Shown here piece by piece: positions 1 to 51,577 of a stretch of DNA of 51,577 nt. The notes beneath the pieces are model-generated. The model was not told where the DNA came from. It ran no database searches and was given only the letters and a program-made list of their open reading frames with translations. The position numbers and the translations under genes were made by a program. Within the stretch, counting starts at the first letter, position 1. Each line of letters begins with the position of its first letter. The stretch comes from Parabacteroides chinchillae (GTDB lineage Bacteria > Bacteroidota > Bacteroidia > Bacteroidales > Tannerellaceae): assembly GCF_900108035.1 (NCBI RefSeq), contig NZ_FNVS01000023.1, forward strand, positions 1-51,577, given 5' to 3'.

Positions 1-31
1 AAGCCAAAAGTGACAGAAACAACTTTGTATC

Positions 32-69
32 TTTTCACTACTTTTCTCTTGACAGAAAAGTAGTGAAAA
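32..69. terminator. Perfect 16-bp inverted repeat (terminator-like hairpin)
   Basis: Arms at 32-47 and 54-69 are perfect reverse complements with a 6-base loop. The arms are A/T-rich at their outer ends, so either strand would show a hairpin bordered by U or A runs. It could end transcription from a gene left of the window, but that gene is not visible. Confidence 0.5.
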
Positions 70-463
70 ATGTTCGCGGGAAGCACTAAAGCGTTACAAG
101 CATGATTCCGAAACAACGATACAATAATATATAAATCAATAATATACAGCCAATATCAGATCGTTTTGCAATTTAGGAATAAGCCCCGAAGATGGCGACA
201 GAAGGTGACAAAGTGGGGGCATTCCCAAAGTCAGTAATTTGTATTTCATATTGTTGTTTGTTGCAAGATGTGGCGAATAGTAGTATGATGCTTATAACCG
301 TTAATAAATTCGTCTCCATGTTATTAAATTTTAGCTGTTATCTTTTGTTTATTAGAACCGTGACTAATGAGTTTGTTGTTAGATATTTAATATATGATTA
401 ACATAATACAAATCGAAAGTTTTCAGGATGTTTGTTCAAACATTAATACTTAAATATGGTTAT

Positions 464-497
464 ATTGTCAGTTATTCTTTTAAATGTCCTATTTTTG
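464..497 (+). promoter_or_regulatory. Promoter of the lipoprotein gene
   Basis: The -7 element TATTTTTG (490-497) matches the Bacteroidetes TAnnTTTG consensus exactly. A weaker -33 element ATTG (464-467) lies 22 bases upstream. The transcript would start about 20 bases before the ATG at 527. Confidence 0.5.
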
Positions 498-526
498 TAC
501 AATCAAATGACTAATTCCAAACAGAA

Positions 527-1366
527 ATGAAAAAGTATATATTCTTATTGTTTGCAGGAATCGCCGGTTTGGTATCTTGTGGTGATGATGATAAACCGTC
601 TCTTCCGGAACTGAATAAACTAACGAAAATAACTTGCTATAAAAATGGCAGCACAACTCCTGAGTTTGTGAAAGAGATTACATATAATAGTGATGGGGAA
701 ATATCATATATTATTGAAAATAATACAGATAAAAAGCAATTTTTGTATTCGGGTAATACGATTGTTGTAGCTGCGACCAATGCTGCAGATGCTACTTCTA
801 CGGAATACATATTAAGCGGTAAGACTATTGTAAAGAAAAAGGTATCCGATAAAAATCCTTATAAGAATGAGATATATGTACGTGATGAATATGACTATGG
901 ATATAATAGAAGTGCATTGGTGCAGACATCATGGATAGCTACTAGTCCGACCATAGACGGCAAATATGAAACCCGGACGTATAAGGATGCTGAAAAATAT
1001 ACATGGCAGGATGATAATGTAGTACGTTTTACCGAGGATAAGAGTGAGATGGTTTATGAATATGGAAATAATAATCTTCGTCCTCATAATTTCCCGTTTC
1101 GCGTAATAGCATCTTTTGCCCCTGTGGGGATGGATGTTGTAACACCTTTAAACCTGGCTTACGGTGCTCAAAACAGGAATTTGCCAACCTATGCTTATTG
1201 GTATAATTTTCCTGATACAAATACAAAATGTGCAGAGTATACTTACAACTTCTCTTCTATGGGAGATTACATTACCGGTATGACTATACAAGAAAAGATA
1301 TATGCAATAAATGGGACTCCTGGCGCCGATAATACCTATACATATTCTTTTGAATATGCAAATTGA
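527..1366 (+). CDS. Surface or periplasmic lipoprotein, DUF4595-like
   Basis: The 279-residue product begins with a lipoprotein signal peptide: a hydrophobic stretch at residues 4-16, then LVSC with the lipidated Cys at 18. The following GDDDK is the acidic stretch that often marks surface export in Bacteroidetes. The rest is rich in Tyr, Thr and Asn with alternating strand-like patterns such as KITCYKNG and EITYNSDG, resembling the repetitive beta-strand lipoproteins classed as DUF4595. The family assignment is a judgement from pattern. The gene stands alone under its own promoter and converges on trmD, leaving only four bases between the stop codons. Its ligand or role cannot be read from the sequence. 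Confidence 0.75.
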   Translation: MKKYIFLLFAGIAGLVSCGDDDKPSLPELNKLTKITCYKNGSTTPEFVKEITYNSDGEISYIIENNTDKKQFLYSGNTIVVAATNAADATSTEYILSGKTIVKKKVSDKNPYKNEIYVRDEYDYGYNRSALVQTSWIATSPTIDGKYETRTYKDAEKYTWQDDNVVRFTEDKSEMVYEYGNNNLRPHNFPFRVIASFAPVGMDVVTPLNLAYGAQNRNLPTYAYWYNFPDTNTKCAEYTYNFSSMGDYITGMTIQEKIYAINGTPGADNTYTYSFEYAN

Positions 1367-1370
1367 ATAA

Positions 1371-2045
1371 CTATTTCAATAAATCGGGACGAAGTTGGGC
1401 AGTACGTTCTTGTGCCTGCTGTAAGCGCCATTCTTCAATTTTACGCTGATGTCCGGAAAGTAATACATCCGGTACTTTCCATCCCTTGTAGTCTGCCGGA
1501 CGTGTATAAACGGGAGGAGCTAATAAGTTATCTTGGAAAGAGTCCGATAGGGCGCTTTGTTCATCACCAATTGCTCCCGGGATAAGACGGACCACCGCAT
1601 CGGTAATAATAGCTGCGGCAAGTTCTCCTCCTGTAAGTACATAATCACCTACCGAAATTTCTTTTGTAATGAGGTGTTCGCGGATACGATAGTCAATACC
1701 TTTATAATGTCCGCATAAGATAATGATGTTGTCAAGTAGAGACATACTGTTAGCCATTGGCTGGTTAAATACTTCTCCGTCGGGAGAGGTATAGATTACT
1801 TCATCGTATTTACGTTCGTTCTTCAGAAAAGAAATAGCACGGTCAATCGGCTCTATTTGCATTACCATACCGGCTTCACCACCAAAAGGATAATCATCCA
1901 CACGCCTCCATTTATTGGTTGTATAATCTCGCAGATTATGTAAATGAATTTCTGCTAATCCGTTATCCTGAGCTCTTTTTACTATGGAACAATTGATCAT
2001 TCCGTCAATCATTTCGGGTAATACGGTAAGTATGTCGATACGCAT
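1371..2045 (-). CDS. trmD: tRNA (guanine-37-N1)-methyltransferase TrmD
   Basis: TrmD transfers a methyl group from S-adenosylmethionine to G37 next to the anticodon, which prevents +1 frameshifting. The 224-residue length is slightly short for the family but complete. Diagnostic segments are PFGG at 53-56, the trefoil-knot cofactor site with LCGHYKGID (110-118) and [12 protein letters not shown] (131-142), and the C-terminal GHQRKI (198-203). The likely catalytic Asp lies in the DSF motif at 168. The gene is monocistronic here; it is not in the rpsP-rimM-trmD-rplS operon found in many bacteria. A good promoter lies 27 bases upstream on the minus strand. Confidence 0.97.
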
Positions 2046-2071
2046 ATGGATTTGTATAAGTATATTTGTCG

Positions 2072-2103
2072 CAAAAGTACGGCATTATTTTATAGTTGTC
2101 AAG
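2072..2103 (-). promoter_or_regulatory. trmD promoter
   Basis: On the minus strand the -7 element TACTTTTG (2079 down to 2072) is preceded after exactly 20 bases by CTTG (2103-2100) as the -33 element. The match to the Bacteroidetes vegetative promoter is good and the position suits trmD. Confidence 0.65.
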
Positions 2104-2427
2104 AACTTGCCGGATTTTGATTTCGGTGCTGTATGCATCGGCTCAGTATCAAACCTATTACTATAAATTTGACTGGACCGGGAAGAAGTTTTTTTCGAAT
2201 CGGGCATAAAAAAACACTGAACAAAGGGCAGGGATGCCGGCTATCTTGAGTGATCTTCCCAAGTCATCACGGGTGGGGAGGTACATCATCATCTACTCAG
2301 GGAAATGCTGTTTTTTCCGGGTTTTAATAGAGTTTTTTTATTGAATAAAAATAGTTCGAATGAAATATTATAAAAAGCTTTGATTTATGAGGTTTTTAAA
2401 ACATTGCAGAATAAAGTCTATACTCAT
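2104..2427. other. Unexplained intergenic stretch between trmD and pheT
   Basis: About 320 bases without a gene. The part 2170-2330 carries several G-rich triplets and runs of T or A, and short complementary segments (for example GTGAT at 2249 and ATCAC at 2266) that could fold. It does not match an RNA family I recognise. It lies between the divergent trmD and pheT promoters. Confidence 0.4.
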
Positions 2428-2459
2428 TTTGAATAATTATTCTATTATTTGTACCTTTG
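2428..2459 (+). promoter_or_regulatory. pheT promoter
   Basis: TTTG (2428-2431), a 20-base spacer and TACCTTTG (2452-2459) form a near-ideal Bacteroidetes promoter. The predicted leader of about 60 bases contains a small GCGG/CCGC stem-loop around 2477-2490. Confidence 0.75.
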
Positions 2460-2528
2460 CGAGTCAATTTGCCGTTGGCGGAGAATGCCGCAGGTGCATA
2501 TTTGCTTGATTGAATAAATTTTATAGCG

Positions 2529-4991
2529 ATGAATATATCTTATAATTGGCTGAAAGAGTATCTTGATTTCGATTTGCAGCCTGAAGAAGTTGCAGCAGCA
2601 CTAACATCTATCGGCTTGGAAACCGGCGGGGTAGAGGAAGTTCAAACGATTAAAGGCGGGCTGGAAGGATTAGTTATCGGTGAAGTTCTTACTTGTGAAG
2701 AACATCCTAATTCAGACCATTTACATATTACAACCGTAAATGTAGGCGGTGGAGAACCTTTGCAGATTGTGTGTGGAGCGCCGAATGTTTCAGCCGGACA
2801 GAAAGTCGTGGTGGCAGTGAACGGTACGAAGCTGTATAGTGGTGATGAAGTCTTTACTATCAAACGGTCTAAAATTCGTGGTGTAGAATCGAACGGCATG
2901 ATTTGTGCCGAAGATGAGATTGGTATTGGCACAAACCATGCGGGAATTATAGTTCTTCCGGCTGATGCGGTTGTGGGTACTCCTGCTAAAGAATATTATA
3001 ATGTAAAGAGCGACTATGTGCTGGAAGTGGATATCACACCAAACCGTGTAGATGCAACTTCCCATTTTGGTGTTGCCCGTGATTTAGCTGCTTATTTGAA
3101 ACAAATGGGTAAACCTGCTGAATTGAAACGTCCGGCAGTAGATGCTTTCAAAATAGATGACGACACTCCGGCTATTGAAGTTGTTGTCGAAAATAAAGAG
3201 GCTTGCCTTCGGTATTCCGGTATAACGATAAAAGGAGTGACTGTGAAGGAAAGCCCGGAATGGTTACAGAATCGTTTGAAGGTAATAGGTTTGCGTCCTA
3301 TTAATAATGTAGTAGACGTAACAAATTTCATTTTGCATGAGTTAGGTCAGCCATTGCATTCATTTGATGCCGGAAAGGTGAAAGGCAATAAAGTAGTTGT
3401 AAAGACTTATCCGAACGGAGTAAAGTTTGTAACGTTGGATGGCGTGGAGCGCACTTTGACTGATCGTGATCTGATGATTTGCAATACGGAAGAACCAATG
3501 TGTATCGGTGGTGTATTTGGTGGTTTGGATTCGGGAGTTACGGAGCAAACAACCGATGTGTTCCTTGAATCGGCTTGTTTCCATCCTACGTGGATTCGTA
3601 AAACTGCTCGCCGTTTCGGTTTGAATACAGATGCTTCTTTCCGTTTCGAACGTGGTCTGGATCCAAATAATACAATTTATGTATTGAAGCGTGCTGCTTT
3701 GCTGATTAAGGAATTGGCTGGAGGTAAGATTACAGGCTCTGTTCAGGATATTTATCCGGAACCGGCAAAGCCATATGTTGTAGAACTTTCTTATAAGAAG
3801 GTAAATTCTCTTATTGGTAAGGAAATTCCTGTAGAAACAGTTAAAAGTATTCTTGCAAGTCTGGAAATGGAGATTGTTTCGGAAACGGCAGAAGGTTTAA
3901 CCATACATGTTCCTGTATATCGTATTGATGTGCAACGTGATGTGGATGTAATTGAAGATATCCTCCGTATCTACGGATATAATAATATAGAGTTCAGCGA
4001 TAGTGTAAAATCTAATCTGAGTTATAAGACTCCGACGGATCGTAGCTATGACTTGCAAAATCTGATATCTGAACAACTTTGCGGTTGCGGTTTCAACGAA
4101 ATTATGAATAATTCGCTTACGCGTTCAGCTTACTATGAAGAGTTGTCTACATATCCGGTGGCCCATTGTGTAATGCTGATGAATCCGTTGAGTGCCGATC
4201 TGAACAGCATGCGTCAAACTTTGTTGTTTGGTGGTTTGGAAAGCATCGAACATAATACAAACCGTAAGAATGGTAATATCCGTTTCTTTGAATTTGGTAA
4301 TTGCTACGATTACAATATTGACAATAAAAAGGAAGATCAGACATTGGCTCAGTTCAGTGAAGATTACCGTTTGGGGCTTTGGGTTTGTGGTAACCGGGTT
4401 GAAAATAGCTGGGCGCATCCGAACGAAAAATCTTCTGTTTATGAATTAAAGGCTTATGTGGAAAATATATTGGTTCGCTTAGGTGTCAATCTGAATAAAG
4501 TAATCTTCGGTAACCTGACAAATGATATTTATTCGGCTGGTTTGACTATTACGACTGCTTCGGGCCGTCAGTTAGGAACAATGGGTATTGTAAACAGGAA
4601 GGTTTGCAAGGCTTTGGATATTGACATCGAAGTATATTATGCTGAATTATCATGGACATTACTTATGAAGGAAGTCAAGAAGAATAAAGTTACATTCAGC
4701 GAAATTTCTAAATTCCCTGCTGTTAAACGTGACTTGGCACTGCTGCTTGATAAGCATGTACAATTTGCCGAGATAGAAAAGATAGCAGTGGAAAGTGATC
4801 GTAAGTTGCTGAAAGAAGTTTCTTTATTCGATGTATATGAAGGAAAGAACCTTCCTGCCGGTAAAAAATCGTATGCTGTCAGCTTCTTCCTTCAGGATGA
4901 AGGCAAAACTTTAAACGATAAACAGATCGATGCTATCATGAAGAAGATTCAGACAAATCTGGAACAGAAACTTGGTGCACAATTGAGATAA
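2529..4991 (+). CDS. pheT: Phenylalanyl-tRNA synthetase beta subunit
   Basis: PheT forms the alpha2-beta2 enzyme with PheS and charges tRNA-Phe; the beta chain carries tRNA binding and editing functions. The 820-residue product has the full domain order: N-terminal ISYNWLKEYL start typical of the family, an EMAP-like tRNA-binding fold from about residue 40 (HPNSDHLHI), B3/B4 editing region, B5 region, the catalytic-like core with FRFERGLDP near 375, and a C-terminal ferredoxin-fold anticodon-binding domain beginning near SKFPAVKRDLA. The gene is followed after 34 bases by a yebC homologue and probably cotranscribed with it. The partner pheS lies 37 kb away on the other strand. Confidence 0.98.
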   Translation: MNISYNWLKEYLDFDLQPEEVAAALTSIGLETGGVEEVQTIKGGLEGLVIGEVLTCEEHPNSDHLHITTVNVGGGEPLQIVCGAPNVSAGQKVVVAVNGTKLYSGDEVFTIKRSKIRGVESNGMICAEDEIGIGTNHAGIIVLPADAVVGTPAKEYYNVKSDYVLEVDITPNRVDATSHFGVARDLAAYLKQMGKPAELKRPAVDAFKIDDDTPAIEVVVENKEACLRYSGITIKGVTVKESPEWLQNRLKVIGLRPINNVVDVTNFILHELGQPLHSFDAGKVKGNKVVVKTYPNGVKFVTLDGVERTLTDRDLMICNTEEPMCIGGVFGGLDSGVTEQTTDVFLESACFHPTWIRKTARRFGLNTDASFRFERGLDPNNTIYVLKRAALLIKELAGGKITGSVQDIYPEPAKPYVVELSYKKVNSLIGKEIPVETVKSILASLEMEIVSETAEGLTIHVPVYRIDVQRDVDVIEDILRIYGYNNIEFSDSVKSNLSYKTPTDRSYDLQNLISEQLCGCGFNEIMNNSLTRSAYYEELSTYPVAHCVMLMNPLSADLNSMRQTLLFGGLESIEHNTNRKNGNIRFFEFGNCYDYNIDNKKEDQTLAQFSEDYRLGLWVCGNRVENSWAHPNEKSSVYELKAYVENILVRLGVNLNKVIFGNLTNDIYSAGLTITTASGRQLGTMGIVNRKVCKALDIDIEVYYAELSWTLLMKEVKKNKVTFSEISKFPAVKRDLALLLDKHVQFAEIEKIAVESDRKLLKEVSLFDVYEGKNLPAGKKSYAVSFFLQDEGKTLNDKQIDAIMKKIQTNLEQKLGAQLR

Positions 4992-5025
4992 TAAACATTA
5001 TACAAAATATAACAAAATAACAGAT

Positions 5026-5763
5026 ATGGGAAGAGCGTTTGAGTTCCGTAAAGCAAGAAAATTTAAACGTTGGGGCAATATGGCCCGCGTATTTACTAAG
5101 TTGGGTAAAGAAATTACAATTGCAGCAAAAGCTGGCGGACCGGATCCTGAAAACAATCCTCACTTGCGTGCATTGATGCAAAATGCCAAGAAGGAAAATA
5201 TGCCGAAGGAAAATGTGGAACGTGCAATCAAACGTGCCGTAGAAAAAGACTTTTCCGGATATAAAGAGATGAACTATGAAGGCTACGGTCCTTATGGAAT
5301 TGCAATCTTTGTAGAAACAGCAACAGATAATACTACTCGTACTGTTGCAAATGTACGTAGTTATTTCAATAAGCATGGTGGATCATTAGGAACAAGCGGA
5401 AGTCTTGAATTTTTGTTCGATCATAAATGCGTATTTCATATTGCAATGAAGGATGGTGTTTCTTTGGAAGATCTGGAATTGGAACTGATTGATTACGGAG
5501 TAGATGAACTGGACGCAGATGAAGAAAGTAACGAAATTGTGATTTATGGTGAGTTTGCGCAAAATTCGGCTATTCAGAAATATTTGGAAGAAAATGGTTT
5601 CGAAATTACGAGCAGCGAATTTGTTCGTATTCCGAACGATTTGAAAGAAGTAACTCCTGAGCAACGTGAAGGAATAGAGAAGTTAATAGAAAAGCTGGAA
5701 GAAGACGATGATGTTCAAAATGTTTTCCATAATATGAAGGAAGACGACCATGAAGATGAGTAA
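5026..5763 (+). CDS. YebC/PmpR-family protein
   Basis: This 245-residue protein belongs to the YebC/TACO1 family. Family members have been described as DNA-binding regulators and, more recently, as translation factors that help ribosomes through difficult peptide stretches; which applies here cannot be told. The N-terminus has the family signature (MGRAFEFRKARK, KRWGNMARVFTKLGKEI) followed by the GGPDPENNPHLR segment and the conserved TDNTTRTVANVR block. The last 20 residues are highly acidic. It follows pheT by 34 bases, which suggests an operon with a synthetase. A strong terminator lies downstream. Confidence 0.93.
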   Translation: MGRAFEFRKARKFKRWGNMARVFTKLGKEITIAAKAGGPDPENNPHLRALMQNAKKENMPKENVERAIKRAVEKDFSGYKEMNYEGYGPYGIAIFVETATDNTTRTVANVRSYFNKHGGSLGTSGSLEFLFDHKCVFHIAMKDGVSLEDLELELIDYGVDELDADEESNEIVIYGEFAQNSAIQKYLEENGFEITSSEFVRIPNDLKEVTPEQREGIEKLIEKLEEDDDVQNVFHNMKEDDHEDE

Positions 5764-5792
5764 TATTTAATCATAATGGAATAGATATTAGG

Positions 5793-5837
5793 CAGTGGTA
5801 AGGAATTTAATTTCTTTACCACTGTTTGTTTTTTTGA
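5793..5837 (+). terminator. Terminator of pheT-yebC
   Basis: A 13-bp stem (5793-5805 with 5812-5824, one G-U pair) with a 6-base loop is followed by TTTGTTTTTTT. This is a standard intrinsic terminator on the plus strand. Confidence 0.85.
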
Positions 5838-5886
5838 TATTTTTTGTTTTAATTTGACAATTAAAGAACTCTCAAATACTACTAAT

Positions 5887-6639
5887 ATGAAAATGATTAG
5901 ACAAACTTTACTTATTTGCTTTGTTGCATTGATGTTTACTGTAAGCAACACTGGGTTGGCTCAGAAGGAACTGGGTGTTTTTAATACGATGGCTATAGGC
6001 TTGAGTGCCAGTACAAATGGTATTGGTGTAGATGTTGCTACGCCTATAACGCCTCACTTTGCTTTACGTGGAGGTGTGGATTTTATGCCTGGTATTAAGT
6101 TTAATACGGATGTAGATGTGGAACTTAGTGGAGAATTCGCTGAACTTTATCCGGATCCGACAATTGATTTGGAAGGAGGCCTTGGTCGTGCCAGCGGCAA
6201 TCTGCTGGTTAATTATTATCCCTTTAAGAAAGGTACTTTCTTTATTACTGCCGGAGCTTACTTTGCAGGTTCCAAAATGATAAAGATAAAAGGGCATAGT
6301 GATGAACTGGAAGAATATATAGATAAAACCGGTGCAGCAGGAGTTGTTGTTGGCGATTATACGATTCCGGTAGATAAAGATGGAAATGTCTCTGGTGGTC
6401 TTAAGGTATTTGGTGTTCGTCCTTATGTTGGCCTTGGATTCGGACATGCTGTTCCCCAAAAACGAGTAGGCTTTATGTTTGAGCTGGGTGTTCAGTTCCA
6501 CGGAACTCCAAAGGTGTATACCGATTATGGAGACTTGGGTACGGCATTTGAAGTAACCGACGATAGCTTTACGAAAATTATTGATAAACTAACTGTTTAT
6601 CCGGTTATGAAATTCCGTATATGCGGTCGGTTATTATAA
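5887..6639 (+). CDS. Outer-membrane beta-barrel protein, unknown function
   Basis: The ATG at 5887 is chosen over an upstream TTG (5854) because it gives a clean signal peptide: MKMIRQ, a hydrophobic core and cleavage after GLAQ. The mature part of about 225 residues shows alternating hydrophobic/polar strands with many Gly and aromatic residues (HFALRGGVDFMPG, NLLVNYYPFKKGTFF, VYPVMKFRICG at the C-terminus), as in small outer-membrane barrels of Bacteroidetes. No specific family is recognised. It stands alone between the yebC terminator and the convergent beta-propeller gene. Confidence 0.75.
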   Translation: MKMIRQTLLICFVALMFTVSNTGLAQKELGVFNTMAIGLSASTNGIGVDVATPITPHFALRGGVDFMPGIKFNTDVDVELSGEFAELYPDPTIDLEGGLGRASGNLLVNYYPFKKGTFFITAGAYFAGSKMIKIKGHSDELEEYIDKTGAAGVVVGDYTIPVDKDGNVSGGLKVFGVRPYVGLGFGHAVPQKRVGFMFELGVQFHGTPKVYTDYGDLGTAFEVTDDSFTKIIDKLTVYPVMKFRICGRLL

Positions 6640-6657
6640 TAAACCGGATGTAATAAT

Positions 6658-7719
6658 TCAGGCTTTTAATTTTACAATAAACAATACAGGGCTTTTCTCG
6701 TTAGCATATTCGGGAAAAGCCTTTTTTATTTCCTGTCCGGATTTACAGAAACAATACGATTGATTATACAAATCCATAGCCTGTAACTCTGGTACAGCTC
6801 CGGTATGGTAAAAGTTGTCTTTAAATCCGCCTTGTACTTGCCAGGATTGGTTGTTAAGTGTGTCATAACAGAATGTGTAGCTGCCTTTTTCATTATGCTT
6901 ATTATGGTAGGTAGAAACCCAGAAACGGCTGCCGAAGCGTATAGGATACAACAATATGCCGTCTGCAGAATAATTCTGTTCTTCTTTGTCTTGTTGCTTT
7001 TTTAAAAATAATGTATCACGTAGTAGCTTATTTGTCTCAGTGGAAGGAGAATAAGCATAGATTATCCCTGTATCTCCGGAAACGGAAAGAGTTGGAGGTA
7101 AACAGGAAATTCCGCAATCCTTGCGTCCCAGGTTTGCCTGGACCAATTTGTGTGTTTTCATTTTCTGAAAAGAAGAGTCATATTCTACAACTTGTTTTTC
7201 CAGGTACGAAACCTTGGTAGAGGAATCGTTTTTTATACATTCTTCCGTAGTCCAGATATGATTATTGTATAAAGAAATAGAAGACATGCGATGTCCGGGC
7301 AAGTCACTCTTTAGTTTCTTTTTATCGATTAACTGACCGTCGTACGAGTAATAATGAATATCGTCAACATTTCCTAATACAATAAGCTGGCGACTTACCG
7401 GATTCACTACGTAACCGGCTACTTTAATAGTATTTGGATCCGTAATACGACAAATAAATTCTCCCTTTCGGCTGAAACGATACAATGTTCCTTCGCTTAT
7501 AAGAAACAGATTATTACCTTCCTTACGTACATTTTTCACCTTCTCGATGGAGTGTTTTCCTGCTGTTTGTAATGGAATGGCAACCACTTCATCGGCAATA
7601 TCGGATAACGAACCAACCAGATGATTTTCTGTCAGTTCGTTTGTTGTAAATAATTCGTATCCTTGCTTGATACAAACAATTGCTATAATTGCCAGTAATA
7701 TCAGAAAAGCCCGTTTCAT
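6658..7719 (-). CDS. 6-bladed beta-propeller protein (DUF4934/DUF5128 type), membrane-anchored
   Basis: The 353-residue product begins with a hydrophobic segment (residues 4-18, LILLAIIAIVCI) that is either an uncleaved anchor or a signal peptide. It continues with the pattern of Bacteroidetes 6-bladed propellers: VVAIPLQT near 48, repeated blades such as LYRFSRKGEFICRI, IHYYSYDGQLIDKK and VVEYDSSFQK, each ending in strand-turn-strand motifs. Proteins of this family are abundant in gut Bacteroidales, exported, and mostly uncharacterised. It is transcribed alone, divergent from the YgbA-like gene. Confidence 0.75.
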   Translation of the reverse strand: MKRAFLILLAIIAIVCIKQGYELFTTNELTENHLVGSLSDIADEVVAIPLQTAGKHSIEKVKNVRKEGNNLFLISEGTLYRFSRKGEFICRITDPNTIKVAGYVVNPVSRQLIVLGNVDDIHYYSYDGQLIDKKKLKSDLPGHRMSSISLYNNHIWTTEECIKNDSSTKVSYLEKQVVEYDSSFQKMKTHKLVQANLGRKDCGISCLPPTLSVSGDTGIIYAYSPSTETNKLLRDTLFLKKQQDKEEQNYSADGILLYPIRFGSRFWVSTYHNKHNEKGSYTFCYDTLNNQSWQVQGGFKDNFYHTGAVPELQAMDLYNQSYCFCKSGQEIKKAFPEYANEKSPVLFIVKLKA

Positions 7720-7809
7720 GTGTTATGTGATTTGTGACTTGTATTAATAACGGGGGATTAAGCATTTTATTGAAAATAATATGAAATATTATGCGGTTCT
7801 TGTGAGCTT

Positions 7810-7841
7810 TTTGTAGTAGGATGAAATAAAATGTATCTTTG
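7810..7841 (+). promoter_or_regulatory. Promoter upstream of the YgbA-like gene
   Basis: TTTG (7810-7813), 20-base spacer, TATCTTTG (7834-7841): both elements match the Bacteroidetes consensus. The predicted start near 7849 leaves a leader of about 120 bases before the likely ATG at 7970, and that leader contains a small open frame. Confidence 0.7.
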
Positions 7842-7865
7842 CCACTAATATATTTCAGTGATAAT

Positions 7866-7955
7866 ATGAAGACTGTAACTGATAGGTGGCTGGTATATGA
7901 GAATGGGCATTTATTTTTCTTGTTGTTGTCGTATGTTTTATATCTTGGTTGTTGA
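7866..7955 (+). CDS. Possible 29-residue leader peptide
   Basis: An ATG at 7866, just after the promoter, opens a 29-codon frame ending in TGA at 7953-7955. The peptide has a charged N-terminal half (MKTVTDRWLVYENG) and a hydrophobic C-terminal half (HLFFLLLSYVLYLGC), resembling a small membrane peptide. Its stop lies 14 bases before the ATG of the next gene. It may be a real small protein or leader peptide, or simply chance. Confidence 0.3.
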   Translation: MKTVTDRWLVYENGHLFFLLLSYVLYLGC

Positions 7956-7969
7956 ATTCTACAATTGCT

Positions 7970-8260
7970 ATGTCTCTGGTTGCTAAAGAAAAGATAGTTA
8001 TCGAAAAAATGATCCGTCTTTATTGCAGGCATAAGGAGGGGAATGCAACCTTGTGTGCAGATTGCATGGAGTTGTTGCAATACGCACACACCCGCTTAGA
8101 CCGTTGTTCGTTTGGAGACAAAAAGGGTTCGTGCCGGAAATGTAAGATACACTGTTATAAACCCGAAATGCGGGAGCGTATAAAGACCGTTATGCGTTAT
8201 TCAGGTCCGAGAATGTTAATATATACTCCCTGGATTACAATACGGCATTGGTTTAAATGA
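7970..8260 (+). CDS. YgbA-like protein (nitrous oxide-stimulated promoter family)
   Basis: The product of 96 residues (from the ATG at 7970; a TTG at 7949 is a less likely start) matches the small YgbA-type family by its CRHKEG near the start, the CADC pair, the RCSFGDKKGSCRKCKIHCY block and the C-terminal MRYSGPRMLIYTP. The clustered cysteines suggest a metal or iron-sulfur site. In proteobacteria relatives are induced by nitric oxide; the biochemical role is unknown. It has its own promoter and converges on yaaA with 14 bases between stops. Confidence 0.85.
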   Translation: MSLVAKEKIVIEKMIRLYCRHKEGNATLCADCMELLQYAHTRLDRCSFGDKKGSCRKCKIHCYKPEMRERIKTVMRYSGPRMLIYTPWITIRHWFK

Positions 8261-8274
8261 TTCTGCCAGTTATG

Positions 8275-9039
8275 TCAGGATTGTAAGAAAACCCATTTAT
8301 CGCCTTCACTCATCTTTTCGTCGTAACAGAAACCTTCCCATGAGAATGATTTAAGTTCTTCCGGATCGGAAATGCGGTTTTTTATGATAAAGCGGCTCAT
8401 CTGTCCTCTGGCCATCTTAGCATAGATAACAATCGTGTTGGCTTTTCCATTCTTCCAAACCCTGAATTCCGGTGTGATGACGCGTACGGATTGTTCTACT
8501 TTTTTCCAATCGAACGATGGTTGTATATCCATGCTAGCCAAATAGATAAGTGTGTTGCCTGCTTTTTTGATATCATCAATAAGTAACTGGGTCTGACGTG
8601 GGCGCCAGTAATTATACATGTTTCCGTAACCTAATTCGGGTAGTTTTACATCAAATTCCATGCGATAAGGCTTAATCAGGTCAAGCGGGCGCAGGAGTCC
8701 GTAGCAAAAGGATGCAAAACGCATGTGTTCTTGTGCGAATAAAAAGTCTTCCTTGCTAAAGTCTTTTGGGTTTATATTCTTGAAAACCACACCTGTATAG
8801 GCTAGTATTGCTTGTAGAGGCTTATTATCTTCCGAATGAAACTCCTGAAAACGCAGATAATTTTCCGTAGCCAGTTTTGGACTCAATTTCAGTATTCGGG
8901 CTAATTCATCCTTAGAAAATTGCGTCATGTTAAGCGCTATTTCGTTTGCCTCTTTTGAAAAACGGGGCAATGTCTCTGCGGGAGCTTTCAGTTTAGACGT
9001 GCCGGTCATTGTTTTAGCCGGCGAGATAAGAATAAGCAT
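8275..9039 (-). CDS. yaaA: Peroxide-stress protein YaaA (DUF328/UPF0246)
   Basis: The 254-residue protein starts MLILISPAKTM, the hallmark of the YaaA family, and retains FLYGLLRPLD-type (here CYGLLRPLDLIKPYRMEF) and the C-terminal FIIKNRISDPEELKSF and GFCYDE segments. E. coli YaaA limits intracellular free iron during hydrogen-peroxide stress and binds DNA. The length equals the family norm. It lies 94 bases downstream of the acetyltransferase gene on the same strand, so the two may be cotranscribed. Confidence 0.95.
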   Translation of the reverse strand: MLILISPAKTMTGTSKLKAPAETLPRFSKEANEIALNMTQFSKDELARILKLSPKLATENYLRFQEFHSEDNKPLQAILAYTGVVFKNINPKDFSKEDFLFAQEHMRFASFCYGLLRPLDLIKPYRMEFDVKLPELGYGNMYNYWRPRQTQLLIDDIKKAGNTLIYLASMDIQPSFDWKKVEQSVRVITPEFRVWKNGKANTIVIYAKMARGQMSRFIIKNRISDPEELKSFSWEGFCYDEKMSEGDKWVFLQS

Positions 9040-9133
9040 ATCGTTTCCTTTTGTTTACTCGTTTATGAAGTGAAGATAATGATAATTTATTCATAGTCCG
9101 TTCTTTTCTACTATAAAAAAGATTCAATCGATA

Positions 9134-9766
9134 TCATAATGTAGTTTGACCGTCTTTTAATCTCTGTATAAATTCGGCTACATTCCGTCCGTCCATAAGA
9201 CCGTGATGAACACTTATGGATATAGGAAGTAAAAGTTTCTCTTCATCCTGTATCAGTTTTCCGGTAGAAATTCTGGGCACAGAGTCTCCTGTTTTAATTG
9301 AGCCCGCATGTTTCATTTCAGAGAAAGCGAACCAAGGCAAAGCCGAGTAACGAATAACATCTTCTCTTCCTGTATTTTCAGAAAAAGACAAGCCGGTACT
9401 ATTCTTAACTCTGTTTATTTCTTTTCCGGCATTTTCAATAAATAAGTCGAGGTTTGCATCATATTCAAAAAATCCAAAACCAAAAGTTCCGTCTTCTCGC
9501 CCTATGGTGGGCGAAATATTGATTTTGTCATATTGTACCACTTGTCTTTTCTCTATGCGTAATTTGAAAGCGGTTGTATCATTTATGCATTTTAACAGGA
9601 AATGCACGGAATAGAGGAAAAAAGATATTCCCCTTTTTTTACTCTGCTGGTATACATTAGTAAAATCAACAGTAGTGGTAACCCCAAAGAAAGGATCGTC
9701 AAACGCTGAGAAGAAGTTAAAATGCTCTTTTCTATTCCAGTCGTCCAGATTTATAACTTGTTTCAT
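9134..9766 (-). CDS. Chloramphenicol acetyltransferase-family protein
   Basis: The 210-residue product has the length and motif order of trimeric class A CATs: an N-terminal WNRKEHFNFFSAFDDPFFGVT segment, SFFLYSVHFLLKCIN, PWFAFSEMKH, and the active-site VHHGLMDGRN with catalytic His188 and structural Asp192. CATs transfer acetyl from acetyl-CoA to chloramphenicol 3-OH. Whether this one acts on chloramphenicol is uncertain; chromosomal Bacteroidales homologues are often of unknown substrate. No mobile-element sequence is seen around it, so recent acquisition is not supported. Confidence 0.85.
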   Translation of the reverse strand: MKQVINLDDWNRKEHFNFFSAFDDPFFGVTTTVDFTNVYQQSKKRGISFFLYSVHFLLKCINDTTAFKLRIEKRQVVQYDKINISPTIGREDGTFGFGFFEYDANLDLFIENAGKEINRVKNSTGLSFSENTGREDVIRYSALPWFAFSEMKHAGSIKTGDSVPRISTGKLIQDEEKLLLPISISVHHGLMDGRNVAEFIQRLKDGQTTL

Positions 9767-10000
9767 TTCTTATATTTTTGTGCTATCGTATTTACCCGGC
9801 TCTTTTCTGAATGTTTAACTTAATGTTGAGAGGGTGCTTTAAAGATAGAATATATCGGTACAAATGTATGAAAAGTGTACTTTTTAATATGATTATAAGC
9901 AGCACTTTTTTACAGCCATCCTTTGGATTACATTAAAATTTTGAATGTCGAACGCATAACTCTTTTTTACATTTTATGGAACTGTTTATTTTAAATGACA
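9767..10000. other. Intergenic region between the CAT-like and HU-like genes
   Basis: This AT-rich divergent region contains the possible CAT promoter and, in its right part, leads into the repeat array at 10001-10110. No gene is seen. Confidence 0.5.
9861..9868 (-). promoter_or_regulatory. Possible promoter of the CAT-like gene
   Basis: On the minus strand TACATTTG fits the -7 consensus, about 95 bases before the start codon. No good -33 element is seen at the expected distance, so this is tentative. Confidence 0.35.
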
Positions 10001-10110
10001 GGATAAATTAGTTTTGTTTTCCTGATCTTTTATTCTTTTGACCTAGGGCAAAATTAATTTTTAGCTGGGACAAAATTGATTTTTACCAGGGATGAAATTA
10101 ATTTTCAGCT
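10001..10110. repeat. Degenerate tandem repeat array, period about 22 bp
   Basis: Five consecutive units: 10001-10023, 10024-10045, 10046-10066, 10067-10088 and 10089-10110. The last three are clear, each beginning GGG and containing AAATTAATTTT or AAATTGATTTT about seven bases in; the first two are weaker. Unit length is 21-23, close to two helical turns. The array ends exactly where the promoter of the HU-like gene begins. Confidence 0.7.
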
Positions 10111-10140
10111 TGCTAAAATGGAAAAAAGTTCCTATATTCG
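10109..10140 (+). promoter_or_regulatory. Promoter of the HU-like gene
   Basis: CTTG (10109-10112), a 20-base spacer and TATATTCG (10133-10140). The -7 has C in place of one T of the consensus, as does the promoter at 42892. The predicted start is about 35 bases before the ATG. Confidence 0.5.
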
Positions 10141-10181
10141 GGATTAAATATTACGATGTCAAAACTTAAAATTATAGATAT

Positions 10182-10784
10182 ATGTGTGCAAAGTATTCAT
10201 TTTATAAGAAACCTCCCAGAAAAGAAAATCCCGAATCATCAGAATTATATGCAAAAGTAGTAGGTTGCAAATCGGTTGGTACCGACCGGCTTGCTCAGGA
10301 AATAAGTGCTAATAGTTCTTTCTCTTCTGCCGATGTAAAAGGCATACTGTCTGCTTTGTCCGAACGTTTGATCTTCCATTTAAAATATGGAGAGAATGTG
10401 GAATTGGAAGGAATAGGCCATTTTGGTGTAACGTTGAAATGCCCTAAAGGTGTAGTCAACCCGAAGCAGATACGGGCAGAGTCTATTGCTTTTAATAATG
10501 TGAGCTTTCGTTGCTCAAAACAATTAAAAAATAAATTAAAGGCATTACCTCTGGAACGTGCCGACAACTTGCCTAAACGCGAACAATTTCCTGATGAAAT
10601 ACGCCGGGAGCATATTCTTTCCGAGATTAAAGAAAAGCAATTTCTATCAAGTACGGATTGTATGATAATTAACCAATGCAGCCGTTATCAGGCATTGAAA
10701 GACTTAAACCATCTGTTGGAACAAGGACAAATTATGCGGATAGGACGTGGAAAACAGCGGTATTACGGTATGAAGAAGATATGA
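10182..10784 (+). CDS. HU-like DNA-binding protein with C-terminal winged-helix-like domain
   Basis: Residues about 10-125 resemble the HU-HIG type of bacterial histone-like domain common in Bacteroidetes: a variable start, LAQEISANSSFSSADVKGILSAL, then GENVELEGIGHFGVTL and a beta-arm-like stretch. Residues about 140-200 (ILSEIKEKQFLSSTDCMI to GRGKQRYYG) look like a helix-turn-helix or winged helix, a frequent C-terminal addition. The protein probably binds DNA; whether it acts as an architectural factor or regulator is unknown. It stands alone directly behind the 22-bp repeat array, which makes autoregulation a reasonable guess. Confidence 0.8.
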   Translation: MCAKYSFYKKPPRKENPESSELYAKVVGCKSVGTDRLAQEISANSSFSSADVKGILSALSERLIFHLKYGENVELEGIGHFGVTLKCPKGVVNPKQIRAESIAFNNVSFRCSKQLKNKLKALPLERADNLPKREQFPDEIRREHILSEIKEKQFLSSTDCMIINQCSRYQALKDLNHLLEQGQIMRIGRGKQRYYGMKKI

Positions 10785-10862
10785 TTTTCCTTGTAGCTTC
10801 AGAACCTATCTGAAAAACATTCTGTTATAGATATACTTAATGAATCGTTAAAAAGTATATTT

Positions 10863-11912
10863 ATGAAAAAGAGAAGAGTTTTTGCTGCACTGATGGTTAG
10901 TGTAGCCTTTGGGACGATACTACCGGGACGAATTGATGCATGTACGAGAGCCGTGTATTTGGGGCCTGATAATATGGTTGTTACCGGACGTACTATGGAT
11001 TGGCGCGAAGACCCGCTGTCAAATCTGTATCTTTATCCGAGAGGAATACAGAAGAAGGGGGCTATTTCGGACAATACCGTGTCCTGGACATCTAAGTATG
11101 GAAGTGTAGTAACTGCGGGCTATGATATTGGTGTATGTGACGGAATGAATGAAAAAGGCTTGGTTGCCAATTTACTTTTCCTGACGGAATCTTCTTATGT
11201 TCGTTCTAATGATACCCGCCCCGTTATGGGTATAAGTATCTGGACACAATATGTGTTGGATAATTTTGCTACGGTAGATGAGGCGGTTGCCGAATTGTCA
11301 AAACAAATCTTTCGTATGGATGCTCCGGATTTGCCTAATGGTGCGAAATCCACATTGCATCTTTCTATCTCGGATGCGACCGGAAATAGTGCTATTTTTG
11401 AATATATCAATGGAAATCTGATTATCCATGAAGGTAGGGAATGTCAGATTATGACAAATTCTCCTACATACGACAAACAACTTACACTGAATGATTATTG
11501 GAAACAGATTGGCGGTTTGGTTATGTTGCCCGGTACAAACCGTGCATCCGACCGTTTTGTGCGTGCATCATTTTATATTCAGGCTCTTCCGCAAACAAGC
11601 AACTTTCATCAGGCGGTAGCCGGAGTGTTTAGTGTGATGCGTAATGTATCGGTACCTTTGGGCATATCTGTTCCCGATCAGCCTAATATTGCTTCGACAC
11701 GTTGGCGTACAGTGTCGGATCAGAAGAATAAAGTTTATTATTTTGAGTCAACAATGAGCCCTGATATATTCTGGATTAACTTTAAAGACCTGAACTTTAA
11801 CTCCGGTGCTCCGGTACGAAAACTGACGCTGGTCAATGGTGAAATTTATGCAGGTAATGCAGCCGGTAAATTTCAGGATAATAAAGGGTTGACATTCTTG
11901 TTCGGGATATAA
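10863..11912 (+). CDS. Choloylglycine hydrolase-family (bile salt hydrolase / penicillin V acylase) protein, exported
   Basis: A 26-residue signal peptide ends in IDA, so cleavage exposes Cys27 as the N-terminal nucleophile required by this Ntn-hydrolase family. The other catalytic residues are at their expected offsets: Arg43 and Asp46 (GRTMDW), Asn96 (DGMNEKGL), Asn199 (MTNSP) and Arg231 (NRASDRF). Family members deconjugate glycine- or taurine-linked bile salts or cleave penicillin V; several gut Bacteroidales enzymes with this CTRAVYLGP start are bile salt hydrolases, so that is the favoured guess. The enzyme would be periplasmic or secreted. It stands alone, followed by a long hairpin. 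Confidence 0.9.
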   Translation: MKKRRVFAALMVSVAFGTILPGRIDACTRAVYLGPDNMVVTGRTMDWREDPLSNLYLYPRGIQKKGAISDNTVSWTSKYGSVVTAGYDIGVCDGMNEKGLVANLLFLTESSYVRSNDTRPVMGISIWTQYVLDNFATVDEAVAELSKQIFRMDAPDLPNGAKSTLHLSISDATGNSAIFEYINGNLIIHEGRECQIMTNSPTYDKQLTLNDYWKQIGGLVMLPGTNRASDRFVRASFYIQALPQTSNFHQAVAGVFSVMRNVSVPLGISVPDQPNIASTRWRTVSDQKNKVYYFESTMSPDIFWINFKDLNFNSGAPVRKLTLVNGEIYAGNAAGKFQDNKGLTFLFGI

Positions 11913-11936
11913 ATACTTTTTCGAGGGTTTTAACTG

Positions 11937-11987
11937 GTAAGTCTAAAAGACGTTTTTTGAAGGGAAAAAAGCGTTTTTTAGACTTAC
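11937..11987 (+). terminator. Long imperfect hairpin after the choloylglycine hydrolase gene
   Basis: A perfect 12-bp outer stem (11937-11948 with 11976-11987) encloses an inner A/T-rich stem (ACGTTTTTT against AAAAAAGCGT with one bulge). The sequence after the stem has CTTTTTAT, so it can serve as a terminator. The two halves also look like a 22-base direct repeat (AAAAGACGTTTTTT at 11945, AAAAGCGTTTTTT at 11967). Confidence 0.6.
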
Positions 11988-12004
11988 GTGCTTTTTATAT
12001 CTGA

Positions 12005-12012
12005 TATATTTG
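12005..12012 (+). promoter_or_regulatory. Putative -7 element of the ECF sigma gene
   Basis: TATATTTG fits the TAnnTTTG consensus about 130 bases before the sigma-factor start. No strong -33 element is evident, since the expected position falls at the end of the hairpin at 11937-11987. Confidence 0.4.
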
Positions 12013-12129
12013 TAAATATTAATGAATAAATCTAATACAGAGATAGGGCTTATGCATGAATTTGTAACAGCTCAGATTAATAAATGGTGAATATCAAGAG
12101 TTTGGTAGTTAGTCGTACTTTTATTAATA

Positions 12130-12666
12130 ATGAGGCATGAAGCTATGAAAATCAGACCGGTTATTAATGAAAATACTTTCCGTGGAATTTATGACGAGTA
12201 CTATGGGTATTTATGCCGTAACTTGAGCTTCTACACACATGATATAGGGGCAATAGAAGATATTGTTCAGGAAATATTTGTCAAGTTATGGAATGAACGG
12301 GATTTATATGAGATTGATAATTTGAAAACCTATCTATCTGTCTGTGCTAAAAATAAAATGCTGAATTATCTGCGCGATGAGCAAACCCGGAAAAACTTAT
12401 TGAATACGTGGGCTAAAAATACGAATGAAGTATCTAAGGCCATTAATTGTGTTGACGAAAAAGAGTTGGGTTTGTTGATGCTTCAGGCCATAAACAATCT
12501 TCCTCCCAAGTGCCAGAAAATTTATTTGTTGAGCCGCGAAGAGAAACTGTCTTATAAACAAATAGCCGAATTGCTGCGAGTTTCCATAAAAACAGTAGAG
12601 ACACAAATGGGCATAGCCATACATCGGATTAAAGAATTTGTGGCCATGCATTATACTTCGAAATAA
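12130..12666 (+). CDS. ECF-type RNA polymerase sigma factor
   Basis: This 178-residue protein (an ATG at 12145 is an equally plausible start) has the sigma-70 region 2 (FRGIYDEYYGYL, AIEDIVQEIFVKLWN) and region 4 (INNLPPKCQKIYLLSREEKLSY, then SIKTVETQMGIAIHRIK as the -35 recognition helix) and no regions 1 or 3, as in extracytoplasmic-function factors. It heads the sequence sigma, FecR, SusC, SusD. In Bacteroidetes this order marks trans-envelope control in which the SusC receptor signals through FecR to release the sigma factor. Confidence 0.95.
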   Translation: MRHEAMKIRPVINENTFRGIYDEYYGYLCRNLSFYTHDIGAIEDIVQEIFVKLWNERDLYEIDNLKTYLSVCAKNKMLNYLRDEQTRKNLLNTWAKNTNEVSKAINCVDEKELGLLMLQAINNLPPKCQKIYLLSREEKLSYKQIAELLRVSIKTVETQMGIAIHRIKEFVAMHYTSK

Positions 12667-12742
12667 TATTTTAAAAAAAGATAAAAGCTTTTAGGGGTTT
12701 TCATTCTGTTTAAGTGTCATAAATATAAATAAGAAAAACAGA

Positions 12743-13732
12743 ATGAATAATAACATAATCCCATATTCTATAATAGCGAAATATCTTGCAGATGAGTTGA
12801 ATGATGAAGAGCGCATCTTATTCGAAAAGTGGAGGGCTGCTTCTCCTGAAAATGAAAATGTCCTGAAAGATTTGCAATATCAATGGAACGGATTGCTTCC
12901 TTTGCCGGAATCTGCTTTTCAAAAAGGTAAATTTAATACATGGGAGAAGATAACAAAAGAGATTAATCTGGGAAAGAAGAGTTTCCATCTCAGATGGATT
13001 GTTGCTGCAGCTTCCGTTGCTTTTCTGCTGGGTTTGTCGATTCCTTATTTAACAAAATCTATGTCTGAAAATACGGTGCCAATTGCAGCTCAAACTGTTG
13101 TGGTTGCGCCTTCCGGACAGAAATCATATACGTTGTTGCCGGACGGCACAAAGGTATGGTTAAATTCAGATTCAAAGCTGACTTATTCTACCTCATATAA
13201 TACGAAAGAAAGATTGGTTTATCTGGAGGGGGAAGCTTATTTTGATGTAGTGAGAAATGAAAAACTTTCTTTTATCGTGAAGACCGGGATTGTGGATGTA
13301 AAAGTATTGGGAACAGAATTTAATGTGTCGGCTTATTCTACGAATGATATAATTCAGGTAGCTCTGGTACGGGGAAGTGTAAAATTGGAATCTGCTCACA
13401 ATGCTTCTTTATTGGCAATGCTTAAGCCTGGAGAGAAAGCCGAGGTTAAGAGGTCTGGGCTGCATTGTTCTGTTCTGTCTTGTGATGTGGATACCGAAAG
13501 TTCGTGGAGATTAAATAAACTGTGTTTTGAGGGTGCTTATGTTCACGATGTATTTCAGAAAGTGGAACGTTGGTATGGGGTGAAGTTTAATATACTGAAT
13601 GAGAATAAAGAGTATCGTTATTGGTTTACCTTAAAGACGGAATCGTTAACCGAATTGCTCCAATTAATAAACAAGATTACCCCTATAGAGTATAAAATAG
13701 AAGGAGAGGAGGTGACATTGACTTATAAATGA
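12743..13732 (+). CDS. FecR-family anti-sigma factor
   Basis: The 329-residue inner-membrane protein has a cytoplasmic N-terminal part (residues 1-84) that would hold the sigma factor, one membrane helix at about 85-102 (WIVAAASVAFLLGL), and a periplasmic FecR domain with the typical VVVAPSGQKSYTLLPDGTKVWLNSDS segment, YLEGEAYFDV and the FKVLGTEFNV-like VKVLGTEFNVSAY. The C-terminal 80 residues (VHDVFQKVERWYGVKFNI) form the DUF4974-like domain. It starts 76 bases after the sigma gene. It should receive the signal from the STN domain of the SusC protein downstream. Confidence 0.95.
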   Translation: MNNNIIPYSIIAKYLADELNDEERILFEKWRAASPENENVLKDLQYQWNGLLPLPESAFQKGKFNTWEKITKEINLGKKSFHLRWIVAAASVAFLLGLSIPYLTKSMSENTVPIAAQTVVVAPSGQKSYTLLPDGTKVWLNSDSKLTYSTSYNTKERLVYLEGEAYFDVVRNEKLSFIVKTGIVDVKVLGTEFNVSAYSTNDIIQVALVRGSVKLESAHNASLLAMLKPGEKAEVKRSGLHCSVLSCDVDTESSWRLNKLCFEGAYVHDVFQKVERWYGVKFNILNENKEYRYWFTLKTESLTELLQLINKITPIEYKIEGEEVTLTYK

Positions 13733-13749
13733 TTATTTGGAAAGTGGAT

Positions 13750-13857
13750 AAAAAAAGGTATGAGAAACGGCCATTTCTCATACCTTAAAGCATAATAAAT
13801 ACTCCATACGCGTTATGTGTTACTGTGTTTTAATACAGTAAATGAAGGAGTTTTGTA
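13750..13857 (-). ncRNA. Predicted antisense small RNA to the susC leader
   Basis: On the minus strand, a consensus -7 element TACCTTTG (13871 down to 13864) is followed about 100 bases later by a 13-bp perfect hairpin (13786-13774 with 13767-13755) and a run of seven T (13756-13750). This is a complete sRNA-like unit of about 105 bases lying between fecR and susC and antisense to the leader of the susC message. cis-encoded RNAs in exactly this place repress ECF-controlled glycan loci in Bacteroides (the DonS type). The -33 element is weak. Expression is inferred, not seen. Confidence 0.65.
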
Positions 13858-13863
13858 TTTGTG

Positions 13864-13871
13864 CAAAGGTA
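13864..13871 (-). promoter_or_regulatory. -7 element of the predicted antisense sRNA
   Basis: TACCTTTG on the minus strand, an exact consensus match, 36 bases before the susC start codon on the opposite strand. Confidence 0.55.
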
Positions 13872-13906
13872 TAATTATTTTTTTGATTAACTTAAATCTA
13901 TTTACA

Positions 13907-16900
13907 ATGTTTAAATCTAGAAGAATATTATTCATTGTCTGTATATTGACATGGATATCGGCGGTGAGTTTTGCACAGGCTGTTACTGTGGATTTATCCT
14001 TTCGGAATGCCACACTGAAAACGGTTATATCGGAGATTGAGAAGCAGACAGACTATACATTTATGTATCACAATGATATAGACCGGGAACAATCTGTTTC
14101 TGTACAAGTAAAGAAAGAAAAATTAGGAACCGTCCTGAACAAGATATTTTCTCCGATGGGAATAATATATGAAATCACCAACAAACAGATTATATTAAAG
14201 AAAAAACCGGCAAATACGTCTAAGAAGCTAACTGGAATTATTAGGGACGATCAAGGTATACCTGTTATTGGTGCAAATGTTGTAGAAAAGGGTACGACTA
14301 ATGGCACGATAACAGACATAAACGGCGAATTTGTACTTGATATGCCGGAAAGCGGCATTATACAGGTTTCTTATATCGGTTATAATACGCAAGATGTAAA
14401 GATAGGGACAGATAATACGGTGGATGTCCGGTTAACGGAAGATACTCAGAAACTGGAAGAAGTTGTTGTTGTTGGTTATGGCTCTATGAAAAAGAGAGAT
14501 CTGACAGGAGCCGTTTCCCAATTAAAAGGCGATGATATTGCAGATCTGCCTCTTAGGAGTGCTTCGGATGCATTGCAAGGAAAAGCAGCCGGTGTAACTA
14601 TTACATCTACTTCGGGAAGTCCGGGCTCTATGGGAACAGTACGTATTCGTGGTGTAGGTACGATTAATAACAATGATCCGCTTTATGTTGTAGACGGATT
14701 GCCTCAAACAGGTATCGGCTGGTTGAATCCTCGGGATATTGAAAGTATGGAAGTGCTGAAAGATGCTTCGGCTCAGGCTATTTACGGAGCACGTGCCGCT
14801 AACGGCGTTATTCTGATTACGACAAAGAAAGGAACGGCTGGCACTACTTATAAAACTACATTGGAATTTGACATGCTGGTAGGTTTTCAGAATGCAGAAA
14901 AGACATATGATATGTTGGATGCGGAAGGATTCATGAAATATAAGAATATGGCTTATGAGGCATCAAACAAACCGTTACTGGATGATTTCTCGACACCGGA
15001 AAAAAGGGAAGCTATTCTGGCATTTCTGGAAAATAATGGCGGTCGTGCCGGAACAAACTGGTGGAATGAGATTGAGAATCCGAATGCTATATCTCAGACG
15101 TATAATCTCTCTTTGTCGGGAGGGATTGATAAAATGCGTTATCGTTCCAGTTTTGGATATATGAAGCAAGATGGTATTGTTAAGGCAACGGATTATGAGC
15201 GTCTGACCGGACGTGTAAACTTGGATTCCGATGTCTTCAAATGGCTGAAGGTTTCATCAAATACGAATGTAATATATGAAATGCGCCGTAATACAAGAGA
15301 AAATGATGCTTATAGCAGTACCGTGTTTTCGGCATTAACGGCAGATCCTATTACCCCTGCTTACCGTAATAACCTGACGGGAATACCTGATTTTCTTGAG
15401 AGCCGTATCATGGATGGTTATGAACCGACTAATCCTTTTTCGCAATATGCCGGAATTTTGTATTCAAATAAGCCTAATCCTTTGGCGCAGACTGATCGGC
15501 TGGGGCAGAATGTCTGGAAAGGGTTGCAATTAAAAGCAAATGTGTCGGCAGAGATAAAGTTATTCCGTTTCCTGTCGTTTAAATCCAGTATCGGATTGGA
15601 TTTATCCCGTACGGCAAGTGATAGTTTTTCTCCTAAATATTATTTGAATGCAACGGATCAGGTGTCGGATGCAACAGTTGGACGTAATATAGGCCAGACT
15701 GATTATTGGGTTTTTGATAATTATTTTTCTTATAATGATAAGTTTGGTAAGCATACTGTTTCTGCAATGGCAGGTATGTCTGCCGAGAAGAACCGGTATG
15801 AAACGACAGTAACTTCTAAACAGGGTTTGGTAAATAATGATAAAAGTCAGCAAATACTGAATGCTGCAACAAAGAATCCAACTTCATCGGGAGCGATAAC
15901 TATCAGCTCTTTAAATTCGTATTTCGGTCGTTTGTTTTATTCGTATGCGGATAAATATATGCTTACGGCAAATATACGATGGGATGGTTCTTCCAACTTT
16001 GCAGCGGGTAATAAGTGGGGCGTATTTCCTTCCGTGTCGGGAGGTTGGTATTTTAGCGAAGAGTCGTTTATAAAAGAAGCTATAGGCGATTGGTTTTCAC
16101 AAGGTAAATTAAGGGTTGCGTGGGGAGAGATAGGTAATCAGGATGTAACTTCCGGCGCTTATTTGACGAAGTTTGCCAATAGCTCTTATTATATGGTAGG
16201 TGAGCCATTGAATCCCTGGCTAAGTGGTGGACGCTCAAATGTTGGTAATCCTGATTTGAGATGGGAGACAACCCGCCAGCTGGACTTTGGTTTGGATTTG
16301 GCTTTTTTTAATAATGCCTTAAAAGTAAATATAGACTATTTTGACAGGGAGACTTCGGATATGCTGGTGCAGGTCCCGATTCCTGCTTCTGTAGGTTTGC
16401 CTAATACTCCGTGGAGCAATGCCGGCAGTGTAAGTAATAAAGGTTTTGAATTTGTAGTAGACTATCAAGGGCATATCGGACGGGAGTTCAACTATAATGT
16501 AAATGGAAATATCTCCACCTATAAAAACAAGGTTATCAGTCTTGGCGGCGGTACTAACATTCCTGGTAAAACCCATCTGGGCAATCAGGTAAATACAATG
16601 ATTGAACCGGGTAAACCTATCGGTTATTTTTATGGGTATAAGATGGATGGAGTGTTTCAGACACAGCAAGAAATAGATAATTACAGAGGTGGCCCTGACA
16701 ATACGGTTATTATGCCGAAAGCAGAACCGGGTGATTTGAAGTTCCTGGATTTGAATAATGATGGGAAATTAGGCGAAGAAGACCGCACGATGATAGGTAA
16801 TCCTCATCCCGATTTTACTTTTGGCCTTACATTGGGAGCTGATTATAAGGGATTCGACTTTTCTGTATTTTTCCAGGGATCGGTAGGTAACGATATCTTG

Positions 16901-17302
16901 AATATTCTTAAATATGATATTTATTCAGGAACAGGATGGTATAATGCGCCTAAGGATATCTTTGATAAATTCTGGTCGGGACCAGGCAGTACGAATGAAA
17001 ACTTTGCAATTAGTGCGAATAGCCGCGATAATCTTACAATGTCTGAATGGTTTATAGAAGATGGTTCTTATGTTCGTTTGAAGAACTTGACTGTTGGGTA
17101 TACGATTCCTGAATCTTTGACAAAGAAAATTACAATTAAGAATTTACGTGTTTTTGTTGCAGCTCAGAATCTGTTTACTATTACCGGTTATTCGGGCTTA
17201 GATCCTGAATTGGGTAATACGAATCCTCAGTTTATGGGAATAGATATGGGGTGGTATCCTCAAGCACGTTCATTTATGTTTGGTTTGAGTATGAAGTTAT
17301 AA
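13907..17302 (+). CDS. SusC/RagA-family TonB-dependent receptor with STN signalling domain
   Basis: The ATG at 13907 is preferred over an upstream GTG because it starts a normal signal peptide (MFKSRRILFI to SFAQ, residues 1-23); the protein is then 1131 residues. Domains: STN (about 27-97), carboxypeptidase-regulatory-like (about 106-176, LTGIIRDDQGIPVIGANV), a TonB-box-like stretch EEVVVVGYG (184-192), plug (about 195-310) and a 22-strand barrel ending in SFMFGLSMKL. It should import an oligosaccharide or other large ligand through the outer membrane with the SusD partner. The STN domain is the part that contacts FecR, so this receptor also senses its substrate. Substrate unknown. Confidence 0.96.
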   Translation: MFKSRRILFIVCILTWISAVSFAQAVTVDLSFRNATLKTVISEIEKQTDYTFMYHNDIDREQSVSVQVKKEKLGTVLNKIFSPMGIIYEITNKQIILKKKPANTSKKLTGIIRDDQGIPVIGANVVEKGTTNGTITDINGEFVLDMPESGIIQVSYIGYNTQDVKIGTDNTVDVRLTEDTQKLEEVVVVGYGSMKKRDLTGAVSQLKGDDIADLPLRSASDALQGKAAGVTITSTSGSPGSMGTVRIRGVGTINNNDPLYVVDGLPQTGIGWLNPRDIESMEVLKDASAQAIYGARAANGVILITTKKGTAGTTYKTTLEFDMLVGFQNAEKTYDMLDAEGFMKYKNMAYEASNKPLLDDFSTPEKREAILAFLENNGGRAGTNWWNEIENPNAISQTYNLSLSGGIDKMRYRSSFGYMKQDGIVKATDYERLTGRVNLDSDVFKWLKVSSNTNVIYEMRRNTRENDAYSSTVFSALTADPITPAYRNNLTGIPDFLESRIMDGYEPTNPFSQYAGILYSNKPNPLAQTDRLGQNVWKGLQLKANVSAEIKLFRFLSFKSSIGLDLSRTASDSFSPKYYLNATDQVSDATVGRNIGQTDYWVFDNYFSYNDKFGKHTVSAMAGMSAEKNRYETTVTSKQGLVNNDKSQQILNAATKNPTSSGAITISSLNSYFGRLFYSYADKYMLTANIRWDGSSNFAAGNKWGVFPSVSGGWYFSEESFIKEAIGDWFSQGKLRVAWGEIGNQDVTSGAYLTKFANSSYYMVGEPLNPWLSGGRSNVGNPDLRWETTRQLDFGLDLAFFNNALKVNIDYFDRETSDMLVQVPIPASVGLPNTPWSNAGSVSNKGFEFVVDYQGHIGREFNYNVNGNISTYKNKVISLGGGTNIPGKTHLGNQVNTMIEPGKPIGYFYGYKMDGVFQTQQEIDNYRGGPDNTVIMPKAEPGDLKFLDLNNDGKLGEEDRTMIGNPHPDFTFGLTLGADYKGFDFSVFFQGSVGNDILNILKYDIYSGTGWYNAPKDIFDKFWSGPGSTNENFAISANSRDNLTMSEWFIEDGSYVRLKNLTVGYTIPESLTKKITIKNLRVFVAAQNLFTITGYSGLDPELGNTNPQFMGIDMGWYPQARSFMFGLSMKL

Positions 17303-17323
17303 CCTTAAATTAATAGATACGAT

Positions 17324-18955
17324 ATGAAAACATTAAAATATATTTGTCTGGCTGTGTGTAGCTTATTGCTCACTATTAGTTGTTCGGATGCGTTTCTGGA
17401 CAGACCTACTTTGGGTTCATTGGATAAAGATACCTGGTTGAATACGGAAGATGCCGGAAGTAAAATGTTATCGATGTGCTATACGCCTATGTTGGCAGGG
17501 AATGAATATCAAGGATTTAAGTATGAATTTTTTGATTGCATAACGGATGATATGCATAAAGGAGGATCGGATGCTGCGGATAAAATAAGGATTACGGATA
17601 TAGCCAGAGGAAATCCGTTGACATCGGCCTTGCTTTTGGAGAGAGTATGGAATCATCGTTTTCAGGTAGCCATATCCCGGTGTAATGTTTTATTAGAAAA
17701 TGTTACTTTAGAAACGCCTCTTATCCAAAGCGGCGGTGCGTATGTGTCAAAAGAAGAAAAAGCGCGTTGGATTGCAGAAGCCCATTTTCTGAGAGCTTAC
17801 TATTATTTTGATCTGATGATGATATTTGCGAATGTCCCTATTGTAGAAAAACCGTTGAATGCAATTGATAAATCATCCATAACCCGTGCTCCAATGTCTG
17901 AAGTCTATAGTTTTATAATGAAAGATTTGGAAATAGCTTTGGCTGAATCGAATATACCTTCTGCAAAAAATCTGCCGGTATCGGAACTGGGACGTGTAAC
18001 GCGCGAAGCAATACATGCATTTAGAGCCAGGGTTGCATTATTCAATAAAGACTATGAATTAACAATAGCCGATTGCAAAAAAGTGATTGATTCGGGAGCC
18101 TATGAGCTGGTGCCGAATTATGAAGACTTATTTAATAGTGTGGAGAAAGGATATAAATCCAAAGAGTGTATATTTATGACTTATAATAGTTATAATCCTC
18201 CTTATTCGAAGGGAAGTCCGTCTCTTATTTTCTTTGTAGGCAGAGGTCCGACAGGCGGTTGGGGCGGTGAAGTTCCAACGTACGATTTGTTGAATGAGTA
18301 TGAAGCAAAAGATCCCCGTAAAGTACATACGATTTTGTCTCATGGAGATATTTTCTTAAAAAAAGATGGCAATCAGGAAATTCATGATTATACGGGCTAT
18401 GATAACTATACCAAATTGCAAAGTCGCAAACATTATGTAGATCATTTTAGAAGACCGGATGCCGGTTTGCAGAAAACAGACTGGTCATTTTATAATATCA
18501 GGTATGCAGATGTTTTACTAATGTATGCGGAAGCATTAATTGAATCAAAGGGAAATCAACAAGAAGCTATAGATGTCTTGAATAAGATCCGGGAAAGAGC
18601 ATTCCTTACAACTTCACCTGTAGACAACTATGCTGTTTATCGTGAGTTTAATATTAAAGATCCTGTTACGAAGGCTGAATTTGAAGCCAATTATAAGATA
18701 AAACAAGGGGATGATTTGCGAAAGGCTGTTCGTCATGAACGCAGGATAGAACTGGCTGCCGAAGGACAACGTTTTTATGATTTGATACGATGGAATATCT
18801 TTGTTGATAAGATAAAACAATTTGCTTCTACACCGGAGGGGGTTGCTTCCGAGAAAGGAATGTATATTTCTGATAAAACGTGGCCATATCCGATTCCTCA
18901 ATCTGAAATAGATAAAGTGGGAGGGGCTTTATTGCAGAACGATAATTATAAGTAA
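17324..18955 (+). CDS. SusD/RagB-family nutrient-binding lipoprotein
   Basis: The 543-residue product has a lipoprotein signal ending SCSDAFL with lipidated Cys20, and the usual SusD composition: helical TPR-like N-terminal part (ERVWNHRFQVAISRCNVLLENV, EAHFLRAYYYFDLMM) and C-terminal RYADVLLMYAEALIE, DVLNKIRERAF and RHERRIELAAEGQRFYDLIRW, all diagnostic. It would cap the SusC channel at the cell surface. It starts 21 bases after susC. No glycoside hydrolase, sulfatase or protease follows within the window, so the transporter pair is without a visible enzyme partner. Confidence 0.96.
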   Translation: MKTLKYICLAVCSLLLTISCSDAFLDRPTLGSLDKDTWLNTEDAGSKMLSMCYTPMLAGNEYQGFKYEFFDCITDDMHKGGSDAADKIRITDIARGNPLTSALLLERVWNHRFQVAISRCNVLLENVTLETPLIQSGGAYVSKEEKARWIAEAHFLRAYYYFDLMMIFANVPIVEKPLNAIDKSSITRAPMSEVYSFIMKDLEIALAESNIPSAKNLPVSELGRVTREAIHAFRARVALFNKDYELTIADCKKVIDSGAYELVPNYEDLFNSVEKGYKSKECIFMTYNSYNPPYSKGSPSLIFFVGRGPTGGWGGEVPTYDLLNEYEAKDPRKVHTILSHGDIFLKKDGNQEIHDYTGYDNYTKLQSRKHYVDHFRRPDAGLQKTDWSFYNIRYADVLLMYAEALIESKGNQQEAIDVLNKIRERAFLTTSPVDNYAVYREFNIKDPVTKAEFEANYKIKQGDDLRKAVRHERRIELAAEGQRFYDLIRWNIFVDKIKQFASTPEGVASEKGMYISDKTWPYPIPQSEIDKVGGALLQNDNYK

Positions 18956-19100
18956 TTGGTTTTTGCGAAAGAAGCATTATAAGCCTTAAAGATTGTCAGC
19001 ATTAAATTTTAATAAGAAAATAAATAGGTGTTATATGCCGGTAATTATTTATTTTGCTATCGTAATTATTAATTACTCAAACCCATAATTTAGTTTGTAA

Positions 19101-19370
19101 ATGAAAAAGATGATTGTGTGCGCTGCCTTTATGATAGCAATGGCTTCTTTCACAGTTGTAAATGCCCAGGATTCGAATGCAAAGAAAGCTGCAAAGATTG
19201 AGCAGTGCAATAAGAAGTGTGGAGAGGAGTGTGATAAATTTTGTGACAACGCAACTTGTAAAGCAGAAGGTTGCCAAGCTGGAAATTGTATAAAAGATAA
19301 ATCAGTTTGCCAGAAAGATGCTAAAGCATGTTGCAAAGGCAAGCCGGCAAATAAGAAGAAAGGAAATTAA
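19101..19370 (+). CDS. Small exported cysteine-rich protein
   Basis: The 89-residue protein has a signal peptide cleaved near NAQ (residue 23) and a mature part of about 66 residues with ten cysteines: 36, 40, 44, 48, 53, 58, 63, 70, 77 and 78. The spacing CxxxCxxxCxxxC then C(x4)C(x4)C is regular. Lys (about 17 of 66) and acidic residues make up much of the rest. It is not a family I recognise. The pattern suits either several disulfides or metal binding in the periplasm or on the surface. It lies behind SusD but 145 bases away, followed by its own terminator. Confidence 0.75.
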   Translation: MKKMIVCAAFMIAMASFTVVNAQDSNAKKAAKIEQCNKKCGEECDKFCDNATCKAEGCQAGNCIKDKSVCQKDAKACCKGKPANKKKGN

Positions 19371-19372
19371 TT

Positions 19373-19397
19373 AAGGAATAGTTAGTTCCTTCTTTTT
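19373..19397 (+). terminator. Terminator of the cysteine-rich protein gene
   Basis: A 6-bp stem AAGGAA/TTCCTT (19373-19378 with 19386-19391) is followed by CTTTTT. Short, but correctly placed three bases after the stop. Confidence 0.6.
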
Positions 19398-19406
19398 AGA
19401 AATATG

Positions 19407-19450
19407 GAATCCCGTTGGTTGAAACTGAAAAGTTCAAACCGGCGGGATTC
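19407..19450. terminator. Strong hairpin downstream of the cysteine-rich gene
   Basis: GAATCCCG and its following bases (19407-19423) pair with the segment 19433-19450 through about 17 positions, two of them G-U, with one bulge. There is only a short T run after it on the plus strand; on the minus strand a T-poor stretch follows. It may be a second terminator or an mRNA-stabilising element. Confidence 0.5.
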
Positions 19451-19711
19451 TTTATGGATGAATGCACCAGCCGCTAAACTATAAAAGGTAGCTGAAGAAA
19501 CCAAACCGTATATAAAACCTTTTCCCTTTTTCTTTTGTTTTCAAACCGAAAAACCATCAGTTTGACGTTTAGTTAAGACGGACAGGCAGTGGCTTTTCCT
19601 TTGTTTTTATAATATTAAGACAAAATGTCAGTTTTGGGCTTTGGTATTTGTTTTGTAGATATGTAAGTGCGGTTAGCAATTGAAAAAGAATAAAAGAAAG
19701 GAGATAACTAT
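19451..19711. other. clpB upstream region
   Basis: No gene is seen in these 260 bases. AT-rich sequence with several TTTG words is present, but I cannot fix a promoter. A strong purine ribosome binding site AAAGGAG (19697-19703) precedes the clpB ATG by eight bases, which is unusual for Bacteroidales. Confidence 0.5.
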
Positions 19712-22300
19712 ATGAATTTAAACAATTTTACAATTAAGGCGCAAGAGGCTGTTCAACAAGCTGTACAGCTTGCTACCCAACATGGGCAACAGGCTATAGA
19801 AGCTGTTCATTTGTTGAAAGGTGTCATTATGACGGGCGAAAGCGTGACCAATTTTATTTTTCAGAAACTGGGTGTAAATATTCAGAATTTGAATCGTGTT
19901 TTAGATAGCCAGATCGATTCGTTGCCTAAAGTTTCGGGAGGAGAACCTTATTTATCTGGTGAAGCAAATGCTGTATTACAGAAAGCAATTAGCTATTCTT
20001 CCAAAATGGGCGACCAGTATGTTTCGCTGGAACCTATTATTCTGGCCCTGTTAACGGAAAAAAGTACTGCTTCCCAGATATTGAAAGATGCCGGTGTTTC
20101 TGAAAATGAACTGCGTAAGGCAATTGAAGAATTGCGTAAGGGTAATAACGTAACCAGCCAGTCTGCAGAAGATACATATGATGCACTAGGCAAATATGCT
20201 ATTAATTTGAATGAACGTGCACGTAGTGGTAAACTGGATCCTGTTATCGGACGTGATGACGAAATTCGTCGCGTGTTACAGATTTTAAGCCGTCGTACCA
20301 AGAATAATCCGATCCTTATAGGTGAGCCGGGGGTTGGTAAGACTGCTATTGCCGAAGGTCTTGCACACCGTATTATCCGTGGTGACGTACCGGAAAATCT
20401 GAAGTCCAAGCAGATATTCTCATTGGATATGGGTGCTCTGATTGCCGGTGCAAAATATAAAGGTGAATTTGAAGAACGCCTGAAAGCGGTGGTGAATGAA
20501 GTTACTAAATCGGAAGGAGAAATAATTCTCTTTATCGATGAAATTCATACATTGGTTGGAGCTGGCAAAGGCGAAGGAGCAATGGATGCAGCTAATATCC
20601 TGAAACCGGCTTTGGCTCGTGGAGAACTGCGGTCTATAGGCGCTACTACGCTGGATGAATATCAGAAGTATTTTGAAAAGGATAAGGCTTTGGAACGCCG
20701 TTTCCAGATAGTTATGGTGGAAGAACCGGATGAATTGGATGCCATTTCCATACTTCGAGGATTGAAGGAAAAATATGAAAACCATCATAAGGTACGTATC
20801 AAAGACGATGCGATTATTGCGGCAGTACAGTTGTCAACGCGTTATATTACGGATCGTTTTTTGCCGGATAAAGCTATCGATCTGATGGATGAGGCAGCTG
20901 CCCGTTTACGTTTGCAGATTGACTCGGTGCCGGAATCGCTGGACGAAGTTTCACGTCGTATCAAACAATTGGAGATTGAACGTGAGGCAATCAAGCGCGA
21001 AAACGATAAGGCAAAGCTGGAACAACTTAATAAAGAGATTGCTGATCTGAAAGATGAAGAAAAGAAACAAAAAGCCCAATGGCAAAGCGAGAAGGAGCAG
21101 ATCAATAAGATACAGCAAAACAAAATTGATATCGAGAATCTTAAGTTCGAAGCTGAAAAAGCCGAACGTGAAGGCGATTATGGTAAAGTTGCAGAGATCC
21201 GTTATGGTAAGGTTAAGCAAAAAGAAGAAGAGATAGCCGAAGTAGAAGCAAAGCTGAAAACAATGCAGGGTGCTGCTGCTATGATTAAAGAAGAGGTAGA
21301 CAGCGAAGATATTGCCGATGTTGTTTCGCGTTGGACAGGTATTCCGGTAAGTAAGATGATGCAAAGTGAAAAAGATAAACTATTGCGTCTGGAATCGGAA
21401 CTTCATACGCGTGTTATCGGACAGGAAGAAGCTATTGGTGCTATAGCGGATGCGGTGCGGCGTAGTCGTGCCGGGTTGCAAGATCCAAAGCGTCCGATTG
21501 GTTCATTTATCTTCTTAGGAACAACCGGGGTAGGTAAAACAGAATTGGCAAAAGCGTTGGCTGAATATCTGTTTGACGACGAGAATATGATGACACGTAT
21601 AGATATGAGTGAGTATCAGGAAAAGTTTAGTGCTACTCGCTTGATCGGTGCACCTCCGGGATATGTAGGTTATGAAGAAGGTGGCCAGCTTTCTGAAGCT
21701 ATTCGCCGTAAACCTTATTCTGTAGTCTTGTTTGATGAAATAGAAAAAGCACATCCGGATGTTTTCAATATACTGCTTCAGGTGTTGGATGATGGACGTC
21801 TGACTGATAATAAGGGACGCGTAGTTAATTTCAAGAACACGATTATCATTATGACCAGTAATATGGGTTCGTCTTTGATTCGTGAGAACTTTGAAAAGAT
21901 AACACCTGAAAACCATGAGAAAGTTGTGGATGAAACAAAAATTCAGGTATTGGAATTATTGAAGAAAACGATCCGCCCTGAATTCTTGAATCGTATTGAT
22001 GAGATCATTATGTTTACGCCGTTGAATGAGGAAGAAATTCGTCAGATTGTAACGTTGCAATTAGATGGCGTGAAGAAAATGCTGGCACAAAATGGCATTG
22101 CTCTGAATTTCACTGATGCTGCATTGGCATTTATTTCTGAGAAAGGTTTTGATCCTCAGTTTGGTGCCCGTCCGGTTAAGCGTGTGATCCAGAAATATGT
22201 TCTTAATGAATTATCAAAAGAAATTCTGGGACAGAAAGTAAATAAAGACCATCCGATCACAATTGATAGCGAAGGTGATGGACTGGTATTCAAAAATTGA
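19712..22300 (+). CDS. clpB: ATP-dependent disaggregase ClpB
   Basis: ClpB is a hexameric AAA+ chaperone that, with DnaK, extracts polypeptides from aggregates. The 862-residue protein has the N-terminal Clp repeat domain ([15 protein letters not shown]), the first AAA+ module with Walker A GEPGVGKT (about 204-211) and [11 protein letters not shown], a long coiled-coil middle domain (about 400-530, rich in Lys/Glu), and the second module with Walker A GTTGVGKT (about 603-610), [26 protein letters not shown] and the sensor-2 [10 protein letters not shown]. The middle domain separates it from ClpA/ClpC. It is monocistronic with a good ribosome binding site. Confidence 0.98.
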
Positions 22301-22424
22301 TTAAAAGCGAAAGCCTTAGTAATGTTTTTGAATAGTTGAATAGTTTTATGGATTTAATTATTTATTTTTGAATATCTCCATGCTCGAAAACAGGAGATAA
22401 GGATAAATATTAAATTTGATTGCT

Positions 22425-23129
22425 ATGGAAGTAAAGGCCTTTATTGAAAATTATAAAGAGGCGTTTGGTGCAGAAACCGAACTGCCTCTTGTTTTTTGGT
22501 ATTCTGATACGCCGGTTAGGATCGTGGAAAAGGTAGGCGGATGTTTGTTTAAATATATACAGGAAGTCAGGAATGGTGAATTTGTTAGCCTTAATGCTGA
22601 TAATATAGGTTGCGGTGGCGGTAAATTTTATACGGGTTTTGCTGATATGCCGGACTATGTACCCGAATTTGTTTCTGTGAAAGAAAAATACCGCAAGACT
22701 CCCGAAATGGTAAGGGAACAACTAGATTCTTTAAGAGTGCCCAGGGCACGGATGGCTTTTCTTAATTTTGCCCGTTTGGATAAGATTGATAGTTTTGATA
22801 ATCTGGAAGCCTTGCTGTTTTTTGCTAAACCCGATGTGCTTTCCGGTCTTTCAACCTGGGCTTTTTTTGATAATGGAGCAGCCGATTCTGTTGCTGTGCC
22901 TTTTGGTTCGGGCTGTTGCAGTACGATAACCCGTGCTGTTCTGGAGAATAGAAAGAAGGGGAGGAGCTGCATTTTGGGTTTTTTTGATCCTTCTGTCCGT
23001 CCTTATTTTGAACCGGATATTTTGAGCTTTACAATCCCTATGTCCCGTTTTAAGGAAATGTATCACACGATGCGTCAGTCATGTTTATACGATACGCATG
23101 CCTGGAAAAAGATTAAAGATAGATTGTAG
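22425..23129 (+). CDS. DUF169-family protein
   Basis: The ATG at 22425 is chosen over a TTG at 22416; the product has 234 residues. It matches the DUF169 pattern: ELPLVFWYSD near the start, CGGGKFYTGF, an NFARLDKIDSFDNLEALLFFAKPDVLSGL middle, and FGSGCCSTITRAVLE with two adjacent cysteines, then FFDPSVRPYFEPDILSFTIP. The function of the family is unknown; it is cytoplasmic and common in anaerobes. Conserved Cys and Gly suggest a ligand- or metal-binding site. It follows clpB by 124 bases and seems to stand alone. Confidence 0.85.
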   Translation: MEVKAFIENYKEAFGAETELPLVFWYSDTPVRIVEKVGGCLFKYIQEVRNGEFVSLNADNIGCGGGKFYTGFADMPDYVPEFVSVKEKYRKTPEMVREQLDSLRVPRARMAFLNFARLDKIDSFDNLEALLFFAKPDVLSGLSTWAFFDNGAADSVAVPFGSGCCSTITRAVLENRKKGRSCILGFFDPSVRPYFEPDILSFTIPMSRFKEMYHTMRQSCLYDTHAWKKIKDRL

Positions 23130-23167
23130 CCAAATAAATGTTAGTTATATTATACAAGTAAAAGTAG

Positions 23168-23175
23168 TATCTTTG
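23168..23175 (+). promoter_or_regulatory. -7 element before the acidic small protein
   Basis: TATCTTTG is an exact consensus -7, 31 bases before the start codon at 23207. The -33 region (around 23144) is a poor match. Confidence 0.5.
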
Positions 23176-23206
23176 TAAATATTAATAACCAATAAAATGA
23201 AGAGTT

Positions 23207-23533
23207 ATGAGCGAAAAAAACGATTTTATCTATGATGAAGACGATTCTGTAAAGTTTATTCAGAATTATCTTCCGCAAGAACTGAAAGGCAAGTTCAGTA
23301 ATGACGATATCAATTATATTGTAGACTTAATCTATGAGTTTTATGAGTCAAAAGGATATCTGAATGAAAATGACGGCGACGATAAAGAAATAGATATCGA
23401 TGAAGATGAATTAGTTGATTTTGTGATTAAGAATGCTCAGAAAGACGGAGTAGGAAAATATAATGCAGACGAAATTACTTTTATTGTTCAAGGTGAATTA
23501 GAATATTGTGATTCTATCAACATGTTCGATTGA
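23207..23533 (+). CDS. Conserved acidic protein, unknown function
   Basis: A 108-residue, strongly acidic cytoplasmic protein with about 32 Asp/Glu. Two similar blocks are visible: NDDINYIVDLIYEFYESKG and NADEITFIVQGELEYCDS, which suggests an internal duplication of a helical motif, each preceded by residues of the kind KGKF or VGKY. I do not recognise a named family. It has its own promoter; the OmpA-like gene follows 46 bases later on the same strand. Confidence 0.75.
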   Translation: MSEKNDFIYDEDDSVKFIQNYLPQELKGKFSNDDINYIVDLIYEFYESKGYLNENDGDDKEIDIDEDELVDFVIKNAQKDGVGKYNADEITFIVQGELEYCDSINMFD

Positions 23534-23579
23534 TAAACTATTGTATATAGAAAAATTAGTTCACTAAAAGGAATAAGAA

Positions 23580-24260
23580 ATGAGAAGTATTAAATTATTA
23601 TCTGTTTTGTTGTTGAGTATGGCTGTTGTTTTTTCTAGTTGCAGTACATGGAATAATACAGCTAAAGGTACGGCTATTGGTGTTGGTGGCGGAACTGCTG
23701 TTGGGGCTGGTATCGGGGCATTAGCCGGTAATACCGCCTTAGGTGCAATTATTGGAGCTGCAGTAGGTGGTACGGCTGGAGCTTTGATAGGGAAAAAGAT
23801 GGATAAACAAAAGAAAGAACTGGAGGCAACATTACCGGAAAGTACAACTATTGAAACCATTAATAATGGAGAAGCATTGAAAGTTACTTTTGATTCGGGT
23901 ATATTGTTTGCAACCAATTCAAGTACGTTAAGCGATGCTTCTAAAAGCGCATTACGCAATTTTGCAACAAGCCTGAAAGCGAATCCGGATACGAATATTA
24001 AAATTGTAGGTTATACGGATAATACAGGAAAGGTTGATTATAATCAGCTTTTATCAGAAAAGCGGGCAAAGAGTGTTTATGACTATCTGATGCTGCAAGG
24101 CGTTAGTAGCGACCGTATGATTTATGAAGGAAAAGGTGTACATGATCCGGTTGCTTCAAATGACACTCCTGAAGGCCGTGCATTAAACCGCCGTGTGGAA
24201 ATTGTAATTATGGCTAATGAAAAAATGATACAAGAGGCAAAACAAGGAACACTGCAATAA
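23580..24260 (+). CDS. OmpA-family lipoprotein with glycine-zipper segment
   Basis: The 226-residue protein starts with a lipoprotein signal (FSSC, Cys21), followed by a glycine-zipper region (about 30-72, GVGGGTAVGAGIGALAG and GAIIGAAVGGTAGALIG) that may insert in a membrane. The C-terminal OmpA-like domain (about 95-215) has the peptidoglycan-binding motif pattern VGYTDNTGKVDYNQLLSEKRAKSV and ALNRRVEI. It likely links the outer membrane to the cell wall, like E. coli YiaD. The stop is followed by a strong terminator. Confidence 0.93.
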   Translation: MRSIKLLSVLLLSMAVVFSSCSTWNNTAKGTAIGVGGGTAVGAGIGALAGNTALGAIIGAAVGGTAGALIGKKMDKQKKELEATLPESTTIETINNGEALKVTFDSGILFATNSSTLSDASKSALRNFATSLKANPDTNIKIVGYTDNTGKVDYNQLLSEKRAKSVYDYLMLQGVSSDRMIYEGKGVHDPVASNDTPEGRALNRRVEIVIMANEKMIQEAKQGTLQ

Positions 24261-24281
24261 TTCTTTGTATGTTGCGTTTTA

Positions 24282-24332
24282 ACAAATGGCCTCTGTTTCT
24301 AGTTATTTAGAGACAGAGGCCGTTTGTTTATA
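24282..24332 (+). terminator. Terminator of the OmpA-like lipoprotein gene
   Basis: A 19-bp stem (24282-24300 with 24309-24327, two G-U pairs) and 8-base loop. The flanks are A-rich on one side and T-rich on the other, so it could work on both strands. Confidence 0.85.
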
Positions 24333-24342
24333 ATATGAATTA

Positions 24343-24959
24343 TTGATAGTGACATTGTTTGCAGCATTGCTGGCTATAGCAGGTTTTGCATCAGGGTATA
24401 TTCATCCGGAAGGGCAGGAATGGATAGCATTTCCCGGGTTGATACTTTTGCCTGTATTAGTGGTTAATTTGATTATAGGACTGATATGGTGGATAATGGA
24501 TGGACGTTGGGGATATTTACAAATCATTTGCAAACAACCAGTGTAAATTCAATTAAACCTCGTTTATATCAGGCTAAAGAAAGCATGAATTCTCAAGAAG
24601 GTACGGAAGCCGCATTCCAACTGGCTTTTCAAATGAAAAAAAATTTCGTATTACGTGCTATGCAGGCCGATTTTGTTCGTCAACAGATAGATAATAGTAC
24701 GGGAGATATTATTGTATGTGGCGATTTTAACGATACTCCGGCTTCTTATGTATATAATCATATAAAAGGAAACCTGACGGATGGTTTTCGTGATTCAGGT
24801 TCTGGATTTGGATATACATTTCGTGAATTGAAACGAATCTTTAGAATTGATTATATTTTTTATTCCGGAAGCTTTGAAGGTTTACGTTATGATTCTCCAA
24901 ATTTGCCGTGGAGCGACCATAAACCTGTTGTTTGTATGATTCGTAAGAATGTTTTGTAA
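24343..24959 (+). pseudogene. Decayed endonuclease/exonuclease/phosphatase-family membrane protein
   Basis: Two overlapping frames carry two ends of one protein. The first (24343-24546, TTG start) encodes the two N-terminal membrane helices usual in Bacteroidales members of this family (VTLFAALLAIAGFASGYI and FPGLILLPVLVVNLIIGLIWW). The second (to 24959) begins within it at about 24505 and encodes the C-terminal half of the enzyme: TNHLQTTSV, VCGDFNDTPASY, RIDYIFYSG and PWSDHKPVV, the last three being catalytic-core motifs. The third helix and about half of the catalytic domain are missing, and the two parts are out of frame. The N-terminus also lacks a normal start. This is an internal deletion remnant. 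Confidence 0.8.
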
Positions 24960-25145
24960 TAAATTGATTTATAGTTGTTTGATTTCTATTTAACAAGGGT
25001 TTAAGAATCTTGTAAATTGTTCTTCCTTGTTAATTAACATAAGCTCGAGAAAACCTTCACAACCTTTTTTTATCTCTTCTTGTTTCAATAGTGACTTATA
25101 TATAAGCACAAATAATAGTATAAACTGTTTTAAACGTTGAATGAG

Positions 25146-25796
25146 ATGAAAAAGATTTTTCCTTTATTTCTGTTGGTTCTTTTACTGGCTTCTTGCCAGA
25201 AAGACCCGGATATGTCAAAACTAGACAACGACTTCCTTGTATTTACAAATTATGACAAGGACGCGAATTTTGCATCATTTAGTACATTTTATGTTCCTGA
25301 TAGCGTATTGGTAATAGGTGATAATGAAAAGCCTCAGTACTGGACAGCCAATGAAGCAGACGATATTATCACGACACTCGTGAAAAGTATGGAAGCCCGT
25401 GGTTTTACACGTACAATGGAAAAGGATGATGCAGATCTTGGTTTGCAGGCTTCTTATGTAGAAAACACGCATTATTTTGCGGACTATAATGATAATTATA
25501 ACTATCCGTACTGGTGGTGGAATTATCCTGGATATTGGAGACCTGGTTACTGGGGACCAAGCTGGGGCGACTGGTATTATCCGTATCCTGTAGTTTACAG
25601 CTATAGTGTAGGTTCATTACTTGTTGAAATGCTGGATTTGAAAGTTCCGGCTCCAACGGCAACCAATTCTAAATTGCCTGTATTATGGACTGCTTATATG
25701 AGCGGTTTGTTATCCGGTTCAAATAAACTTGATATTCAGTTGAGTGTTCGTGCAATCGAACAGGCATTTGTACAATCTCCGTACATCAAGAAATAA
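25146..25796 (+). CDS. DUF4136-family lipoprotein
   Basis: The ATG at 25146 gives 216 residues; an upstream TTG at 25137 is unlikely. The signal peptide ends LASC with Cys17. The mature protein shows the DUF4136 pattern: FASFSTFYVPDSV near the start, EADDIITTLVKSMEARGFTRT, then a Tyr/Trp/Pro-rich stretch (YPYWWWNYPGYWRPGYWGP) and VGSLLVEMLDLK with a C-terminal helix. Function of the family is unknown; location is outer membrane or surface. The next gene, a small barrel, starts about 31 bases downstream, so the two may be one operon. Confidence 0.85.
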   Translation: MKKIFPLFLLVLLLASCQKDPDMSKLDNDFLVFTNYDKDANFASFSTFYVPDSVLVIGDNEKPQYWTANEADDIITTLVKSMEARGFTRTMEKDDADLGLQASYVENTHYFADYNDNYNYPYWWWNYPGYWRPGYWGPSWGDWYYPYPVVYSYSVGSLLVEMLDLKVPAPTATNSKLPVLWTAYMSGLLSGSNKLDIQLSVRAIEQAFVQSPYIKK

Positions 25797-25827
25797 ATAA
25801 ATGCGAATTAGTAAAAGTTTGAGTTCT

Positions 25828-26457
25828 ATGAAAAAGATAAGTAAATCAATAAAATTAGTCGCTTTACTTGTAGCCTGTTTAGCGATTCCGTCTCTGGCTG
25901 GCGCCCAGGTTGTAAAGAATGCATATTTTAATATTGACTGGCAGGTGAATTCTCCGTTCGGTCAAGATTTCTCCGATAAGACCAGTGGCTGGGGAGCACA
26001 CTTTGAAGGTGGTTATTATTTTACACCGAATATTTCAGGAGGTTTATTCCTGTCATATCATACAAATAATAAGTATATTGACCGTCAGACTTTGCCGGTA
26101 AGTTCTACTTCTGTAATTACTGCCGATCAGCAGCATTCTATCTTCCAGTTACCTTTTGGTGCTGTGTTCCGTTATAACTTTGCCCCGGAAGGCCAATTCC
26201 AACCTTATTTAGGTGCCGGATTAGGTGCAAGCTATAGTGAGATGTCTTCCTATATGAATGTTTTGAAGGTTTACGATCGTAACTGGGGTTTCTATCTTTC
26301 TCCCGAAGTAGGTATGAATATTTACTTTACACCTCAGAAACAATTCGGCGTACATATCGCAGCCTATTATAATTATGCAACAAACAAAGGTGAAGTCTTG
26401 AATTATTCGGTTGACGGACTGAATAACTGGGGTATTCGCTTAGGTGTTGCCTTCTAA
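25828..26457 (+). CDS. Small outer-membrane beta-barrel protein
   Basis: The ATG at 25828 starts a clear signal peptide (MKKISKSIKLVALLVACLAI to AGAQ); an in-frame ATG at 25801 would add nine residues. The mature part of about 185 residues has eight or so barrel-like strands (HFEGGYYFTPNISGGLFLSYH, FGAVFRYNFAPEGQFQPYLGAGLGASYS, FGVHIAAYYNYA, WGIRLGVAF at the end), like OmpW/OmpX-size porins in Bacteroidetes. The C-terminal Phe fits barrel assembly. It is close behind the DUF4136 lipoprotein gene. Confidence 0.8.
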   Translation: MKKISKSIKLVALLVACLAIPSLAGAQVVKNAYFNIDWQVNSPFGQDFSDKTSGWGAHFEGGYYFTPNISGGLFLSYHTNNKYIDRQTLPVSSTSVITADQQHSIFQLPFGAVFRYNFAPEGQFQPYLGAGLGASYSEMSSYMNVLKVYDRNWGFYLSPEVGMNIYFTPQKQFGVHIAAYYNYATNKGEVLNYSVDGLNNWGIRLGVAF

Positions 26458-26500
26458 ATGGAAAGTTTGTTCTTTTAAGTGTTTTATGTAGTTTAGGGAA

Positions 26501-26536
26501 ACGGAAGGCTTGGTTATAAGCCTCCCGTTTTTTGTT
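26501..26536 (+). terminator. Terminator after the small barrel gene
   Basis: An 11-position stem (26501-26511 with 26518-26528, one mismatch) and 6-base loop followed by TTTTTTGTTTG. It separates this gene from the convergent HAD gene. Confidence 0.85.
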
Positions 26537-26559
26537 TGTGGATAGGTATAGTTTTTCAA

Positions 26560-27279
26560 CTAGTGAAAAAAAATCTTGATTTGTGAAAAGTCGGATATAA
26601 TGGCATCTGCCGTTTCATCTCCTTTATAAGCACTCCATCCGGTACTTTTTAACCAGATTGTCTGGCAACCAATATGTGTCGAAGGTATGATGTCTTTATC
26701 ATAAGAATCTCCGATAACGACAATGTTTTTTGCCGGTAAATTTAATTTTTTTATTCCTAAATTAAAAATGGCCGGATCGGGTTTTCTAATTCCAACAACT
26801 GCCGATTCTATAATTGATTTGAAAAGATGATCCAATTTAAAATCTACTAGTACCGATTCTATGTTACCGTAAAAGTTAGATACTAACACTAATGGATATT
26901 GTCCGGATAATTCGTTAAGAATAGGGCGTGCAGCATCAATTGCTTTTTGCGCATACGAATAGCACCAATCTGCAATTTTATTTTTCACTTCTATTGTAGC
27001 CCATTCGTTAGATAAATATCCTTCTTGTTCAAGCCATTTAATTTGCAGGTCTGCTTTTATATGAAGCATATCCAGAAAATTATGGTGTGGTTGAACCAAT
27101 GGATTTTTACCCATTGTTCTCTCGCCAAAAACATAAGCTTCGCGGAATACATCTTTGGAGACTGGTATTTGAAAAGCTTCATAAGCCATCCATATTACTT
27201 CAGCCCAATGCATTCCATTGCTGTCGATTGTTCCACCATAATCGAATATGATACCTTTTACTTGTTCCGGATTAAACAT
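26560..27279 (-). CDS. HAD-superfamily hydrolase (last gene of a four-gene operon)
   Basis: The 239-residue protein has the four HAD motifs: I at residues 13-17 (DYGGT, nucleophile Asp13), II with Ser in LVLVSNFYGN, III with Lys in VGIRKPDP, IV GDSYDKD. Motif I has Gly15 where most phosphatases have the general-acid Asp; such DxG variants exist in the family, so activity may be altered but is not excluded. A helical cap lies between motifs I and II. It begins five bases after the CDP-alcohol phosphotransferase stop, so the two are coupled. A likely role is removal of a phosphate from the product or precursor of that step; this is inference. Confidence 0.88.
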   Translation of the reverse strand: MFNPEQVKGIIFDYGGTIDSNGMHWAEVIWMAYEAFQIPVSKDVFREAYVFGERTMGKNPLVQPHHNFLDMLHIKADLQIKWLEQEGYLSNEWATIEVKNKIADWCYSYAQKAIDAARPILNELSGQYPLVLVSNFYGNIESVLVDFKLDHLFKSIIESAVVGIRKPDPAIFNLGIKKLNLPAKNIVVIGDSYDKDIIPSTHIGCQTIWLKSTGWSAYKGDETADAIISDFSQIKIFFH

Positions 27280-27284
27280 ATTAT

Positions 27285-28202
27285 TTAAGATTGGGATTGG
27301 AGTTCTTTACTGAATATACTGCAGAAGCGCTCATGTGTTGCAATCATATAAACCAACATGATGTTCAGGACTGTTAGCTCGAATACAAAATATAACCATG
27401 GCATATTGATAAATAAACTTACAAATAAAGCTATCACGCGTGTATTGAACGATAGCATATTTGTATACTTCATTAAAGGAAGACTTTTTTTCCTGAAAGA
27501 AATACGGAACCATTCCGGTGCTTCATCTTTATATTTTGTACGGATAAGATTCATCATTTGCTGGAATTTGGGAGTCAACTTTTCTTGTCCGACCGTATAA
27601 TTAATGTAGAAAGTCTCGAATAATTTATAGATGAAATCCTTCTTCCAACTTAGCTTCGTATAATTTTCTTTTAAAATCGGAGAATATGATAATTCGCTGC
27701 CAGACTTTCCCTTTAGGAATAACAGATGAATATTTCTGTAATAATCTGCCATGGCAGCTTGTTTACTGTGGAAAAATCCGGTAACGGCTGCTAATATCCA
27801 TATCCAAATACCCCATGTAGGTGTTAATCGTAAACAAATGGCAGCATAAATAGAGATAAACCAAAAATCGCCGGCAGTTCCATCTAAAATACGTCCCAAA
27901 GGTGTCTTTTTGCCAGTCATACGAGCCAGTTGGCCGTCTGCACTGTCGTACGAATTTGCCCATACCAGCAGTAACATACCAATGATATTGATAACTAAGC
28001 TCTGATAGTAAAAACAAATGCCGGCGGCAATGCCGATGAATATACTTGCTATGGTTATACTGTTAGGGGAAACTCCGAATTTATTAAAAAAGAGTGCCCA
28101 TTGATAACCGATTGGGCGATAAAAATGTATATCTATAAACTCTTCGGTATCCATCGATTTTAAGGTCGATGCCAACTCCGGAGATATGTTTTTTTTATTC
28201 AT
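27285..28202 (-). CDS. CDP-alcohol phosphatidyltransferase-family membrane enzyme
   Basis: The family transfers a phospho-alcohol from CDP to an acceptor (or a phosphatidyl group to an alcohol) in the inner membrane. The 305-residue protein shows the signature D86-S-A-D89-G-Q-L-A-R94, eight residues, G103-R-I-L-D107. The fourth conserved acid, expected at 111, is Gly; an Asp follows at 112, so the last acid is shifted by one. Several hydrophobic helices (about 46-66, 70-83, 115-130, 135-150 and two near the C-terminus) are visible. The extra soluble C-terminal part contains a region FQQMMNLIRTKYKD. It lies in a tight operon with a nucleotidyltransferase and an ATP-grasp enzyme, so CDP activation of a polyol or amino alcohol is plausible. 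Confidence 0.9.
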   Translation of the reverse strand: MNKKNISPELASTLKSMDTEEFIDIHFYRPIGYQWALFFNKFGVSPNSITIASIFIGIAAGICFYYQSLVINIIGMLLLVWANSYDSADGQLARMTGKKTPLGRILDGTAGDFWFISIYAAICLRLTPTWGIWIWILAAVTGFFHSKQAAMADYYRNIHLLFLKGKSGSELSYSPILKENYTKLSWKKDFIYKLFETFYINYTVGQEKLTPKFQQMMNLIRTKYKDEAPEWFRISFRKKSLPLMKYTNMLSFNTRVIALFVSLFINMPWLYFVFELTVLNIMLVYMIATHERFCSIFSKELQSQS

Positions 28203-28232
28203 AAACAGATGATTTTAATTCGAAAAGCTGTG

Positions 28233-29090
28233 TTATTCCGTTATTAAATCCAGAATACGTTTTGCAATATGGGGAGCAGCATCATCCCTGCAGGGGGCGA
28301 AGCTAGGCCAGTCATTAAAGTCTATTAACCGGATATCTCCGCCTTCCGACACAATGCAATCTCCGCCGTAAATGTGAATGTTCAATACTTTTGCCGCATC
28401 ATTGCACATTTGCTGAAGCGCAGCTTCAGCAAAGGGTATACCCTTTGCTGTTCCATTAATAACTTCTAATCCGAATTTGCTATGGTGTAAATTTGACGGA
28501 TAGAACCAGTAAAAGAAATCGGTTCCTGTTACACCATAAAATTTGATTAAATCTCCAACCAGATGTTCGTTAATTACTGCCGTAGGTATTCCGCGTATTG
28601 CATATTCTTTTAAAATACTTTTTGCTTCCTCCGGATTACGGACGTATGTTACGTCTTCGCGGTGAATGGCATGGAAGTCGCCTCTTTTTATCCAACAATT
28701 ATAAAATCCTGCATTTTCCAATGCTTCGGTTGGGTCTTCATTTGTAGGTAAAATCAGACTGTTAGGGTGTGAAATATGATTGGACATCAATAATCGTGTC
28801 ATTTTTTCACGAGTGCAGTTCTCTATACCATAACCGGAGTTAACAATGAAGTAACCATTGTTTTCCATTTGTTGCAACTTATGGATAGATTGCCAGTCGC
28901 GAACCATGTTGAAGATGGCTTTTTCGCGGATGTCTTTTGTAATTAAATCAGATTCGATGTATTCGTTTACGGTGCAACCTAACCGGCGTAAATGTTCTGC
29001 TGCCAATGAGAAAATAGCGGCGTCATTGCCTATATGGTTCGGCGAAAATTGGTTTCCTCTGCGAATACCTGCAATAACTAATTCGTTCAT
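28233..29090 (-). CDS. ATP-grasp-fold protein
   Basis: The 285-residue protein shows an N-terminal fold of the pre-ATP-grasp type (MNELVIAGIRRGNQF, HLRRLGCTVNEY), then IKRGDFHAIHRED, an adenine-binding-like stretch IPTAVINEHLVGDLIKFYGV, and the C-terminal metal-binding motif DIRLIDFNDWPSF (with D-x-N) preceded by YGGDCIVSEGG. This is the RimK/synapsin-like arrangement used for carboxylate-amine or similar ligations driven by ATP. The substrate is unknown. It is 15 bases after the nucleotidyltransferase stop and 30 before the next gene, within the four-gene operon. Confidence 0.8.
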   Translation of the reverse strand: MNELVIAGIRRGNQFSPNHIGNDAAIFSLAAEHLRRLGCTVNEYIESDLITKDIREKAIFNMVRDWQSIHKLQQMENNGYFIVNSGYGIENCTREKMTRLLMSNHISHPNSLILPTNEDPTEALENAGFYNCWIKRGDFHAIHREDVTYVRNPEEAKSILKEYAIRGIPTAVINEHLVGDLIKFYGVTGTDFFYWFYPSNLHHSKFGLEVINGTAKGIPFAEAALQQMCNDAAKVLNIHIYGGDCIVSEGGDIRLIDFNDWPSFAPCRDDAAPHIAKRILDLITE

Positions 29091-29105
29091 GTTATGCTGT
29101 ATATG

Positions 29106-29804
29106 TTATGACTTAAGAAATTGTTCGGCCTTTTGAATGTCTTCCGCATGGTCTACATCAACAATCTTGCTGAAAGGATATGCCTTTAGTTTTAAACCTT
29201 CGGCAATTAGTTGACGCTGATAGTTGCGCATGCGCGACATACCTTGACTTATCGAATTATTTAGTACAGCCAGACCGGTGCGTTTTAAACAATATATACC
29301 TCCCGATATGTACCGGCAGTTGTTATTGTTTTTGTCCAGAAAATTACGGATCATAAGATCCTTATCTGTTTCAACATAAAGCGGCTTTTCATCATCAATA
29401 AAATCTGTTACGGCCATAAGTCCGTCCAACTGGTCGTTTTCCTGGAAAGCTTGTATATATTTGCTGAATTCTTCTTCTTTAAAGATTGTATCTACAGTTG
29501 TGAGACACACGTTGTTTCCATCCAGAAAATGACTTAACTCGTAAAAACTGTGCATAGAGCTAGGTGTAGATTTTACTAGCAGATAGAACGGAACAGGTAA
29601 TTGTAGTTTATTTAGATATTCTTGTACTTCTGTCATCTCTTCATTTACGATGATGTTTATAGATGAAGCGTTATTCTTCAAGAATACGTCTATTAAACGA
29701 TCAATCAAAGTGACACCATTTAGTTTGACCAACGGTTTTGGCCATTTCACACCTTCTTGCGCTAATCGAGAACCCTCGCCTGCAGCAATAATTGCATAAT
29801 CCAT
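29106..29804 (-). CDS. Sugar- or polyol-phosphate nucleotidyltransferase family protein
   Basis: The ATG at 29804 starts MDYAIIAAGEGSRL, the expected nucleotide-binding start; an upstream ATG would add 11 residues that disrupt it. The 232-residue product has the NTP_transf_3 features: AAGEGSRL, KWPKPLVKLNGV, a metal-binding Asp in TTVDTIF, and VDVDHAEDIQKAE near the end. Its small size resembles CTP:phosphocholine or CTP:inositol-phosphate cytidylyltransferases more than hexose-1-phosphate enzymes. As first gene of the operon with a CDP-alcohol phosphotransferase it probably makes a CDP-linked alcohol; the alcohol is unknown. Confidence 0.85.
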   Translation of the reverse strand: MDYAIIAAGEGSRLAQEGVKWPKPLVKLNGVTLIDRLIDVFLKNNASSINIIVNEEMTEVQEYLNKLQLPVPFYLLVKSTPSSMHSFYELSHFLDGNNVCLTTVDTIFKEEEFSKYIQAFQENDQLDGLMAVTDFIDDEKPLYVETDKDLMIRNFLDKNNNNCRYISGGIYCLKRTGLAVLNNSISQGMSRMRNYQRQLIAEGLKLKAYPFSKIVDVDHAEDIQKAEQFLKS

Positions 29805-29834
29805 TTGTAACCTTCCAAAATTTGAATAATCGCG

Positions 29835-29842
29835 CAAAATTA
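29835..29842 (-). promoter_or_regulatory. Promoter -7 of the four-gene operon
   Basis: On the minus strand TAATTTTG fits TAnnTTTG, about 30 bases before the nucleotidyltransferase ATG. The -33 region is a weak match. Confidence 0.5.
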
Positions 29843-29981
29843 CAACATTTTGGTGAATGAATTAGGCCATATATGTAATATAATTGGTCAAAACTGTTAT
29901 TATTCATCTAAAAATAGTAATAAAAAAGGTGTGATGGCAAAAGTTCCATTTCCATATTTATATTTGTTACTGTATTTTTCT

Positions 29982-29989
29982 TACGTTTG
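29982..29989 (+). promoter_or_regulatory. -7 element of the divergent outer-membrane gene
   Basis: TACGTTTG matches the consensus. The nearest TTTG lies only 15 bases upstream (29963-29966), shorter than usual. The predicted start is about 15 bases before the ATG at 30011. Confidence 0.4.
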
Positions 29990-30010
29990 CATGAAATTTA
30001 TAAAAGACAA

Positions 30011-31285
30011 ATGAAGACTTCCATTTTTGTTCTCTGTTCCAGGTTGGCTGTATTATCAATTTTAGCTTGTTTCTCTGCTAAGGCCGGGAATAATTTGCAG
30101 GATCAATCTTCTGTGGATTCTTCAGGCATCAACAATTTGGTTTTCAAATCAGATTATAAAATAAATCCGGATAAAAAAGGAGAATTGTTATTTCAGTTAG
30201 ATAATATAAATTTCTTCAAGGATAATGAGTATTCGACATCTTTGATGAAAGGATATTCTCTTCCTGGGCTTTGGGTGCAGCCTAAATTAGTTTATTATCC
30301 GCTTAAAAATATAAAACTGGAATTAGGAGCTCACCTTCTTCGTTATTGGGGCGCAAATAAATATCCGAATATGGCATATCAGGATATTGCGAACTGGAAG
30401 GGAGACCAGTATCAGAAAGGATTCCATGTGTACTTGCTTTTTCGTGCACAGGTAGCTTTGTCTAAACATGTTAATATCGTTTTGGGGACTTTGTACGGAG
30501 GTGCAAATCATAATTTAATCGAGCCTTTATACAGCCCTGAGTTGAATTTAACCGCTGATCCTGAAACCGGTCTTCAACTATTATATAATTCCCGTTTGCT
30601 GGATTTGGACATATGGGTGAATTGGGAAAGCTTTATTTTTCGTGAAGATGTACATCAGGAAGCATTTACTGTTGGGCTATCCACGCGTTTTAAGCTGAAT
30701 CGTCCCGAATCCCGTTTTCATTTCTATATTCCGATACAAGGGTTAGCCCAGCATAGAGGGGGGGAAATCGATACATTATTTACAAATTCGGTTCAAACTC
30801 TGATGAACGGTGCCGCCGGAGTAGGGGCAGTGTGGAATATCAATCATCCGGTCTTTAAGAATGTAAATGTGGAATTGGATGGTACGGGATATTATCAGCA
30901 AGCCGGAGAGTTATGGCCATTTAACAGCGGTGCAGGACTTTATGCACGTGCTTCCGCCGATATCTATGATTTTCGTGTAAAGACATCCTATTTTGCGTGC
31001 CATAATTTTATTTCAATGTTTGGTCTTCCTTTTTATGGAGCTGTTTCTACAAAAGAAAAAGATGTTACCTACGAAAACCCAAAGATGCTTTACTGGGGAA
31101 TAGAATATGCACATAGTTTTGGAAAAGGTTTTTCTTTGGGTATAGATTTGGATATATATAGAAGACTGTTTTGTAATAAAATTGGCGGAGAATATGAATA
31201 TCCAAAGGATGATGGTCCCAGTACTAGTTTCTCGGCTGGAATATATTTACGTATAAACCCTTCTTTTTTGTTGAAGAAGTTCTGA
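30011..31285 (+). CDS. Outer-membrane beta-barrel protein, divergent from the head-group operon
   Basis: The ATG at 30011 starts a signal-peptide-like MKTSIFVLCSRLAVL to SAKAG; a TTG at 29987 is less likely. The product has 424 residues. Many amphipathic strands with aromatic ends are visible (KLVYYPLKNIKLELGAHLL, GFHVYLLFRAQVALSKHV, GLSTRFKLNRPESRFHFYIP, SAGIYLRINPSFLLKKF at the end), consistent with a barrel of 14 or more strands. No named family is recognised. It shares the 150-base divergent region with the nucleotidyltransferase operon, so coregulation or a shared lipid or transport function is possible but unproved. Confidence 0.7.
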   Translation: MKTSIFVLCSRLAVLSILACFSAKAGNNLQDQSSVDSSGINNLVFKSDYKINPDKKGELLFQLDNINFFKDNEYSTSLMKGYSLPGLWVQPKLVYYPLKNIKLELGAHLLRYWGANKYPNMAYQDIANWKGDQYQKGFHVYLLFRAQVALSKHVNIVLGTLYGGANHNLIEPLYSPELNLTADPETGLQLLYNSRLLDLDIWVNWESFIFREDVHQEAFTVGLSTRFKLNRPESRFHFYIPIQGLAQHRGGEIDTLFTNSVQTLMNGAAGVGAVWNINHPVFKNVNVELDGTGYYQQAGELWPFNSGAGLYARASADIYDFRVKTSYFACHNFISMFGLPFYGAVSTKEKDVTYENPKMLYWGIEYAHSFGKGFSLGIDLDIYRRLFCNKIGGEYEYPKDDGPSTSFSAGIYLRINPSFLLKKF

Positions 31286-31294
31286 TCCTTTTTC

Positions 31295-31315
31295 AAAATG
31301 ATCCCGATCATTTTT
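31295..31315 (+). terminator. Terminator of the outer-membrane protein gene
   Basis: An 8-bp stem AAAATGAT/ATCATTTT (31295-31302 with 31307-31314), tetraloop CCCG and a T run. It overlaps the first unit of the repeat array that follows. Confidence 0.6.
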
Positions 31316-31427
31316 ATAAATCATCAGGATGTTTTTCTTAAATCATCGGGGACCTGTTTTTAATTGTATCCGGAAGGAATTTTGATTTCTTCCGAGAGAA
31401 ATTGATTTTTCTTTCGGATGGGAGCTT
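31296..31427. repeat. Degenerate tandem repeat array, period 22 bp
   Basis: Six units of exactly 22 bases can be laid out: 31296-31317, 31318-31339, 31340-31361, 31362-31383, 31384-31405, 31406-31427. The second and third both begin AAATCATC; each unit has a C/G-rich core (ATCCCGAT, ATCAGGAT, ATCGGGGA, ATCCGGAA, TTCCGAGA, TTTCGGAT) flanked by T runs. Units 1-4 are clear, 5-6 weak. The sequence differs from the array at 10001 but the period and upstream position are the same. Confidence 0.6.
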
Positions 31428-31469
31428 AATTCTGTTCTTTTGTTATTAAGAATTTTTGTTTGCTAATAA

Positions 31470-31502
31470 TTTGCTAATTTAATACAGTTATTTTTAAATT
31501 TG
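31470..31502 (+). promoter_or_regulatory. Promoter in front of the isomerase remnant
   Basis: TTTG (31470-31473), 21-base spacer, TAAATTTG (31495-31502). A good vegetative promoter that now reads into the gene remnant and possibly on into the oxidoreductase gene. Confidence 0.6.
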
Positions 31503-31516
31503 CGACTTGTTTGTAT

Positions 31517-31687
31517 ATGAGTAAATACTTTAAGCGGATATGGATTCTTGCAACCGTGAATTTATCTGCAGTAATAACTGAACTGAAGAAACAGAATTTT
31601 CAGGGTTCACTTACTATTGAGTGTGAGTTAGAAAGAAAACAGCGCGAATAGATTATTAAAACGCGCGAATATCTGCAGAATTTGTAG
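31517..31687 (+). pseudogene. Remnant of a sugar-phosphate isomerase/epimerase (C-terminal end)
   Basis: An ATG at 31517 opens a 44-codon frame ending in TAG at 31649; the same frame continues to a second TAG at 31685. The segment NLSAVITELKKQNFQG then SLTIECE, and after the first stop IIKTREYLQNL, matches the last part of TIM-barrel sugar-phosphate isomerases, which end in ELKKQGFKG-like, SIEYE and IEYF-like motifs. The N-terminal bulk of such a protein (over 200 residues) is absent. Isomerases of this family often sit beside Gfo/Idh/MocA oxidoreductases and DUF1080 proteins, as here, so the remnant probably belonged to the same pathway. The match is by pattern only. Confidence 0.55.
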
Positions 31688-31696
31688 GATAATTAA

Positions 31697-31704
31697 TATC
31701 TTTG
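31697..31704 (+). promoter_or_regulatory. -7 element before the Gfo/Idh/MocA gene
   Basis: TATCTTTG is an exact match to the consensus, 66 bases before the ATG at 31770. No good -33 element at the right distance. Confidence 0.45.
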
Positions 31705-31769
31705 CTACAATTCATTTAAAATAATAAAATAATTAATCAATTAATCGGTATAATATTAGATTTATTACC

Positions 31770-33026
31770 ATGAGGACAAATAGAAGAGACTTTCTAAAAA
31801 CATTGGGAGGAGTTGCGGCTTTTACCATTGTGCCACGTCACGTGCTGGGAAACGGGTTTATTGCCCCGAGTGATCAGTTGACAAAAGGTATTATTGGTAC
31901 AGGCGGTATGGGATGCGGCCACGTAAATTATGCAGGAACACGTTTGGTTGCCGTTTGTGATGTAGATAAGAACCACTTGGAAACAGGAAAACATCTGGTA
32001 AGCGATAAAATTGCAGCTTATCATGATTTTCGTGATTTAATTACCGATCCGAATGTAGATATCGTACATATAGCAACGCCACCTCATTGGCATGGCTTAA
32101 TGTCTGTAGAAGCTGCGAAAGCAGGGAAGGATATTTGGTGTGAAAAGCCGATGACCCGTACCATAGGTGAAGGTAAGCGTGTTATGGAAGCCGTAAAACA
32201 ATACGGAAATATGTTCCGTTTGAATACCTGGTTTCGTTTTGCCGATCCGTTCTATGGATTGGGAACTCCGGTTAAACCATTGAAAAAATTAGTTCAGAGT
32301 GGTATGTTAGGCTGGCCTTTGAAGGTAACGATCAGCAAGCATACCGGTTTTGACTGGAAATTCTTCTGGGTAGGAAAAGAATATCTTGAACCGGAATCTG
32401 TTCCTGCAGAATTGGATTATGATATGTGGTTAGGGCCGGCGCCATATAAACCATATAATGCACATCGTGTACACCAGACATTCCGTGGTTATTGGGATTA
32501 TGATGCAGGTGGTTTGGGTGATATGGGACAACATTATATCGATCCTGTACAATATATATTAGGTAAAGATAATACCAGCCCTGTTAAAGTAGAGGTTGAT
32601 GCTCCGCAACAACATCCGGATGCGGTTGGAACTTGGCGTTCTATAACTTATACTTATGATGATGGCTGCCAGATTGTATTATGGGGTGGTGATTACGGAA
32701 ATCCTGACACACCTTATATATCAGGTCCTAATGGCAATGTTTATAAAAACTTTGTTTGCGATATTCCTAATTGGGAAAAGAAATTATCCGATTATCCGGA
32801 GCCGGAACCTCAGGTTACGGACTTTATAGAATGCGTTAAGACACGCCAACCGTTTGCTTTGAACGAACGGAATGGTTTCCGCTCTGCGACGATTGTAAAC
32901 ATGGGTGGTATTGCTCTTCGTTTGAATCGCACTTTGAACTTCGATCCTGTTAAATTGGAATTTATTGATGACGAAGCTGCAAATCGTTTATTGGATCAGC
33001 CAATGCGTGCTCCGTGGAATATCTGA
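31770..33026 (+). CDS. Gfo/Idh/MocA-family oxidoreductase with Tat-type signal
   Basis: The 418-residue product starts with a twin-arginine motif (NRRDFLK, Arg5-Arg6) and a hydrophobic stretch, so it is probably exported folded with its nucleotide. The Rossmann fold shows GTGGMG (43-48) and VCDVD, and the family CEKPMTR near 129 is present, followed by the alpha/beta substrate domain. The family oxidises sugar hydroxyls with NAD(P). It precedes a DUF1080 protein by 32 bases; in gut Bacteroidetes this pair forms the 3-keto-glycoside route, where C3 of a sugar is oxidised and the keto-glycoside is cleaved. The exact substrate is not known. Confidence 0.93.
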   Translation: MRTNRRDFLKTLGGVAAFTIVPRHVLGNGFIAPSDQLTKGIIGTGGMGCGHVNYAGTRLVAVCDVDKNHLETGKHLVSDKIAAYHDFRDLITDPNVDIVHIATPPHWHGLMSVEAAKAGKDIWCEKPMTRTIGEGKRVMEAVKQYGNMFRLNTWFRFADPFYGLGTPVKPLKKLVQSGMLGWPLKVTISKHTGFDWKFFWVGKEYLEPESVPAELDYDMWLGPAPYKPYNAHRVHQTFRGYWDYDAGGLGDMGQHYIDPVQYILGKDNTSPVKVEVDAPQQHPDAVGTWRSITYTYDDGCQIVLWGGDYGNPDTPYISGPNGNVYKNFVCDIPNWEKKLSDYPEPEPQVTDFIECVKTRQPFALNERNGFRSATIVNMGGIALRLNRTLNFDPVKLEFIDDEAANRLLDQPMRAPWNI

Positions 33027-33058
33027 TGAATTAAATTGTAAATTGAATATTGTAAATT

Positions 33059-36000
33059 ATGAAAAAAGTATATTTATCAATCAGCACTTTGCTTTTGTGC
33101 GGAAGCATGCTGATGGCACAATCGCCGGCAAACCGCACATCTAAGACTGTGGCGGCCGATGTGTTGGCTCAGATGCCTGCTGCACAACAAGCTGAATATA
33201 ATAAGTTAATTGGCGACCTGAGTGCTGCCGGAGAAGATGCGGTTATGACTTTGGTTGATATGATTAATGCACCGGGTAAAGGAAGCAATGCAAAGGTGGA
33301 TTATGCTTTGAGCGGACTTTCTCATTATGTAATGGCAAAAGGAAATGAGAATTCCCGTTTGGTTACGGCTAATGCTTATCTGAAGGCACTTGACAAAGTG
33401 AGCGATCGTGAGGCTAAAGCATTTATTATCCGTCAACTGCAGATAATTGGCAAAGATGAGTGTATTGAAACCTTGGCTACTTATTTGAATGATGAAAGTT
33501 TGAGTGGCCCGGCTGCACGTGCATTGTCATCAATAAATAGCGAAAATGCCGGAAAAACTTTATTATCGGCATTGATGCGTCGTTCGGGTACACCGAAAAC
33601 TCAGAAGGATATTGTTCAGGCTATTGCCGTTGCCCAGGTAGATGGTTCGGAAGCTGCTTTGAAAGCCTTATTGGGTTCATCGGATGAAAACATGCAGAAA
33701 GAGGTGCTATATGCGTTGAGCCGTGTAGGAACAAAAGCTTCCCTGAAAGATTTGGCGGAAGCTGCTGCAAAGGCTAATTACACGATGGAAAAAACCGGTG
33801 CTAATGAGGCATATATCGCTTTGATAAAACGAATAGCAGGGCAGGGTGATATAAAAGATGCAGAAAAGGCAGCAAATGATTTATTGAAAAAAGCTACAAA
33901 AGCTAATAAAACGCAGAGCCGCGATGCCGCATTACAAATTTTGTTATCGTTGCAGAATGCAGATGTGGCAAAACTCGTTCAGGCTGCTTTAAAAGATGCT
34001 AATAAAGAATATCGTAATGCTGCTTTGAGTTATGCTTCCGATTATGCTAATAAAGAATTATATGTTGAGCTGGCTAAAAATATGGTAAAAGCCAAACCGG
34101 AGGTAAAGGTAGATATTCTGAATTGGTTAGGACGTGAAGCAAAAAGACCTTCACAACATGATATAATACAGAACCTGGATTTGCGTTTTGATTTACCATT
34201 CCGTCAGGTGTTGGTTGAACAGGCAGGTAATGCTGATTATAATGTGAAAGAAGCTGCTGTTTGGACTATGGTTAAGATTGGAGATAATTCATATATACCG
34301 GTTTTGTCCAATTTGCTTACAAGTAATGACAAACAAGTTATCTTATTAGGCCAGGATGCTTTGGCTGCTTTTCCGGGTGATATAGATAATGCGGTTGCAA
34401 AAGCAATTTCTTCATCAACAGATGCCGGAAAGATTGCAGGTTTGGAGTTGTTGGCTATGCGTAAAGCGGACGGAACTCTGAATGCAGTGTTAGAACAAAT
34501 AAAGTCTGGTTCTCCGGAAGTAAAAACGGCTGCATATAAAGCATTGAAAGACGTTGTTTCTGAAAAAGACTTTACACAGATGTGCGGAATGTTGGAAACA
34601 GCAGATGCAAATGCAATTGCCCCGATTCAGCAAGCTGTAATTGCTTCTATTGCTAATTTGCCTGTATCCGGGCAGGTTTCTAATGTTACCCGCCGTATGC
34701 TACAGGCTGGTGAGAGCAAGAAGCATTTGTATTATATCGTATTAGCTTCGACAGGAGATAAAGATGCTTTGGCAACGATTGTTTCCGGAGTTAAAAATGG
34801 CCGGAGTACAGCAAAAGATGCTGCTTTGGAAGCATTGCTGAGCTGGAAAGGCATTGAAGCTGCCGACGAATTATTTGCAATTTGTCAGGGAAATCCTTCA
34901 AGCCAGGTATTCGATAAAGCCCTTGCCCGTTATGTGCAGTTGGTTTCAAATCCTGCATTTACCGGTGAAAACCGTTTGCTGAGTTTACGCAAGGCGATGG
35001 ATATAGCAAAGACAGATGCCCAGAAAGTTGAAATTCTGAAACAGATAGAAAAAACCGGAACATTCCTTGCTTTGTTGTATGCCGGTGAGTTTTTGGATCA
35101 GAAACCTCTACAACAGGCAGCAGCCAATGCTGTTATGAATATTGCTTTAAATAATAAGGATTATACGGGTCAAAATGTAGAAGCTTTGCTGAATAAAGTA
35201 ATGCAAGTGCTGGATAATCCGGATGCCCATTATCAGAAAGAGGCTATTAAGAAGCATTTGTCTGAAATGACGAAGACTGAGGGCTTTGTTTCTCTTTTCA
35301 ATGGAAAAGATTTGACAGGCTGGAAAGGTTTGGTTGAAAATCCGATAGTTCGTGCTAAAATGAAACCGGCACAGCTTGCCAAAGCACAAGAAAAGGCAGA
35401 CGAAATGATGCGCCGTGATTGGAAAGTTGAAGACGGATTACTTGTATTTGAAGGTACAGGTTATGATAATTTATGTTCGGAAAAACAGTATGGCGATTTC
35501 GAAATGTATGTAGATTGGATGCTTGATCCTGCAGGTCCTGAAGCAGATGCGGGTATCTACTTGCGTGGTACGCCTCAGGTTCAGATTTGGGATACTTCCC
35601 GTGTAAATGTTGGAGCTCAGGTGGGTTCAGGCGGCTTGTATAACAATCAGGTTAACCCGAGTACACCATCTAAAGTTGCTGATAATAAACTGGGAGAATG
35701 GAATACATTCTATATAAAGATGGTTGGTGACCGTGTAACCGTTGTTTTAAATGGCGAAAAGGTGGTTGATAATGTAATTCTGGAAAATTACTGGGATCGT
35801 AAACTTCCTGTTCCGGCAATCGACCAGATCGAATTGCAGGCTCATGGCAGCAAAGTTTACTATCGTAACATCTATGTAAAAGAGTTGGAACGTCAGGAAC
35901 CGTATAAGCTTTCTGCAGAAGAAGCAAAAGAAGGTTTCAAAGTCTTGTTTGACGGAACTAATATGCACGAATGGACAGGAAATACAGTTGACTATACTTT

Positions 36001-36517
36001 GGAAGATGGTTGTATTTCTATGATTCCGAGTAAAAGTTTCGGTGGTAACCTTTATACTAAAAAAGAATACGGAAACTTTGTTTATCGTTTTGATTTTCAG
36101 TTGACACCCGGTGCTAATAATGGCGTTGGCATCCGTACACCGATGGATGTAGATGCAGCATATAATGGTATGGAAATCCAGATTTTGGATTGTGAGAATC
36201 CTATATACAAGGATATTACTCCATTACAACATCATGGTTCCGTATATGGTATTATTCCTTCTCAACCAAATCATCACGAAGCCATTAAGCCGGTTGGCGA
36301 ATGGAATACGGAGGAAATTGTTGCCGATGGCGATCATATCCGCGTAACAGTTAATGGTGTTGTGATTCTGGACGGTAATATCCGTGATGCAGTAAAGAAT
36401 GGTACACCTGACGGTAAGCAACATCCGGGATTGTTCAATAAGAAAGGACATATCGGTTTCTTAGGCCATGGTTCTCCGGTGAAATTCCGTAATATCCGTA
36501 TAAAGGAACTGAAATAG
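33059..36517 (+). CDS. HEAT-repeat protein with two DUF1080 (3-keto-disaccharide hydrolase-like) domains
   Basis: This 1152-residue exported protein has a signal peptide (to LMAQ, about residue 21). Residues about 35-735 are helical repeats of HEAT/ARM type, with many ALKALLGSSDENMQKEVLYALSRV-like units. Two DUF1080 domains follow: about 742-957 (LFNGKDLTGWKGL, WKVEDGLLVFEG, AGIYLRGTPQVQIWD) and about 959-1152 (LFDGTNMHEW, YGNFVYRFDFQLT, GMEIQILD, HGSVYGI). DUF1080 members cleave or eliminate 3-keto-glycosides or are lectin-like. The pairing with the oxidoreductase upstream supports that role. The HEAT part may scaffold or bind a partner. A bidirectional terminator follows. Confidence 0.92.
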   Translation: MKKVYLSISTLLLCGSMLMAQSPANRTSKTVAADVLAQMPAAQQAEYNKLIGDLSAAGEDAVMTLVDMINAPGKGSNAKVDYALSGLSHYVMAKGNENSRLVTANAYLKALDKVSDREAKAFIIRQLQIIGKDECIETLATYLNDESLSGPAARALSSINSENAGKTLLSALMRRSGTPKTQKDIVQAIAVAQVDGSEAALKALLGSSDENMQKEVLYALSRVGTKASLKDLAEAAAKANYTMEKTGANEAYIALIKRIAGQGDIKDAEKAANDLLKKATKANKTQSRDAALQILLSLQNADVAKLVQAALKDANKEYRNAALSYASDYANKELYVELAKNMVKAKPEVKVDILNWLGREAKRPSQHDIIQNLDLRFDLPFRQVLVEQAGNADYNVKEAAVWTMVKIGDNSYIPVLSNLLTSNDKQVILLGQDALAAFPGDIDNAVAKAISSSTDAGKIAGLELLAMRKADGTLNAVLEQIKSGSPEVKTAAYKALKDVVSEKDFTQMCGMLETADANAIAPIQQAVIASIANLPVSGQVSNVTRRMLQAGESKKHLYYIVLASTGDKDALATIVSGVKNGRSTAKDAALEALLSWKGIEAADELFAICQGNPSSQVFDKALARYVQLVSNPAFTGENRLLSLRKAMDIAKTDAQKVEILKQIEKTGTFLALLYAGEFLDQKPLQQAAANAVMNIALNNKDYTGQNVEALLNKVMQVLDNPDAHYQKEAIKKHLSEMTKTEGFVSLFNGKDLTGWKGLVENPIVRAKMKPAQLAKAQEKADEMMRRDWKVEDGLLVFEGTGYDNLCSEKQYGDFEMYVDWMLDPAGPEADAGIYLRGTPQVQIWDTSRVNVGAQVGSGGLYNNQVNPSTPSKVADNKLGEWNTFYIKMVGDRVTVVLNGEKVVDNVILENYWDRKLPVPAIDQIELQAHGSKVYYRNIYVKELERQEPYKLSAEEAKEGFKVLFDGTNMHEWTGNTVDYTLEDGCISMIPSKSFGGNLYTKKEYGNFVYRFDFQLTPGANNGVGIRTPMDVDAAYNGMEIQILDCENPIYKDITPLQHHGSVYGIIPSQPNHHEAIKPVGEWNTEEIVADGDHIRVTVNGVVILDGNIRDAVKNGTPDGKQHPGLFNKKGHIGFLGHGSPVKFRNIRIKELK

Positions 36518-36538
36518 TACTTATGTAATATACATAAA

Positions 36539-36575
36539 AAAGGAAAGCGGCTGATTAAGGCCGCTTTTCTTTTTA
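36539..36575. terminator. Bidirectional terminator between DUF1080 gene and upp
   Basis: A 13-bp stem (36539-36551 with 36560-36572, one G-U pair) with an 8-base loop, flanked by A runs on the left and T runs on the right, so it ends transcription from both directions. Confidence 0.9.
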
Positions 36576-36586
36576 TATATTTGTTG

Positions 36587-37240
36587 TTATTCTTTTTCTC
36601 CGAAAGCTAAATCTCCGGCATCTCCCAATCCGGGAACTATATAAGAATGTTCATCCAGCTCTTCGTCGAGTGCAGCTACCCAGACAGTGGTTTTGTCATC
36701 CGGCATTTTATGTTGAATATATTCTAACGCCTGTCTGCTTGCTATGATAGAAGCAACATGGATATGTGCAGGATGTCCTTTGGTAAGCAAGGCCTCATAA
36801 GCCAGTTCCATTGAACTGCCGGTAGCCAGCATCGGATCAGTGATGATAAGTGTCTTATTTGTTATTCCGGGAGAAGCGATATATTCGATATGAATATCGA
36901 AATTTAAACGATCTTTATATTTACGATATGCGGAAACAAATGCGTTTTCGGCATAATCCAAATAACTTAGGAAACCTTGGTGGAAGGGAAGGCCGGCGCG
37001 CAAAATAGTACTGATTACTATTTGGTCGTCCGGTGTACTTGTAGGCGCAATGCCTAAAGGCGATTGGATATTTTTTGTACTGTAGGTAAAATCCTTACTT
37101 ATTTCATAAGCCATTATTTCACCAATTCGTTCAACGTTCCTGCGGAAACGTAAGCTGTCTTTCTGGATATTTACATCCCTTAGCTCTGCTATAAACCGGT
37201 TGAGGATCGAATTTGATTCTCCGAGATTTACTATTTTCAT
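36587..37240 (-). CDS. upp: Uracil phosphoribosyltransferase
   Basis: Upp makes UMP from uracil and PRPP in pyrimidine salvage. The ATG at 37240 (MKIVNLGE) gives 217 residues, near the normal size; an upstream in-frame start would run through a terminator hairpin and is rejected. Motifs seen are RRNVERIGEIMAYEI, the STILRAGLPFHQGFL loop, the PRPP-binding ITDPMLATGSSM, and the C-terminal PGLGDAGDLAFG that binds uracil. It stands alone with a promoter overlapping the HU terminator. Confidence 0.96.
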   Translation of the reverse strand: MKIVNLGESNSILNRFIAELRDVNIQKDSLRFRRNVERIGEIMAYEISKDFTYSTKNIQSPLGIAPTSTPDDQIVISTILRAGLPFHQGFLSYLDYAENAFVSAYRKYKDRLNFDIHIEYIASPGITNKTLIITDPMLATGSSMELAYEALLTKGHPAHIHVASIIASRQALEYIQHKMPDDKTTVWVAALDEELDEHSYIVPGLGDAGDLAFGEKE

Positions 37241-37260
37241 ACCTCTGAATTTCTCGGTTT

Positions 37261-37268
37261 CAAAAATA
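37261..37268 (-). promoter_or_regulatory. upp promoter -7 element
   Basis: Minus-strand TATTTTTG matches the consensus, 20 bases before the upp ATG. A TTGG (37291 down to 37288) lies 19 bases upstream as a possible -33 element, inside the HU terminator stem. Confidence 0.55.
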
Positions 37269-37280
37269 GTAAATATAGAA

Positions 37281-37318
37281 ATACCTGCCAACAATTCAAT
37301 TAAGTTATTGGCAGGTAT
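37281..37318 (-). terminator. Terminator of the HU gene
   Basis: An 11-bp perfect stem (37281-37291 with 37308-37318) follows the HU stop by eight bases on the minus strand and overlaps the upp promoter. The T-rich sequence after it on the minus strand is moderate. Confidence 0.6.
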
Positions 37319-37325
37319 ATTGGGG

Positions 37326-37616
37326 TTATGCCTTTTTGAGGTGGGCGTTCATTGCCTCCAATAAAAATTTACCCGGTTTGAACTTTACAGTCGTACGTGC
37401 CGGAATCATTACAGGAGTTCCTGTTTTGGGATTTCTGGCTAAACGTTGCGTTTGTGCTCTTGGAGTAAGTGTACCAAAACCTATAAGTGCAATTTCTTCG
37501 TTTTTCGACATTTGTTCTGTAACGATTTCAATGTATGCATCTAATGCTTTTTTAGCTTCTTGTTTTTGCATTCCGGCTTTGCTGGCCAATGCGTCGATAA
37601 GTTCTGCTTTGTTCAT
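37326..37616 (-). CDS. HU-family DNA-binding protein
   Basis: The 96-residue protein starts MNKAELIDALASKAGM and contains the HU/IHF signature: GFGTLTPR, then the DNA-binding arm RLARNPKTGTPVMIPARTTVKFKPG, and a short C-terminal helix. HU bends and compacts DNA as a dimer. Length is right for HU with a few extra C-terminal residues. A consensus -7 element on the minus strand is 30-odd bases upstream of the start. Confidence 0.96.
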   Translation of the reverse strand: MNKAELIDALASKAGMQKQEAKKALDAYIEIVTEQMSKNEEIALIGFGTLTPRAQTQRLARNPKTGTPVMIPARTTVKFKPGKFLLEAMNAHLKKA

Positions 37617-37648
37617 GTGTGCTCTTGTTTTTGATTATTTGACATTTA

Positions 37649-37656
37649 CAAAGGTA
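37649..37656 (-). promoter_or_regulatory. HU gene promoter -7 element
   Basis: Minus-strand TACCTTTG is an exact consensus match, 33 bases before the start codon. The -33 region is weak. Confidence 0.5.
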
Positions 37657-37779
37657 CATCCTGATCTGGATTTATCAGTTCCTTTATCCGGATATACGAT
37701 TTTGTTTGCGTTTCTTATTAAACAAGGCTTATGCGTATTTGTTACGATTAGAGAAACAAAAAACGTTAAGTAATGTTTA

Positions 37780-37811
37780 GTTGCGGAATACGAAACAATG
37801 TCTTAATTTTG
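37780..37811 (+). promoter_or_regulatory. murB promoter
   Basis: GTTG (37780-37783), a 20-base spacer and TAATTTTG (37804-37811), 23 bases before the murB ATG. Confidence 0.6.
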
Positions 37812-37834
37812 TCAGGTTATAAAAATAATAAGAG

Positions 37835-38848
37835 ATGAAAATAGAACAGAATTACTCGCTGGAAAAACATAATACATTTCATATACCTGTGAAAACACGT
37901 TGGTTTATGGAGTATGATAGTGAAGACGACCTGGAACGCATATTGCGTGATGAATATTTTCAGGAATGCCTATCGCTTCATATCGGGAGTGGGAGTAATC
38001 TTCTGTTCTTAAATGATTACAATGGCATAATCCTCCATTCTAATATAAAAGGAATCCATCTGGCAGGGGAGACAGAGAAGAGTGTTCTGCTCCGTGTCGG
38101 TGCTGCCGAAAAATGGGACGATGTTGTTGCCTATGCCGTATCTAACGGTTGGGGAGGAATAGAAAATTTGTCTTTGATTCCTGGTGAAACAGGCGCCGCT
38201 GCCATTCAGAATATCGGTGCATATGGGGCCGAAGCAAAGGATGTTATAGAGACAGTAGAAGCTTACAACCAGCTATCTTTCCAAAAGCGTATCTTTACTA
38301 ACCAGGAATGCGAGTATGCGTATCGGACAAGCTATTTTAAGAATGAGCATAATGATCCGCATATTATAACCTATGTGAATCTGCGTTTACAAAAAAATCC
38401 TCAGTTTTCTATTAATTATGGGAACTTGAAGGAAGAACTTGCCAAATATCCCGGAATAACTTTATCCACGATACGCGAGGCTATAATTACTATACGTAAA
38501 GAGAAATTACCTGATCCTGAAATAATGGGTAATGCCGGTAGTTTCTTTATGAACCCGGTTATTACTACGGATCATTTCGAGAAATTAAAAGTAAACTATC
38601 CTTCTATTCCTTCTTATCCGTCTTCGGATGGTAAAATAAAGGTTCCTGCAGGGTGGTTGATCGAACAGTGTGGTTTTAAAGGTAAATCCCACGGTACGGT
38701 TGGGGTTTATGAGAAACAGGCTTTGGTATTGGTTAATTTAGGTGACGCAAGAGGGCATGAGATAGCTTTGGTTGCCGAAAGTATTCGCACGGCTGTGAAT
38801 GAACGTTTCGGAATAGAACTCGTTCCTGAGGTTAAATATGTAGGATGA
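37835..38848 (+). CDS. murB: UDP-N-acetylenolpyruvoylglucosamine reductase
   Basis: MurB is the flavoenzyme that reduces UDP-GlcNAc-enolpyruvate with NADPH to UDP-MurNAc for peptidoglycan. The 337-residue protein fits the longer type I (E. coli) form. FAD-binding segments GSGSNLL (51-57) and NLSLIPGETGAAAIQNIGAYG (from 111) are present, YRTSYF holds a conserved Arg, and MGNAGSFFMNP carries the catalytic Ser236. Its stop overlaps the start of the next gene (ATGA), so the two are translated together. Confidence 0.97.
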   Translation: MKIEQNYSLEKHNTFHIPVKTRWFMEYDSEDDLERILRDEYFQECLSLHIGSGSNLLFLNDYNGIILHSNIKGIHLAGETEKSVLLRVGAAEKWDDVVAYAVSNGWGGIENLSLIPGETGAAAIQNIGAYGAEAKDVIETVEAYNQLSFQKRIFTNQECEYAYRTSYFKNEHNDPHIITYVNLRLQKNPQFSINYGNLKEELAKYPGITLSTIREAIITIRKEKLPDPEIMGNAGSFFMNPVITTDHFEKLKVNYPSIPSYPSSDGKIKVPAGWLIEQCGFKGKSHGTVGVYEKQALVLVNLGDARGHEIALVAESIRTAVNERFGIELVPEVKYVG

Positions 38849-39609
38849 TGAAAATAACTTTTCTTGGAACCGGCACTTCCACGGGTGTTCCTGAAATTGG
38901 TTGCCAGTGTGAAGTCTGTACCAGCAAAGATCCGCGCGACTGGCGTTTGCGTACTTCTGTTTTGGTTGAAACCGGAGGGAAGACGATATTATTGGATTGC
39001 GGCCCGGATTTCCGTTGGCAGATGATTACAAATAAAACATACCATCTGGATGCCGTTCTTATTTCCCATGAACATTATGATCACGTTGGCGGTTTGGATG
39101 ACTTGCGTCCTTTCTGTCGTGTACGTGGTGTTGATATTTATGCCGAAGATTATGTGGCTGAAGCAATAGAGACACGTATTCCGTATGCTTTCAGGATACA
39201 TAAATATCCGGGTGTTCCTAATTTGGAATTACATCGTATTGGTATGGAACCATTTGAAGCGGCGGGTCTTTCTGTTATTCCTATCCGTGTTATGCATGGC
39301 AGACTTCCGATTTTAGGGTATCGTATAGGCAATATGGCTTACCTTACGGATTTGAAGTATCTGCCGGAAGAAGAATATGCAAAGTTGGAAGGATTGGATA
39401 TGTTGATTATAACGGCGCTTCGAAAGGAAGATCAGCCTCATCCTACGCACGAGACATTGGGAGAAGCGCTTGTTAATATAGCCCGTATTGCTCCTAAAGA
39501 GTCATACCTTATCCACATGGGCCACAGGATTGGGTTGCATGCAGTGGTGGAAAAAGAGCTTCCTCCTCATGTCCATCTTGCTTATGACGGACTAAAGGTT
39601 GGGTTGTAA
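38845..39609 (+). CDS. MBL-fold metallo-hydrolase, PhnP-like
   Basis: The 254-residue protein (the ATG at 38848 would be an equally good start) begins MKITFLGTGTSTGVP and has a CQCEVC pair of cysteines, the metal motif SHEHYDH (74-80), DCGPDFRWQ, and a C-terminal IHMGHR. This is the PhnP-like group of metallo-beta-lactamase-fold phosphodiesterases; E. coli PhnP opens cyclic ribosyl phosphate, but homologues without a phn operon have unknown substrates. It overlaps murB by four bases. Confidence 0.9.
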   Translation: MMKITFLGTGTSTGVPEIGCQCEVCTSKDPRDWRLRTSVLVETGGKTILLDCGPDFRWQMITNKTYHLDAVLISHEHYDHVGGLDDLRPFCRVRGVDIYAEDYVAEAIETRIPYAFRIHKYPGVPNLELHRIGMEPFEAAGLSVIPIRVMHGRLPILGYRIGNMAYLTDLKYLPEEEYAKLEGLDMLIITALRKEDQPHPTHETLGEALVNIARIAPKESYLIHMGHRIGLHAVVEKELPPHVHLAYDGLKVGL

Positions 39610-39614
39610 AGGTA

Positions 39615-40505
39615 TTACATCGGGCTGCATCCGGTATAATATACCATGTTGTCGTCATGATATATTTCCGGTGTGATATGTAATTGGGGAAAGACCGTTT
39701 CGATTCTTTTAGATAGTGTATCGGCCATTTGGTTGTATAGTGTATCTAATGATGCGAAGTAGGGCTGACTTCCGAAGCAACATACTTTACCTTCGTTTGT
39801 AAATACATCTGCCAGTAACCATTTGTCATGTATACGCCATTGAAGAGAATCGTTGAAATTGACATATAAATCCAGTTTGTTTGCCGGAACAATAAGGTTT
39901 AATGGCGCATGTATATCGGCCAGTTGCTGTGTTTTATCAAGCTCTTTTGTAATTGACCTTTTATTTTTTATTTGTTGTTGGGCTACAGATTCCAATAGTT
40001 TCTTACTGTAACTGGCAACGAAAACTCCCTGGTATTGGTAATATCCGAAAAACTGTCTTCCGGATTCGGGGTAATAAGTGAAGGTTATTCCGTCTTTTAC
40101 TGTTTTTTGCGGACTGTATATCCCTAAAAGAGGCTTCAACACTTCTTTTTCTATTAGTAAATCGAATCCTCCGTCTGCATGAGTGTACATAACAATACCT
40201 TGTGAATGAAACGAAAACAGAGTAGAAGGCATGGAAGGTGTTTTTTGCAAAATGGATAGGTAGATGTCCGGCAGGTAAGAAGAGAAAATATCGTGTAGCT
40301 GTTGATGCTTAAGGATTACGTTCGTCAGTACAGCTGGTTTGTTGACAGCAAGTAACGCATTGGGTTCAGGAGCAATCAGGCTGTATAAATCCGTCTGGAC
40401 AGCCGTCTTTTCTTCTTCCATGGTTCCGAAGAAGAACCAGACTGCCAGTATTGTAGCCATGACTACTACAATGCAGACGATTATTTCCTGTTGGTAAGCT
40501 TTCAT
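39615..40505 (-). CDS. Membrane-anchored protein, unknown function
   Basis: A 296-residue protein with one N-terminal membrane helix (about 8-26, IIVCIVVVMATILAVWFFF) and a large soluble part, presumably periplasmic. Segments such as ALLAVNKPAVLTNVILK, LFSFHSQGIVMYTH and GVFVASYSKKLLESV recall Bacteroidales proteins of the DUF3352-like kind, but the assignment is weak. It starts five bases after nth and is the last gene of the minus-strand group pheS-crcB-nth. Confidence 0.65.
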   Translation of the reverse strand: MKAYQQEIIVCIVVVMATILAVWFFFGTMEEEKTAVQTDLYSLIAPEPNALLAVNKPAVLTNVILKHQQLHDIFSSYLPDIYLSILQKTPSMPSTLFSFHSQGIVMYTHADGGFDLLIEKEVLKPLLGIYSPQKTVKDGITFTYYPESGRQFFGYYQYQGVFVASYSKKLLESVAQQQIKNKRSITKELDKTQQLADIHAPLNLIVPANKLDLYVNFNDSLQWRIHDKWLLADVFTNEGKVCCFGSQPYFASLDTLYNQMADTLSKRIETVFPQLHITPEIYHDDNMVYYTGCSPM

Positions 40506-40510
40506 TTATT

Positions 40511-41149
40511 TCATGGCTGCTTCAAAAAGTATTTACACCAAGGCTTTAATCCGCATGTTTCGCATTTTGGCTTTCTGGCAATACAAACATATCTGCCATG
40601 CAAAATCAGCCAGTGATGGGCAATGGGAATGAGCTCTTGTGGTATATGTTTTACTAATTCCTTTTCAGTTTCCAAAGGCGTCTTGCTATTGTCTGTCAAC
40701 CCAATCCGGTTAGATACACGGAATACATGAGTATCAACAGCCATAGCCGGTTTCTCATAGACTACAGAGGCTATTACGTTTGCAGTTTTTCGTCCGACGC
40801 CGGGCAGCTTTTGCAGTTCGTCTATGTCGGAAGGAACGATGCTTTTGAAGTCGTTGACTAACATCTTGGCCATTCCGACAAGATGCTTGGCTTTATTGTT
40901 TGGATAGGAAACACTTTTTATGTATTCATAAACCACTTCAGGCGTAGATTCCGCCATTACTTCCGGTTCGGGAAATGCTTCGTACAATGCCGGAGTAATC
41001 ATGTTTACCCGTTTGTCTGTACATTGTGCGGAAAGGATAACTGCTATTAATAATTCGTATGGATTTTTGTAGTGCAATTCTGTTTCGGCAACCGGAACAT
41101 TTTCTTTGAACCAGTTCAATACTCCTTTATATCGTTCTTCTTTACGCAT
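40511..41149 (-). CDS. nth: Endonuclease III
   Basis: Nth removes oxidised pyrimidines from DNA and cuts the abasic site. The 212-residue protein carries the helix-hairpin-helix LQKLPGVGRKTANV with catalytic Lys121, the catalytic Asp139 in AVDTHVFRV, and four cysteines (189, 196, 199, 205) with the C-x6-C-x2-C-x5-C spacing of the iron-sulfur cluster. It begins two bases after crcB, so the two genes are closely coupled. Confidence 0.98.
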   Translation of the reverse strand: MRKEERYKGVLNWFKENVPVAETELHYKNPYELLIAVILSAQCTDKRVNMITPALYEAFPEPEVMAESTPEVVYEYIKSVSYPNNKAKHLVGMAKMLVNDFKSIVPSDIDELQKLPGVGRKTANVIASVVYEKPAMAVDTHVFRVSNRIGLTDNSKTPLETEKELVKHIPQELIPIAHHWLILHGRYVCIARKPKCETCGLKPWCKYFLKQP

Positions 41150-41151
41150 AA

Positions 41152-41538
41152 TTATTTTATTAAAGTCAATGTATTCTTACCCAGTAATAATCCCAGGAAG
41201 ACTGCTAATAAACCTAATATGTTACTTGCAAAGATATTAATTAATGCGAGTTTATATTCCCCCGTCCTCATTAAAGTTAGGGTATCTAATGTAAAAGATG
41301 AAAATGTGGTGAATCCGCCGAATAATCCGGTGAAAAGAAATGCACGTGTGTTAGGAGAAAAACTGAACGCTTCGGCAAGGCTCCAACAAAAGCCTATCAG
41401 AAAAGAACCGATTACGTTTACGGAAAGGATTCCGAAAGGAAAGGAGTAAAGCATCGCCTTTTGTACCCACGTGGAAACTCCATAGCGTAGTGCCGAACCG
41501 ATAGCTCCTCCTGCAATTAAAAGTAAAACCTTTATCAT
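41152..41538 (-). CDS. crcB: Fluoride channel CrcB/Fluc
   Basis: CrcB forms a small dimeric channel that expels fluoride. The ATG at 41538 gives 128 residues, near family length; the longer reading frame to 41583 would cross a GC-rich palindrome and is rejected. Four hydrophobic helices are seen with GGAIGSALRYG near the start, NVIGSFLIGF, and the fluoride-path motif TTFSSFTLDT. No fluoride riboswitch was recognised in the 68 bases between pheS and this gene. Confidence 0.94.
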   Translation of the reverse strand: MIKVLLLIAGGAIGSALRYGVSTWVQKAMLYSFPFGILSVNVIGSFLIGFCWSLAEAFSFSPNTRAFLFTGLFGGFTTFSSFTLDTLTLMRTGEYKLALINIFASNILGLLAVFLGLLLGKNTLTLIK

Positions 41539-41554
41539 AATCCCTGTGTGTTTT

Positions 41555-41580
41555 CCCCGGGCCGGGTTAAAAGCCCGGGG
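41555..41580. repeat. GC-rich palindrome between pheS and crcB
   Basis: CCCCGGGC and GCCCGGGG (41555-41562 and 41573-41580) form an 8-bp stem around a 10-base loop. There is no T run on either side. It resembles the palindromes near 50.9 kb in having a GGGCTT..AACCC-like core, and may be a dispersed repeat, or a weak pause or stabilising site within the operon. Confidence 0.5.
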
Positions 41581-41606
41581 CATGGTAAATGATTTAGGTT
41601 TTCAAC

Positions 41607-42626
41607 TTAATTGGCTGATTCAAATTCTCTCAGGAAACGAACGTCGTTTTCCGAGAACATACGTAGGTCTTTAACCTGGTATTTTAGGTTTGTTATACGT
41701 TCTATACCCATACCTAAGGCATAACCTGAATATACTTTACTGTCGATGCCACAGTTTTCAAGCACATTCGGGTCTACCATTCCGCATCCCAGTATTTCTA
41801 CCCATCCGGTTCCTTTGCAGAACGGACAACCTTTTCCGCCGCAAATGTTACATGAAATATCCATTTCGGCAGATGGCTCGGTAAATGGGAAATAAGACGG
41901 ACGCAGGCGGATTTTCGTATCCGGGCTGAACATTTCTTTTGCAAAGAACAACAAAGCTTGTTTCAGATCGGCAAAAGAAACGTCTTTGTCCACATATAAT
42001 GCTTCTACCTGGTGGAAGAAACAGTGGGCGCGATAAGATATTGCTTCGTTACGATATACACGTCCCGGGCAGATAATACGGATAGGCGGTTCCTGCTTTT
42101 CCATAACGCGGGTCTGTACCGACGAAGTATGCGTACGTAATAATACATCCGGATTATGTTGTATGAAGAAGGTATCTTGCATATCGCGTGCAGGATGATC
42201 TTCGGCAAAATTCAGGGATGAGAATACATGCCAGTCGTCTTCAATTTCAGGACCTTCGGCAATACTGAATCCCAGTCTTCCGAATATGTCGCATATTTCT
42301 TTCTTAACGATTGAAAGCGGGTGGCGCGTTCCCAATTCAATAGGATAAGCCGTACGGGTCAGATCGATGTCGTCATCAACAGTCTGTACGTTTTCAAATC
42401 GTTCTTTAAGTTCGTTTATTTTGTTCTGAGTGGTTTCCTTCAGTTCATTAAGGAATTTACCAACCTCTCGCTTCTGGTCGGCAGCTACATTGCGGAAATC
42501 ATTCATCAACAAGGATATTTCACCTTTTTTACTGAGGTATTTTATACGCAAAGCTTCGATCTCTTCAGCATTTGCCGCTTTCATATTCTCTACTTCCTGA
42601 AGTAGATCCTTAATCTTATTGATCAT
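41607..42626 (-). CDS. pheS: Phenylalanyl-tRNA synthetase alpha subunit
   Basis: The 339-residue catalytic subunit contains an N-terminal coiled coil (about 1-80) and a class II core: motif 1 HPLSIVKKEI, motif 2 with DTFF, THTSSVQTR, RPSYFPFTEPSAE, and GWVEILGCGMVDPNVLE plus motif 3 GYALGMGIERI. It is the partner of PheT encoded 37 kb upstream on the other strand. It heads an operon with crcB, nth and a membrane protein. Confidence 0.98.
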   Translation of the reverse strand: MINKIKDLLQEVENMKAANAEEIEALRIKYLSKKGEISLLMNDFRNVAADQKREVGKFLNELKETTQNKINELKERFENVQTVDDDIDLTRTAYPIELGTRHPLSIVKKEICDIFGRLGFSIAEGPEIEDDWHVFSSLNFAEDHPARDMQDTFFIQHNPDVLLRTHTSSVQTRVMEKQEPPIRIICPGRVYRNEAISYRAHCFFHQVEALYVDKDVSFADLKQALLFFAKEMFSPDTKIRLRPSYFPFTEPSAEMDISCNICGGKGCPFCKGTGWVEILGCGMVDPNVLENCGIDSKVYSGYALGMGIERITNLKYQVKDLRMFSENDVRFLREFESAN

Positions 42627-42652
42627 TGCTAATCCTTTTTGTATTCAGCGGG

Positions 42653-42684
42653 CAAAGGTACTTTTTTCTCTTGGATAGTGCAAT
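42653..42684 (-). promoter_or_regulatory. pheS promoter
   Basis: Minus-strand TACCTTTG (42660 down to 42653) with ATTG (42684-42681) 20 bases upstream, a near-ideal promoter 27 bases before pheS. Confidence 0.7.
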
Positions 42685-42728
42685 TGATATGAGATGTTTT
42701 TTCTTTTTTATTGCCGGTCTATTATTAA

Positions 42729-42810
42729 GTTGACAATTATCGGCCGCTTAGTTGATAGTCGTCGGCCATACGGTTGACAATTGTCAGCCGCTCGGTTGAT
42801 AATTATCAAC
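42729..42810. repeat. Tandem repeat array, period 22 bp
   Basis: Units at 42729-42750, 42751-42772, 42773-42794 and a partial at 42795-42810. Each starts GTTGA(C/T)A and units 1-3 share a GGCC or GCCG segment at the same offset. Period is exactly 22. The array lies between divergent pheS and the CBS-domain gene, about 80 bases upstream of the promoter of the latter. Confidence 0.75.
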
Positions 42811-42891
42811 TTATTTCAGGACAGGACAGATACAGACACCGTTCTATTGAATATCAAGCTTGATATTTATTAATCTTTAATATTTCAAAGG

Positions 42892-42923
42892 ATTGGCAGG
42901 GATTGATATTTATTTTATCTTCG
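42892..42923 (+). promoter_or_regulatory. Promoter of the CBS-domain protein gene
   Basis: ATTG (42892-42895), a 20-base spacer and TATCTTCG (42916-42923), the latter with one departure from the consensus, as in the promoter at 10109. Confidence 0.5.
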
Positions 42924-42951
42924 CCCCCAGCAAATATTTCAATTATAGTAA

Positions 42952-44235
42952 ATGGAAATAGTCATAATTATTGGCCTTATCGTTTTAAATGGTGTTCTTT
43001 CTATGTCTGAAATTGCTCTGGTATCCGCTCGCAAGGCCCGTTTGGAGATGGAAGCAAAACGTGGAAACAAATCGGCAAAGAAAGCACTACAGTTATCTAA
43101 TGAGCCGGATAAGTTTTTATCCACAATCCAAATCGGCATTACGTTAATAGGTATATTGACCGGTTTGTATTCGGGTGAAGCTTTTGCAAAAGATTTTGCC
43201 GATCTGATTGCGGTTAACCTTGTCTTGCAGCCGTATGCTTTGGGAATTGCTAAAACCACAATTGTTATTATTGTAACCTACCTTACTTTGATATTCGGCG
43301 AACTAGTGCCTAAACGTATCGGTATGGGATATGCAGAGCGGGTATCAATGTTGATAGCCCGCCCGATGAATATACTATCTTTAATAGCCTCTCCGTTTGT
43401 ATGGTTGCTTGCTAAGAGTACAGCTATTACAATGAAGGTAACCGGAGTAAAAACAAATGAAGAAAACAGGGTGACGGAGGAAGAAATCAAAGCTATAGTG
43501 AAAGAAGGATTTGATGGAGGAGAAGTTCAAGAGGTAGAACAAGATATTGTTGAGCGCGTATTTAACCTGGGCGATCGGAATGTAGGCTCCATTATGACTT
43601 ACAGGAGCGAATTGGTTTGGTTGGACATAACCGATAGTATAGAGGAGATTCGTAAGAAAGTTCAAGAAAACTTGTTCAATATTTATCCTGTTTCCTCTGA
43701 AAAGTTTGATAATGTATTAGGTGTCGTTTATCTCAAGGATTTGTTTGGGCGTATCGATGCACCGGATTTTTCCTTGTCACAGGTGATTCGTCCGGCTCAA
43801 TTTGTTCCTGAAAATCAAAGTGTGTACAATGCTTTGGAACAGTTTAAACAGGCACGTGTGAAATATGCTATTGTAACGGATGAATTTGGAGGTATTCAAG
43901 GTATCGTTACATTAAAAGATATTATGGAAGGACTTATAGGCCAAGTGCCGGAGCTGGGTGAAGAGCCGGAGATCGTTCAGCGTGCCGATGGTACATGGCT
44001 GATGGATGGCCAGCTGTCGTTTTACGATTTTCTGGAACATTTTGATTTGGAAGATCTTTATGCCGAGCATGATTATAATACACTAAGCGGCCTGATACTC
44101 GAAATACTGGAACATGTTCCGAAAACAGGTGAAACATTTTCCTGGTTAAACTTCGAATTTGAAATCATCGATATGGACGGGGCACGTATAGATAAGGTGC
44201 TGGTGAAACAATTGGATTCGCCAGCAAAACCTTGA
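42952..44235 (+). CDS. Membrane protein with DUF21, CBS pair and CorC/HlyC domains (hemolysin/CNNM family)
   Basis: The 427-residue protein has the DUF21 membrane domain (about 1-180; NGVLSMSEIALVSARKARLE is diagnostic), the CBS pair (about 200-325, RNVGSIMTYR, FGGIQGIVTLKDIMEGLIG) and a C-terminal CorC/HlyC domain (about 345-425, DGQLSFYDFLEHF, GARIDKVLVK). Relatives transport Mg2+ or other divalent ions; the hemolysin label is historical. It stops one base before the convergent TrkA-type gene. Confidence 0.95.
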   Translation: MEIVIIIGLIVLNGVLSMSEIALVSARKARLEMEAKRGNKSAKKALQLSNEPDKFLSTIQIGITLIGILTGLYSGEAFAKDFADLIAVNLVLQPYALGIAKTTIVIIVTYLTLIFGELVPKRIGMGYAERVSMLIARPMNILSLIASPFVWLLAKSTAITMKVTGVKTNEENRVTEEEIKAIVKEGFDGGEVQEVEQDIVERVFNLGDRNVGSIMTYRSELVWLDITDSIEEIRKKVQENLFNIYPVSSEKFDNVLGVVYLKDLFGRIDAPDFSLSQVIRPAQFVPENQSVYNALEQFKQARVKYAIVTDEFGGIQGIVTLKDIMEGLIGQVPELGEEPEIVQRADGTWLMDGQLSFYDFLEHFDLEDLYAEHDYNTLSGLILEILEHVPKTGETFSWLNFEFEIIDMDGARIDKVLVKQLDSPAKP

Positions 44236-44236
44236 T

Positions 44237-44923
44237 TTATATTTCCGAAAGCTTATGCAATACTTCCATCCGGCCGAACAAGATCAGGATGTCGTTTTCT
44301 TCAATGACAATTTCGTCGGTAAGATGATCTATAACGGTGTATTGCGTTTGCTTAAGCCCGATCAGGTTCCGTATTTCTTTGGCGCGTTCAACTCCCACTA
44401 AGCGTACGCCGAAGTTCTCTTCAAAATTAATGGTGCCGATACTTTGCCCAACTAATGCGGAAGGCGTTTTTATCTGGTAAAGATGATGTGTTTCGGTAAC
44501 CTGATACCAGTGTTTGAACAGATTGCCCAATAATGCTTGCGAAGCATAATTACCAGCAAAATCTTGTTCGGGAGTGATTATTTCTTCTACACCTATGGCA
44601 CGTATTACGGTTTCGTGGATAGATGAGATGGAACGTACAATCAGTTTGCCTGCATCCAAGCTTTTGAGTAGGGAAACAGTTTGTACGGAGGTTCCGAAAT
44701 CTTTGCCGTATGTTACAATAATAGCATCCATTTCTGTCAATGGAAGCGTACTTAATGCTTCGCGGTCGGTCGTGTCTAGCGCAATGGCTCCGGATATGGC
44801 TTGCTTTACCGAGTCTACCCGATGAAGGTCTATATCCACGCCGATAACTTCGTTGCCAATGCGTGTAAGGTTCTCAGCAATGGAGCGCCCCAGGTTTCCT
44901 AATCCGATAACTAGATATTTCAT
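44237..44923 (-). CDS. Potassium-channel regulatory subunit, TrkA/KtrA type
   Basis: The ATG at 44923 starts MKYLVIGLGNLGRSIAENL, the Rossmann NAD(H)-binding start of RCK domains; a 24-residue upstream extension overlaps the previous gene and is unlikely. The 228-residue product has one RCK_N domain (VIGVDIDLHRVDSVK, VTYGKDFGTSVQT) and an RCK_C domain (from about 145). It regulates K+ flux by nucleotide binding. It follows the TrkH-type gene by 14 bases. Confidence 0.94.
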   Translation of the reverse strand: MKYLVIGLGNLGRSIAENLTRIGNEVIGVDIDLHRVDSVKQAISGAIALDTTDREALSTLPLTEMDAIIVTYGKDFGTSVQTVSLLKSLDAGKLIVRSISSIHETVIRAIGVEEIITPEQDFAGNYASQALLGNLFKHWYQVTETHHLYQIKTPSALVGQSIGTINFEENFGVRLVGVERAKEIRNLIGLKQTQYTVIDHLTDEIVIEENDILILFGRMEVLHKLSEI

Positions 44924-44937
44924 AAGTATATTATTTA

Positions 44938-46758
44938 TTACATGAGTATATTTTCTTGTGGATACGTATAATTCTTCTTTGTATATTCTTTGCATAAACT
45001 ATAGAAGAAGGTAAATACACCAATACGCCCGATCAGCATGGTGCAGATAATGATAATCTTTCCGGATTCTGAAAGTGTCGGGCTGAAATCCAAACTAAGT
45101 CCTACTGTGCTTAAAGCCGAAGTTGTTTCGAATATTAAAGTGAATATCGGAGCATCTTTTTCGGTATAAGACAATATCCATACGGCAACGCTCAAATAGA
45201 TGAAGTATAAAACGATAATGGCAAAAGCCCTGCGTATTGCAAAAGGAGCTATTTCCCGTTTACGGACTTCTACTTTTTCTTTTTCCCTGGCGGAATTGTA
45301 GGTCGTAACCAATGCAACGAAAACGGTGGTAACTTTTAGTCCGCCGGCTGTAGACATCGGGCCGGCACCAATCACCATCAGGATAAGCGTGAGCATCAAT
45401 GTAGGAGGTGCTAATGTTGTCATATCTGCAACGTTGAACCCTGCAGTTCTGGGGGTAACAGCTCCTAGAAAGGCATTAGCCAGCTTTTCTTTCCAGGGAA
45501 GTCCGCTCAATGTATTATTGATTTCAAAGAGCAAATAAAAGGCGGTTCCTCCGATTAATAGCACCAAGGTACATATTACGACGATATACGTGTGTATATT
45601 GATAATACGGGGGGTATGAATATAGTGTTTTTGTTGTCCAAGCAGAATTTTTATCCAGTTGAGTAGCTGATGATGCAATAACTTTAAGTAATTAAATACG
45701 ATAGGGAAACCTAATCCGCCGAGAACAATCAGCAGTGCAATCCATACATGAAGGTTGGGTTTGTGGGCGACCAAAGGATTGTATAAGTTATCACTCAGTG
45801 TAGAAATCCCGGCGTTACAGAAGGCGGATATAGCATGAAAGACTGAAAAGAAAATCTCCTGTGTTATGCCTCCCGGAATAGATCCCCTGATATCCAGATA
45901 AATCAGATAAGCTCCGATTCCCTCAATGAAAAGGGTAACGAAAAGGATATTGATAATAACCTGAAACAAACCTCCTATACGATCTTCATTCAGCATGTCT
46001 TTTAACATCATCTTGCTGATGAATGAAGATTTGCCCATGAATGAGAGTGCAAAAAAACTGGTAAATGTCATTACCCCGATTCCTCCGATTTGTATTAACA
46101 GCATGATGATGATAAGCCCGGTTTGTGTGAATGTAGTGCCTACGTTTACGGTTGTCAGTCCGGTTACACAAACTGATGTTGTAGCAGTAAACAAGGCATC
46201 TAAGAAGTGAATGCCGTGGTGTGTTGCATTAGGTAACATAAGGAGCCCGGCTCCGACTAAGATGACAAATACAAAGCTTAACAAGAACAGTAAAGATGGC
46301 TTTATGTGGCTTTGCATTAATGTGAAAGTCTGTCTCGACAAATGTATTGTGCCGAGTAAAACCATTAAGATATATACGAATATCGGACTTGTCATAAAAG
46401 ACAGGTAAGGCAAAGATTGCGCAATAGCTTCTCTGAAGAATATCTTGGCAGATAAGACAGCAAAGAGTAAGAAATAAATGCTGATATCCAGATAAAGCAT
46501 CTTTTCCTGTATCACGTCTTTGAAACGTGTAAAATAACGAAGTGTAATACCTATAAAGAAGCCCATTAATATAGAGAGCCGGGCTGTATAAAGGAGTTTT
46601 GCGATTTCGGGAGTCTGTACGAATCCGAATTGATAAATAAGAACAAAAAAAGATGCTATGGAAGCTAATAAAATAATGCCTTCAGCCAAACCGTTGATTA
46701 TCCCTTTTATTTTCGCCCAGAAAATCCGGAGTGAAAAATAAAGCTGCCTTAAGTCCAT
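44938..46758 (-). CDS. Potassium transporter, TrkH/KtrB family
   Basis: The 606-residue membrane protein carries the four selectivity-filter loops typical of the family: TTSVCVTGLT, AISAFCNAGIST, TPRTAGFN and TSALSTVGLS. About ten to twelve hydrophobic helices are visible; the extra N-terminal segment (about 1-130) is longer than in KtrB. The protein moves K+ across the inner membrane together with its RCK partner gene downstream. A minus-strand -7 element is upstream. Confidence 0.95.
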   Translation of the reverse strand: MDLRQLYFSLRIFWAKIKGIINGLAEGIILLASIASFFVLIYQFGFVQTPEIAKLLYTARLSILMGFFIGITLRYFTRFKDVIQEKMLYLDISIYFLLFAVLSAKIFFREAIAQSLPYLSFMTSPIFVYILMVLLGTIHLSRQTFTLMQSHIKPSLLFLLSFVFVILVGAGLLMLPNATHHGIHFLDALFTATTSVCVTGLTTVNVGTTFTQTGLIIIMLLIQIGGIGVMTFTSFFALSFMGKSSFISKMMLKDMLNEDRIGGLFQVIINILFVTLFIEGIGAYLIYLDIRGSIPGGITQEIFFSVFHAISAFCNAGISTLSDNLYNPLVAHKPNLHVWIALLIVLGGLGFPIVFNYLKLLHHQLLNWIKILLGQQKHYIHTPRIINIHTYIVVICTLVLLIGGTAFYLLFEINNTLSGLPWKEKLANAFLGAVTPRTAGFNVADMTTLAPPTLMLTLILMVIGAGPMSTAGGLKVTTVFVALVTTYNSAREKEKVEVRKREIAPFAIRRAFAIIVLYFIYLSVAVWILSYTEKDAPIFTLIFETTSALSTVGLSLDFSPTLSESGKIIIICTMLIGRIGVFTFFYSLCKEYTKKNYTYPQENILM

Positions 46759-46786
46759 ATAAATGATCTTTTTTTATTGTTAAAAA

Positions 46787-46794
46787 CAAAAGTA
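46787..46794 (-). promoter_or_regulatory. Possible promoter of the TrkH-type gene
   Basis: Minus-strand TACTTTTG fits the -7 consensus, 29 bases before the start codon; no clear -33. Confidence 0.4.
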
Positions 46795-46835
46795 TTAATA
46801 AAACCGCTATTACGCGAATAATGTTGAGAATTGTT

Positions 46836-46843
46836 TATATTTG
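46836..46843 (+). promoter_or_regulatory. -7 element of the kinase gene
   Basis: TATATTTG matches the consensus, about 80 bases before the ATG at 46923; the -33 region is weak. Confidence 0.45.
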
Positions 46844-46922
46844 CACGCCTCTTAAATCGGTAACAAGGAAAAACACAAGTGAAAGATTTTCAAGTATAAT
46901 CAAGAATTAATTCAATATAAAA

Positions 46923-48413
46923 ATGTATTTGTTAGGATGTGACATTGCTAGTTCTTCTGTTAAAGTATCTATTGTAGATGAAGAAAGCGGACAGACTATC
47001 GCTTCGGATTTTTATCCGAAGGAGGAAGCTCCTATAAAAGCTTTAAGGCCGGGTTGGGCAGAACAAAATCCGGATGATTGGTGGAATTATTTAAAGATTG
47101 CTGTTAAAGGCGCATTAGAGAAAGCTCCGGTTTCGGGAAGCGATATAAAAGCGATAGGTATTTCTTACCAGATGCATGGTTTGGTTGTGGTTGATAAAAA
47201 GATGGAAGTATTGCGCCCTTCCATTATCTGGTGCGATAGTCGTGCTGTTCCTTATGGTGAGAGAGCTTTGCGGACTATTGGAGAAAAGCAATGTTTTTCG
47301 CATTTGCTTAATTCTCCCGGAAACTTTACTGCTTCAAAACTGGCTTGGGTGAAAGAGTATGAACCGCAGTTGTATAAATCGATATATAAGATAATGTTCC
47401 CCGGCGACTTTATTGCCATGCGAATGACTGGCAGTATTGTGACTACGGTATCCGGTTTATCGGAAGGAATATTCTGGGATTTTGAGAAAGACGCATTGTC
47501 TGAAGATTTGATGGATTACTTCGGATTCGATAGAGATTTGATTCCTGATATACGTCCTACCTTTGGTTTGCAGGGCGAACTGCTTGGTTCGGTAGCTGCG
47601 GAACTGGGGCTGAAGAAAGGAACACCGGTTACTTACCGTGCCGGAGACCAGATAAATAATGCATTATCACTAAACGTGCTAAACCCGGGGGAAATTGCTG
47701 CAACGGCAGGAACTTCGGGAGTGGTGTACGGAGTAAACGGAAAAGTAAGTTTTGACACTTCTTCCAGGGTAAATACGTTTGCCCATGTCAACCATTCGTT
47801 AAACAATCCGCATTTGGGCGTATTGCTGTGCATAAACGGTGTAGGCATACTTAATTCGTGGATAAAGCGGAATGTGGCTCCCGAGGGAATTAATTATGAT
47901 GAACTGAACGAGCTGGCTGCAACTGTGCCTATTGGTTCCGAAGGGCTTTCCGTATTGCCTTTTGGAAATGGTGCCGAACGTATGTTGCAAAATAAGCAGA
48001 TCCATTGTTCTATGCACGGATTGAACTTTAATATACACAATAAGGCACATATTGCACGTGCAGCCCAGGAAGGTATTGTCTTTTCATTCAAATACGGAAT
48101 GGATATAATGAATGAAATGGGAATAGAAATCGAGATAATTCGTGCGGGCAATACAAATATGTTTTTAAGTCCTATTTTCCGGGATGCTTTGGCAGGAGTA
48201 ACAGGCACTGTTATCGAACTGTATGATACAAACGGAGCTGCAGGTGCTGCAAAAGGTGCTGGTATCGGTGCTGGTATTTATAAATCGGCGGAAGAAGCAT
48301 TTGCCTCTTTAAAGAAGATCGATGTCATAGAGCCAGACGGACTGAAGGCCGATAAATATTGCGGTGCTTTTGATATTTGGAAAGACCGGCTGAATAAAGA
48401 ATTGACTGTTTAA
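46923..48413 (+). CDS. Xylulokinase-like FGGY carbohydrate kinase
   Basis: The 496-residue protein has the FGGY/ASKHA fold: N-terminal GCDIASSSVKVSIVD, GISYQMHGLVVVDK, IIWCDSRAVPYGER, and the C-terminal AGDQINNALSLNVL with catalytic-type Asp, GTSGVVYG, and a hydrophobic GNTNMFLSPIFRDALAG pattern. It probably phosphorylates D-xylulose or a related ketose at O5. No xylose isomerase or transporter is adjacent. It is followed after 13 bases by mtgA, which may share its transcript. Confidence 0.88.
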   Translation: MYLLGCDIASSSVKVSIVDEESGQTIASDFYPKEEAPIKALRPGWAEQNPDDWWNYLKIAVKGALEKAPVSGSDIKAIGISYQMHGLVVVDKKMEVLRPSIIWCDSRAVPYGERALRTIGEKQCFSHLLNSPGNFTASKLAWVKEYEPQLYKSIYKIMFPGDFIAMRMTGSIVTTVSGLSEGIFWDFEKDALSEDLMDYFGFDRDLIPDIRPTFGLQGELLGSVAAELGLKKGTPVTYRAGDQINNALSLNVLNPGEIAATAGTSGVVYGVNGKVSFDTSSRVNTFAHVNHSLNNPHLGVLLCINGVGILNSWIKRNVAPEGINYDELNELAATVPIGSEGLSVLPFGNGAERMLQNKQIHCSMHGLNFNIHNKAHIARAAQEGIVFSFKYGMDIMNEMGIEIEIIRAGNTNMFLSPIFRDALAGVTGTVIELYDTNGAAGAAKGAGIGAGIYKSAEEAFASLKKIDVIEPDGLKADKYCGAFDIWKDRLNKELTV

Positions 48414-48426
48414 AACAAAATCCGAC

Positions 48427-49221
48427 ATGCGTATAGTTAAACGAATATTGATATGGTGCCGGAACATTTTGATATTCTTGTTTTTGTCCAGTATATTGGC
48501 TGTTGTGGCCTATAAATATATTCCGGTATATTATACACCATTGATGTTTATTCGTTTATATGACCAGTTTCATGACGGAAAGAAGATGAAGTTGGATCAT
48601 AAGTGGGTTTCTTTATCCGAAATAGCACAACCTTTGGTACAGGCCGTCGTTGCTTCCGAAGACAATTTGTTTCTTGATCATCATGGTTTTGATATTGAAC
48701 AGATACAAAAGGCGCGCACTGATGCGGAAAAAGGTAAACGGCTGAGAGGGGCAAGTACAATCTCTCAACAGACAGCAAAGAATGTTTTCTTGTGGCCGGG
48801 AAAAACGTATATACGTAAAGCCATAGAAGCCTATTTTACCGTACTGATAGAATGGATTTGGGGAAAAGAGAGAATCATGGAGGTTTATCTCAACTCAATT
48901 GAAATGGGAGACGGTATTTATGGTGCCGAAGCTGTTGCGCAAGCACATTTTCATAAGAAAGCCTCAAAACTTACGAAAGGTGAGGCAGCTTTGATTGCCG
49001 CATCTTTGCCAAATCCCCGTAAATTCAATTCCGGAAAACCTTCTCCTTATATGCTCAAACGGCAAACAAAAATTATGTCCCTTATGGGAAAGTTGCTTAA
49101 AATAGAAATGGGCTATGGAGCAGGAGAGCAAAATATAGATACAGGCAAAATTAAAAAAAGAAAAAAATGGAGAGCTTCATCTATCATGACCTGGGACGCA
49201 TATCCTACGCTGATGCATTAG
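48427..49221 (+). CDS. mtgA: Monofunctional peptidoglycan glycosyltransferase MtgA
   Basis: MtgA polymerises lipid II glycan chains. The 264-residue protein has one N-terminal membrane helix (about 9-30) and a GT51 domain with catalytic Glu78 in VASEDNLFLDHHGFD, GASTISQQTAKNVFL (108-122) and RIMEVYLNSIEMG. The last 24 residues, after KIKKRKKW, overlap the start of lipB in another frame by 55 bases. Confidence 0.95.
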   Translation: MRIVKRILIWCRNILIFLFLSSILAVVAYKYIPVYYTPLMFIRLYDQFHDGKKMKLDHKWVSLSEIAQPLVQAVVASEDNLFLDHHGFDIEQIQKARTDAEKGKRLRGASTISQQTAKNVFLWPGKTYIRKAIEAYFTVLIEWIWGKERIMEVYLNSIEMGDGIYGAEAVAQAHFHKKASKLTKGEAALIAASLPNPRKFNSGKPSPYMLKRQTKIMSLMGKLLKIEMGYGAGEQNIDTGKIKKRKKWRASSIMTWDAYPTLMH

Positions 49222-49832
49222 AATGCCAGACCTCAGCTTTTGAAACCTTGCTGGCTGCCAAAAAAGACGGAGCGGAAGGAGTGAATGAATTATTCTTTTG
49301 CGAACATCTTCCTGTGCTGACTATTGGCAAAAGCGGCAAAGATTCTAATCTGCTTGTCACGGAAGATTTGTTGAAGCAGCGCGGAGTCTCTTTCTTCCAT
49401 ATTAACCGCGGAGGAGATATAACCTATCATGGTCCCGGGCAGATAACAGGCTATCCCGTGTTTGATCTGGAATGCTGGGATTTGGGATTGAAACAGTATA
49501 TTGATCGCCTGGAAGAGATTGTTATCCGTTTTCTGGCATTATACGGAATCAAAGGGGAACGGCTCGATGGTGCTACCGGTGTCTGGATCGATCCGGACGT
49601 ACCCGGACGTGCCCGGAAGATATGCGCTATCGGGGTAAAGAGCAGCCGTTTTGTTACCATGCATGGTTTTGCCTTGAATATAAATACCGATTTAACATAT
49701 TTCTCCCTCATTAATCCGTGTGGCTTCAAAGATAAGGGTGTAACATCGCTGGAGAAGGAACTCGGAACTGCGCAAGACTTCGAACTGGCAAAAGCCCGCT
49801 TACTTTCACTCTTCAGGGAATTGTTTGTCTGA
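49167..49832 (+). CDS. lipB: Octanoyltransferase LipB
   Basis: LipB transfers octanoate from acyl carrier protein to lipoyl domains for lipoate synthesis. The 221-residue product has RGGDITYHGPGQ (81-92), catalytic Lys158 in AIGVKSSR and catalytic Cys185 in INPCGF. The ATG at 49167 fits the family N-terminus (IYHDLGRISYADALECQ), although it lies 55 bases inside mtgA. The stop overlaps the next start by one base (TGATG). Confidence 0.97.
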   Translation: MESFIYHDLGRISYADALECQTSAFETLLAAKKDGAEGVNELFFCEHLPVLTIGKSGKDSNLLVTEDLLKQRGVSFFHINRGGDITYHGPGQITGYPVFDLECWDLGLKQYIDRLEEIVIRFLALYGIKGERLDGATGVWIDPDVPGRARKICAIGVKSSRFVTMHGFALNINTDLTYFSLINPCGFKDKGVTSLEKELGTAQDFELAKARLLSLFRELFV

Positions 49833-50782
49833 TGGAATATAAAATACATTTTGCTCCTTTGCAGGGATACACCGATAATGTGTACCGTGAAGCACATGCA
49901 CAGGTATTCGGGGGAGTGGAGTTTTATTATACGCCTTTTGTCCGTCTTGAGAAAGGCGGATTCAGAAATAAGGAACTCCGGGATATTTTACCTTCCGGTT
50001 CCGGCTGTTGCAGAGTTGTTCCCCAGCTTATAGCAGCTACTCCCGAAGAGTTCAGGCAAATCGCTGCTTTGTTTTATGCTAACGGCTACAGGCGGGCAGA
50101 TATAAACTTGGGCTGCCCTTTTCCGATGCAGGCCCGTTTACACAGAGGTGCAGGTATTTTACCTTTTATAGGTGAAGCAGAAGCGCTACTGAATACGGTA
50201 GAAGAATTTCCGCAAATACAGTTCTCTGTTAAGCTAAGACTGGGGTGGGAGACGGTGGATGAATCCTGGGTGCTTTTGTCTGTATTGAACCGGCTTCCTT
50301 TGGAACATATAACGTTGCATCCGCGATTGGGTGTACAGCAATATAAAGGAAGTGTGGATATGGACGGTTTTACTGCTTTTTACCAGGCGTGCAAACATCC
50401 TCTTTTTTATAATGGGGATATTGAAACGTTGGAAGACATACGGGATATAACGTCGCAATTTCCTCTGTTGAAAGGTATAATGTCAGGGCGTGGCTTACTG
50501 GCACACCCGTGGCTTGCAGTGGAGTATGAAAAAGGAAAAGAGCTCTCTGCTGTTGAAAGAAAAGAAATGCTGGAAACTTTTCACGCCCGATTATTGACAG
50601 GGTATCAGGAACGGTTGGAAGGCGGCGAACATCAGGTTCTGGCAAAACTCAAAACCGTGTGGGATTATTTATTGCCGGAAGCTGATAAGAAGTTACGGAA
50701 GAAGATTCTCAAAAGTAATATCCTGGATGTATACTGCCAGTCCGTGAAAGAATTGTTCAGGGCTTATCCTTTTATTGGATAG
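49832..50782 (+). CDS. tRNA-dihydrouridine synthase family protein
   Basis: Dus enzymes reduce uridines in tRNA D-loops with FMN and NADPH. The 316-residue product begins IHFAPLQGYTDNVYR, has the NLGCPFPMQARLHRGAG segment with the catalytic Cys, the SVKLRLGWE strand, ITLHPR and the phosphate-binding GDIETLEDI and GIMSGRGLLAHPWL. It is a bacterial-type Dus of uncertain subgroup. It is the last gene of the xylulokinase-mtgA-lipB group; palindromic repeats follow. Confidence 0.95.
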   Translation: MEYKIHFAPLQGYTDNVYREAHAQVFGGVEFYYTPFVRLEKGGFRNKELRDILPSGSGCCRVVPQLIAATPEEFRQIAALFYANGYRRADINLGCPFPMQARLHRGAGILPFIGEAEALLNTVEEFPQIQFSVKLRLGWETVDESWVLLSVLNRLPLEHITLHPRLGVQQYKGSVDMDGFTAFYQACKHPLFYNGDIETLEDIRDITSQFPLLKGIMSGRGLLAHPWLAVEYEKGKELSAVERKEMLETFHARLLTGYQERLEGGEHQVLAKLKTVWDYLLPEADKKLRKKILKSNILDVYCQSVKELFRAYPFIG

Positions 50783-50805
50783 TTTTAGCTCCCTTGCTAT
50801 GTAAT

Positions 50806-51037
50806 GGCTATAGCCTGGTTTTAGTTACCGTCCGCTGAAGCGGACGGCCTAAAGTATGTTCTCTTTGTAGGCTTTAGCCTAAGTTCGGTTGCCGTCTACT
50901 TTAGTGGACGGATCAAGGGATGTACATTCCTGTTGGCTTTAGCCAAATTTCTTTCCGGTTGGGCTAAAGCCCTTGAAAGAGGATGGCTCTACTATCCGTC
51001 GGTTGAAACCGATGGCAATTGAAACCGGGCTAAAGCC
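50806..51037. repeat. Array of alternating palindromes (REP-like)
   Basis: Two palindrome types occur. Type A: GGCTATAGCC (50806-50815), TAGGCTTTAGCCTA (50868-50881), TTGGCTTTAGCCAA (50933-50946), GGGCTAAAGCCC (50961-50972), GGCTAAAGCC (51028-51037). Type B, 8-bp stems with four-base loops: 50828-50847 (CCGTCCGC/GCGGACGG, loop TGAA), 50892-50911 (CCGTCTAC/GTGGACGG, loop TTTA), 50996-51015 (CCGTCGGT/ACCGATGG, loop TGAA). The type B copies share CCGTC at the left arm and change both arms together. This looks like a dispersed bacterial palindromic-repeat family. Confidence 0.8.
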
Positions 51038-51052
51038 ATTTCTATCCATTAA

Positions 51053-51577
51053 TCAGATATCCCGGACACAGCGAACAGAGAAGCTGCCGTTCGTGCTGCC
51101 CCAATTGAAATTGCCATCACTGAAGCGCAGTAGGCAGCGGCCAATGACAATACCACCGTAGACCGAACTACTCCAGTAGTACTTGCTGCCGAACGCAGCG
51201 AAGCCGGATATGGACTCTAGTTTAGCCTTATTCTGATACATGGCGAACAACTCGATCTGAGTAGGAATACGCCAACCACTACCGAGTTTAGTACATTCTG
51301 CCTTAGCTGCACCATTATCGTAACGATAAATACCTGAAGGCTGAGTCTTAGACACCTCGATGGAATAAGGAGTACTTATAGTAGCAGTAGAAGAAGTACC
51401 CTTATAATCAGAACCGGTTGTGCCTGTAACTGTACCACCATCGTAATTAAATGGAGGATAAGTAGTAAGGTCAGACTGTTTCGCCTTATAAGCATCGGCT
51501 ACGGACTGGTCGATGGTGACCTTATTTGGCGGTACTAATGTACCCCGCACACAGCGGATATAGTTGTTGTAGTTCGT
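51053..51577 (-). CDS. 3' part of a DUF1566/Lcl_C-like domain protein, possible retroelement target
   Basis: The reading frame is open to the right edge, so the gene starts outside the window. At least 174 residues are visible on the minus strand. The terminal domain has GSGWRIPTQIELFAMYQNK, YYWSSSVYG, LRFSDGN and SVRCVRD followed by a TGA, a DUF1566/FISUMP-type pattern. Just right of residue 1 of the visible part lies the end of a preceding similar domain (NYIRCVR), so domains are tandem. The two 36-base ends (51577-51542 and 51094-51059, read on the minus strand) differ almost only at adenines. This suggests the variable region of a diversity-generating retroelement; no reverse transcriptase is in the window. 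Confidence 0.75.
   Translation of the reverse strand, partial: TNYNNYIRCVRGTLVPPNKVTIDQSVADAYKAKQSDLTTYPPFNYDGGTVTGTTGSDYKGTSSTATISTPYSIEVSKTQPSGIYRYDNGAAKAECTKLGSGWRIPTQIELFAMYQNKAKLESISGFAAFGSKYYWSSSVYGGIVIGRCLLRFSDGNFNWGSTNGSFSVRCVRDI

Follow-up and report, generated by a model that had tools for sequence, protein, structure and literature searches.

A chromosomal diversity-generating retroelement with several templates and its probable remote adhesin-like target gene in Parabacteroides chinchillae

The truncated gene at the right edge of the window resembles, in its last domain, a target of a diversity-generating retroelement (DGR). Is it one, and where would the template and the reverse transcriptase (RT) that write it be found? 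The window spans all 51,577 nucleotides of contig C26 in the P. chinchillae genome (G000; 3.57 Mb, 38 contigs). The original prediction rested on a 36-base alignment between the terminal domain and the end of the domain before it. This alignment is real: its 10 mismatches fall at 6 of the 10 adenines of the upstream copy and at 4 of its 26 other bases (Fisher p=0.014), and the counts reported for codons 3-7 are exact (6/7 adenines and 2/8 other bases differ, p=0.04). Taken alone, the adenine bias in these 36 bases is weak.

The window gene and the source element on contig C19

The relevant features of the window, all on the minus strand, are:

50996..51015: inverted repeat CCATCGGT-TTCA-ACCGACGG, pairing over 8 bp with a single mismatch and lying 44 bases beyond the variable repeat (VR)
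51053..51577: 3' part of the target gene, an open reading frame of 174 codons plus stop that the contig end truncates on its 5' side; C-terminal domain Lcl_C / FimD-tip-like (Lcl_C 34.8 bits, just below the cut-off of 34.9; FimD_tip_adhes partial)
51059..51076: sequence GTTCGCTGTGTCCGGGAT at the 3' end of the VR, resembling an IMH; the template repeats (TRs) carry ...GGGAC at the equivalent place
51060..51178: VR core, which departs from TRa at 17/36 adenines and 4/83 other positions
51179..51193: 5' end of the VR, a better fit to TRd than to TRa (mosaic)
51542..51577: tail of the preceding domain copy, TR-like, stopping at the contig end

The VR forms the last ~120 bases of the adhesin-like gene, and the upstream copy at 51542-51577 is the end of a preceding TR-like domain copy, not a template. 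The start of the gene, its signal peptide and its operon lie outside the assembled DNA. Between the target and its neighbour gene, at 50783-51050, there are palindromic GGCTTTAGCC/GGCTAAAGCC-type repeats, which are partly common to the DNA behind other remote targets.

Searching the genome with the terminal domain of the window gene returned paralogues and a row of short copies beside an RT on contig C19 (453,796 bases). A template and an RT beyond the window had been predicted, and contig C19 holds both: four TRs, with mismatches concentrated at A, adjoin a DGR-type RT and an Avd gene. The features, again on the minus strand, are:

C19:233477-237258: three Mfa_like fimbrillin genes (profile match)
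C19:230113-233475: C19 target gene, 1,120 residues, with six BACON stretches and a terminal Lcl_C just below cut-off
C19:229275-230015: HU-type (HU-DNA_bdg)/DUF4469 gene, between the VR and the template array
core end 228851: TRd
core end 228497: TRc
core end 228128: TRb
core end 227759: TRa
C19:227576-227681 (core end 227576): fifth, decayed template unit, directly before the RT
C19:226174-227574: RT
C19:225846-226190: Avd

The four tandem TRs are intergenic, between the C19 target and the RT, and comprise three distinct cores, TRb and TRc being identical in the core. An internal deletion in the fifth unit spans the leader end and the TR start. The RT matches phrog_1423 ('Reverse transcriptase', 3.3e-93) and RVT_1, and its closest solved relative by sequence is 8ub7 (E 1.9e-30); none of the NCBIfam RT models matched it at cut-off. 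It contains IGNLTSQ and YVDD, which we take to be DGR RT motifs. The Avd product matches Pfam bAvd (67.2 bits, cut-off 40) and phrog_3206 ('Avd protein of DGR', 3.6e-26), and scores 62.8 bits with NCBIfam DivGenRetAVD, below the cut-off of 80. Both reading frames are open, and a blind, template-agnostic scan over a 6-kb stretch recovers a TR/VR pair at C19. Because the RT lies ~226 kb from either end of C19, it would be at least ~226 kb away from the window if both belong to one chromosome.

A further RT of the genome (C5:26093-27253; phrog_1423 9.6e-95) was rejected as a second source, since no adenine-biased repeat was found within 18.6 kb of it. It is 46% identical to the C19 RT and stands beside a FISUMP/Lcl-type gene, with no template within the same 18.6 kb. 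RTs about as distant are also present in G013, G025, G029 and G047, and the 10 kb around the one in G013 contain no adenine-biased repeat. The RT at C8:21536-22396 is retron-like (PADLOC RT_VI best, 7.6e-83). We also rejected a phage origin of the C19 element: the RTs in 103 phage records are all less than 60% identical, and six RT peptide patterns gave no match in viral contigs.

In total, the genome contains 11 VR copies in 8 genes on 8 contigs. The part preceding the Lcl domains (alignment columns 100-800) is 92-100% identical per 100-column block in the targets on C36, C17, C24 and C30, except for one C30 block at 85-86%, and this near-identity may be why several contigs break inside target genes. 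Beyond this part the Lcl domains differ more, with some segments recurring between genes as cassettes; over two 100-column blocks, for example, the first Lcl domains of C17 and C24 are 98% identical. In P. bouchesdurhonensis (G013), the counterpart of the window target's neighbour (49832-50782, presumably a dus-like gene) abuts instead a large gene that we take to be TamB-like, and in G000 the match to this large gene stops 290 bases before the end of contig C4. Together these suggest that the window target was probably inserted between the dus-like and TamB-like genes, with the joining DNA left unassembled. An isolated 20-base match to a VR end at C24:57977-57996 is perhaps a target remnant.

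Adenine bias and template fit

Each VR core was compared over 119 bases with the template that leaves the fewest non-A mismatches. For the window this is TRa, and the adenine bias becomes strong (p=1.4e-7), bearing out the identification of the gene as a DGR target. Codons 3-7 read AAC AAC AAC TAT GTT in TRa and GGC AGC TTC TCT GTT in the window, with 6/7 adenines changed and no other base. Two of the further codons that had been read as adenine changes do not come from such changes: GTC (51148) faces GCC, and TGC (51136) is unchanged against TRa. The VRs compare as follows (adenines differing; other bases differing; share of core mismatches at A), the last four being less clean:

window/TRa: 17/36; 4/83; 17/21
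C14/TRa: 18/36; 3/83; 18/21
C36 terminal/TRb: 16/41; 1/78; 16/17
C19/TRb: 15/41; 1/78; 15/16
C35/TRd: 16/38; 2/81; 16/18
C17 internal/TRd: 21/38; 2/81; 21/23
C24 internal/TRd: 20/38; 2/81; 20/22
C17 terminal/TRb: 20/41; 5/78; 20/25
C24 terminal/TRb: 20/41; 6/78; 20/26
C30/TRb: 16/41; 3/78; 16/19
C36 internal/TRb: 14/41; 7/78; 14/21

Roux et al. (PMC8144416) recognise a DGR by a share of no less than 75% of its TR-VR mismatches lying at A of the template; 10 of the 11 VR cores reach it with their best template, and C36 internal lies below. Over an extended region, 19 of the 27 mismatches between the window and TRa fall at A (70%). Of the eight non-A differences, six match another template, either outright or through a change at an adenine; the remaining two (alignment columns 43 and 78) fit no template. 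Across all VRs, changes that no template explains number 5 in the internal copy C36a and 0-3 in each of the other ten. Pooling the 11 VRs, 149/374 cells are changed where every TR has A, compared with 26/847 where all TRs share another base. The bias also has a direction: with the VR taken as template, 0-2 adenines differ against 19-25 other bases in five pairs.

A bias to A had also been expected against the nearest paralogue, and here the outcome is mixed. Between the window and C14, mismatches inside the VR fall at 8/22 adenines and 18/108 other bases (p=0.044), but the bias is lost when the roles are swapped (p=0.23), and none of the comparisons with C36, C24 and C19 inside the VR is significant (over all VR-VR pairs, the seven others give p 0.12 to 0.78). 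This is an unfair test of adenine bias, as both copies have been mutated and little bias is to be expected between them. No adenine bias was seen in the DNA preceding the VR, where the window or C14 was set against paralogues in eight comparisons (p 0.1 to 0.89).

The VRs do not all follow the same template. In a likelihood comparison the window, C14 and C24 terminal are nearest TRa; both C36 copies, C19 and C30 are nearest TRb/c; C35 and the internal copies of C17 and C24 are nearest TRd; and C17 terminal is ambiguous between TRd and TRb. A mosaic of two templates fits better than any single one in 6 of the 11 VRs, the window included. We assessed this gain assuming today's templates and fixed rates (0.45 at A and, for all other bases, 0.03 when fitting and 0.05 when simulating). 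It exceeds all 3000 single-donor simulations in the window (TRd then TRa), C24 terminal (TRa then TRb), and C17 terminal and C30 (both TRd then TRb), and reaches p=0.0027 for C36 terminal and C19; in the other five VRs it is not significant (p 0.06 to 0.29). A few metagenomic fragments turned up in all; just two of them, P0002 and P0004, have the first VR half in common but not the second, the pattern expected of partial replacement anchored at the 3' end.

The templates themselves vary in an unusual manner. In the five array genomes, 49 of 91 variable columns of the TR cores contain transversions, compared with 18 of 85 in the leaders that precede them. This transversion-rich change, unlike that of the leaders, suggests that the template library may be under diversifying selection or rewritten from VRs. 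As for self-rewriting of templates by adenine mutagenesis, 63/89 variable columns between TRs include A against 38/74 in leaders (p=0.015), the two having different base compositions.

Leaders, related genomes and target-site marks

A structured element of ~135 bases lies 5' of each readable TR whose upstream DNA is known. The alignment of 15 leaders predicts 38 base pairs, and 11 of these show one or more two-sided changes. The four leaders of G000 all match the whole Rfam RT-7 RNA model (RF03028) at 35-40 bits (E 3.5e-7 to 7.1e-6), far below its gathering score of 116.8, and are thus not RT-7 members by the Rfam rule. A covariance model trained on 15 of the 16 full leaders was run on 38 genomes of the genus, scoring up to 87 first-pass candidates per genome. 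Full leaders were found in the five array genomes (four in G000, four in G013, three in G020, three in G025, two in G023), besides one truncated leader in G000 and a partial one in G025; among the candidates scored, no leader was found at E 0.001 in 32 other genomes. Two weak matches occur in G005 (C318:3106-3224 and C132:6469-6616), where the RT search gave no match at 1e-20. As no scored candidate elsewhere in G000 is a leader, all recognised templates of this genome lie in one array.

Of 59 genomes searched, including G000 itself, eight have some RT match at 1e-20, and G013, G020, G023 and G025 carry RT orthologues of 82-96% identity. These four further genomes of the genus hold what are, by sequence, orthologous arrays, with 4, 3, 2 and 3 readable templates, respectively; a further unit of G025 has its template masked by N. 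In each of the four, the VR adjacent to the array shows no non-A mismatch to a template of its own array: G013 against TR1, A 15/39, other 0/80; G020 against TR3, A 11/38, other 0/75; G023 against TR2, A 18/40, other 0/73; and G025 against TR1, A 10/38, other 0/75. For G025 the template choice is not firm, since TR3 is nearly equal (12/39 and 1/74, a single non-A mismatch) and one template is hidden. The cores of the RT-adjoining units are 96-99% identical among G020, G023 and G025, but the first unit of G025 is likewise 96% like the last unit of G020; the tree suggests that unit types outlive speciation in these three genomes. The units of G000 and G013 group by species in the whole-unit tree, but not in the core tree. 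An HU-DNA_bdg/DUF4469-like gene also lies between VR and array in G013; in G020, G023 and G025 the VR and TR1 core ends are 370-373 bases apart, leaving no room for it.

Remote VR candidates in these four genomes amounted to 24 places, of which 20 were tested, leaving out G013's own four TRs. Two places in G023, L071 and L075, exhibit a weak adenine bias (p 4e-3 and 8e-4); it is nominal only at L076 (p 0.02) and L081 (p 0.03), L074, L077, L082 and L094 matched their own TR rather than a VR, the adjacent VRs there being the ones compared separately above, and the rest of the 20 gave none. By eye, L071 and L075 are more like G000-type templates than G023's own. A search of the four genomes for the N-terminal part of the dispersed targets, run without a positive control, gave no match.

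The VR ends carry marks that the templates lack. GGGAT ends all 11 VRs of G000 and all four adjacent VRs of the other genomes, whereas the TRs end in GGGAC. We scanned the DNA behind terminal VRs and behind TRs for hairpins in the same way, allowing one mismatch and with 300 shuffles each. A GC-rich stem of 7-11 bp stands 36-45 bases behind the VR in 12/12 terminal VRs, with a score reached by 0-6 of 300 shuffles, while none of the 16 TRs scores as high (the best two have 6-bp stems, reached by 21 and 27 of 300 shuffles). A single inherited stem is common to the seven remote targets, which leaves three independent stem sequences in the scan. Two stems, those of the window and G023, contain a mismatch; the window's score is reached by 6/300 shuffles, and with no mismatch allowed only 5 bp remain, reached by 63/300. 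The window repeat is possibly a homing hairpin, or else a terminator. BPP-1 needs a hairpin structure after its VR, according to the excerpted text of PMC3240598.

The modelled terminal domain of the window gene (pLDDT 83) has as its best Foldseek match 8q4e, the Lcl C-terminal domain (E 5.5e-7, TM 0.50/0.66), followed by C-type-lectin-like proteins, and a sequence-profile search likewise places 8q4e first (E 2.3e-4). The modelled fold and the Lcl_C match thus agree on the C-type-lectin-like domain that had been predicted, a fold that DGRs typically diversify. Proteasome chains, next in the profile search (E 0.002-0.0035), were set aside as probably chance matches. FimD_tip_adhes gave 29, 43 and 44 bits for the window, C17 and C24 (cut-off 170) and no match for C19, C30 and C35, the other three of the six targets scanned. 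The C19 target follows the three Mfa_like genes, and DGR-diversified tip pilins have been reported, as cited in PMC12632263; with the sub-threshold FimD matches, this suggests a pilus-tip role of the targets.

Mechanism, alternatives and meaning

At the level of sequence the analysis establishes an RT, an Avd gene, templates, adenine-biased differences, and several templates that fit several targets. We consider it very probable that the window gene is a remote target of this chromosomal Parabacteroides DGR, rewritten in the following way. RT and Avd would copy one of four template RNAs, presumably transcribed and used with the help of their leaders, misincorporating opposite adenines. The cDNA would then replace the 3' end of an adhesin-like gene in trans, with the GGGA(T) end of the VR as its anchor and perhaps with aid from the hairpin behind it. 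Successive partial replacements could leave chimeric VRs, as four templates with three distinct cores are at hand. The C-type-lectin-like domain, probably located at a pilus tip, would thereby gain a new binding surface, and the DGR may be active at present.

Could the same sequences have arisen otherwise? Ordinary divergence of paralogues, by positive selection and gene conversion with no retroelement, would suit a multi-copy adhesin-like family with shuffled domains and little adenine bias between one VR and another. It is refuted in substance, and has become scarcely conceivable, by differences that are specific to adenine and to direction when measured against intergenic templates beside RT and Avd. 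A less remote idea, though still an unlikely one, makes the window gene a fossil target: its VR would have been written long ago by this DGR, or by an ancestor with other templates, and now only be inherited and reshuffled among paralogues. The non-A mismatches of the window VR fit this, as do the Lcl parts common to paralogues as cassettes (the first domains of C17 and C24) and the five unexplained changes in C36a. However, the RT and Avd frames are open, only 1-3 non-A mismatches separate the VR cores of C19, C36 terminal and C14 from a present template, and the adjacent VRs of the four other genomes have none.

A separate doubt concerns the mosaics, which may look like two-template products because the templates changed after the VRs were written. 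We regard this as a serious possibility, if somewhat short of even: TR cores do vary among species and units, and our test presupposes today's templates and constant error rates. Against it stands the size of the gain, beyond every single-donor simulation in 4/11 VRs and nearly so in two more. The reading that we put forward tentatively is of a DGR whose differently edited templates, each with its own leader, are kept by selection as an array, while one RT overwrites dispersed adhesins in 3'-anchored layers that combine templates.

Each TR of the G000 array is preceded by conserved structured RNA, for which we know of no counterpart 5' of the TR in BPP-1, the Bordetella phage prototype. In the excerpted account of BPP-1 (PMC3240598), the RT, Avd, TR, VR, adenine mutagenesis, IMH-like end and hairpin after the VR are alike. 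The G000 DGR differs in having four templates, where BPP-1 has one, and remote targets; its hairpins stand 36-45 bases from the VR, compared with 4-34 in BPP-1, and their loops are not GRNA. In Bacteroides, DGRs are reported to diversify the tip pilins of type V pili (Macadangdang et al., Science 2025, as relayed in PMC12632263 and PMC12875486), which are probably targets of the same kind.

DGRs with several VRs (PMC3521204), several TRs (PMC6642488) or remote targets (PMC4891356) are in print, as far as the excerpts of these papers go. Yan et al. (2019, PMC6642488) counted several VRs in 28.6% of 948 DGRs (271), 79.9% of these with one TR; the portion of their text at hand does not mention leader RNAs, arrays conserved across species or mosaics of donors for the multi-TR/multi-VR systems. 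The DGR of Treponema denticola likewise has remote target genes in some strains, but its TR types differ between strains and do not form one tandem array (PMC4891356, in part). Our literature search, which covered few subscription papers, found no account of a leader-led template array or of a chromosomal Parabacteroides DGR of such kind, and the passages available of a Parabacteroides paper (PMC13026095) mention only a prophage without a DGR. The leader-led template array with mosaics seems to be new. Systems with remote targets are probably undercounted, as a large survey could not detect them (PMC8144416, as excerpted).

These findings suggest that one retroelement reaches a whole family of adhesin-like genes in trans over long distances, and they offer a natural system for asking how a DGR picks its templates and targets. 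The conserved RNA before every template may be the signal by which templates are recognised, a role that can be tested. If the array does work as we tentatively propose, this DGR would add a combinatorial choice of templates to random adenine mutagenesis.
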